From Scatophagus argus (Eukaryota; Chordata; Actinopteri; Scatophagidae): a stretch of 64,000 nucleotides of DNA. Numbering within the stretch: the stretch's first letter is position 1; each line of letters begins with the position of its first letter. The stretch lies in NCBI RefSeq assembly GCF_020382885.2, contig NC_058501.1:5084001-5148000 (forward strand). The letters are read 5' to 3'. The translations under genes were made by a program, and so were the position numbers. Shown here in pieces: positions 1 to 64,000 of the stretch. The notes below the pieces were generated by a model. That model worked only from the letters and a program-made list of their open reading frames with translations, did not search any database and was not told the origin of the DNA.

Positions 1-857
1 AACCCAGAATGAAAGGAAGCTGAAGGCAGTTGAGATGATTACCTGACATAGCAGACAGATGCAGTTGTGTGGATGGCTTGGCTGAGTGGACCGTCATCTT
101 AGGCTCTGGCCTCCGTAGGCTTTTTCAGTGCCATAAATAATGAATAAAAAAATGACTGTAAGAGCTAGAGCCACTTTTGCTTCTGTATAGCAGAGCTATC
201 AAAACCCTTCTTCAGGTTGGCAGAAAACATCCAGACATACAGCAGGTGATTGCTCCTTACAGTCTACGGTGGCCTAGTCCAAAGTTCTTCTAGTTTGTCT
301 TCTTCCGTTTTCCTTTGCATTATACCTGAAACAATACCACTGTATAACTAACACCATTACAAACATGTTTTATAACAATATTGATATCAAATCCATAGTG
401 ATCACAAAATCAAACCCAGTCTTGTTATAATAATGACCAGAATTTATGAAAATATTAGGAAGTGATATCATAAAAGTCCTTATTGATGACAGCATTACGT
501 CAGTGTGCCCCTGCTGTTCAGTAATGTCAGTTGCAGAGATGTGTCCAGAAAGGGGTTTGACCCCAGAAAATGCTGTTCTGATATGTGTTTGCGTCTGTGC
601 CACCCCTGTATAAGACACCAGCCAAAGTCACCAAAGTCAGAGAAAAAAGTTTTGACAAGGAGGGATGCCCTGAAGGATAAATGGTTAGTCAGGTAAACGA
701 GAGACTCCCCGCAAAGCAATCAGTTTCGACCACATGAATCAAATATTTCCCACTGCACATTGTCAGGTTAAGGGAAATATCACGCTGCAGAAATACAAAT
801 GCTGGCAAAGCACTCCACAGGCTGTAGGTCCTCCAGGAAGTGCTGATTCGGGCACGA

Positions 858-960
858 TTTATGCTGTGTGTTAAACACTCTTATATATTATGTAAAAGAA
901 CCTAGAGACAATTTGGATTGTAAAAGGTGCTATATAAATAAAACTGAATTGAACTGAATT
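858..960 (+). repeat. Teleost LINE/SINE-type 3' tail
   Basis: The segment ends in a phrase of the type 'ggtgctatataaataaa' followed by repeats of the form actgaattgaactgaatt. This is the common 3' tail of fish L2-related retroposons, which end in a short tandem repeat. The family assignment is from memory of such tails and was not searched. Confidence 0.5.
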
Positions 961-1320
961 ATATACGCTTTTTTTGCTGATGGGCGGAGGTTGCGATTGC
1001 TGTTCCTCTTACTGAGTCCCGGACTCTTCACATCCTTTATCGTAACAGTAACAGAGAGCTTACCTGACTCTGGTCTCTGACGTTAGTTTCCATTTACTGC
1101 CATACTGTGCACAGCTAATAACTTTTATCATTAAAGATTGTTCAGTCGCCATCTTTGGAGTGTACTTTGACTATTTTTCACTAGTTAAATAGATATGAAC
1201 ACATTGTCTGTTACCTGTACCCCTCAAGTTTTCTGCATAGTCTCTTTCTTTTAAGGAAGATACATTTATTTCTGTTGCGTCAGATGAGGTAGAAAACTAG
1301 GGTGCTCTTCTGAATATGTC

Positions 1321-1353
1321 AAAATAATAATAATAGTAATAATAATAATAATG
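1321..1353. repeat. AAT trinucleotide microsatellite
   Basis: About ten units of AAT with one AGT interruption are seen directly, upstream of iqcg. Confidence 0.85.
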
Positions 1354-1839
1354 GAGTAAATAAAAAAATAAATTATTTCAATCTACTGCCCTTTTCATAA
1401 AGTTATGTGATAAAAGATACCCCGGTGTGTTACCATAGTTACGCGTAAACTTTCACACTTCCTGCTAGGAATAACTAGCTCTGTTGTCTTTGTCGTTGTC
1501 ATTTACCCGAAATTAACGGTTACTGCAAGAACTGAAGTAAGTGTTTTTATCTGGGCATCGTTTTTCCCACAGAATGAAAAGCTAGTTAGCACCGTGCTAC
1601 ACCAAGCGCCATTGTTTACGTCTCTTAGTTTGACGTTAGCTGTTTGTCAGTGAAAGTAGGCCTACATTCCTGCTTTCATAACAGCTCTTGTTTATAATAT
1701 TTTGGTAAATCTTAAGTATTCATGAGAAAATTCACATTAACATTTGGGATAGCAAGCACAGTATGTCTAATAGCGTTAATTTTGAAATACATGCATTGAC
1801 TACATATAAACCAGCATTCCAACAAAAACTCTCTACAGA

Positions 1840-4800
1840 ATGTCTTTATCCCGGATTCAAAGTCTCCGGCTGGCAGCTGTGCTAGAAGACTGTTCAGACC
1901 AGCTGGACATACTGGAACATACACTGATAGTGCAGATCAGCAGAGAGCGAGGACCTGCAGCAGCACAGGTAAACTTTACTGTGTTTATCACCTGTTCACA
2001 GTCCAAAGCAACTGGACACACAGCTGTCTGCTGCTTTGACCTGGTGATAGTAAGATACTAGGTTATCTTTATTGTCCTGACCTTAGTGGACAAATATTTT
2101 GACTAAAACTATGTATTACTGTGACTATGTGTCTAGGAGAAGGCCAGGCTGACCAAGCTGAGAGAAGACTGGTGAGTCATAGCGACATGTGGAAATGGAG
2201 AAAAAAACATTAGATTTTATCCTGATTACATTTGTCTCTCTGTCTCTCTGCAGTCACTACATCTCACATCAGGTATCCATGCTACATTTGGAGCTGGAGG
2301 AGAAGCAGAGTTTCAGTTCTTTGCAGCAGGTGGTGGAGGACGAGGAACAGAAGAAGAAGGCTGAGAAAATGAGAAGGTTCATTGGTGCATCATTTGGAAA
2401 CAATACTAGTAACTCTAATTTTAATTGTTAGAGAAAAATGTGACTACAAAAGAAGACATTGTAAACATAATGTGGTATGAGTGTTATGAACAGAGGAGTG
2501 TTACACTAGTGAAGAATGTCTTCTATAAGTAATGTAAGTGTCTCTTCACTCAGAGAGGCAACGAGAGAGCTGGAGCAGAGAAAACAAAATGTACAGAGGC
2601 AACAAGAGGAGTTCAAACAGAAAACTGAGAAACTGCAGGTGAGAAAAGTACAAAAATTACAACTGTCTGCTTGGCTTTTAGGGTGTTCATATGGGTGAAC
2701 TAACCTTTCATTTGAGAACAAACTCAAACATGTTAATTTGAAGGTTGATGATTTCAATACTTAAGATGCTGAAATACTCTGCCCCCTCAGGACATGGATG
2801 AGCTTGTCAAAGACATTATGCATCAGCTTAATGAGCAGTCATCAAAGATTGTCAGCAAGAAGAGGATTCTGGAGAAAAACATTGAGCTTCAGCTCCTGCA
2901 AACACAAGAAGAGAGCAGACAGGCTAAGAAACTGCTTGAAGATCAGCTGGAGGTGGGTCCAACTTTTCATCTATTCCAATGTATTCTGGGATAGCACCAT
3001 CTACCCACCAAGCTCACAGAAACAGATGCAGACACGACTGCCAACAAGAACTCCGTTCCCCTCTTGTCCAAAATCGGAGGAGGCGTAACTCTCTCAGCAC
3101 TGTCAATAATAAGGAGAAGACTAGTGAATCAAGTGTTCTGTGACGTTCAAGAGTTGCATGTTGTCTGAATCATGTCTTCTGTGCTCTTCTTCTCTTTCAG
3201 GTGCTGCGCAAACAGCTGAAGGAGGAGTCAAGAGTCCATGAGGAGTCAGAGAAATTCCTGCAAAATCGACACAAGGTGAGTAAAGCAACATTACTATAAC
3301 ATTACTGCTCAGCTCTGCACTCACTGATTTTGATATTCCATCTTATTTTATACATTGATGATGTGGCTTTGTGTGTAGGCTGGTACTGTGGTTTTTTATG
3401 TTCTGTTTTCATGTTTTATATAACTTGTGCTGTTTGATGTTATGCTATTTCTTTTCTCTGAACAGCCAAGGTGCCACAGATGCAAATTAGAATTAGAATT
3501 AGAATCTGGCAGGTTGCATCAGATGGCGGCATTTATGTTTGAGATTGTTATCTTTGGTTTTAGTATAAATCCTGTTCCTGTGTTCTGCAGAAATCCCCTC
3601 AATGCCAGTAGAGGTCACTGTCACAAGTTAAACCTGTGGCACACCAGGTTCTGTATTTATGTCTGTATTTTTCCTAATATTTCTGTTTTGTGTATTTGTG
3701 TGTCATGAATATATTAGACTGCTGACACTTTCACATTAGTTGTTACTTGAAATATTGAAAGCATACATTAAAGATTTCACACAAGTAGAATACATGAAAG
3801 TAATATTACTTATAGTCCTGCTCTGAGAATATTTGTTTGTTACATAAAGTGGCTCTTAAATTATGCCTTCACTTTGCTGTAAGAAGGAGTAGGTTGCTTG
3901 ACAAGCGTGACATGAACTTTTTTAAAATCACCGAAGATCTTCTCTCAAGAACATTTGTGAGTGTAATTCTTAGAAATTTGATAAATACAGACAGATTGCA
4001 AATCTGTCACCATGTACGACTTTATGAAGGTATCACTATTTAAAGATTAAAAGTAAAGTTTTTCACTAATTACATTTAAACCAACAAACAGAAGAGATCA
4101 ACTCAGAGCAGTGATGTCAGTTATGTATTAGTTATTTTGCCAGCTCAAGTCCAGAACCTGGCTTATAATGAAATGTCATCACACACCCAGTTTCGCAACA
4201 GTCCATCAGAGCCTGTGCTCATCTTTATGAAGTAGTCAGTTTCAGCCGAGCACATTGCTCTGTGTTAAACCCCAACATCCTACAGTTGAGCTGAGTCTGT
4301 ATTCAGCAAACCAGATTCTTGGTGACTCATCGTTAAAGCCCCTTGTGGTTTCCTTGCTGGTATTGTTTTAAGAGTAACTTGACATCTTATTTTAGCTGGA
4401 ACACTTGAGGTTTCAGCAGATGCAGCAGTATAAATGGAGAACAATGTCAAATGTAATGTAATAATCAATAAACTCTGCAAACTATTGGGTTACTGGTAGT
4501 AGTAGTAGTGGTAGTAGTAGTGTGTGTGTGTGAGTGATTTACTAACATGTAATTTATACTAACTTTAAAAAAGTGGATTTAGTTACTGTTTGAGTTCTTG
4601 GTTGTGTTTTCTACCACAAGTTCATCTTTTTGTTTTTGTTTTGCTGTTATTGGTTTTGTTCAGCTAATCTGCTTGCTGTTGTTGTTTTAGGAGTTACAGC
4701 AGCAGCTGCAGCAGTGGCAGAAACGCACAAAGCAGATGCTGCAGGAGAAGGAGCAGCAGCTCAACAGTGTATGCTGTAAAAGAACAGTGAATTTGGACAG

Positions 4801-5232
4801 ACTGACGGAGATGAGACGGAAGGTGAGCTGAACATGTCTCAGTGAACAGCTGCCGAACAAGCTGCAGAGTCACTACTGGACGAGCATTAAAGAGATGCTG
4901 AATTGTGTTCAGTTCAGGGAGATGGAGCAGGTGGTGATGGAGGACAGAGAGGAGCAGGAGAAACTGCACCAACAGCAGGCAGAGGCTAGAGCTGCTACCA
5001 AGGTAACAACAACCTATCACAACTCAGATTAGATCAACTGGTCCGATTATTTAGGGTACTGATCCCTGATTCTGACGATTCTGACCCTGTCCTATGACCT
5101 TTGATCCTGCAGCTGCAGGCCTGGTGGAGAGGCTGCATGGTCCGCAGGGGTCTAGGTAGTTTTAAAAAAGCAGAGGAAGACAAGAAAGGCAAAAAGAAGA
5201 AGGAAGGAAAGAGGAAGAAGAAGAAGAAATGA
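1840..5232 (+). CDS. iqcg: IQ motif-containing protein G / dynein regulatory complex subunit 9
   Basis: Subunit of the nexin-dynein regulatory complex, which links outer doublet microtubules in motile cilia and flagella and controls dynein. Coding exons read from splice signals: 1840-1968, 2137-2171, 2254-2376, 2554-2638, 2791-2952, 3201-3275, 4691-4822, 4913-5002, 5113-5232. They join in frame to 316 residues. The N-terminus carries the family phrase RLAAVLEDCSDQLDIL. The middle is a long charged coiled coil (about residues 75-270). The last exon gives an IQ-like helix, LQAWWRGCMVRR, then a lysine-rich tail. Mammalian IQCG is longer (about 440 residues), so the fish N-terminal half is reduced. 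A non-coding first exon probably ends at about 1536 (GAACTGAA before GTAAGTG). The donor at 2376/2377 (AAG before gttcat) is weak and was chosen because it keeps the frame. DRC10/IQCD was considered, but the N-terminal phrase and the AWWRG motif fit IQCG better. Confidence 0.9.
3276..4690 (+). other. Long iqcg intron
   Basis: A 1.4 kb intron between the exon ending CAAAATCGACACAAG and the exon starting GAGTTACAGCAGCAG. Apart from the compound microsatellite I see no gene inside it. Open frames here are short and unsupported. Confidence 0.7.
4493..4532. repeat. TAG/TG compound microsatellite in iqcg intron
   Basis: A run of TAG units with a TGG interruption passes into a TG run, inside the long intron between iqcg exons ending at 3275 and starting at 4691. 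Confidence 0.8.
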
Positions 5233-6363
5233 GCTGTCGAAATAATATATCTTAATTAATAACACTTAACAGTCATGCAATTCCTGATCAAAGTCTTATA
5301 TTCTTTATTCTTTATCTAAAATTGAGAAAACATGTTTTTGTCAAACATACAGTATGCAATAAAAGTAAAGACTCATACAATATTTAAGAAGATTCAGAAA
5401 CATAGAATACTGAGTGAAGGTAACATGGTACAAAAAAGTAGCATCTTAATTAGAAGTCCTCTTATTCCATATTTAATGCACAGATTGACTTGAATTAAAA
5501 TGTCAAGCTGTCAGTTAATAAGATTAAACACCAAATATACAAACGCAAGAAGTCAATTTGACTTTCAGCAATGAGCACTACTAAGTAATGTACTGTTAAT
5601 GACCATGGGCCATACATTTGGACATAAGTCAAAGCCTTTATCATGACATGATAAAGTTTTCAGACACACAGTATTTCAATACTGTTTGTTCACGTAGTCA
5701 CACAATGTACATTTCATGAGTAAATAAAATAAATCCCACAGCAACTTATCTTTCCCTTTCATAAATAACATCAATCAGCATATTAGCTCACAACAATTAC
5801 AGGGAGATGAGATGATCACTACAAGATGACTCACTACAAAGTCACATCCATGAGGGAATTTAAGGCAATAAAAATGCTCCCAACTTTGTCCTCACATCTG
5901 ACAGAAGCCCGACATTGCACAATGGGAAACCCCTTTACACAAGAGAATTGTTTTCAGGATAAGTTTGGAGAGCTGACGTTTGTGTGTACATACTGAGCTG
6001 TTACAACACTGTGGTGAGTTATGGTTGTGTTTTTTAAATCAGTACGTGCAAAAATGTCAGTGCTAAGGCAAGTGTTTGGTCATGTCAACACCAAGACCAA
6101 AGCAAAAAAAAGTCCCACTGAACAATTACAGTGCTATCAGTCAAAATGAAAAAATGACGACTGAAACAATAAGTTGATATAGCTGTGATATTAAACAGAA
6201 TATCTTAGGGGTTTGGATCAGTTTGATCGGCCAAAACAATCTGTTTGGGATGTACTTGAGCAAGAAACTGGGACAAATCCAAAGTATTAAAAAAGTAACT
6301 GGAATTGTGTTGAGCTGAGGTTATCTTGCCAGAGATGAACATGTTGCTTGAGTGTGCAGTCAA
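5233..6363. other. Convergent 3' region between iqcg and the RHIM gene
   Basis: No ORF of note. This is AT-rich DNA between two tail-to-tail genes. A minus-strand AATAAA (plus TTTATT, 5304-5309) lies inside the presumed iqcg 3' UTR, so the two transcripts may overlap. The rest is presumed 3' UTR of the minus-strand gene. Confidence 0.5.
5358..5363 (+). terminator. iqcg: Likely iqcg polyadenylation signal
   Basis: AATAAA 126 bases after the iqcg stop codon. It is the first canonical hexamer downstream, so it is the likeliest 3' end signal. Confidence 0.5.
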
Positions 6364-8146
6364 TCAGCTCTGTGTGTCCAAAGCCTCGCACTGCTCAGCA
6401 TGCATGTAGTTGTTATCACCAATAATGACAAAGTTTAGACGGGAGCCGTGGATGCTGATGTTTGAAGGATCTGTTAGTGGAAGAGGAGGAGGAGGAGGAG
6501 GAGGAGTAGAGGTCTGTGCTGATCCGTGCTTTCCACAGCCGCAGCTGCACCTCACCTGGCCTGTAACACAAGAGCAAAGCCCTAGATGGTTACTCTTCAC
6601 ACGTGCACTTTGAGTTATATGTCTAGTACAACTGCTACAAAAACAAGCAATCAATACAACACATCATAGTATGAATTGTGGCTCAAACTGCTTAACATTT
6701 CTTGAAATATGCTATAAAAAAACATTAAGCCATAACCCACCATACATTTGGAGCTCAGATTCCTGCATTAAAGGCTGACTTTCTGCCACCATAGGTTGGT
6801 AGGTGTCGTTCCCGATGGCACAGTTGACCAAGGTGGAATTGCTAATGTTCACAATCATAATTGTAGACGGAGGACCCTGGTGAGCTGCTGTATATGAGTG
6901 GGCAAGGGAGAGAAAGTGGAAAAGGGAAGAGAATGTAAGAAGGGGAAGCTGTTGTTCCAGAGTGATGTAAAAGCAGAAATACATCATTATAATGAAGTTC
7001 CATGAAGTTCTAGAAAGAACAGAAAAAGCTTCCCAGGCAAATGTGCTTTGGAAATGAGTGAACACTCACTGATCTGGTCAAAGGGTTTTGTTCAAGTTAA
7101 CTGTATTCATGTAAAAGGTAGACCGCACTGAGGCATAAAATGATGGAAAACCCGCTTCACCTGCTTCAAAAATTCGTGATTCAAATGTTTATTTGCTTAA
7201 TACACTTCATGTGTAGTGAAATGCAATGTGGCACAACTAAAGCTGTGCTAAAAGGCTAACGTGAAAAATAACAACAAAGGACATTTCCTTTGGGATGGAA
7301 TACAACATAAGACCACAAAAGATTAAAAAAAAAAGATTAGAGGAAAGAATAAAGACTTCATTTAAACACAAACTAACCTTGTGTAGTTTTCTCCTTGGTA
7401 GACTGATCATTTAGAGCTTTAAAGACAGTGAAAGAGGTAAAGTTATGATTTTACTCGTGATAAATTGTCTTTGTGCATGTATGCTGCCATAGAAATATGA
7501 CAATAAAGTGCAGATCATAAAGATATGTCATGTTTTTGAGAAATAAAGGCAAACTTTCAAATTGAAAGATACGGACCCTGGACCAGGACATAACCTAACA
7601 ATAGAGGCAATGAGAACAACATTTATGGTTGTCATCATTCATGAATATAGAAATGATTCTTACCTGGAAACTGTGTGACCCTTTCACACAACATAGAGTC
7701 TATGGGACAACAGAAGAGCTGACAGGCTCTTCTGCAGCTCTTGAGAGCCATCCTGTGCACCACCTGGATAATTCTCTGTATGTTGGTGGCTTTATAATTC
7801 ATCACCTGAAAGAGAGAAGAAGACAGGAGTGCCCTCAGAACTAACACAATGACATCATCTTGAGATGTACCTTCAGGTGGTGGGTTGGGGATTTTTTTTT
7901 TGCGGGTGGCATTGCCCACGCCACAATGCCACCTGCTGCTCAGCTTTGTTTTTCTGAGTCACCTGTTGTTTTTCTCGGGGATGGGAACTTTTTTTTTCTG
8001 TCATTAGGAAAAAAAAAAACAAAAAAAACAAAACAAAACACGCCAATGACAATGTCCAGAAGTGGTAGCATTTGGAGTCCAAGATTATTACTTCTTGTAA
8101 TAATCAACATCCACATTTGTATTATATATATATATATATGTTGCAC

Positions 8147-8194
<48 letters not shown>

Positions 8195-8499
8195 CGTGTG
8201 TGTGTGTGTGTGTGTGTATGTGTGTGTGTATTAGCTAGATAAAAGGTGTTCGAGGTCTCTTTTTCTTCAGCTGTAGCTGACTGGGTTATATCTCTTCAGG
8301 TGTCTATCTTACAGTCGGATGTGATGTTGTTTCTTTAATTCAACAAACGAATTCTTAACTCTCCAAAGCATCTCAACGTGTTCGTAGAAGCAATAAACAA
8401 ACAAATAAAACTCACCTGATTAAACGTCGAACTTTCCTTCATTTTACCAAAATTGCTGTTATTAAAGTGACTCAGAGCTAAGGAGTCGTAGCTGCTCAT
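6364..8499 (-). CDS. Small protein with two RHIM-like motifs, unrecognised family
   Basis: I do not recognise this gene. Five minus-strand exons, 8499-8416, 7805-7664, 7416-7378, 6884-6741 and 6560-6364, join in frame to 201 residues. All four introns have GT-AG ends and the phases (0,1,1,1) match. Residues 29-75 are basic and cysteine-rich (KSCRRACQLFCC). Residues 97-120 read IMIVNISNST then NCAIGNDTYQPM. Residues 171-189 end NFVIIGDNNYM. Both resemble the RHIM of RIPK1 and RIPK3, whose core is I/V-Q-I/V-G followed by an Asn/Tyr-rich stretch. The second is closest, with GDNNY intact. In both, the core Gln is replaced (CAIG, VIIG). Between them lie a CSCGCG cluster and seven prolines (156-162). 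No kinase, death, TIR or Z-alpha domain is seen. Known RHIM proteins form amyloid-like signalling assemblies in necroptosis and NF-kB signalling. A role as adaptor or decoy is inference. The start ATG has A at -3. Confidence 0.75.
6482..6512. repeat. GGA repeat encoding a polyproline run
   Basis: A tandem GGA/GAG tract on the plus strand. On the minus strand it is CCT codons giving seven consecutive prolines in the RHIM gene's last exon. Such a tract is likely length-variable. Confidence 0.8.
8122..8230. repeat. TA/TG compound microsatellite
   Basis: A run of TA units passes into a TG run of about 45 bases. It lies in the first intron of the minus-strand RHIM gene (between 7805 and 8416). 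Confidence 0.9.
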
Positions 8500-8640
8500 C
8501 TTTGGTGAGGAGGTGAAAGCCCAATATGTTCTTGAACCTACCGACGCTAACTGTTATACTTTTCCGTGAAGTGCCAGTCGGAGCGGCGCATGCGCGCTTC
8601 AGTTTGGAGTTTCCGTCTGGTTCGACTTACGCTTAGCATA
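8500..8640 (-). promoter_or_regulatory. Promoter region of the RHIM gene with an NRF-1-like palindrome
   Basis: Just upstream of the start codon on the minus strand is a GC-richer patch containing GCGCATGCGC at 8586-8595, which matches the core of the NRF-1 site, with no obvious TATA box. A TATA-less housekeeping-style promoter is inferred. No clear interferon response element was found. Confidence 0.45.
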
Positions 8641-10860
8641 GGACAACATAATGAATGTGTTTTTTTGTTTTCATTTTGAAATCGCTCATCTAAGCACCGA
8701 ACACGGGCTGAAACAACAGTGGCCCTAAAACATTAAGCCTCATAAGAAACATTTTCCAGGTGTCTGTCTGATTGCAGTGAGTAAGTAGAACAGTAGGATA
8801 AAGCTATATATTTGTCAGTGAATGACACAACAGCAATACTGCAGATACTTCTAAATATTAAGCTAAATATTAAGTTAAATTTGAAGTGTCATATATTCAT
8901 TTTCTTTGGGCTATAAAGCCATGTCCTGATGCATTCACTGCACCTCCTATACTCTCATTTCCATGTGTAGAAACCCATAAGTCTTCATATTGTGTTTTGA
9001 TTTACAAAGCAAATGCATAAAAGCAAAATTAAATTACTGGTACACGTCATTGGCATCAGTAAATAGGAAAATGATGCCACAGCTAGCTGCTGTTTTGTGT
9101 ACGTGTACAAAACTTGCACTATCATGGAGGAAATAACCAATCACATACAGACAAATACTGTATATCAGCCAATGGGGGATAACCACATGGATGAGTTTGC
9201 TGAGCAAGCGGTTTGCTTAATGATGGACACGGATTACGTCTTATATGAAAAGAGAGGTGGGTCTGTGAGGAAGTACTGCAGCTGATATGAAAGAGATTTT
9301 GTTTCCATGCAGTGTCACTAAATGAGAGATACTTTGAAAACAATTTACATGTGCCATATACACATTGGAAGTGACAAAAAATACAAGCGAGATATAAAAA
9401 AGACCCATAAGTGATATTATTATTATGAATGGCACATAGTCTAAATGAGGGATTAGATTTAAGAACTCATTTATACCACGATAAAACTAACTGAAAAGGC
9501 CTCACTCAAGCATCCTGGAAATAAACTTTTGACATATAGACATAAAAGTGTTTCTCTCTCTTTCATCTGAGAAAACTGACATTAGTGACTCTTTGGCAAA
9601 ACTTTTTTGGCTAAACAGAAATGAAATGAGAAGCTCCATTTCATAGCAGTAGGATTAGTTACAGCACTCTTTTCCAAGATCAAGAAATCTCAGTTTACTA
9701 TTCAAAATTGGATTAGGTTCATTCAGTATCCATCCAGCTTTACTTATATTATGAAGTGATACATTATCATCATTTCATACATCATTTCTCATTTTCAAAA
9801 TCTAGGATCTCCTCAGGAATATAATTCACAGTGAGAATTCCTGAAGTCTTTATCTGTGAATTACTGTCAGTTTAAAAAGTTGTCAAATGTGGATATACTG
9901 AGTGAATTTAAAACTGATACTGAAGCTTGTAAAAAGCCTGCAATAAGGCTGTAACTGTATAAAGTAAACCTTCCAGAGGCTGCTTGAACTCTCAGACTGG
10001 ATCAAATACATTAGCAGATTGGTTTTCTAGCAATCATTAGGTATCAACTGTGTGGTGAAACCTGTTTTTATTTGGTGATTTATCAGTGGAAACTTTCACT
10101 TTCTCTTTAGTGAAGGCGAGTGTAGCCTAAAAGCTTGAATGCGCAGACAGACAGCGAGTGTTGCCCTCCCGTCAAGTCTACACCTGTGAACAGCATGCAG
10201 GGTTGTTCCCCCAAATCAATCAGAAAAACATCAGGCTTGATATGGTAGCATTAACACTACATATAATAAACTCTAGAACGGAATCATAGTACCGAAAGTG
10301 CTACTGAGTAATCAATCACAGGAAAATGTTATGAATGTACCAGAAGTGAACATAGAGGGCGCCATCGCAACAATGTTTTTATGCACGACGGAACCAAACT
10401 GACAAAATATAGTAGATTTTCAAACAAGTCAAAAGTATAAATGGAGATATCAGTATATAATATTGTTAGTTACATAATTAGAACTGCTTGTAGCCTACCT
10501 CTTCTTTAGCAATCAGTTGGTAAAAGTAGTAAAGAGCTTTTTCCTTTTTTATGACCTATTTAAGTGACTGAAATATTCATTGTTGCACTGTACAAGTTAT
10601 ATTATTCACTTTTTAATACAGACACTTTTGAGGTTCTATATAGCCTAGTGTATAGCCTATCTACCACTCATTTCTGATCAGCTCATTGAGTGACTTCCAT
10701 TTTCCCGACCGCACTGAAAGCACCATGGATATAGTGAAATAACCGGTAGGACCAGTCTAGAGTAGGGATCAGCAGAGCAGGCACAGCTTCCTGGATGGAA
10801 ACAAAACGCAGGAGCAGAACGGATAGACACTAACACGCACAAATACACACACATACAGGC
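8641..10860. other. Intergenic DNA between the RHIM gene and rnf144b
   Basis: Apart from the tentative small ORF at 9124-9374 I see no coding exon, RNA gene or recognisable transposon. The composition is AT-rich. The distal end probably contains the rnf144b promoter. Confidence 0.5.
9124..9374 (+). CDS. Tentative two-exon small ORF
   Basis: A speculative model. An ATG at 9124 opens a frame to 9256, where AGAGAG meets GTGGGT. A pyrimidine-rich acceptor (tttgtttccatgcag) ends at 9312. Joining 9124-9256 to 9313-9374 keeps the frame and stops at TGA, giving 64 residues beginning MEEITNHIQTNTVYQPMGDN. The implied intron is only 56 bases, unusually short. I recognise no domain. It lies between the RHIM gene and rnf144b. 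Without splicing the frame stops at 9285. It may be chance. Confidence 0.2.
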
Positions 10861-10879
10861 CAGACAGGACACGAGCGAG

Positions 10880-11086
10880 CAGGACGTTTGAACATGTTTA
10901 TAGTTTTTCTTTAAGCGCGGTACGAGTGTGAGAAAGGCGGTGTTCTAGCGACAGAAGTGGAATTAGGCGTTGACAGCAGAGGAACAGAAGAACAGTAGAC
11001 TGTATCAACACATGTGTCACAGTAAGAGCACTGCGGCTGTGGATCTGGACCCAGGCAGCTCCTACACCCAGTGGTCCACAAGCAAG
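10880..11086 (+). other. rnf144b: Probable 5' non-coding exon of rnf144b with an upstream ORF
   Basis: A GC-richer stretch ends in a strong donor (ACAAGCAAG before gtaggt, boundary 11086/11087). An ATG at 11012 opens a frame that runs to the donor (25 codons). If spliced to the acceptor at 13690/13691, the frame ends at TAG (13709-13711), upstream of the main start at 13790. It would therefore be a 31-codon upstream ORF rather than an N-terminal extension. The exon's left edge is a guess. Assignment to rnf144b rests on position and orientation only. Confidence 0.45.
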
Positions 11087-13690
11087 GTAGGTCCCACTGT
11101 CTCCTCTGCTTGTCTGCCTTTTGTCTCCATCACATAGACCATCCATTACCAAAATGAATGCGCCAGAATATCAGTTTTGACCTATCTGAGAGTACAACCT
11201 TGAGGGTGATGCAGATGTGTCAGATTTCATGTGTCGTCTGCTTACATGTAACAGAGTAGCTGTTACACTGGGGTTTTATTATAGCATACTCACCTCTGGG
11301 AAATTGTAGAAAAATCTGCATGTATTACAACAAACTATGAGTCTTTTTAGAATATTAGATTTTGAGGAATTCACTGATTCTGGTTAAACGGATGTACATT
11401 AGATGATTGGTTTCATTAGGTTTGAATTTTGCCACCCCAACATTTTCTATCTTCCTGTTTCAACTTTGTGTGATCTTGGTTTAGACTCTCTCCCAAAGAC
11501 ACTCATGTTACTGGGTCAGAAACCCAGAGAGACAGACAGGCAGTGATTGCAGCAGTATAAATGATGCCATATAAATTCTGCTACACACTCTCCGAGCACA
11601 CAGCCCCAGCTGCCTCCTTCCCAACACAGTGGCAGTCTGTGTGAAAGTAGCAGCAGCAGAAGCAGCTTTTCTCCGGGCAGATCTGGTTTTCTGTTTCTGC
11701 CTCTCTGGTCAATAGCGATGCTTTGGTTCACTGCCATCTAGACCTTGATCCATGAGAGCTGCTAATCACGGAATGGCCTGCTCCACACCTGAAAGGAGCT
11801 GTTAGCACACAAGGACATTTTGATTAATGAATAGCTCTAACAGTGGAGATTCAAGTTTGAATGTGGACCTCTCAGCTTTAACTTTAGCTTCTCAGCATTC
11901 ACATATGGATGGATGGATGCATACAGGATACAGGTCATTTCCATTCAAACTGCATCATATCAACAAAGGTGGAAAGACAACACTTCCTCCAGTCCTGTCT
12001 ATCGACAGATTGTTAGCCAAGTGATCTCGCGTTCGTCTAAACTTTGAAGTTGTTCTGGAATTAAAGGCCTTTTTACACTTTTGTTAGTACTGGAGTTTTC
12101 ATACAGCAAAGGTGGCTGATGAGCTGTTATTTTCCCTCTGAGACCTTGGGGTAGCTTATGCTTGGGCAGGACAGGCTGACAGCATTGTGGGATGATGACT
12201 GCAGGTAGCTCAGATTGCCTGTCTAAAAGCAGTGCAGGAGGACACACCGTGACAGTGCAGAAATACCAGCGTACGCAGCTACACTATCAGTGATCTGCAT
12301 GTGATCGATAGCACATAATAAAAGAGATTTAGGACACTGATGATGGTGGAGGCTGTATTGAATGAGCTACTACAGAGTTTCCAGGAAACTTTAACAGGTT
12401 GTTGAAATAGAGAACATTGTGTGTGGGATAATGTGTGATTTCAATAGTCACTCAGGCTGCAGTGTGTTTTTAACACCACCGTTTCCTGTGTGACCGTGTC
12501 CTGTGTCCAACCACTGTTATCTACAGGATTAATCATAAATCCCAGATTATGGGGTTATTACTCATGCTTTTTGGGATTGGACAGAACCAAAGGGATGATT
12601 TTTGGGTTTGGAGACTTTGGTTCCCTTTAACACCAGATTAGGCCTTTATTATCCACTTCTGTCCTGATGTTCCAAAATGTCCAACTGGTGCACGATGTCT
12701 GATAAACAAAGGTGGAAGTTACTGATTACATTTATTCTTGAAGTTTTGTTAAACAACTTTTTTTGTGTAATACGGCTCTTTAGTATTTTTTAACCATGCT
12801 GGTTGCTTGTTCCTCTAGCGCCACCATGAGGCAGGCCTATAGGCTGTTTGTGCTGTGAAATTTCTTTACACCTGAAGAGATTGCTATGACATTTGGTTAA
12901 CAAATTCTCCCCAGGATAAACTACAATAACTCCAGTGATCCTCTGACTTTTCATGTAACCTCAACTGTCTCTAGTGCTAACTGGCAAATGTTGGCCGTTG
13001 ACATCCTAAACTAAGATGGAGAATATGGCAAACATTAGAAATGGTTAACATCAACAAATAAAACTGCTTGACTTGGCTTGTAACCAAATATGTAGCCTGG
13101 CCGTGCTGTCCCTAGTCACCCTTTCATCTCATTAAAGAATACGTTTATTTTATTTGAATGAGTTTTTCTTCTTTTTACTCCCCGTAATTTTCCTCATTGC
13201 CAACGAAATAGCTTCCTAGTAGCTAGCGACACGAGTCTGTATTTACCACGTATCTAAAAGCGATTGACAATCAGTTCTTCCCTTCAGAAAGAAAGAGTAG
13301 CTGGTCAATAACGGTTGGCTCCGTAAACACAGACCTTGGACTTTGGCCTTGAAAATGACAGCCATTTATGAAGAAATAACAGAAATGATGATAAACCGAT
13401 AATACTGCAGTAATTACACATAATTATATTTTACCTGATGCACCACATAGCTTCAAACAGTGACTAATTCATCTCCCAGGTAACAAGACAATGACAGGGT
13501 GTTGCTTTTGGTAGAGGTGAAGTCATCACAGTTGGTACACCAGTTACCAGAAGAGATGACAAGTATAATGAAACAGGGTGCAGTATTGTCCGAAGGTCTG
13601 GCAATGGTTATTTGAATTGTAACAAAGAGGAAGGAAAATGTTACACCTACACTGGAGCGGCAAATAGATTGATGCAGTTTCTGATTTCAG
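11087..13690 (+). other. Probable first intron of rnf144b
   Basis: A 2.6 kb stretch between the presumed non-coding exon and the exon bearing the start codon. Open frames on both strands are short and lack splice support. I see no clear transposon or RNA gene. Confidence 0.45.
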
Positions 13691-13789
13691 GAACATGGAA
13701 GGAGGCTGTAGCGCCACAAAGTCCCCAGCAAAACGGCTAAGAGTAGCCTGATTCTTCCATCCTTCCCTCCCCGCGTGTCTTCCTCTACC

Positions 13790-16700
13790 ATGGCCAGCAG
13801 GAGTCCCACCCAGAGCCGGGAAGCCGGGGATTTGGCACCAGGGATCCTTGAGGCTGGTGCTAAGTCCCAACCGGGGCCCAAGGTCTTCTGCAAGCTGTGT
13901 CTCAGCGAGCAGCCATCTGCAGCTGCCAGGGAGCTGCGGAGCTGCAACTGTGTTTTCTGCACAATGGTAAGAGAAAGACAACTTAACCAATTTATGCAGG
14001 TGCTTTTGAGCCGTTCAGGCTTACTGAAAGAAACTGCAACAGGACACATTAGCTGCTATGGAAGCTTTGGTACTGAAATAGAGTAGGGTGCTGCCAGGCT
14101 GTATTTTGTATTTTTTTTTTAGTATTTAGATTGCCTAGAAAGTGCAAATATGCTTATCCCCTACTCATAACCTTCATGTTTTGAGTCACTTTCTGTAGGC
14201 AGTGAATATTTCACAAAAGTGATCCAACAACAAACTTTTCTGTGGGTAATTTAGGCAAATCTCCAACGTTTGAATCACCTGGAATGAGAGTTTTCTTTTT
14301 ATTGCAGCACCACTTCCTGCTTTTGTATCCTAAAATACCTCCCTTAAGGGGAAATCTTGCATATTACATCTTAAGCAGTGAAGTGGTTTCAACATAGAAT
14401 TGACCTTGTCTCATATTTACTTTCTTTGTCCATCAAAATTTTTGCAATTTATCAAAGCAGTTGGAACATTTCCTGGAAGTGTTTTCAGTCCTTTTATGAG
14501 AGAAGAAGTGCTGCCACTAAAATACAAATCTGTATTATTTATAACAGAGGTTCAGTGGTCTACTGCTGCCCTGTTCTTGTTTTAATACGTGCCTGCCCGG
14601 CCTATTGAAACTGAGATGTCGGTGTTATGTCCTGACACACAGAGGTTGCTAGATAACGGCAGGTGTTAATCTCTGTCCAAGCTAGCTAAGTTGTCAGTGT
14701 TGCACGCACAAGGTCGCACAGATAAAACACACACACATACACAGTGTCACGAGGGATGAAGGAGGGAAATAAATACAGTAAACCCAGCTTATCAGTTGGA
14801 CTTCATTTTATAAACCTGAAGTATCTCCTCCTGTCTGGTTCAAGAGCACAGACTATTGCTTGTGTTTTTTTTTCATTCCAGCTCAGTTTTTGAATGAATA
14901 GTATATAGTACTTTATGAGGGAGCCCATGATAAGCACAAGTTGGTAAAAATGATCCTGGAAACATGTGCCAGGCTTCTACCATAAATTTGTCTTTCCACA
15001 GAAAAGTGACATATAAATGGTTCTCTTTTCTGTTCCTCAAAACTATCTGCCTTTGCGCAATGTTTACATAGTTCCTCCTATGCTTCCATATTTCATTACT
15101 GAGGAAACATATGACTTTTGACGTGTGCATGCTGATAAGTCCTCATGTTTATGTGGCTTTTAGTTTGCCCTGTTTGCATAAGAGCTCTTTTCTCTCTGCT
15201 TTCTTTGCATTTATACTGTTTTTGTCCAGTCTTGTTTTGATGTGTTGTGTGTTATGTCTGGACAGTAAACATAGTACGTATTATGTTATACAGGATATTT
15301 GGCATGACATCTGTCATGGCATTATTGTACAATTCTCCCAGTTCCATTCAATATCAGGACTCATTGTGCTGTGTTTTTCCCCTCCTTTTTAGTGTATGCA
15401 GCAATATGTTCAGCTGGCTATCAAGGAGGGTGGGGGGGCACCCATCACCTGCCCAGATATGGCCTGTTCAAAGACTGGAGTGTTGCTGGACTCTGAGGTA
15501 TGCCCTGTTTAAAACCAGTGATATGTAGGTCATGAGTGAACCCAAAAAAAGCAAAGAGGCTTCAGAGGCCATAAAATACAAATATAAATAAATAAATATA
15601 TAAAACACTATTTTTATATATATATATAATTTATTAGGGGGACGATTCCTTGAATTTCTAAGTTACTGGCCAAATCTGTTTTTTTGGGTTTTTTTTTTTT
15701 TTTTTTACAGTCCAGGATATTGCAAGTAAACTTCAAAAGAAATCAAAAGTTGGTTTTTCATCCTTGTGGTTTTCAAATTGCATAACCTGGATTAACTAAG
15801 AAGTAGTTGTGAAAATGCTGTGTATCCATCGTGAATGATATGTCTGAGGAAATTCTTTGATTTGACTGCGTTTTTTCAACTGTGAAGAGTCAAACAGGGT
15901 AATTGGAGTGGGCAGACAGAAAGTGAAACTCCATGAGCTGTGACACACAGTAAACACGTCAGAGGAGAAGGTTACGCTGCTAACTCATAAACAAATGGAA
16001 ATTCTAATCCTCAGTTCCCCATTTGGGATGTTTGTCTGAATGCAACTGCAATAAGGCCTGTATTAGCAGAGCAGAGCTTTAATGCGAATTGCATTTGCTA
16101 GGTGACCAGTTGATCCTGGATGGTCTTTCAAGTATCAGTGTCTTAGCGGCTGCCTCATTTTAAACTTGACCAACATTTATTTTTGCATTTATACGTTAAA
16201 GTTCATAAATAATAAAAGATGACTAAAGCCCCTCTCTGTGTTGTGTGATTGGAGATTGCTAGCTTGGCCCCAGAAGACCAGGTGGAGCTGTATCAACGTC
16301 TGAAGTTTGAGAGAGGTAGGTGCTGTTGCATTAGCATGCTGATGGCTGGTGACAGGCAGTGGGCTATTTCAGATCGCACTTCAGCTGGTGGCATTAGGCT
16401 AAGCAGCTCCATGGAGTGCTGAGCTTCACATACCTTTTCTCATCTACTCTGGTCCAGTCTTACCCTGGAGCAAACTGTAGCTTTAATACCTTCAGTTATA
16501 CCAGACACAACCAGCAAGAAATTCAGTAACAAATGCCTCAAGAGATCAATGTTACTATTTAGCTAAATTGCAAATAATGAGCTTTTCAGTGCAAATAGAT
16601 TGTGCGGTCTACGTATAACCGATTGCACCATAATGTTTGTGGAGGCAAGCTGTGTATCTGTATGGCACTGGAGACCTGGGAGCATGAAGAGAATAACTGT

Positions 16701-19700
16701 GGAAATAGGTTTCTGTTGACAATCAAAAACTGTAAACTGAGATTAGTTTGCTTTGTTGCTATATTGGTCTTTTCCATTTACACAGTAACGATACACTGCA
16801 AAGCCAATAATAGTTATTGTTTACTCTCCGGCCATAAATCATTGCACTTACAACGTAGTGAAAAGTACAGGCTGTTTTGTCACATTGTTTGCCTGCTGTT
16901 ATGACTCACAATGAAAGTATGTTCAATGGGATCGGAGTCATATCACGAATGCTCCAATTTTAGTTTTGGTTGTGAAAAGAAATGTACTTTTAGTAAGCAC
17001 TTCAGTAATTGACTAATTGCTTCAGCACTAATTCTGATTGTTCTGAAGCATGTAGGATCAAAAGAGCAAATTTCTTTGAGCTTCCTCCATGTCACATTAG
17101 TCATATGACTGATAATATTGCTACAGATAGTACTGATAGTATTACTTGGGTATAGTAAATAGCAGCACATATACCATTTATGTGTCTGTAATATCTCAGC
17201 TACTTGATGTCTGTCTTTCTGCAGGAGTGAAGTTGGACCCCAGTAAAGCCTGGTGCCCGGTGCTCGAATGCCAGGCGGTGTGCAGCCTGCAGCCGAGCAC
17301 CGAGGGCCAGCCCACCGCTGTGCCATGCCCGACCTGTCACACAGTCTTCTGCTCCGGGTGCAGAGAGCCCTGGCAGGACAGCCATACCTGCCCTGAGCGC
17401 CAGACCATGATGTCACCCTCACCCTCTCATGAAAACAGGTCAGTCAGCCACCCACTGCCTGCAGCTACAGAGTCTGAGCTGCACTTTGAAAGCAACACTG
17501 TGCTGAAAGCTGGATGAGTGTGTTAGAACATCTGTTACTGCTGTAAACAAACTGGTAACTGAATCATTATAGCATTACTGGATTTTATTCGCTATTCAAT
17601 TTAAACTATAAACATGTTGTGTGTTTTATCTTCAACTGTCCATACACTATCAATTCCATTATTTTATTTATAATTCCATACTTCCATTTAGTATGAAAAG
17701 ACATGTCATGTCAGGTGTTGTGGCAGGGTATTTGACAGGATATATCTCCCAGCAGAAACCCCAAGTTGAATACAAACATTATTCCAGGATTAATAGCTCA
17801 GTAGTCCTCAGCAGTGCCTTCTGTGTTGTCCCTGCTGTACAGCTGCATTACTATACTGCTCCAAGCTGTGTCTCTGCCAGGCTGACTGATGTCACTGGGC
17901 TGTCACTGACTTATATTGGAATTCCATTGTCTCTGAGCCAAAGGGAGGGGGAGGACCAGGGTGGGCACCGAGCCAGTCAGTTCACTGTACAGTAGGAGCC
18001 TGTGCACTGCAGTGAAGTGTTGGTCTCTGCAGTGTGCTGTGGAGGATCGAGCAGTTATAAGGAGGGTCAACTTTGAGTTTTAGCTCCTGGGAGCAAACAT
18101 TTGCCTCAGCCTGCAGTCATCCGTCATCAAACACAAACTTGTTGTACCAGGACTGTTGCCAGTATTTTAGAAATACTGTGTTTTGAAGTTTTCCACTAAA
18201 CTGAATACATTTTATCTCCTCTCATTATGATTTAATTGCTGTTTCAAAGTCTTCTCTCCACTAGCTTGATAATCATACTGCAATCAGTAATTTAGTGGAC
18301 TGCTGCTTAATGTGGACTGTTGTTTTTAAGTTAACAGTGAAAGAGTACATATACTTAGAAAGGAGTTGCTTGTGGTGACAAACCCAACGAAAATGATCAC
18401 TCGACTCTGCAGTTCCCCTCAGGAGTTTACTGTGTTGATTTTGTGGCCCACAACTTTTCTGTTTTGGTTCAGTCTCACTTCTCTCGTCATATTTTCCACC
18501 CTTAACAGTTCCTATAAACGCAAAGCAGGCCACCTACCCAGCACCAAATTCCAGACAGGTGAAGTTAGCAGCTAGCAGAGATGCTAGCTATAGAGTGAGA
18601 TATTTCCAAAACTGCATTCAAATCTACTGTAATAGTGTAAATCTAACAGGCTGTAATTTGTTTAAATTGTAGACTTTGAACTTTTTGGATGTTTGAAACC
18701 CCCAAACACGACTTCAGTGGGAGCTACAGCCCTATATTGTACTTGCAGAATGCTTCCCTCATATTTTTAAATCCCAAAATAATTAACCTGGTTCAAAGTT
18801 AGCACTGACCCTTAACTCTGCTGCTAAACAAAGACTTCAAGCCCTGCCTGGTGACTCCTGAGGCCTGCGTGGCGTCCTACAGTATGTCCCCGTTAACTGC
18901 AAACTTGATATCTGTCCTCCTGTCTTTCTCTCGATGCACAGGGCCCGCTCTGACAGCGACCCTGACATGCCCATCAAGCAGTGTCCTATGTGTGGTATCT
19001 ACATTGAGAGGAACCAGGGTTGTGCACAGATGCTGTGCAAGAGCTGCAAACACACTTTCTGTTGGTACTGTCTGCAGAATCTGGATGTGAGTCTTCCCTG
19101 CCACCCAACTTGTGGTGGTCATGGTTTTTATCACAAGCTGCAGAATATCTGTACTGCTTTGCCATGTTTGAATATGGTAGATTTCATGTCTTGACATATC
19201 TTTTGTAATTTTGTTAATTGCAGGGTGATATTTTCCTGAGGCATTATGACAAGGGGCCATGCAGAAACAAGCTGGGGCACTCCAGGGCTTCGGTTATGTG
19301 GAACAGAACGCAGGTGAGGCCACTTGGCAGGCAGCAGTGCACAGAGCACACAGTGTTAATGTCAGTGTTGTGGGTGACGGCGTCATCGTCTGAATGAATT
19401 AGCCTGTAGATCCACACATCTGTGAGTGGTGGGCTATTTCATGCATGGATTTAATTTTAGTAAAACTGTCTTATCGCACTCCTGGGAGTAGATGTTAATG
19501 ATTTTAGACTTCATCTCAGCTGCACTGCCTGGCTGTCAGGTCGGTTAGTCATGTTGTAATAAACTCCAAGGTCAGGACAGGACCCCACACAGGCAGTATA
19601 CAGACAGTATAACTTCCAAAATGGCATGATTCATTTGATTGAAAATTTAAACAGAGGCTGAAAACAGTGTTCAACTCGTCTGTCCTTCACCAGCAGACTT

Positions 19701-21584
19701 AAAAAACATTTGTCACCTCTCTGTTCTCCCTGTCAGCTGCTATATTTATTGCTGAATTTCCCTTTTAAGACAAATAAAGTCTGTGTTTGCCCGTTGTTAT
19801 TTTCCACCACTGTGCCCAAACAATCCTTTATCACACATTAAGCTGAACTAATCCCAGCACTAATCTCAAATTCCTACCCTGTAATGACGTCGTCCATTCC
19901 ACAAAACAATTACAACTGGCCGCCAAACCTACTTTCTTTCTACTTCCCCTGCTCTGCTGGCATTGTCACATGATTAGTATCAGGTCTGCAGTGAGCCTCC
20001 TGATTGCGTTTTGGTGTGTCTACATTGTGTCTGGAAAGTCAAAGTACAACAGTGTGGTTGTTCCTTGCAAAACAACTCATGACAGACTTGGTTACGCCCC
20101 TTGCCTAACTGGTCCTATAAGTTTTATGTTCTTTTTGTTACAAATCCCTCTGTCAATTATATAACTGTAATAACTCTTCCTTAGCTGCTGGTGTGACAGT
20201 ACATTTGTTGTTGACAACATTTTGTATTCCACATTTTACAAATTTTGACACTGCACTGATACACTAGATGGCCAAAAATACATGGACATTTGTGATTTTT
20301 GAATATCTCAACTTCCCTACTTTAAAATGCTTCCAAAAGCAGTGACGAAATTTAACTAAGTACTTAAATACAAATTTGAGCTACTTGTACTTTAGTGGAG
20401 TATTTTCTTTTTCTGCTTCTTTTCCACTCCACTACATTTTGGATTTAAATACTTTTTATACTTTTTACTACCCTACAGTTATGTGATACAAGTTACAAGT
20501 TACTCTGCAGATTACGTGCTGCATCACAGCCAAAGTAAATACATAAGAACATTACATTACCAAAGTAATATTTTAGCATGATATCTTAACTTTTACTCAA
20601 GCATGACTTTTGGGTACTTTGTACAACAGTATTAGTGAGATCAGACGCTGATGTGGGGTGAAAAGGCTCAGCTCACAGGAAGCATTCCAGTTAATCCCAC
20701 AGGTGCTGGGTGGGCTTGTTGGTCTGGTCAAGTCAAGTTCTTCCATACCCAACTTCAAAAACCTTGTTTTTTTGTTTGACAAATGATTGGTAATATCTTG
20801 GTCTAAGCAGACATTGTGCAGACATTACCCATAATCACATTAGTGTCCAGTCATAAGCAGTGTGTTGTTTGAGTGTGATATTTCCATCAGTGTTTCATTC
20901 CCACCTTCTGTTGTTGGTTTCAGCTGGAGGATTTAGTTCTATTTACTTCTTTTATGCCAAAAGCAACATATCCCAATACCATTAAGTATTTCAACATTAC
21001 TAAACATACATTTTACAGTCTTACATGTTATAGAATGCTGTGTAGAGGCTGGTGGGGTCTGCCTGTCTGCTCAACAACACATGTCAAAATGAAGTGCTGG
21101 TGCAGGCGTGTACCACTACACCACTGGTGGACTTGTCACTTGTTTGTTATGATAGTAGTTAGCCAAGTAAAGCAGCAATAATTGATTTTTTTACCACTTG
21201 GGGGCAGTGAAACAAGCCGTAAACACAACACTGACATATCGTCACCTGACAAGGTTGGTGTGGCTGATGACCCATCCTATTCACTCATCCTGCAGGCACA
21301 GAGCAGCATTAGCATCATTTTGAGTTGTGCTTCTGTCAATCTGATTTCATGCCACACATAATCATTTGAACCGTTGTTAATAATAATTAGTGCAGCTTTT
21401 AAGCTGTTGTGTTGTCCTTCAGGTGGTGGGTATCCTGGTGGGGGTCAGCATCATCGTTCTGGTGACCTCTCCGCTTCTCTTGCTGGCCTCGCCGTGCATC
21501 CTGTGCTGCATCTGCAAGCCCTGCGGCAGGAAGAAGAAAAAGAGGAAGAAGGACCTCAGCAACCCAGACTCCTCCACATCGTAG
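13790..21584 (+). CDS. rnf144b: RNF144B, RBR-type E3 ubiquitin ligase with C-terminal membrane anchor
   Basis: An RBR ligase takes ubiquitin from an E2 onto its own cysteine, then passes it to a substrate. Mammalian RNF144B (IBRDC2, p53RFP) is tied to p53-linked apoptosis, BAX turnover and TBK1 signalling. Exons 13790-13966, 15393-15497, 16255-16315, 17225-17438, 18942-19086, 19224-19313 and 21423-21584 join in frame to 317 residues. RING1 has cysteines at 34, 37, 52, 54, 57 and 60. The IBR is about 120-165 ([12 protein letters not shown]). RING2 starts at C200-C203, with the probable catalytic C213 in NQGCAQM. A hydrophobic anchor spans about 265-298 and is followed by a short basic tail (KKKKRKK). 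The phrases [20 protein letters not shown] and LYQRLKFER, and the ...LLLLASPC... tail, favour RNF144B over RNF144A. The chosen ATG sits in a good context (taccATGG). The exon starts at 13691. Confidence 0.93.
20262..20312. mobile_element. Solo Tc1-like terminal fragment in rnf144b intron
   Basis: The phrase 'acactagatggccaaaaata' followed by catggacattt resembles the end of a fish Tc1-type element (usual form: tatagtgta...ggccaaaagtatgtggacacc). A similar end (tctttatagtgtaaatt) closes the transposase remnant at about 58.39 kb. No transposase is present here. Confidence 0.45.
20335..20640. repeat. Interspersed teleost repeat (TACTTGTACTTTA type)
   Basis: Contains the phrases 'gagctacttgtactttagtg', 'ccactccactacatttt' and 'tacaagttactctgcagatta', typical of an abundant non-autonomous repeat in percomorph introns. 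The class is not determined from this copy. It lies in the last rnf144b intron. Confidence 0.5.
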
Positions 21585-22520
21585 CAGCTTCTCATCAACC
21601 CAGTTTGGGATCACTCCACTAACCTCATGACACCCAAGGAGTGCAAGTGATACGTGGTGGAAGAAAATAAAGTTGTGGAGCAGTGGAGCATGCTTTCATG
21701 ACTCGACAGACTGGAAGCCTTGACTGGTTGAGTAATGTTGGCGGAATCAGCAACTGCAGACTTTCTCTTAAAGCTCTGTGAAGGAGCTACTCAAAATTCA
21801 CTCTTGAATGACAAGAGTGTGTAGTTTATATGGTGAAGGTGTAAATATGAGGAGAATGAATGTAAGTAACTCACCTATGGTAGTTGTTTCCAAATGCACA
21901 ACAGGTAGCACGGAGAGAGCAGTGGTTCTGTTATCGCCACCTCTCTCTCTCTCTCACACACACGCACACACACACACACACACTCTCACACTATTCAAAA
22001 TACAATCCCACTCTCATGTGCCAAACATCATGATGCCAAACCAGAGGTGTTAGGTGCTCAAGTGCCTCACTCTACAGTGCCTGGTGCTTGGTTTTATTTG
22101 ATTTGCCTTCCATTCTGTCTTATCTTATGCAAAAATGTTAGCATTATGAAAATGGACAACAGTCAGGGTTTTACAGGGTTGTAAATCCCTAAAACAATGC
22201 AAAACATTCTTTCACGATGGCAGAAGGCAAACAGCATCTGGTGTGCACTGTGTATTCTGTACTGATATGAAACATGATAGGGCTTCAGTGGTGCACAGAA
22301 AACTTTTCTTCTGCTAATGTTTGTTGTTTTCACCTGGCTTACGTTCTAGACCAAAGGCTCTGAAGGATAATGTGTACTTTTTTAAAGTGTGTTCATTTGT
22401 ATGGGTTATATGTGTGTATCGTATCCTGTCATCATTTCTGTGTTTTTGTTGATGTTTCTGCATCAGATATTTTATAAAAGCACCACTGTAAATGAAATGA
22501 AATAAATATGCATCAGATGG
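21585..22520 (+). other. rnf144b: rnf144b 3' UTR
   Basis: No ORF of note after the stop. It contains a CT/CA microsatellite near 21941-21983. A weak early signal is aaaataaag near 21665, and a stronger AATAAA is at 22501-22506, which probably ends the transcript. Confidence 0.55.
21941..21983. repeat. CT/CA microsatellite
   Basis: A CT run passes directly into a CA run, with one CG interruption, in the presumed rnf144b 3' UTR. Confidence 0.85.
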
Positions 22521-22840
22521 TACTGGGTTATTTTTTCTTTTCACTGCTCATTGCTTCACTTTTGCCTTTGCAAAAATGTCATAAGAGAATAGGGAGGGAA
22601 AGTACATTTTTGTTCTCAGGGTATTGATAAAGGTTGACAAAGAACAAGCATGTAAGCCATTTAGACAATACATTAAAGAAGCAGACACCAGGACTGTTAA
22701 AATGCCAAGAAGGATTAAACAATAAAATAAAATAGAACAAGACAGATTAAATAGGAGAATATCAACTACAAATCAGCTACAGTGTGGTACAAGATTATTT
22801 TGTCCAAAATTATATATATATATACATACATACATATGTA

Positions 22841-22871
<31 letters not shown>

Positions 22872-23270
22872 GTTATGATTCTGTGAATTTATGAATTTAT
22901 TACCTAAATTTGTTTTCTATTTCACAGAGGGAAATGTAAAGTGTACATCAATGCAATTTGGATCCTGGATAGAGACATTGAATAGATGTAATTGGAATAG
23001 ATGTAATTGCCGTATGGTCATATCAGATTTTTGCATGAGATAGGAACTGATATGAAATGAAATCATTTAATTTAATTACTTCTTAACAAAAAACTCAAAA
23101 TGCAAACTGATGCAAGTTCACCAACTGCTCAATGGAATGAGGAGTGTTGTTTTGAAGGGATTTAGTGACACCTTGTGTACAAACAGGGAACTGCACTCTT
23201 TGTTCCGCTGAACAGACGGGGGGCGAAGTTGACTCGTGCTTGCAGAAACCTTGGACGTTATGATCTAGAA
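22521..23270. other. Intergenic DNA and promoter region before the xylose isomerase gene
   Basis: Holds a TA/CATA microsatellite at about 22810-22872 and otherwise AT-rich sequence. The 5' UTR of the next gene probably begins near 23160-23270. No clear TATA box or transcription-factor site could be assigned. Confidence 0.5.
22810..22872. repeat. TATA/CATA microsatellite
   Basis: Alternating TA units with CATA interruptions form a self-complementary tract, seen directly. Confidence 0.85.
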
Positions 23271-23752
23271 ATGGCAGCGCAGGAGGAATTCTTCACTGGT
23301 AAATGGTGTTGTTTCAGTTCCCAGAGTTACTGTGTACATTGTCTGTGCATAGGTGTGTGTTTGTTGTGGACGTAAGAGTCCGAATGAAGTCCGAGCTGTG
23401 AAGGCCGTAAAAATGCAGGCTACTTTATTTTGATTTGTTTGCCCAACATGTGTAACATGGAAGTACTTCCTCCCGACTCATGCAGTCACCGCAGTCGCTT
23501 TGGCACAGATTGATACAGTCGTCTAACTACCCTGAAATACATAGTTAGACAGCGCGATATTGTTACCTTTAAGTTTCTATAGACTCACAGCACGTTTTAT
23601 ATCACGTTGAAGTTTTTATTTCATTCAGTACGACATTTATGCTGCACAGGCATTACCAAGATCCCATACCTACCCAGTGCTGGTGCAGGAGATGTCATGT
23701 GCTTCAAACACTACCATGCAGAAGAGGTAGGTGTGACACACACACACACACA

Positions 23753-23790
<38 letters not shown>

Positions 23791-26700
23791 TGCTATGAAT
23801 GCAGAGTTAGTGTTACATGAGACTGAGATCAGTATTCCTGTGTGCAGGTGCTGATGGGGAGGAAGATGGAGGACTGGCTGAGGTTCTCAGTCTGCTACTG
23901 GCACTCCTTCTGTGGAACTGGTAACAAGTGACCCAGTACTGATGTTCAGCTTCAGGTTGTCAGAAGTATCCACGTGTTGATACCACTATCAGCAACACTG
24001 AAGCTATACAGAAACACATCTACAATCAGACTTTCAACCCAAAGTTACACACATATTGACCTGATTACAAATGTGTTGGGGAATGTGTTGACCTTTTCTG
24101 TAGCAGCATTGTGTGTGTGGGTTGTTATTGAAAACAGAAAAGAATTTGTTTTGTGTGCATCGGACTTCTCTTGTGGTGGTAGCACGAGAAGGTATTGAGT
24201 GTTGTTTTCTTTTCATACCAGAATTTTCTCGGAAGTTTAAAATTCTGTATCATGACAAGCATAGCTCAGGTCTTACCCAGTGCATATACTTTGGATTCCT
24301 GAGTTTTAGGCCATATATCCTTTTATAATCTTAATTTAAATAAACAGAATGCTTTGTTTGAGTTTAAGTCCACATATTGTTTCTATATCTTTACCTTGTT
24401 TTGTTTTCTTAGGTGCTGATCCTTTTGGATCTCCAACCCTCCACCGGCCCTGGAGTGAAGGAACTCCAATGGAATCGGCCAAGAGGCGACTCCAGGCTGC
24501 TTTTGAGTTTTTCACCAAGCTTGGAGTGGGGCCAATCACCTCCATTTTACAATGAATGTTAAACACAGTTGATTAGAATGAATACACTGTTTTGAAGTTG
24601 TTCTGTCTTTTACCTTTGTGACCTCTGCTTATTTTCACAGGTGAAATACTACACATTCCATGACAGGTAGCTGACCTGTTTTTACATTTCAACTTATAAT
24701 GGCTGAAATAAAAGACCATACCAGCAGGATATGCTCAGTAGTATTGGACTGGAATGAAATATGTTTTGTTCATCTCTTATGTTCAGATGTGTCAGATGAA
24801 ATGTATTTAAGCAATCTAAGGTATAGGATCTATTTTGTGTGTGTTCCAGTATTGTGAACCAGGTCCACCCTCTGTTTTCTACAGGGATATGGCTCCTGAG
24901 GGCTCCAACCTGGAGGAGTCCAACAGGAATCTGGATGAAATAACAGACCTGGCTCTCCACCTGCAGAACCAGACTGGAATCAAGGTGCTGTGGGTCACCT
25001 GCAATCTCTTTGCCCATCAAAGGTCAGTGCTTTATTTTGAAAATTTGATAGTCAAATCCTGACATTTTACAGGAGTTTCTTCCTCATTTAGGATGTAAAC
25101 TTAGTGTGAAGCATATGTTCAGAATCCTCATGATGGGATTGTGTTCTTAATCTAAGAAAAAGATCATGGCATGTCTTGGTGTGACAGGTACATGAATGGT
25201 GCAGCCACCAACCCTGACTGTCACGTTCTGGCCTATGCTGGTGCTCAGGTTAAGAAGGGGCTGGACATTGCCAAGAAGCTGGGTGCAGAAAATTTTGGTA
25301 TGACTCGACAGTCTCACTATATGCATATGCTCCTTCAGTGTAGCAATGTTGCTAGTTCATTGTATCGTTCTCTCTTCAGTGTTTTGGGGAGGAAGGGAAG
25401 GATTCCTTTCTATTCATAATACTGATGTTGCTGCTGAACTGAAGAACATGGCCAGTTTTTTCAAGATGGCTGTTAGTAAGTGTGCACAGAAATATAGGAT
25501 TAATCAGATTTTGGTTAGGATATGTCCTACTTTCAGTTTCATATGTGTATATTTGTCACCAGAGTACAAAGAGAAGATTGGGTTGAAGTGTCAGTTTCTT
25601 ATCGAACCCAAGCCTAAGGAGCCCTGCAAACACCAGTATGACTACGGTGAGTTTTCTCAAATTTCAGCCAAACAAATATGTTTTTTTGATCTCACAGTCA
25701 GTTTATAGATCACTGTTTTCTTCTATAGATGCTATGAGCGTTATAGGATTCCTTAAGCATTATGGTCTGGAGAATGACTTCAAGTTGAACATCGAGCCCA
25801 ACCACACTACCCTGGCAGGACACTCATACGAACATGATGTTGTCATGGCTTCTGCGTGAGACATCTTGTTACCGGACATTTAAGTTAACATCAAAGTGAA
25901 CACTGTTGCAACTTCCACAGTGACGTCAACACTAAGACGGTTTTATAACCTGTGTCATCTTTGCTTGCTGCTGGGCAGGTTTGGCATGCTGGGTTCAGTG
26001 GACTCAAACACTGGCTCTCCTGACCTCGGGTGGGACACAGACCAGTTCCCCATGGACATCAGGAACACCACCTTGGTCATGAAGGTGAGCTCATTTCTCT
26101 TGGAACCAGGAGTTTATTGGCAGTGTTTGTGTAGGTTATATTGCCCATACACTGTTGTATAAAGTTAGCTTTAGCTAACATGCTGATATGCTGTGCAAAT
26201 CTTAATAAAATAGATTAGTTTAAATATAAATGTATATTGGACACTCTTGACTTGGCAAGTACATGATAAGTAAGTAAATAAATAAACAGTCTTTTGAAAA
26301 TATGTCAGAAGGGGTTTTTTGAAATAATACTTTTGCTTACTTTAGCAGTTAGTACTGCTGAGATCAGTTTCTGTTGATAGGGATACATGAACCTAGTAAT
26401 CCTTTAGTGTCTAATCTTCTGCAGACCATCGTTGAACAAGGTGGCCTGCAGCCAGGAGGCCTGAACTTTGATGCTAAGGTGCGCAGAGAGTCCACAGACC
26501 TGGAGGACTTGTTCATCGCTCACATCGGAGCCATGGACGCCTTCGCACGAGGACTGCGAAATGCTGTTCGCATTATTGAAGACGGGCTCATGGCTCGTAT
26601 GGTGAAGGTATGTCTGCAGCTGACTGAAATTCACTGTTAAACACACTTTGATTTTCATGTTCATTGTTGTTGGGAAAATGCTACATCATGTTTGGTTTCT

Positions 26701-27342
26701 GACTGGTTTGTGTGAATTGAATAGGAGCGATACTCAAGCTTCAGGCATGGCATTGGACAGAAAGTGGAGGATGGTTCTGCCACCTTAGAGGAATTGGAGG
26801 TAAGATTATTGAAGACTTGTTTATTTAGCTACAGATGCTTTAGCACAACCATCTCCATTATCTTATACCTTAACACATTTGTCTGCTACTGCTTATATCT
26901 CTTCATTTGTAATCTCATGTGTAAAACTGCAGAAATCCTCTTATTTTTCTTTAAAAAATGATGTTATTTAGAAGGAAGAGAGGATTGTTGCTAAGGCAGG
27001 TATATGGTTTATATGTTATCACATGTATTTAGTTTCACATTTCTACATTTTAAAACTGCAGTATAACCAGCAGTATTTGTGAACAATGCTTTTTGGCTGA
27101 CCAGTGAGGTATTTACACCTGAGATCTGTGTGTGTGTGTGTGTCGGCCCAAGAAGATATTAGTGTGTTTATCGCCAGTGTAATAAAGTGAGTAGAAAGCT
27201 ACAGTAAGTGAGAGATGATGGTCTCAAATATATACTCTTCTGTGTTTTGTTTCCTCAGGCTTTCATAAAGCAGAACGGCGAGCCGAAAGTATCATCGGGG
27301 AAGCAAGAAAAGTATGAATCCATCTTTAATCATTATATATAA
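23271..27342 (+). CDS. Xylose isomerase (XylA family), complete animal gene
   Basis: Interconverts D-xylose and D-xylulose (and D-glucose/D-fructose) with two divalent metal ions. Fourteen exons join in frame to 439 residues: 23271-23298, 23650-23726, 23848-23920, 24413-24525, 24641-24666, 24885-25022, 25188-25297, 25380-25475, 25563-25646, 25729-25855, 25979-26084, 26425-26607, 26725-26799, 27259-27342. The length matches class II enzymes of plants, anaerobic fungi and many bacteria. Catalytic and metal residues are all visible: H104 and D107 (YYTFHDRD), the VFWGGREGF loop (189-197), E235 and K237 (IEPKPKEP), E271 and H274 ([12 protein letters not shown]), D299 (GSVDSN), D310 and D312 (GWDTDQFP), D342 (NFDAKVRR). 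The C-terminus ends in the family-like [15 protein letters not shown]. No signal peptide, so cytosolic. It is not bacterial contamination: it has introns and sits between vertebrate genes. Mammals lack it. No vertebrate symbol is used here. Its physiological substrate in fish is unknown to me. Confidence 0.95.
23737..23790. repeat. CA microsatellite in xylose isomerase intron 2
   Basis: About 26 CA units with CATA interruptions, 11 bases after the exon 2 donor. Confidence 0.9.
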
Positions 27343-28480
27343 TGAAAGCATTGCTCTCCTGTGTCTGCACATGGTGACGGGCCACCTTAAGTAGAAGCTG
27401 TTCTGCTGTAGTGCTGGCGTTAAAATACTAGTGAGCACATCAAACATAGCGTGAGAAAACGCAGAGCACCAAATTAATCTCGCCGGAATTAAGAGCTGCA
27501 CTTGTTTTCAGTCATTTCACTAAAACGTACAAATACAGATGCTGAACGCTGCATGTAGAGAGCCGAAATGTTAAAGTATCTGTGACAGATGAACTAGCTT
27601 CAGACTAATTCAGTATAAAGCTTTGGAAATGTGCATATCAATCTGTATTTGTAGTGTTATTGACATATCATCTGGTATTGGATGCAACGCCTTAGCTGAT
27701 GTTCAGTAATAAAACATGTTATCACTACAAAGTGGTGATGTTTATTTTTGGTTAATGATTCTGTGTTCTCCAAGTCATCCCCTCCTTTTGAAATTCATTT
27801 ATTGTTAAATCCAGATTTGGAAGAGAACATTTTAATGTTAAAGTTCCTACATATTCCTAGTTATATGGAATCTAGCTGTAATTCTGTCACTCCTGTGTAT
27901 GTATGTATTTTAGTTCTGGCCTGACAGCAATGCCTTCTTTTCACCACAGCTTCTGCAACAGTCTGATTTAGCAACCAAAATAATCTTGTATATGCACGTC
28001 CCAGGGAAACTCATTCCAATATTTAAGGCTTGTACTGTATATCCAGGGGCGTTTGAACTGTGCCTGTTGACTTTTTTTTTTTTAATAACCTCTAGGCTTT
28101 GGAAAGAGCTCTCACTCTGCACCTTTTCACCTTACCGTGAATGTCTGCACTGTGTGATGTGTTAGCCAGTCTTTAAACATGGGTAGATGTTGTCGTTTTG
28201 GCCTTGCAGTCACATATCGGCATCACGCGTATTAAATGCTTAAAAGTGCTTTAATGCTGTGTTTTGTGTAGACAATAAAATTAATATAGTATGCACAACA
28301 TTAGTTACCATGGCAACAGCCTGCCATCTGAAGCAGAGATGGATGGAGAAGAGAGCTGCTATGATATTTACCAGACGAACTCGAGCGCCACAGAGTGATC
28401 TATCTCGTCAAACATAGACAATCTTTGCACCATGTCCCTGTCTCTTTCGGTATCTGTAAAAGAAATGAAACGTACACCTT
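27343..28480. other. 3' UTR of xylose isomerase and intergenic DNA
   Basis: No coding exon seen. It contains the two AATAAA hexamers mentioned for the upstream gene. Nothing else was recognised. Confidence 0.5.
27708..27713 (+). terminator. Likely polyadenylation signal of the xylose isomerase gene
   Basis: AATAAA 366 bases past the stop codon. A second AATAAA lies near 28275, so an alternative longer 3' UTR is possible. Confidence 0.45.
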
Positions 28481-28499
28481 TTTACTGACATCACATCAT

Positions 28500-28760
28500 A
28501 CTACCAGCCTGCCAGCCGGCTGTCCAATCAGCGGCCGATGGGCCTCCCAGTCCCGGCGCAGTCCTGCAATCAGCGGATAGCGTGAGCTCTGCTCACCGAC
28601 ACGTCACTCTTGATTGGAGGGTTGTGCGGTAGAGAAGGCGGGATGTGAAAGCAGCCAATCCGCGCTAGCCCGTGTTTCTTATTATCATAAAATATTGAGC
28701 AGCATCGGTCCGACTCTCTGTGGATTATCATGAGTTATTAAGGTAACATTTTGTTTGGAG
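28500..28760 (+). promoter_or_regulatory. sqle: sqle promoter with several CCAAT boxes
   Basis: A GC-rich patch holds CCAAT at 28524-28528, an inverted ATTGG at 28613-28617, CCAAT at 28655-28659, and a GGCGGG GC box at about 28638. Sterol-synthesis promoters commonly combine NF-Y (CCAAT) and Sp1 (GC box) sites with an SREBP site. No perfect sterol response element was found; the ACACGTCAC string near 28600 is only a weak candidate. Confidence 0.6.
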
Positions 28761-28903
28761 TTGACTCACTTGTTTTTGGATCACATGAGAAACAATATCG
28801 AAAGAAGAACAATTATTATTTTGTAACTTTTTTTTGTCAGCCTGAAAACTGTTTCTCACTGGTGCGTTCCCCATCACTTTCTGTTCTTCTGTTATCCAAA
28901 AAG

Positions 28904-35616
<6,713 letters not shown>

Positions 35617-36430
35617 GGAGCACTGATGTGGACACAGAAAGACCAAACTCAGTGTAAGGTCTTGAAAGACCTGTGGCTTAATTGGAAACAAAACAAAAAG
35701 CTGGTATTTGTCAGCTGTTTCTATGCTTGCCTTCCTGCTGAAAAATGCACTGTTGCCATCTTAAATCATGATGTTATTACTGAACATTTTCTACAATATG
35801 CCCTTGCCTTACTGAGGTTGTCATTGTCCTAATGTCTTACTTAATGCTCTCTTTTAATTGGGACATATTGCACAATAATGCCTTGGTGTAGCCTTGTGCT
35901 CACGCACACACTCTGGCCTATATGCTAGAAGTTTGCAACATGAAATGTATCAACACATGCCCTGATTTACACTAAATTACTGTGGAATTATTCCTGCCAA
36001 ACAGACCAGCTATGTGAAACATGGCATCTGAAGCTTAGAATAATGATTTTGCAGTAGGGTCACTTTTGTGCTGTATATTTTCCTGTTGTGCTACTTTGGG
36101 CTGTATTTAATATGGGATTTAATTTAAATCCAAAGTTTTGATGGAAGACTTTTATTAGCAAACTGTCTGAATGATCTTGTGTTTTATTTCATACAGAATA
36201 GAGTATTTTTCATCTTGTTGAGGAAAAAGGTCTTCAGTATTTGTTCAACGTTCACACATTCTTTCTTGCAATGATCATTTCCTGCCTTCCTGATATTTTG
36301 GTCTTGTTTTTACATATAATGATAAGGGACTTTTTGTAACAGCCTGTCTGAAACAGGGCTGACAGCATAATCCCAGCACTACTTTAGTCTTGCTGGATGT
36401 CAATAAAGAGCCGGAGCATGATATTGCTCG
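35617..36430 (+). other. sqle: sqle 3' UTR
   Basis: No coding content after the stop codon. The likely polyadenylation signal is AATAAA at 36402-36407 (tgtcaataaagagccgg). Other AATAAA hexamers near 36806 and 36925 could extend the transcript. Confidence 0.55.
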
Positions 36431-37534
36431 GGGGAAGTTTGGGTTTGGCTTATCACGATGGTATGGAGACCAAGTTAGTGGATGATGCTCAGGTGTGGTT
36501 TGTCCTGAGCTGACACAAGGACCTCCTGATTTTCTTGTTATTACAGCAGAGATCTTTGGATTTTGAAATCTGCATAATTTTGACAGTTATTTGTAATGGT
36601 TAAATATCTGACAACAGTCAGAATGTAGAGTTCGCACTGAATGGACCCCTGGGACAGTTAATGATAATACCAGTGAGTAACTGTTAACACTGCTCGACTG
36701 ACCACCAACTCAAATGGCCATTAGATGGAGCTCACTCACAGCAGATGGACAAATGGAGGCAGTTTAACATCCAGTGTATCACATTGTATTTTTATGTGCG
36801 TATCTGAATAAACTGGATGAAGCTACCCTGCTGTGCTTTAGCAGTGAAAGCCAGAAGAAATATAATGGAACATGATAAACTGTTGAGACTGCATTGGGCT
36901 TTAGCTGCAGCTTTGGGATGGTTTTAATAAAGCACCATAGGAATACTGGTGATGGATAGCTTTTAACTTTTTCAGCTGTAATAAATATAGCTGTTGGCCA
37001 ATGGCCAGAGCAGGGTGCTGATGATTAAGAATAATTCAAAGTTTATAAAAATTAACTGTATCTGCAAAGACTTTAAATGACAACATGAACAATGTCAAGT
37101 TACAGGTAGGCTGTATTAGTATGTTTTTCTGTCATTCAGAGTCCATTTAGAGATGTAGAATGCAGTTTTGAAGAGACAGCTGGCAAAAGAGATAAAAGCC
37201 TCTGTCTCCTTCTCTCACTCCTGCATCTGAACTTCAAACCATTTACAATCAAGATGTCTCTGGGGGCCATTACAGTGGCACCCAGAGACATCTTTAAGCT
37301 GGACTCTCCTGCTGGATACAGACTGTGTTAGAGACCATAAATAGCAGAGTGTGATTGCAATCAATTTATAAACCAATGAATTTCAAAAAGCTGTTATGAG
37401 TTGAGTAGGTCAGTTTTCATTTACATGATGCATTATAGACATAACTATAAGTAAATAGTCATTAAATTAGATAAGTAATTTAATGTTGTTGTTTTGTCAC
37501 TAAATTAATTAACTAAATTTAAAGTTAAAAAGCA

Positions 37535-37581
37535 GAATTACATTTTCAAAGGCTCTTATAGAGCCATTGAAAATGTAATTC
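37535..37581. repeat. Near-perfect inverted repeat
   Basis: The left arm is gaattacattttcaaaggct and a little more; the right arm is agccattgaaaatgtaattc. The arms are about 22 bases with one mismatch and almost no loop, so the strand can fold into a tight hairpin. It could be a collapsed MITE or fused terminal repeats. Confidence 0.8.
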
Positions 37582-38514
37582 ATTTTGCTGGTGAATTTAA
37601 TGTGCCTGCCTGTTATATTTGAATTTATTTATTTACTGCTTAAATACTCTTTGTATTATGTAACTGCTTCTTTAAGCTTGGTTAAGTAAGTTAAAGATGT
37701 ATAAACTATGTATCAATTAAATGAAATTTAATTATTAATCAGCAAATGCACTGTTCTTATTTTATTTGCATTGATGTAATCTGGCAACCTCCAGATTCCA
37801 TATACCAGGAACTACATAGAACGCAAGTATACAGATTGTAAAGCCACCAGAGTTTGACTCCGGCCTAACCCACATGCCAATTAGACCACTGTTTGACATG
37901 ACCTGAGAGGATTTTAATAAAAACAAAATAGTACACATAAAACCCCATCAGAAATTCAGTCATATCCCAGGTTACAACAATTAATTCCGCTTTATTGTTA
38001 TTTATACATCACTGATACATTGTATTCTGGTGAAATAATTGGAAGAATTATCCATGTTACTCTTTGTGACGCCCCACAAGAACACAAATACTGGTGTGGA
38101 AGACCAGGAAGGGGGGAAGAAAGCTCCTGGGGGGAGGGTTATGTACTGTACACACTTCCCTTTGTCCGCCTCCATCTGCCAATCAGAGGTCAGCCTGCCT
38201 TCATACCTACCTGTGCCTACTGAGACTCACCTGACAGCCACATGAGGAGAGAAACCGAAGCCCTGCCGTCACGTTTAGCCACGTTCAACCCCCCCTTCCT
38301 ACCTTAGAGTAATCCTCCTTTTTAGACAAACAGAGCTTTAGGGCATACCCTTATTGATATTGGTAGCAGAAAGCTTTCTACTAACAGTTAACATCTTAAT
38401 GATCTAAACAAAGAAGTATTGTACAGCTACTGCTAAGAGAATATAAGAACCTGGCCATGACGCTTTTACACCAGATTAAAGTGCTAGAAGCAACCCACCA
38501 ATCCACACTTTATT

Positions 38515-38620
38515 TTATATATTTTTTATATATATATATATATTTATATAGCATTATGTAGGTGTGATATATATATATATCTATATATATCTATAGATAT
38601 AGATATATATATAAACAAAT
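38515..38620. repeat. TA-rich low-complexity tract
   Basis: Runs of TATA and TATC/TATAGA units that are largely self-complementary, seen directly. Confidence 0.8.
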
Positions 38621-39940
38621 CTACTATTTTAACATTAATTTACAGGGTAATATACATTATATTTTAACAGCTGAAATATCAGCACAAATAGATCACTGTC
38701 ACACTTAACAGCAAAATATATACGATTATATAAATCCATATATAATCATATATACCAATATATAATTGTCATATATGCATGTAAAACAGTTAACCACGTC
38801 TCAGGCTTTTCAAATGATACCCAGAAAAGCAATTGTGTATCAAGACGTAAAAGCTTTACAAGTTTCTCTCTTGAAAAAGCAACAGGCAGCGGCAAAAGTA
38901 CCACGACCTGCGGGTATTTGAGGTCACAGGACAGTTATTTGCATATTCCACATATCTATTGCAACACATTACTGTCTACAAACAGTACAGCCAGCATCCT
39001 GTGAGAGGAGCTGGTGTTAGCTGGACTCACACATACACCCACTGAACAGAACATTACGATGATGGGTGATCAGATTATAGCTATGTGCTTTCAGATGGTG
39101 TGCCATGACGGTGAACAACAGGAGGACTACAATACACAATACTCTATAGTTTAGCCTCAGAAGACAACCCAAAACTGTACTGTAAAAAGACTAAGCCCCT
39201 CCCTCCCCCCTGCAAATATCTTCTCTTCTCTGAGTTAAGTGTTATAGTATCCTGCTGCTGATGAGTTCTGTATATCAGTGTTTTCCCACAAACCCCAACT
39301 TTATTTTGACACTCCACCACCACCAAGATTAACGGAATGTGTTCAGCTTTTGTCTCATTTATTTCCCTCTAACTGGGTCTCTCTCTCTCCATCAAGGCTG
39401 ACAGCAAAGTGAGTAACATCCTACCAAATGAACAAAGTTCTAGGGGGTCTGAGAGGGTGCCAGCGCCTCCTTGAGCTTCTGTAAAGTTCAGATTGACAAT
39501 CTGGACCAGTAAGGCAGTTCTCACTTCTCGCAGCTGTCCCAAACCTCAGCTGTCATCATCTTCACCACCTCTCAGGTGAGAGGAGCTCCGATGGTCCTTT
39601 GCTCTTCAAGCCTTGGTGGTTCCTTCACTGCTTCCCCTCTCCTCATCCCCCTGATGCAACCTCATCTTACCATTTCACTGACTGCTTTACACACTCCTCC
39701 TACTCTGCAAAGACGCTGCACAAGGCTGTAACAACATACACACAAAGGTAATTTTTCACAAAGAAAAAAAGCTCTGTAATAACTGCAGTAGTAACGCACA
39801 ACAAGCATCCGATAGCTGGCTTCCGGCCTGGGGAGCCCTGGTGATGTGCAGTTAGGTTTGGGACGTTGCCATTGTTCTAAAGGACGAGGACTCCTCTGTT
39901 TGCCCTTTACAGGTTTTTCCTCCTGTGGTGTACTGTTTTG

Positions 39941-42900
39941 TTACTCAAAAGCCCAGACCTCTATGTCCTGCACATAGAAATCCTCCTTTTTTGAGAGCAT
40001 AGGGTTTCCAAATGTTTTACAAGAGTGACTCCTGCCATGGTAGAGGTCTCCATCCAGCCAGAGGCCAAACTCACCACTAAAGGAAAAGAGAGCAAAAAGT
40101 CTTCAGCGAGGGGCCACAAACTATTTTTCCAGGTTCCTATTCTCTCTCTCTCGTTCTTTCAAACTAAACAGTTTCAGGCAATCAGCATGACTTATCTGCC
40201 TGTTCAACAGAACTGTTTTATTTGTCATCCTAACTTTAAACTGTATTACATCATCACATTCAAATGTTGAGTTTTGCATAAATTGTGCATCAAAAGCAGC
40301 TTGGTCTCACCTTCCTCCCCCAAAAGCTAATGAGTCCATATCTCCTTTGATGAAGAACATGTTGTCACCTGTCCATTTGTACACCTGTTGCAGACACAAC
40401 AGAGCATACATCACAAGGTAATGAATGACATATTGAGGCTGACATAAACCAATATTGTCTGTCCAGTCGTCTTCATTCTGAATAGAAGAGCACACACACG
40501 TTTGCCTCAGAGAGCAGGATAGAGAATTAATGACTGCTAAATACAATTGGAAAAATTCTCTGTGATGCACCAACAACATGTAGTACAAGTGACATCAATC
40601 AGCTCTTTAACAGAAATATCTGCTGCCATTAATGAGAAGATTAAAACCACTACGTGCAGAATTAACACGTGAGTGTAGCGTTTTTGAGCATCTGCTCTTC
40701 TTTTTTTAGGAGTAGCTGCAGAGAATGGGAAAATCACAGTGAAAACTGGTGCAGTCAACTGTTCTTTTCAGCCCATTCATCTGGGTTGAATCCATTTAGT
40801 GTAAATGAAGACAATGTGAGTTACAAAACACTAAAACACACTTTGAATTGCATCATGTATAAAGCATGCGTGTCTGACTGTCACATGCATCAGAAGAGCA
40901 CATGACTACCAAGTATATTCACAATGTTCACGTTATGAAGTGAATCACACGACACTCAAGCCTCTTTAAGTACATTGTACAGCTGTGTAAAGTACACACA
41001 CTTTGCCTAACTCTGTGTCGGTAAAGTGTGTGAGTGAGCGCGATATCTGAAACCAACAAAAGCAAAGCGCCAAATGCAGGTACACATTCTCGAGTACATG
41101 TCTGCATCGAAATACTTGAGTAATAAAAGACTATGCTGAGAGTCTCCACCGAGTATTGGTCTAATTTATGGGCACACACATTCTGTCCTCTGCCATCTTT
41201 ATCAGAGTTGGACACTCAGGGGAAGGGATTCGACAGTGCATTCAGGTACACCTCGTAAACTCTGAAATATACATCACTGTGTACGCCAAAGTGTGTGGGG
41301 GTGCCGACAGCAAAGAACTTTGTCGACAGATAGTTCATGGCGCATTCATGTGCACCTAGGAAACTTAGAAATCCATTCTTCAATCGTGACAAAGGCTGTT
41401 TTTACTTATTTATTTATTTTTTTTAATTTTCTTGTCCTACACCTGTAGTTACTTAGCTGCTCTTTCATTACAGCACTTTAAGTGCTTACCTCTTGGTGCA
41501 GAGGGGGTAGAGTATAGCTGGAAACAAGTTTTGGGCCAAAAAAGCAAAACAGTGAGTGAAAACATGCTACTAGTTCAGTACAGCTGAGAGGAACAGTAGA
41601 GTTGGTTTATAAGTCTCTAAGGATGCGTTTTCCATTACAGTAGTCATTTGATCCAGTGTTTACATAACAGTGAGTGGTGCAGCTTTAAAGCAGCATCAGC
41701 CCCATGGGCATCGGTTCTGCTGTAAGTCTTCTCAACAGAAAGTATACTGCATGTACTGTATATTGACAAAACTGAACATTTAAAAGCCCAACTTAAAAAA
41801 AATTTTTTTTAGAAAATTTGAATTCTAATACAGACCCAACATCCTCAAAATAAGAAAGGTAGTATACCTCAAACTCTGGATTGAAGGTGAAGAGAAAGGT
41901 CTCTCCTGTGCCATAAAAGCCATCACTGACTTTAAAGGGCTCAGATGCCAACGCACCAAACACCTGGAAACAAAGCAGATGGCCTGACTACTGTACACTT
42001 GGGATTCACCCCAACATTGACAGAATTATTAGAAAATGATTGGTGCTTTGACTGAGTTCCTCATATTAGACTGTACTGCTGCTATTTTGAATTTACAGCT
42101 TACCTGGCCATCGCTATCCTTAATAACCATGAGCACTGGGGTGTCCTGGCCCTGCATGGCCCTGTATAGTGTCTTAATGCTCATGCCATGCTTTGAGGTG
42201 CCAAAAGCCAGCGTCCATGGGTACCCAATGGTCCGAGGTGGGAGATTCCTGGCAAGCTGAGAGTAGGAGGAAAAGAGAAAGGAAATGAAACACAGAAAGG
42301 CCACAGCCACCAATGCTCAATTACATCTGTGGTGACCTTTTAACATCGTCTAGTGTTTAAAGAAGAGTAACAGGGCTCCAAACACAGAGCAGTCTCAAGA
42401 GGAAGAGAGGTCCAGCACTCCCTGTGAGAGCCTGCTGCCCTGCTGTCTGACAGACTGAAGGATTAACAGTTGCTGTGGTGTATGGGGAGATAAATCTGAC
42501 CAAGGCACTGGAAGAGCGGTGCAGTATATGCTTCAGATGAAAACATGACAACTTTTTACAGTATGCTGAACCATTTTCTTTGTATGGGACGAAGGCCATT
42601 AAACGTTCTGTTCGCTCTCCAGTAATTCATCAGTCCTTGCCCTTTTCTTGTTGGTTCAGCACATCCTCCAGTGGTGGAGCTGAAGCAGTCGTGTAATCAG
42701 CAGGCTGGAAACGAAGCCATGAGGAGATGAGCCCTGACTCTGCTCACCTCTGCTCTGCTGTGAGCCGGGCCTGAGCTCTGAGCTGCATCCTCAGAGTGAT
42801 TAAAGGAAGCTGCCTATTGGCAATCTATTGGTCAATGTGCCAACTGGGACTCATTTGGAGCTGTGCATGTGTGGCTGCACTGCCTGCGAGCCACACACAA

Positions 42901-45900
42901 CTCCTCACTCAAACAACATACAAGGGTAGTCACTCAGAAGGTACTGTCCTTTCCTTCAATAATGTATTAACAATATTCTCTGCTATAATCCTTAATCATA
43001 CATAAAGTAGTTATGTCACCTTTAATTCAACAACTTTGCCACAGAACAACCCACCGATCATAGTATGAAGTCATCAAGTCACCTACGCGCCTACATAAAT
43101 ACTAATCTCTCTGCTAAATGTATTGTTATTACAGCAATGAATACATTTATTCCCCGAATACATTGTGAAAAATAATCGTGAAATAGAAACCTGGGAATGG
43201 ATGACTTTGTTTCATATGCAGCAAATTTGAAAGTGAAATGATCAGCCAAGTATTCAGTTTTTGCATGCTGACATTCAAGCCAACCACACAACACACAGAA
43301 TAAATCTGAGATAGAAACTATCAATCTAATAGATAAGGCTAGCCACGCTTACACTTTTTCTTATTAAACATATTCCATTAAAACACATTAAAATCTCTCC
43401 AGTACATTCCAACTTTCCCTTCTCGTCTGTAGCAAGGCACCAAGCCCCACTGGCTCAGATTAAAAAAATAAATCCTTAAAAACAGGTGACAAATATATCT
43501 GTATACTTCATTTATAATAAGAAACTGGAATTAAAATTTTAGGCTAACTTCCTAAGACAAATAGACAATGCAGATTTTTAATCAAATGTTAATCAAACTG
43601 GAATAAACCGTGCATTTGTTTGAGACTGTTTTCAGCAACAGATGCAGCATGTGAGTATGCAGGATGACCAAAGAGTGTATGTGGCACTGAGTTACAGTGT
43701 AACTGTGGCACACCGATACGATTGATTGAGCTATAGATATTTATGCTCTACATGCTCTCATCATGTGACTTGATGACCACTACAGAGGACAGACTATAAC
43801 CAGCCTTTGACTTCAAAGTTTGACAAACATCAATACAAACATAGTGCATGTTAGATGTGTCCAGGGTGTACCTTCTCTATCTGGTCAGCCTCCAGAAGAT
43901 CACTGGCTTCTTTGAGGTTGGGTTTGAATGTTTCAGGCTCAAGCTCAGTCTTGATGGAGGTGCCATGCTTGGAGTTGACTTCTTCCTTTGTAGTGATCTA
44001 CAATAACAAATAAATGTTAGATAATCATACACAAAAAGATAAGGAGCAGTTTAACTTAAAGCACTGATAGTGGGAGGGTTCATTTATATCTACTTCAATC
44101 TATCAATCTACTTCTGTTTTGCATCAAATCAAGCTACTGATACAACAGACTAACTAGTTAGGCGTACTAAAGCAGTAACTACTAACAAGCTGTAAAATGC
44201 AACAGTATTCGGCTCCGATTAAAATGCAGGAGCGATTAACTTGACCAAGGAGAAAAGGTTTAACAGCTCTAGAAAGACAAAGGCTGGGAAGGCACATAAA
44301 CAAGGTGAAACTAGCCTTTATCCATATCCTAACCTGAGCACTAAAAGTCTTTTTAAATCCTGCCAAAATCATAAATGCAGTGCTTGCTAGCAACACATTG
44401 ATAATCCAACAATTTGATGATGACAGCTGAATATCTTCCTGCCACTCTGCAATGCCAGATGACTAGGGCTGCTTTGGCAGAACTGAGGGGAGCGGGCAGG
44501 GACACTGTCTGAGAGAGGAGAATGCAAAGTGAATAGGAAATCAACCCAATGAATAATTTGCACCGCACTGTTTGACATTTTCTCTGACCAACGGACTGTT
44601 TGGGTTATTTATCTTTCTCGATAACAGAGGCTGATTGTGGAGCGCTTCAACACCGGTGGCTGGGATGCTCTCATGTTTCAGTTCTCATTCAAATAGGACC
44701 GACCTGCATTGTCCTTAGAAAACATGATTCACCCTGTCAGGGGAGTCTTACTTCTAACCTCTCACAAACACACAAGCTCTTTGTCCTTCAATACTCTATC
44801 TCTTGCTTAGTCCTCACACAGGTCATATTCTTTATAATCAACTCATTTAAGCACCAAAGACCATTTTCTTCTTAAGAAAAGGGAGAATTTCCTACAGAAA
44901 CACACGTTTCTGTGTAGCCTATACAAAAAAAAAAGTTTCTGCGGTCAGCACAAACACCTTAAAATAACTTAGATTATAATAATTTTACAGCCACTCTGAC
45001 CAAGTGGCCTGAAGCAGTAAAAATGTCATGACGACAAGTCTCAGAAGGAAAGCCTGACACATGCAGATAAGGCTGCAGTCACGTGAGAACCTCATCACTC
45101 CAAACAAGTCAAACATGTTTTCTGTAATGATAAATATTTTCAGTAAAATGCTTTACAAGTTATTCCTAATTCAGCTCTTTTCAGCTTTCTTTCAGCTTTG
45201 AAAAGGTTTTTGAGCTCAAACACACATTTCTTCAACCCATCAGTCTTATGTAAAACAATAACAACGTGGATTTTTGAAGTTTGTATGCATCAGCAGCAGC
45301 TAAGCTTGCAGTATGGAGCCTATGGGAGACCATGGTGGTGCGGACAGCAGCAGGGCTGTTAGAGTAGAAAGAGGGGACAGACTGGGCTGGTCAGGGCACC
45401 TGGAGTCGTTTGCAGAGCGAGCGCAGATCTTCACTGTTTAGTGCATCAATCCGACGGTGGTACTCCGTCAGAGACACTACCTGGTAGTACAAAGACAGGA
45501 ACAGGTGGAACATAAAACTCTGCCAGATCTATCGCTGGCCATGGGAAGGAAAGTGTCAGTTGTAGAAGGTCTTATCTGCACTAACTAGATTCCAGCAAAC
45601 ACTACTCTTTACATAAAGGTAGATATCTGAAATTTGAAGAAACAAACTGTAAGAAAGGCTGAAGGCCAAGAGTTAACTGTGGGTGAAAGAGAAGGGGATG
45701 AGGTATTTCAGAGCACTCCGTCATTTTGCATGTTTGTGTAAGTATGTTTAATATCACAACCAGTAGATGCTCCAGCTATACTACCAGTTCAAACGAAAGG
45801 ATAGAAACAGCACTGCAGCAGACCTTTCACCTTTCTTCTACCCATTCTGAAATACATCAAACAAAACACATTTTGGCACTTCAGAAAAAAGCCACAAGAC

Positions 45901-48900
45901 TGCCATGCTGAAACACTCAATGATACCTGAGGTTTGAGAGCATTAACCCACTGTCAGGAACAACAGTCTGTAAAACTACAGCCCAGACCAAAACAATGAC
46001 CTACTAAACATGGCTATATTCCAACAAAGTTACACCCCACGCAGCACACTCCACTGAGAGCTGCTGCCTCTGTTCTGCCACTGAATGAACGTTGGCGTTT
46101 AATAGTCTGCTGTGCCTCAGTACAACGAAGATATTTAAAGTCTCATGCACAAGATAAACAAAAGAAAACAAAACAAGCCATCAATAACATGCCACATACA
46201 ATAACATACACTCAGCAGTATCAACCCTTTCAGGTCCATGTTTCAAAAACTGTCTGGGATCAGATGCTGCCTTTGATTACTTCTAGTCTAAAACTTATCT
46301 TGTTACTGTTAGTGTAAATTACTTTTTTGGTAACAAGCTGCTGCTTTACAGCTCTCAATAATGTAGCAGAGAGGGCAAACTACAGCCCTCATAAAAAATA
46401 CATCTGTGCCTCACTTTACCGCCAGCTAAAGGCACTTCAGTACATTTGTCCCCTGAAAGAGGGTAAGCTAGCAGCATGCTATCCTGCTACAGACTTTTCA
46501 ATGAGAAATGGATGCCTTTTATCTGAAGGGATCAATGTCATGAAAAAGGTCAGTATTTGGATGAAACCAATTACTTACTGTACAATAATGCAGCACAAGT
46601 GACTAACATTAACAGTTACTCAATAAACCCCAAAGTCAACCTGGTAGCCCGTAACTGTGAAACATATCTGGTAAAGTGACATACAAACCAAAAACTAGTG
46701 ATTGAAAATAGGAGCTGCATTTCTCCACTGACACCTAGCACTAAAAACTTTCAGACATCTTACAGAGTCACACACATCCCGGTGCGAAGAGGACAGACAA
46801 CAGATGAGAGCGTTGTCCCGACTGACAAACAATGGTCAGATAGTGCCCGCTTTGTTTAACATCAGTCAGTGAACTAGACCGGACCGGCTAAAGGGCCAGC
46901 AGGCTAGTTAGCTTCGCTAGCGAGCTAGCGTGACTTGCTAACAACAACAACAACAACAGCATGAAAACATACAAGAACATAGCTACACCACTGAAGACTG
47001 TAAACATGATCAAGGCAAAAGGAACATACACAGGTATACTTCGGGGTCAGCCGTTTCTCTTGGTCTTTCACCCTTCTAGAAAACATGTCTTGCTTTCTGG
47101 GCGAGGTTGTAGCTGAAAGTCACATTAGAGATCCTTCAAGTTCTCCCCGTGTCGCCCCGAGATGAGAAAGTATAAAGCCTGGCAGCCTGCTTGACTAAAA
47201 TAGAAACATTTTTCCAACGGGATCTCTATGCCGAATGGTTTGTGTGACATCGCTAAAATCCAATAACAATACGTTACAGGAGGGAACCCGGCTCCCCATT
47301 GGTTAAAAAAATCCTATGATTCCATCCCATAACCGGCAGCATTTAAAGACACAGTAACACCACTAGCCGGTGAGATTATTTCTATAGATTTATAAAAATA
47401 GAAAAACAGTGCTAGCATTCATCAGCAATTAATCAGTCAATTAAAAAAAGGGAAACTTCTATTAGTCCATTTAGCCCAACTTTTTCTCAATCAAATCTTA
47501 TTTATCTTATTTGTTTATTGTTGACAAACCTTTGTTAATAAAGCACATCTATTTTGTAAAGCTTTGTCCAAAAAATCCTTTCTTTAAACAAATGTTTTGT
47601 CAACAGGACAAACTAAAGCCACAGGTTCCTATTTACTTATTCAAATGTAATGGATCATGTAGCCTCTGTTTGACAAATGTCCACAGACAAACAAATCAGT
47701 CCACTTTGCTTCCTACGTCTTTCATTTACATTAAAATTTAAATCCAGGCCACTGCTTCCGTATCAATTTCTTCATACAATAAGATAAGACAAGACAAGAC
47801 AGGCTTTAATTAGTCCCACATTAGGGAAATTCATGCATTCTTTTCATTATCCACAGGCTTGTAAACCAACTCATCTGACCAAAACCCATCTATGCTGTGA
47901 GAACGTGCATCAACAGTACTAAAAATCTAGATGGATGCCCCTCATCTATACTTTCCTGACACACTTTCATATTCTATGAATGTGTACTGAAGACGCCTTG
48001 AGAAGTGAGTTTGTCAAAAAACAAAGAAAGAACGAACCCAGCACCAGTGCCACATGAGTCTGGAGGACTTACAACCAAAAACAGTTTTGTTGCCCAGTGT
48101 TTACATTCTCTGCATATGTTGAGCAACTAATAATGGTGTTAGCCTTTTGTCATTCAGCAAAATAAGTTGCTAAATGCTTACTAACACAAGTGACAGTCAC
48201 ACAACATCAGAGTAAACAATTACACAAACATGCAAAACACTTTGGTTGGAAGCTCAGAGAAGCGCATTTCCAAGCAAAGCAAGTGTTTACACAACTTACA
48301 TAATTTACATGTGACATATTTACAAAAATAGTATATTAAAATCAAGAAATATGCAGCAGTACAAAGAAGTGCAAAAGACTTTATGACTACAAAACTTGGA
48401 TGGATTAAAAAATCAACATAAGCACAACACATTTGCACTATGTGCACAGCATAATGAAAGCAAATTAACACATTTACTTAAAATGTAATTTAACATATAA
48501 CAATAAACTTAAATATACACCACATACGATTCTGGATTCACAGGTAATGGATTAAGCCATAGTGGAGAACTATAGTCAATCCATGTCTTTAAGGCTTAAG
48601 ACAACACAACAGGTGCACTTTAAGCAGGGTGAGGAAACAGTTTCAGCTGCGTAGAGCCTACCTCCCATTCCTTAACGTTGAGGTCAGTGACGGGCTCATC
48701 CTCAGCTGATTCTGACACCTCATTTTTCTTCACAACTTTAAACCCAGGCTCTTGTCCCATCCCCCTGACCCCCTCACCGTACATGTCTGGGCTCCACTGC
48801 ATGAAGAACACATACAGGTGGTCTGACCTGGGGGAAAGAAACAGTGAAAACTATCAGAGAAGAGGTTTAATTCCTAATTGCCGTAGAGATTAAAAAAAAT

Positions 48901-51900
48901 CATCTGGGATACCACTGCCACTTAAATATCAAGGCCAGTACCAAATACTTTCTAATAAGTATTTTTATATTATGACTTGACTGACTTTATTAAAATCTGA
49001 CATAACTCCCTAAAGTTTTAAAGATGACTCCACATATTATGTGTTAAATAACTTTCACGCAGCCTGAATGTCTGTTGGAGGCAGGAGGCATTTTAACATC
49101 TAGGCAGACACCGAACAAGATCTTTTACTTTGCCTTGTGCCTAATACTGCTGAAGTGTTAAAGCTGCTTTGTCTGTGAGACACTGTGCGTTCTTGTCTGT
49201 TATCAAGTATTTTGGAATATCACTCTGTGCTAAAGTGTAGTTACATTTATGAACAAACACTATTTATCTAAATTAAACCTGTATACATTGATTTTTATGG
49301 CTATTTGAGGGCAGTGTAATAAGCTGTAAACATATCTGGCAAATGTGAGCTAACAATTGCTTATTTACACACCAAACAGAGCAAAATTAGCATTTATTTG
49401 GAACTGGATTTCTGGATACCCAGTGAAGTTAAGTTCAACATTTACTCAGGGAAAATCTGAGTATTTAGGTGCTTAATGCTGCACTGTGTTCATTAGCTAG
49501 TCATTGGCTTGTCTTGTAATCTGTCTGCTGTATGGTGTTGAGTGGGCAGTGTACAGTGGATATTTCAGAAGATGCAGGGTAAAACGAGGTTGACGCGAGC
49601 GGTGACACTGAACCATAGACTGAGGTTTTGAGCCATAATCCTAAAACAGTTAGCTGAAAGATGCTAAAATGTTCCGTAGTGCTGAGAAAAAACTTGAGGA
49701 TCAGGTGACAATACTCCACTCTTGTGGCGATACTTTTCACATTACCATCTTTTGATACTTTATTAACCTGAAAAGACTGTGTCTGGTTTCTCCTGTAGCT
49801 CTCTAACACTTTGACTATAATTTTGTCCCTCCTCCTCTTCTGCTGACTACTCATATAACAGGAGAGGAACCATTTCAAAGTCAACAGTTTAGGATATAAT
49901 ATCATAGTATGGCAGAACAAAAAAAGTTGCAGACGAAAACAGAACACAGTGTGTGTCCTGCACTGCTATGGCTGGCAGACATGAAAGAGCCGTGGCAGAC
50001 GCAGTAGGTTGAGCTGTATTTAGTGTCATGGTTGTGTATGCCTCATTCAATAGTCTCCCTTTCTTCCCACACCATTGCCAGGACACTTAAAGACACATCA
50101 TGTGGGTCGCCTAACATCTAGGTCAAGCTACAGAGATCCACGCAGTGTCTGAAGAAACTATGAGCTGCTGATATCAGTTGGAACAGCTTATGATCGCTCC
50201 TCCCACACACCTTAGCCTGCTTGCAATCTAGAAAGATGAGTTAAAAATGAGTAGCTAGTAGCCCTGTCTTTTAATACTAGCTCTGAATCTGCCATGTCCC
50301 TGGGCTATCATCCCCAAGAGCAGCATAAATCACAGCAAACTTGTTTTCCAGGTGGAAAATGTTGTAGCTAGGCGACCTGAGGATGAAAACAACAAGATGT
50401 CTGTAGTTCATAGTCAATAATGAAGGAAGAGGATTTCAGTGTCATTACTGCACTCAGGCACTCAACACATTGCATAAGTGAGGAGCATTTATGGTACTGT
50501 GACTAACTAAAAAGGATTCGCCTGTTTGTCTGATTCAAATGTAATTAGCAGTCCGAGAGAGCACCATGTGTGTTGTTGCTGTACAAGTATAGACACATGT
50601 ACTGAAAACAGGAGAGGTGCTGTGAAACTCACAGCTGGTCAAATAACCCATCAGATTCACCTCATGAATGATTTCCGCCTCTAAGACATTGCAATAGCCA
50701 AAGTAGCACCACTATGTTGGAGACAGAGACAGACTTTGGTATATCCAATTGATTCCCGACTTGGCTCAACATTACAAGTTTCAGTGCAGTTCAGAAAAAG
50801 TTCATGATCATCTTTGTGGGTGAAACGCATTCTGAGGACAGAAAACTAAGAAAAACATAAGCTATGATGCAGAGACCTGCTTTGGCAGATCATTATTCTT
50901 ACATGGGTCGTGTGTGTGTGTGCGCGCCCTGGTGCAGGAATAAAGTTTGTGCCTGTTTCCCTGCAGAGTGAATGAATAATAAATCATTTTGCTGTCTGGC
51001 AGAGGCAGCACAGGGAGATGGGCGGAAGCCACAGAGGGAGTCAGACCTGACAAAGAATGCATATTTGATTGGTTTCAAATATTAAAAGGACTGGAGGTGA
51101 AGTGCCTCGGTAACTCAGCTGACTATTGGAGTGTGTTAGGAATAGGTTAGGACCGCATAAGGTCAAATCCCTGCAGCTTTCTACATTCAAAATAAAGTCT
51201 GCTTTAACGGGGGCTTCTATATCATGTGCTTAACTTTGTATTTTTGCCTGTTATTTACTATACCACAAAATGATTTGTTTACATTCAAATGCATTCTCCC
51301 TAGGGGTAGTGGGAGGTGCAGCAGACGCACTGACCTCTCTTGTGGCACAGCAAACCAGTACTCGTGCTTCTTGCCCTGCTGAGCATACTGCTGCATGGAG
51401 GCGCTGGCGTTGGAAACAAACGTCTTCTTCATGGGTTTCCCTACCCGCAAGCACAAGAACTTGTGAGAGCGGTGCCTCCGTCTCTCTGCAGACTCTGTAC
51501 CTGGAACAGGAAATCATCACATGGTCACCGAAACATAAAATGTTATAACAAATGGGCCAAATTCTAAAGGAATAGTTTGACACTATCAGGCTAGCCTGGC
51601 TCTGACTTTTGCACTTTAGGCTTTTAACAGAGCAAACTAATGAGATATAACACGTTAATTAGTGAGCTTTACAGGTCTTGGTTGGCACATTTTGTTAGCT
51701 GGGGGCCAGATGAGCTTACTCATAGATCTTGCTAATCTAAACAGCTGCTGACTACGGCTTCATATTGGTACTGTGCATATGTCCGAAAAATATAATATAA
51801 TATATATAAATATAATTTAAAAAATAATTTGTTCTGTATCAAATGTCTGTCATCTATAAACAAAACACATCTCTTGATTAACTATGTGTTTTCTTTCTAA

Positions 51901-54900
51901 TACCTTCTTTATTTATGTGACCTAGTTTTCCATCTTAGATTTACTGGCTTCTTCAGCTGGCATTAATCATTTTGTGGCAGAAACACAACAGATGACAGAA
52001 ATAAATGGAGTAGCACACTATAATTGATAGTGGCACTGAGTTTCCTACATTATCAAGGGCCTATTATAAGGTCAAAGCTCGAGACAGCAGAATAATATCA
52101 TTTCATTTAGCTTCCTGACAATATGGCTAACAACATGTGCCAGTAACATTACACTGGCATGCATTATCAGCTCCTGGCTGGGCAGTTCAACATAACAAGC
52201 AATAATGACAGACAAAATAATTTTAATCTACTTAAACAAAACAGTTCTGTGTGACCAATTCAATGTTGAAAATGCATTAATTCTGTGTTAGTGCAGCTTG
52301 TTTGTAAAGTTGCTGCTGTTACTTGCGTGGGCTGTGATAATGTGCACAGAATAATGGCAGCCCTGCCGAGATCCCAGTAAATTAGAAATGTTTTTGCAGC
52401 CCGGTTCTCTGCAGGACAATAATTGCCAGGGAAAAAAAAATAGTAAATCTGTCCCCCAATGTCTTGGTCTTCTGAGGAAACAAAATGTCCAACTAGAGTG
52501 GGTTATATGGACACATGTGAGTCAGTGAGTGTGACAGACGGAGCCCACCATCAGTTATCAAAGCCAAAACTGTACCAGCCAGATACTGACTGATGTATGT
52601 GTACATACTGATGTATGTTTTTCGCATCATATCTTCCAGACATTTTCTCTTGTACATCTGGCTTTTAATAACCATCTAACTTCCACGCAGTCACTGTTTC
52701 ACTCCATTTATTTCAGTACACTGGACATCACCTTGCCGGAGATAGGCAATCCATCACAGTGAACACCTTTATAAAGTTTTGTTATCACTGTGCATTATTA
52801 AAAAGAGAGTAGATCCTTTTAAAAATACTTGACGGTGCATTCAAGGATTCTGTAATTTCAAAGTATGCTACTGGTAGTACCAAATTTACAAGTTATGTTG
52901 TCAGGAAATCAAACCTGGAACAATGAGTTGACTATTTTTGCATGAAACAGGTTTCTGCTGAGCACCCAGACAATATTGCAAATTAAAGGCCATATTTTTC
53001 ACATAATAGATAATCTAAGTTTAAGTTATATTTTTATACCGCATGAATTGAAGTACATCATTCTTATTTTCTTCAGAGAATATTAGAGAATAATGTTAAG
53101 CACTGTATACGCATGGTAAGAACACCCCTCTCTCATGAAAGTATACAGAAGTACACATAATGATGTTTTTCTTTTGGTTTTATACATATGTTGTGGAAGA
53201 TGCCTTGATGAATAGAAGTGTCTTGGAATCTGGAGTGGGATGCAGCATATGTTTGGCATGACCAGATATAAAAACTACCAACCTACCTGTAGCAGACTGG
53301 TTAAAACATCTAAAACCACTGGTCTGATCCTTTAATATTTGACGGCAATGAACACAAAATAAGTACATTGAAGGCTCAGTGGAATTTGATTTTTTCTTCC
53401 TAAATGCACATGAAAACAAAACCAGAGATGGATGTCAAACATATATAACACCTCTCTGAATGTTGTTTCAGAAGGTGTTTTGATGTTTGGTTTCAGCATC
53501 ACTGTATTTCTCCTTTGGGTGCTAGGTGTGTTTATTGCATTGCAGTGTTTGATAGGCTTTAGCTTATCACCCAGAGGAGTGGCCCAGACCACCAGAACCA
53601 GAGATCAAAGAGCTGCATAAAGCCCCATAAAGCCTGACTACCTCCGCCAAACTGATAACAACATAGGCTGCTGTTTCCCTTCGTCTTTATATTCCAATTA
53701 CTAGCACCAAGGCAGAGTGGAAACTAAAAGGTTATCAGGAACCAACATGAGAGAAGTGATTCTGAAGCAGCCAGAGAGGAGAGAAACTCACTTTGATAGT
53801 CTTCAGAAGAATTTCGACGTAGGGTTGCAGCTAAAAAACAACACGAGGTCAGACTCATCACCTGAAATGTCTTCCACAAGGTTTAAGTTACCTGTTTTCT
53901 AACTTTTCCTAAGTAAGTGTGTTTACCCTCTGCAGAGTTCTCCATGCTGTCCTTCGGCATCTGCTCCACATTCTCCTTTTCCTCCTTTCCTTGTTGCATA
54001 GTGTCTGTTTTTGAGACATCTGTCCCCTCATTGGCATCCCCCTGTGGACTGGCTGAGACTGAGGTGGTACCTGTGGCACCAGGGGAGGCTGAGCTTTGGG
54101 ACCCTGGGCGAGAGGTGTTGCTGCTGGGACCCTGGGCTTGGCTAGTGCTGCTGCTGGTAGTGGGTGTGCTTGGTGGCTTCTCTACACTGTGCTGCTTGGA
54201 TCCCATGGGGGACTGGCTATCATTTTCTGTGGCAGTGTCTTGTGGATTGTCCTCTGGTTTTGCCGTGGCAGGGTCCTCAGTCTGGCCGACTGAGCCACGG
54301 GCACTGCCTGGGGCCTGAGAGCCAGCAGTGGTGGCATCCACCTGGGTGACGGTTAGCACAGACTCTGTGGAAGTGCCAGAGGACTTGTCCAGACGGAGGT
54401 CCTCATTAGACGCTTGTTCCTCCTCCCGAATAGGGGACAGCTCAGGCTCGGTAAAGACGTCTTCGGAGACGGAGCCCTCCGTGCTGCGCGGGGCCGTGCT
54501 ACCGCTGTCGCTGGCCCCAGGCTCCCTCAGGCGCTGCTCTGGGTCCTTCTGCTGGGAGGGATGTCTCTCGGTCGGAAGAGGCTCCAGGTCACTGGAAACA
54601 TGAAAGAACAGCAATAAGACACATGCAACTTTATTAATAATAAAGTAATATAGCATGTAGAGTTTGTGGCATTTAGAGCATGTTGGTGTACTGAGTGTGT
54701 ATTCCTTATAGGGCCATGAAAGGTCAGTTTAATTGTTATGGCTGGTACAGCTCAGCCTGTAAAAGCAATAGCGCGATGTCCTGTGTGTCTCTAGAGGAGC
54801 GGTCTATAGTCTGAGAAAATTAACCTGATCTCAGCGTGGGCTTGAGACTTCATATCCTTTACAGAAAAACCTGCAATACAAACTGGAGCCAAGGAGTTTA

Positions 54901-55381
54901 AAAGATGTGGGAGTTTATCAGGCATAGAAGCTCTAATGAGATACATTATTTAGTTATATTATGGGAAAAGCAGAGCTTAAACTATGGACCAAAAAGTGCT
55001 ATGCCTGCAGCACAATCCTAATAATCCCAACTGCACAAGACCAGGCATGAAAAACACCTGCACGGACAGAACTGATGTTCCCATATGCATAATACTACCA
55101 AACCCACTTATTTGGATGACACTATCAAGAGTGATGGAATATCCCTAGTACCATGGCTGAATTTCTTTTTATGTTCAACAATTATGACATTACAAAGGAG
55201 CAAATTAGCATTGCATGCAAATAATATAATAACTTTCCATATCTTGTTCTTTAAAACCTCTAATGATGTTGCATGCAAACAGACAAAACATTTGTATGTA
55301 ACCAGCACACTCTCTCTACAGAATCACATTCTGCAGGCACTTGTTTCTCAGCTGTATGTTCAGACAGAGAGTGGTCAGCAG

Positions 55382-55461
<80 letters not shown>

Positions 55462-57008
55462 ACATAGACAATGGCCCACAGCTGAGAAAACAGCTGGGCC
55501 TGACATAAAAACCAGTCATTTGCCAACACAATGACTTGCTCCATGGGCAACACTCAACCAGCTAAATACAGCGCTGCTCAGACCATGTTACCACCACAAA
55601 AAAGAGAACAAAATGACTCTGCAGGGTTCCTAAAACTACACAATATTTGTCCTTGCATAAATTAGTCTTCAATAACACAAAAACAATCTAAGAAAAAAAA
55701 AAAACTCAGACAAATATGTGGGAGGAAATACCAGTGAATCCTCTGAAGTGGCTGCTTCCTACTGCGTAAAGAGTTGAACAATCAGTACGTAGGAGGGTGA
55801 AGGCATATTTCATTAACCCTGTTCTAATTGCTATTTCCTTTTTATTTTGGCATATGAGGGAAAAGGATTACGCTGTCGGTTGGTTGCTGATGCAGTGTGA
55901 CCATGGGTGCAACAGAGAATGACATTGATTATAGTGAGGTTGCTGCATTTCTGTAAGGGTGAAAGTGGGAGAAGGACATGTGGAATGTAATTGTCAAGTA
56001 AAGTTTAAGTGTGATAATAACAATGTATGTAGGAGTAAATCAGAGCTGGAGGTCAGCGTTGGTGTTTATGACTGCATATACTTTAAATAATTACTTGTGC
56101 AGTCATCAGAGAAGTGTTTTCCACACATACTCCAGTCAGACTGCCTACAACAAAGTGTATGTCAGCGTTTGGCCTTACTCTGGCACAGCCTCTCTGATCT
56201 TGGGGTCAGTGATCTCCTTGTAGATGGCAGCAGACTGCAAATCCTCCAGAGGGCACATGATGCCGTACTCCTCGCACCCATGGGCTTGAACCAGGGGGTC
56301 CATTCGATGAGGGTCGAACATGATGTTGTTAGGTGTCACCAGCAATACCCCGCTGACCGCACCCTGAATCAACACGAAAAAAGAGAGGGATGGGTGAGGA
56401 ACAATGCCATCCATGAGAACTTTCAGTATATAAAAGAAGCAACTTAGTATGTTCATCTACCACCAGAACATAATCAAAAGCACTTCTGCCACATAAGCAA
56501 CTGAAGGCCAAACCCATTTGAGACCACAAATGTCCTAAATCAAGTACAAGTTATTGACTGCCAGCACTGACCACTTCAATGGTTTCATTTGGTACCTGGG
56601 AGTGAATCAGCAGCAGTTCAATACCACGGATCATGGAAAGCAGGACAGCTTTGCCTGGACGCACACACATCTAGATGGAGGTCTGTGTGTATTTCAGGAC
56701 ATCCTGGGAGCTGGCTGCTATCCTGCCTGTCCTAAATTCTGAGCAGTACACAACTTTCCCAGTCTTTGTGGTCCCTGTCCCAACTGGTTTGAAATGTGTT
56801 GCAGATCAATAAGGACGTAAGGATCAATGGATGTGTATTTTCTACTGTATTTTACCTTGCCATCAGTGATGTACTTGCAGTTGATCTTGAGAAACTTCTC
56901 TGTAAGGGCCTCTTCCTCCTCGGAGGTGGATGACACCACTCTGGACTGGCGCAGGGCAGGGAACACTGGAGGGTGAATGCCTTCTGGTCTGGGGGGGCCA
57001 TCAGAGTC
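39941..57008 (-). CDS. oxr1: Oxidation resistance protein 1, 5' exons missing from the window
   Basis: OXR1 protects cells, especially neurons, from oxidative damage; its TLDc domain is also linked to V-ATPase regulation. Minus-strand exons 57008-56856, 56363-56179, 54591-53927, 51500-51335, 48827-48662, 45480-45400, 43997-43872, 42256-42104, 41963-41868, 40384-40311 and 40076-39941 join in frame to 666 residues. The first visible exon contains [19 protein letters not shown]. Next comes the GRAM-like segment [15 protein letters not shown] long acidic, Ser/Pro-rich exon (665 bases, disordered) has [18 protein letters not shown]. Then come [13 protein letters not shown] and the TLDc domain from [15 protein letters not shown] to the terminal QDIEVWAFE. 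The phrase VSEDVFTE...LSPIREE and the tail favour OXR1 over NCOA7. The exon encoding the N-terminal LysM domain should lie upstream and was not found up to 64000. Whether this is oxr1a or oxr1b cannot be told. Confidence 0.93.
40385..41867 (-). other. oxr1 intron, no gene seen
   Basis: An intron within the TLDc-coding part. Short open frames on both strands have no splice or homology support. Confidence 0.6.
42257..45399 (-). other. oxr1 introns flanking exon 43872-43997
   Basis: Two introns of about 1.6 and 1.4 kb. No further exon, RNA gene or clear mobile element was recognised. Confidence 0.55.
47030..47086 (-). CDS. oxr1: Alternative first coding exon of a short oxr1 isoform
   Basis: An ATG at 47086 (minus) opens 19 codons, [19 protein letters not shown], ending at a consensus donor (gtatgt) in phase 0. 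Joined to the exon starting 45480 it reads ...[14 protein letters not shown]. This mirrors the short human OXR1 isoform, whose own first exon ends in KYTL before VVS. The resulting protein would be 240 residues, essentially the TLDc domain alone. Only the last few residues resemble the human exon, but the phase, position and KYT motif agree. Confidence 0.7.
47087..47320 (-). promoter_or_regulatory. oxr1: Internal oxr1 promoter for the short isoform
   Basis: Lies directly upstream of the alternative first exon. On the minus strand it has a CCAAT box (plus ATTGG at 47298-47302) and is GC-richer than the flanking introns. No TATA box is evident at the usual distance. The transcription start is not located. 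Confidence 0.45.
47781..47840. repeat. Short fish-repeat tail fragment
   Basis: The phrase 'aggctttaattagtcccaca' followed by ttagggaaattca resembles the frequent fish repeat tail 'tttattgatcccaaagggaaattc'. It is preceded by AAGAC units. The family is uncertain. Confidence 0.35.
48828..51334 (-). other. oxr1 intron with SINE head
   Basis: Contains the tRNA-derived fragment at 51100-51190. Otherwise no supported feature. The 148-residue open frame near 49501-49947 (minus) has no homology signal. Confidence 0.5.
51100..51190 (+). repeat. tRNA-derived SINE head or tRNA pseudogene
   Basis: The phrase 'ggtaactcagctgactattg' resembles an A box and 'aaggtcaaatccctgcagct' a B box, spaced as in a tRNA gene. 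Several positions differ from a functional tRNA, and no clean cloverleaf could be drawn by eye. A short A-rich tail (aaaataaagt) follows. It is best read as a relic of a tRNA-derived SINE. Confidence 0.5.
51501..53926 (-). other. oxr1 intron
   Basis: Apart from the MITE copy at its start no feature is supported. Mammalian oxr1 has alternatively spliced short exons in this part of the gene; I did not find a convincing one. Confidence 0.5.
51565..51790. mobile_element. Inverted-repeat MITE, copy 3 (oxr1 intron)
   Basis: The left end reads 'aaaggaatagtttgacacta', followed by ggctagcctggctctgact. The interior 'aacacgttaattagtgagct' matches copy 1. The right end (tactgtgcatatgtcc) is degraded. 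Confidence 0.5.
54592..56178 (-). other. oxr1 intron with long GA tract
   Basis: Contains the GA microsatellite at 55385-55456. No exon is supported between the acceptor at 54592 and the donor at 56178. Confidence 0.55.
55385..55456. repeat. Long uninterrupted GA/TC microsatellite
   Basis: About 36 perfect AG units on the plus strand. Such homopurine mirror tracts can form triplex (H-DNA) structures. The Glu-Arg and Ser-Leu repeats in all frames here are artefacts. Confidence 0.95.
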
Positions 57009-57948
57009 CTGGCGGTGGTTTGGGTGGGGATGTAGACAATGGTATTACAAGGAGAAGGTAGGAAATACAAACCATTTGTTAGTTGAGTCACTATTACTTT
57101 TTTGATTATCATCTGTTCCTGCCAATGGACCTGTTTGTCCTTCGTCACTATGAACACAGCAGGGTACATTTTATAGTTAGAAATGATGCAAAATTAAATA
57201 ATAAATCCAAACCTAACAGAATCAAAACTGTAAATGCCGTGTTCCACTTTATCCTGATGCCTACGCACAGATATTTATATGAATGCATCATGACTAAATC
57301 TCTAAATAGCTTTCAACCAAACAGGCAAAATAATAAGCACCGTGTAACTGACATAGCTTGGTTCACTTGGTAATACATGGTGCAACTAATTTGTGTCTCA
57401 TTTCATCAAACTAATGCCTTCAAGTCTCTAGATGTATTATCTATTAATAAACATATTTTCTGCACAGCGGGACAATCAGGTTAAAAGAAATCTAGACAAG
57501 CCAAATGAATGTGCTTCCTGTATGCCTGAGCTTCACACAGCCAATTAGGTGAAAAACATTCATACGACACTGAAGCTTTAATTATTGCATTTAGTTGATG
57601 CCTAGTTACTTTTATTTTGGCTCAACACTGAGTGTGGGGGTGACGGAGGGCAAGACTGAGACACAGTTTTAAATAAGGAAGGCTGATTCAGACATGTGCA
57701 AAGACTCCAATTCAAAACCCTGGTTCTCTTCATTAACACCATTAACAGTTATGTTGTTTATTCATAAACTTATTACAATATATTTTAAAACTGGAATATT
57801 TCATATTCAATCTTCTCAATATTCCAATGAATATTCAAATAATTTCAATATAATCAACAATTTCAGTCAATTCATCAACGTATTTGTAGTTTCTCCATGT
57901 CTCCTAATGGCTGTCTTTTATCTCTCTGTGGTCAGTTCTCATTGTTCA

Positions 57949-58396
57949 GGGGTTGGGCTGGGCTCCTTACTTCCAGTGAAGGAGAATCTTAATGCTTCAG
58001 CATACTAAGACATTTTGGACAATGCTATGATTCCAACTTTGTGGAACAGTTTGGGGAAGGCCCTTTTCTATTCCAGCATGACTGTGTCCCAGTGCACAAA
58101 GCAGACGTGGCTGGATGAGTTTGGTGTGGAAGAACTTGACTGGCCCGCACAGAACCCTGACCTCAACCTCACAAAACACCTGAACTGGAAAGGTGATTGT
58201 GAGCCAGGCCTTTTGGTCCAACATCTGTGCCTGACCTCACTATTGGTCTACTGCATGAATGGCCAAAAAAATCCCACAGCAACTCCAAGAAGAATGGAAG
58301 CTGTTAAAGTTGCAAAGCGGTCTATGTATTTAGAATGCAATGTTATTAAGGTTCCTATCGCTATGGTCCAATACCTTTGTCTTTATAGTGTAAATT
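57949..58396 (+). pseudogene. Degraded Tc1-like transposase remnant
   Basis: Successive reading frames give GLGSLLPVKENLNASAY, then PTLWNSLGKALF in frame with the next conserved piece. In other frames come PFLFQHDCVPVHKA and EFGVEELDWPAQNPDLN. These match the catalytic DDE part of fish Tc1/mariner transposases (QHDNAPVH... and ...WPAQSPDLNP). The stop at 58006 and several frame shifts kill it. The right end, tctttatagtgta, resembles the element's terminal repeat. The left half is missing. Confidence 0.7.
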
Positions 58397-61300
58397 AAGT
58401 CTCAACTTGTTACTTAATTACAAGTTGATGCATACTCTTGATAAGGCAATTATTAACGCTTCTTCATCTACTCGATGGTAACTCAGCAATCTGCTACAGA
58501 TGGTGCGTCTGCTGGGCTGGAAACACAAAGTGGGGTGTGTTTCTATAGTGGCCTCTTGTCTGAGCCATGAAGAGAGAAAGTCTGTCTGAAAAACTGTTCC
58601 CAGGGACAACTGTCTGACTGGGAGACATTCTGGAGGACACAGCTGACCGAGTGATGCTCTGCATGATGGACCATCTGTGACAATCAGATTGAATGGAAAG
58701 ATGACAAAGAGAGAAATATTGATGAGAAAGACAAAAAGGGAGCAGAAATTGCACAAGACGCAATTAAAAAAAAAGAAAAGCAGTGCAAAGCTGCTGAGGA
58801 GAAATAAAAAGACACAGAGATAAACAGAGCCAAAGGAAATGAACAAGTGATTGGAGTGAGCACAAAGAACAAAAGGGAAAAGGAGGACAGAAAGAGAGAG
58901 TATGTGGGAGTTATTGTAGAGGGGAATTTTGACTGGGAGGGTTTCAAAAGCCAAAGGAGAAGTGAAGTGAAGAGAAGAGCAGTGAAGAGCTTAGAGAAGA
59001 GTGCCCGAGCCAATAACAACTGTCTGCTGTCCTTCTGGCACCCACCCCCACACCTCGCCCTCTCCGCATCCCAGCGTAGTCGACCAACAGCCTGCAGCTA
59101 CTGACCCGCACTGAGACAAGCAGCCCAGACATTGGCAGCCAGGGAAGGCTGAGGAGGCTGGGCCAATCTGTTACAGCCAAAACAAGTCTCTCTGAATGAG
59201 GAGAAAAGAAGGGGACAGAAAAATCTAAAATAAAAACGAGAGTGATCGCCGCTTAAAGTAAGTTTCAAGAACATCCTTGAAACAGAAAAGGATCCCTGAC
59301 CTGTGAGAACATCTACTGTCGATGAGTTTCAGAGGCCCGTACCAGCTGTTAACGATAAGGACTGTGTGTAGGAACATGTCTGTTTAAGCCCCGCTTGTCA
59401 TCTACTTAAACTGAACACACCTCACCTACACAGCGGCACTTAACGGTTCTGCTTCCCAGTGAGTCACTTCCCAGTGAGTCATTCGGGCTGCTCTTCCTGC
59501 TCCAATGTTAAATTTGAAAAGAAGAGAAATCTTTTGCACCAAAAAAAAAAAAAGAAAAGAAAAAAAAAGTTCAACACTCACTAGAACACACGTGGGACAC
59601 ACTGTCCACACACTGTGCAGCACACACCTGGGCTGAAATCAGCAGCTGCAGAAGCCAAAACATGTCCTCCCTCATAGAAATGCAAAACAAACACTGTCTT
59701 CCCTTTCCCTCTCATTAAATCTGGCACATCTGAGAAATGGGTGTTATGTGTTGGTAACAAAATAACACCCATCACACGTCCCACACAGAAACAGGGCTGG
59801 GAAGACACACTTCTTGTCCCTCAGCTGACAGCTCATAAGGCAACACACGACGACAGGTTATGATTTCTTTTGGTATGATGCTAAATGTTGACTTGTAAAA
59901 ATAAAAAAACTGTTGCAATTGTGTTATGTTTGTACATTATTTTGCTGTGTGGGATGATAACTGGCTGAAAACAGTAAATACAGAGAAAAGAGTAAACAAC
60001 AATGAGATTAACTTGGTCTGTTTAATTGGCTGCTAATGGTGACATATTGTCAAAAAAGCTGACAATCTGTCCTTTTATTCATTTTTCAATGTGAAATTGT
60101 AGTTTTGCAAAACAGACCTTGGCTCACCATCTCATCAGTTTGTTTTCACCGGGTAATCACCCATGCACAGGATATGATGGATGATGATGACTGCGATATA
60201 AATTCTTTATTTCCACCCTTGCTTTGATTTGTTCTCTTTAGACAGAACTTGCACAGTCATGCCACATGAGCGAATCATCACTTGATCCAAAAATCCAATC
60301 ATCTCACAGAGATCAGGCTGCCAGCTCATCTCTCTTCCCTGTGGCTCCTCCCTGACTACCTGTGCTGCTCACTACTTCCTGCTAGATGCTGCTATTGGCT
60401 GCTATCTCCCTCCATCTACTCCAGCTGATTAGATCTTTGTTAAGTGCCAAAGATATTCCGGATATCAGTCGGGTTTGTCAACCTTACAACTGTTGGTTCA
60501 TTAAACTCTAGGCTGAGTTTCTAACGTGCTCCTTGTTTTGTGAATTATAGCCCTGATACTGAATTTCAAGTTTTTCATCAAGAAAGTTCTTAGATTTATT
60601 CACTTCCCTATACTTCTGAGTACAGATGAATCTGACTTGACAACATTTTTTTCATATTTTCTACGGATATCGTAGCAACATTAATAATGTGAAGTTGTTT
60701 AACCAGTTTAATCATGTGGTAAAAATCATGACATTCCTAGCAGCAGCAGGGCTTGACGGATGTGTATGTTGGACTGATTGGTCTAGCACCAGCAGGTATT
60801 AGATCGATCAGCATGAAATGTGCTATAGACATACATGCCTACTACTTGGGATGAATTGTAATCACTTTGGTGAACTTTTGATTTAAGATCAAACATCTAC
60901 AAAACCAGTCACGTTCCCATTAGCCTCATGTGTACTTTGTGTCATGCACTATTTAGCAAATGTTAGCATGCTAACACAATAAACTAAAACGATGAACTTG
61001 GCAAGCAATATACCTACTTAGTATCAGTATGTCTGCATTGCTATTGGCAAGCGAACTTAAGCATTAAACATTGTGCCTTAGAGCTGTTGGCATACTACTG
61101 TACTATTTTGTATTCCAGAAGAAAGGTAGCATGTTCCAAATACATAGTATGCCGAAAACACCAGGATATCTCACTGCATTCAGCTGCATTTTGCAGCATT
61201 TTCTGGTTATTCTGATCCACAATGCTTTCCACAGCAAAAAAACACATCGCAACTGAGAAAGCAGTGAGAAGTGTATAATTAATGCATTTATATACGGAGA

Positions 61301-63509
61301 GTGATGGATGCATAAGCAAGACATCAAAGCTCAAGGTGCAATGTTATGACAATGTAGCAAGTCAAAATTATATGAATACGGCATGCAGTAGTAGTATAGT
61401 AGTAGCAGTAATTTGGAAGTCTTATTCAAAAAAATGACATAGCGCAAGGTTTCTACATTTATCCCAACATTTGATCAAAAATCTAGTTCAAATCCTAGAC
61501 ACAAGTGAGGTAAACGTGTTTCAGTTACATATACCCAATCTGATCTAATAACTGCACAAGTCTTTTTGATAAATACTGTAGCACCTTTTGTCGTAACTGC
61601 ATTCTGAATGATCTGGCCATTTTCCATGCTCCTGCCCGAGGATTTTCACTTTTCACATTTTTTTTCCACAGCGACACTTACTGTATTGTAAGTCACAGGA
61701 TATGTGCTAAATACCTCTTTATTTCTCAGCTGTTAAGTGGCTTACAGACAAAGAGAAGTACAGGAAGATCATGATGGTACTATATATGCCAAACAATATG
61801 AAAATGACAAGGCTTCCAAAACCTCAAAGAGTGTGTTCTCTGAGACAATCAGATATTTTGACTCTATTTGGTACAGTGGTATATACAGAGCTGACAGATC
61901 AATATACCTCTAGGCTGGGGAAGTTAAGGCAGCATCACCCTGCCCCAGCTACCTCATCACCTTCAAGTGAATATTGCTTTTCCAGGCTGCTATTGCAGTT
62001 CTAAAATACTTTAATATACGACCACTGTTTGTCCTGCACTGGCCTCCCCAGCATTCAATATTTTCTCAGCTGATGCTGGAATGTGGTACCGTCTCTTTAC
62101 TATGTCCCACATTAACTTTCACCTTCATACACAGTTTTTGTTTAAACAGCTAAACAGCACAGGTAATGTAATTTAAGGCAACAGACAGAAGAAAAGGTAA
62201 AAGAGTTAGCCCAACCTCACTGAGAGACTCTATATTGAAGAAAACTTTATTTATTTGGCCTTATTATTGACCTTATATGAGGTGAGCCAAGACTTTTCAG
62301 TGTCCTGACGTGACCAGATTCCAGTCAAGAGTCTTGGAAACTGGATTTTTTGAGGGTGAGTGACATCAAAGGGAAAGAAAGAGCACAGTGCAGCATAGTG
62401 GACTGGCTGCTGTACTAAAATCCAAAGATGAAAGAGCTGCTGCTCTGGCCTCAGACTGTGGGGGGAGAGGAGAGCAAAGGAAGGAGGAAGGTGGGATGGA
62501 GGAGTACTCAAATGTACGTACAGGAGGAGGAAAGCTGGGATGAGTGTGGGGGGGTGGATATGGCCTGACGGGGCAAACAGGAGCTCATCACTGAGGGTTT
62601 TGGTGGAGGTGGAAGGACTAAGGCATTGTTGCAATCTATTGTATAGGAAGCTGTGAGGAGGATGACACTGATGGTGGGGACAGGGAGTGGGTCTAACAGA
62701 GCTAGGTAGCTGTGGTGGGGCTTCACAAATCAATATTCTTTTAGTTTCCAACCAATATTTCTCTCAGTGAAAAGCAGAAGAGAAAAAAATCTAGACAGAG
62801 GCTGTGGCTCCTGTGAAATATGTCTTCTATCCAGGTCACAGGGTGGTAGTGACAGAGGGAGAGATACGTGGTTGACATGCTGTAGTAAATGCTGTAGACA
62901 ACGCAAAGCAAAAAGGTTTCCTACACATTTCTTTAAAAACAAAGCAAAATTCCTTTTATATGTTATGTATACTACTTGCATGTGTCTCTATGTAATAATA
63001 AAGACTTCAGAAAGGACATCTGCAGGTGCCACCAGGCTATGACCTTGACAGAGACACATGGTGCAATCAAAAATCAATCCACAGCTCCACCTTGTGGGCA
63101 TGGATGTGTTCTGCAACAGGGAGCACACAATGAATTGGGATTCATCAAATGACAGTAGCCAGCGCAAGTCCTCAAGTACAGTCTGTACTGTTATTCATAT
63201 CACATTTAAAATTCCAACTCATGCTGAGCAGACACACCGATGAGCTGATATACTGAATATGTCATGGTAAACAAAAAAAACAAGACCTGTCTAAATGTAA
63301 TAATCACAAGACTTTCACTAAAACACAGTAGGCTCAGTAATTGAGTGGGATTATCACAAAAAGACATATATGGAAGCAGATATATAGGTAAGCTAAACTA
63401 GTTCTACTTCCTCCACTACTAATTTTAGATCACGCCTCAGTGGAAGAGGAAGGAAGGAAGGAGGGAGGCAAAAGAGGTGCCAGAAGAGGAAGAGACAGAG
63501 AAGGTCACA

Positions 63510-63566
63510 GTGGTAGCTGTGCGTGTCTGTGTGCATGTCTGTGTGTGTGTTTGTGTGTGTGTGTCA
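63510..63566. repeat. GT-rich microsatellite
   Basis: A run of GT with CT and AT interruptions, seen directly. Confidence 0.75.
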
Positions 63567-64000
63567 GCAGGAGCAGCAGGAAGGTCTGGATAGGACTAAG
63601 AGGATGTGCCTGCCCACACAGATGACCAGAGAGCAAGTATGCCAGCGAGCCGGTGGCTGCCAAATAATCCAATGACGGCAAGACCGCCAACCAGAAAGTC
63701 AGCCAGCTACCCATACATGCGCGCAGACATGCACGCAGTCATCCAGCCAACGATCCATGCTTGCAAGATGTGTTGCTTTTTGCTGCCAATACCAGCAGGC
63801 CAAAAGGCAGAAAGCTATCATAAAGACACTTCAGAGTTGCCTCAGCTGACTTTTAGCTCTATTATAGAGACACTCAACAACATAGTTGGATAGTGAAAAA
63901 CTTTTGTGTTGCTAACTGAAGCACAGGTAGTGTCATTTAACAACTGTATCAATGTAAATGATGAATTTTTACGGTAAATGCTGTATAGGCTTTTGATTTG

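Follow-up and report, generated by a model that had tools for sequence, protein, structure and literature searches.

Does a small gene of the fish Scatophagus argus encode a further RHIM protein, of which, to our knowledge, RIPK1, RIPK3, ZBP1 and TRIF are the only human members? The question arises from a window of 64,000 nucleotides (the whole stretch of DNA analysed here; contig NC_058501.1, positions 5,084,001 to 5,148,000), for which a previous, sequence-only reading had proposed, at 6364..8499, a protein of 201 residues with two RHIM-like motifs, interpreted as a stand-alone fish RHIM adaptor or inhibitor. If true, an extra fish adaptor of this kind would alter the reading of fish necroptosis and NF-kB signalling. 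ZBP1 is reported absent from every fish species examined (PMC12119088), and fish TRIF is described as lacking the C-terminal RHIM in a carp paper that nonetheless refers to mutations of the RHIM in the TRIF of zebrafish and of carp (PMC8421551). An additional adaptor would matter because fish, on these accounts, have no ZBP1 and, by one of them, no TRIF RHIM.

The exon structure proposed for the locus was borne out at the level of sequence. On the minus strand, five exons are joined at GT-AG sites and read in phase from ATG to TGA over 202 codons. Exon 1 (8416..8499) encodes residues 1-28 and carries the start ATG, with an A at position -3, and a donor (CAG/GTGAGT) that matches 9/9 consensus positions. 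Exon 2 (7664..7805), preceded by an acceptor with 15/15 pyrimidines, encodes residues 29-75 plus the first nucleotide of codon 76 and contains an amphipathic, cysteine-rich segment; exon 3 (7378..7416) measures 39 nt, and its skipping would be phase-neutral. Exon 4 (6741..6887) has a NAGNAG acceptor that gives a protein of 202 residues or, with the second AG, of 201, which fits the length originally claimed. Exon 5 (6364..6560) contains the CSCGCG cysteines, the poly-proline run, the second motif and the stop codon. Overall, the donors of the four introns match 9, 8, 8 and 7 of the 9 consensus positions, and the acceptors have 10-15 pyrimidines per 15 positions. The two peptides that had been quoted for this protein, IMIVNISNST... 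and NFVIIGDNNYM, are both present in the translation. Intron 1 contains a long AT/GT dinucleotide repeat at 8121-8240.

Located 87 bp upstream of the ATG, the palindrome GCGCATGCGC (8586..8595), which we take to be an NRF1-type site, has no other exact copy in the window. It is contained in a CpG peak at the 5' end of the gene (observed/expected 1.14 in the 200-base bin from 8400). A scan of 4601-6364 revealed two candidate poly(A) signals on the minus strand, AATAAA (5304..5309) and ATTAAA (5472). To judge from its sequence, the gene would probably be transcribed constitutively.

The coding signal was scored against a codon-usage reference of 757 codons from putative coding stretches of the window, part of them Pfam-supported and the rest judged by eye (including a 236-codon stretch with no Pfam match). 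The called frame obtained the top score among the six frames in 5/5 exons. The joined coding sequence scored a modest -9 bits, and its two alternative frames scored -123 and -75, a comparison in which a fixed penalty per stop in the other frames favours the called one. Ranked by the same measure among 1594 stretches free of stops, exons 4 and 5 belong to the upper 14%, and exons 1-3 do not stand out. When the protein was searched against its own assembly (570.7 Mb, 48 contigs), 11 matches were scored: the four longer exons of the gene itself, the only ones with E < 0.001, and seven others of lower significance (E 0.003 to 5.2), six of which align through the poly-proline run and one (L009) through a weak alignment elsewhere. 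At this sensitivity, the 11 candidates included no paralogue or second copy of the gene. A scan of viral contigs with residues 94-202 found no relatives. Among the matches listed from the open-licence literature, judged by title or abstract start, none was a paper on this 201/202-residue protein, and the gene is probably unstudied as far as that literature shows. Most likely this is a real, single-copy small fish gene, plausible though short of proven.

Other features were seen in the window. At 25156-26640 (+) there are ORFs that read like xylose isomerase, and none of the four that were tested matched a Pfam family at E 0.01; such a gene would merit attention in a fish. An open frame of 281 residues with many S, T, E, P and Q (53883-54728, minus strand) likewise matched no Pfam family at that E value. 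On the plus strand, 0.6 kb upstream of the gene, an open stretch at 9124-9265 (MEEITNHIQTNTVYQPMGDNHMDEFAEQ...) echoes the YQPM and GDN of the motifs, probably by chance. A squalene epoxidase gene lies at 29687-32581 (+), with one exon matching Pfam SE (E 1e-15) and another matching FAD-binding families, and an rnf144b-like gene at 13712-21622 (+), with two IBR domains by Pfam and, by eye, a RING-like exon near 13.8 kb and the 3' end. In zebrafish, the neighbours of oxr1a include sqle and rnf144b, according to PMC7598701.

Two papers give the RHIM tetrad as (V/I)Q(V/I/L/C)G (PMC9182532; PMC9444067), and the naturally occurring tetrad variants that a third tested in RIPK3 (VQFG, LQIG, VQSG, CQIG and TQIG) all retain the glutamine (PMC12119088). 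At the tetrad position, motif 1 (TIMIVNISNSTLVNCAIGNDTYQPM; 6790..6864, minus strand) reads CAIG (CAIG-NDTY) and motif 2 (ISIHGSRLNFVIIGDNNYM; 6403..6459, minus strand) reads VIIG (VIIG-DNNYM; the tetrad at 6418-6429). Both are devoid of the glutamine, and neither contains the (V/I)Q(V/I/L/C)G core. The insect cryptic RHIM (cRHIM) offers a looser yardstick. Its V-x-I-G core, in which the glutamine is optional, is present in motif 2, although four residues are weak evidence, and absent from motif 1. As reported in PMC9531809, insect cRHIMs such as VHIG can lack the glutamine, and overexpressed mosquito cRHIM proteins give strong ThT fluorescence.

We then compared both segments with the Pfam RHIM profile (PF12721; curated cut-off 20 bits), the check that the sequence-only reading had itself proposed, and both failed. 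In two trims, motif 2 scored 10.3 bits (E 0.57) and 9.8 bits (E 0.82), with an alignment that covers seven residues only, IGDNNYM. Neither motif 1 nor the whole 202-residue protein matched any Pfam family at E up to 10, a search in which the HMMER filters discard the majority of matches beyond about 0.1; the earlier statement that the protein carries no kinase, TIR or Z-alpha domain agrees with this result. Control peptides built from the RIPK3 and RIPK1 chains of the PDB, to which filler tails were added, scored 36.7 and 33.7 bits. When, as a diagnostic, a glutamine was put into the tetrad of motif 2, the score rose to 22.3 bits; the missing glutamine is thus what keeps this motif below the cut-off. 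The same substitution in motif 1 still gave no RHIM match, so that motif 1 is no RHIM even with the glutamine. Searched against the PDB at E up to 10, the motif 2 peptide found no RIPK chain and one chain of a bacterial cell-wall-anchored protein (E 7.1). The proposal of two RHIMs was accordingly rejected by profile, both segments being under the Pfam cut-off or silent. By the family's own definition, the predicted protein is outside the RHIM family.

A Pfam RHIM search of the whole genome (E up to 10, 25 candidates scored) listed a single place, on C13 (L019/L020, about 9.96 Mb), and neither of the window motifs. This place reads SLYIHNASGIQIGSNNMMNI, with an IQIG tetrad, and is flanked by frames that read, by eye, as a protein kinase and a death domain, for which reason we call it ripk1; it is the apparent ripk1 of this genome. 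No ripk3 or ticam1 RHIM was among the matches listed for the 25 candidates scored, which does not imply that these are absent.

How far, then, does motif 2 stand out from its surroundings? By similarity to three RHIMs, it ranks first among the 4670 six-frame segments of the window; motif 1 comes tenth, and six of the segments that score higher than it are unrelated. Shuffled sequences reached the score of motif 2 against RIPK3 in 0/5000 cases, against the PDB RIPK1 in 51/5000 and against the genome's own RIPK1 in 120/5000; for motif 1 the corresponding numbers were 150, 133 and 2619 of 5000. With an HMM built from three RHIM sequences, the frame of motif 2 obtained an E value of 0.016 in the window, which scales to about 140 in the genome. 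The relaxed pattern [VILC]x[VIL]GxxNx[MLI], to which motif 2 conforms, occurs 3 times in the window versus 2.7 expected from 20 simulated windows, and the strict tetrad 6 times versus 8.0. Six places of the genome, motif 2 included, encode the core [VI]GDNNY, compared to 12 for the backward control pattern. The five other places lie in frames of 19-59 codons, and by eye none of them has a RHIM-like I-x-I strand before the core, but the core of one, ILDIGDNNYL (L013), looks about as RHIM-like as that of motif 2. These pattern counts indicate that, in a genome this large, a match of seven residues does not exceed what chance would give.

The likeness between the two motifs was also analysed. As an internal repeat by BLOSUM it was not significant and was discarded: shuffles scored as well in 1016/20000 cases for the 32-mers and in 2426/5000 for the two halves. 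Both motifs contain the six-residue pattern [VI]G[ND][ND][NT]Y, which occurs at 30 genome places (101 for the backward control), and among these 30 the two motifs are the sole neighbours, 393 bp apart in consecutive exons of one strand. By simple arithmetic, fewer than 0.001 same-strand neighbours within 1 kb would be expected, a figure that overstates the case since the pattern was drawn from these very motifs. This coincidence is more striking than the BLOSUM repeat, though chosen post hoc. Taken together, the claim of two RHIM-like motifs beyond chance was not upheld: for motif 1, silent in Pfam, it is unsupported, and motif 2, at 10.3/9.8 bits, is a sub-threshold near miss without the key glutamine. 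What keeps the RHIM idea alive is the window rank of motif 2, the six-residue pattern and the existence of glutamine-less insect cRHIMs (PMC9531809).

If the motifs are not RHIMs, what might the protein do? Residues 34-53 (7731..7790, minus strand) form a candidate amphipathic helix; of 5000 shuffles, 0.9% attained its helical hydrophobic moment. The largest 18-residue hydrophobic moment of the protein begins at residue 37, and residues 37-46, inside the proposed helix, are also beta-prone on a propensity scale. A cluster of cysteines follows (residues 52, 56, 60, 61 and 68; 7686..7736, minus strand), which could serve palmitoylation or metal binding. Further on, three more cysteines (142, 144 and 146) lie ahead of seven consecutive prolines (residues 157-163; 6484..6504, minus strand). 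Beta-prone peaks coincide with both motifs (TIMIVNI, and RLNFVII/FVIIGDN), and the protein is probably mostly disordered, especially in its middle. From these features, and with helix, anchoring and stacking steps that rest on simple propensity scales, a scheme can be proposed. The amphipathic segment and the cysteine cluster would anchor the protein to a membrane or a partner, and the poly-proline region would act as a flexible linker or as an SH3/WW-type docking site. Once the protein is clustered, IVNIS...AIGNDTY and ISIHG...VIIGDNNYM may make weak beta-stacking contacts, and the C-terminal segment would behave, at best, as a cryptic RHIM without glutamine. Docking and self-assembly are both our conjecture. 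Our best reading, to which we would give slightly less than an even chance, is thus that of a real single-copy gene encoding an adaptor-like protein of 201/202 residues that has no Pfam domain and works in the manner just outlined.

Three other readings have to be weighed against it. The protein could be a true but divergent (cryptic) fish RHIM adaptor or decoy, in which motif 2, and perhaps both motifs, would co-assemble with the RIPK1 RHIM and nucleate or cap a signalling amyloid. In mammals, that nucleating or capping role is played by ZBP1 or by the TRIF RHIM. The shuffles against RIPK3, none of which reached the score of motif 2, its first rank in the window, the proximity of the two six-residue patterns and the presence in the same genome of an apparent RIPK1 with an IQIG RHIM all argue for it. 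So do the glutamine-less and ThT-positive insect proteins (PMC9531809), the reported lack of ZBP1 in fish (PMC12119088) and, by one paper, of the TRIF RHIM (PMC8421551). However, the latter paper also cites the fish TRIF RHIM mutations mentioned above, and the remaining tests point the other way: Pfam scores under the cut-off or silent, two tetrads without glutamine, no RIPK chain in the PDB for motif 2, no listing of either motif genome-wide, an HMM match with an E value of about 140 at genome scale, a relaxed pattern about as frequent as expected, the [VI]GDNNY core in five short frames elsewhere, one of them about as RHIM-like, and motifs that are not significantly alike by BLOSUM. We regard this reading as unlikely. 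The full version of it, a fish adaptor devoid of kinase, TIR and Z-alpha domains in which two glutamine-less RHIMs behind a membrane-docking helix nucleate or cap the RIPK1 RHIM amyloid, strikes us as quite improbable.

It is rather doubtful, too, that the protein is a small adaptor or regulator outside RHIM signalling altogether, with a GDNNYM likeness due to chance and a conserved function in the N-terminal helix and cysteine part. This would fit the failure of every formal RHIM test and the ease with which short beta-segments find matches, as exemplified by that of motif 1 to DP1 (see below); two similar motifs so near each other would not be expected, though the pattern was picked after viewing both. 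The modest codon score, finally, would be accounted for if the gene model were partly or wholly wrong, representing a non-coding transcript, mis-joined exons or a decaying gene. We judge this very unlikely, given the consensus splice sites, the compatible phases, the promoter features and a called frame that is best of six in every exon.

Our preferred reading, that of an adaptor-like protein with at most a cryptic RHIM-like end, leaves part of the earlier interpretation standing. A small, stand-alone protein without kinase, TIR or Z-alpha domains by Pfam is indeed predicted; its identity as a RHIM protein was not supported: the profile fails, the glutamine is missing and the genome search lists ripk1 only. 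The ordinary outcome, an uncharacterised small gene with a motif resemblance that is a near miss, is the likelier one, and this near-miss status is useful to know before others build on the RHIM claim.

Comparison with known proteins places the candidate as follows. The best match of the whole protein in the PDB was the transcription factor DP1 (E 0.013; 4 listed, no RHIM chain), over about 20 residues of motif 1 (IIVNTS..VIDCSISND). Pfam, however, listed DP neither for the native protein nor for motif 1 in its native form, and a diagnostic motif 1 altered at one residue reached 12.4 bits with DP (cut-off 24.7). Kinship with DP1 was set aside as very likely chance, the native sequence having no DP profile match. 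With the RIPK3 and RIPK1 RHIMs (PF12721), motif 2 has in common the upstream I-x-I strand and the hydrophobic-x-I-G core, and with the PDB chain of RIPK3 also GDNNY. It differs from them in lacking the tetrad glutamine, in having two extra residues between strand and core and in scoring about 10 bits, compared to 34-37 for the RIPK peptides, and the fish protein has neither a kinase nor a death domain in Pfam. ZBP1, a cytosolic adaptor with more than one RHIM, is similar in that two candidate motifs lie in one small protein, a resemblance only; by Pfam, the fish protein lacks the Z-alpha domain. Unlike the insect cRHIM proteins, it has no peptidoglycan-recognition or death domain in Pfam, and its motif 1 (CAIG) lacks the V of their core. 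Motif 2 nonetheless has a glutamine-less V-x-I-G core like theirs (VIIG versus VHIG, the latter from PMC9531809), a likeness that does not in itself imply common ancestry. If the cryptic RHIM reading were true, the protein would be a vertebrate counterpart of these insect cRHIMs, in animals that are reported to lack ZBP1.
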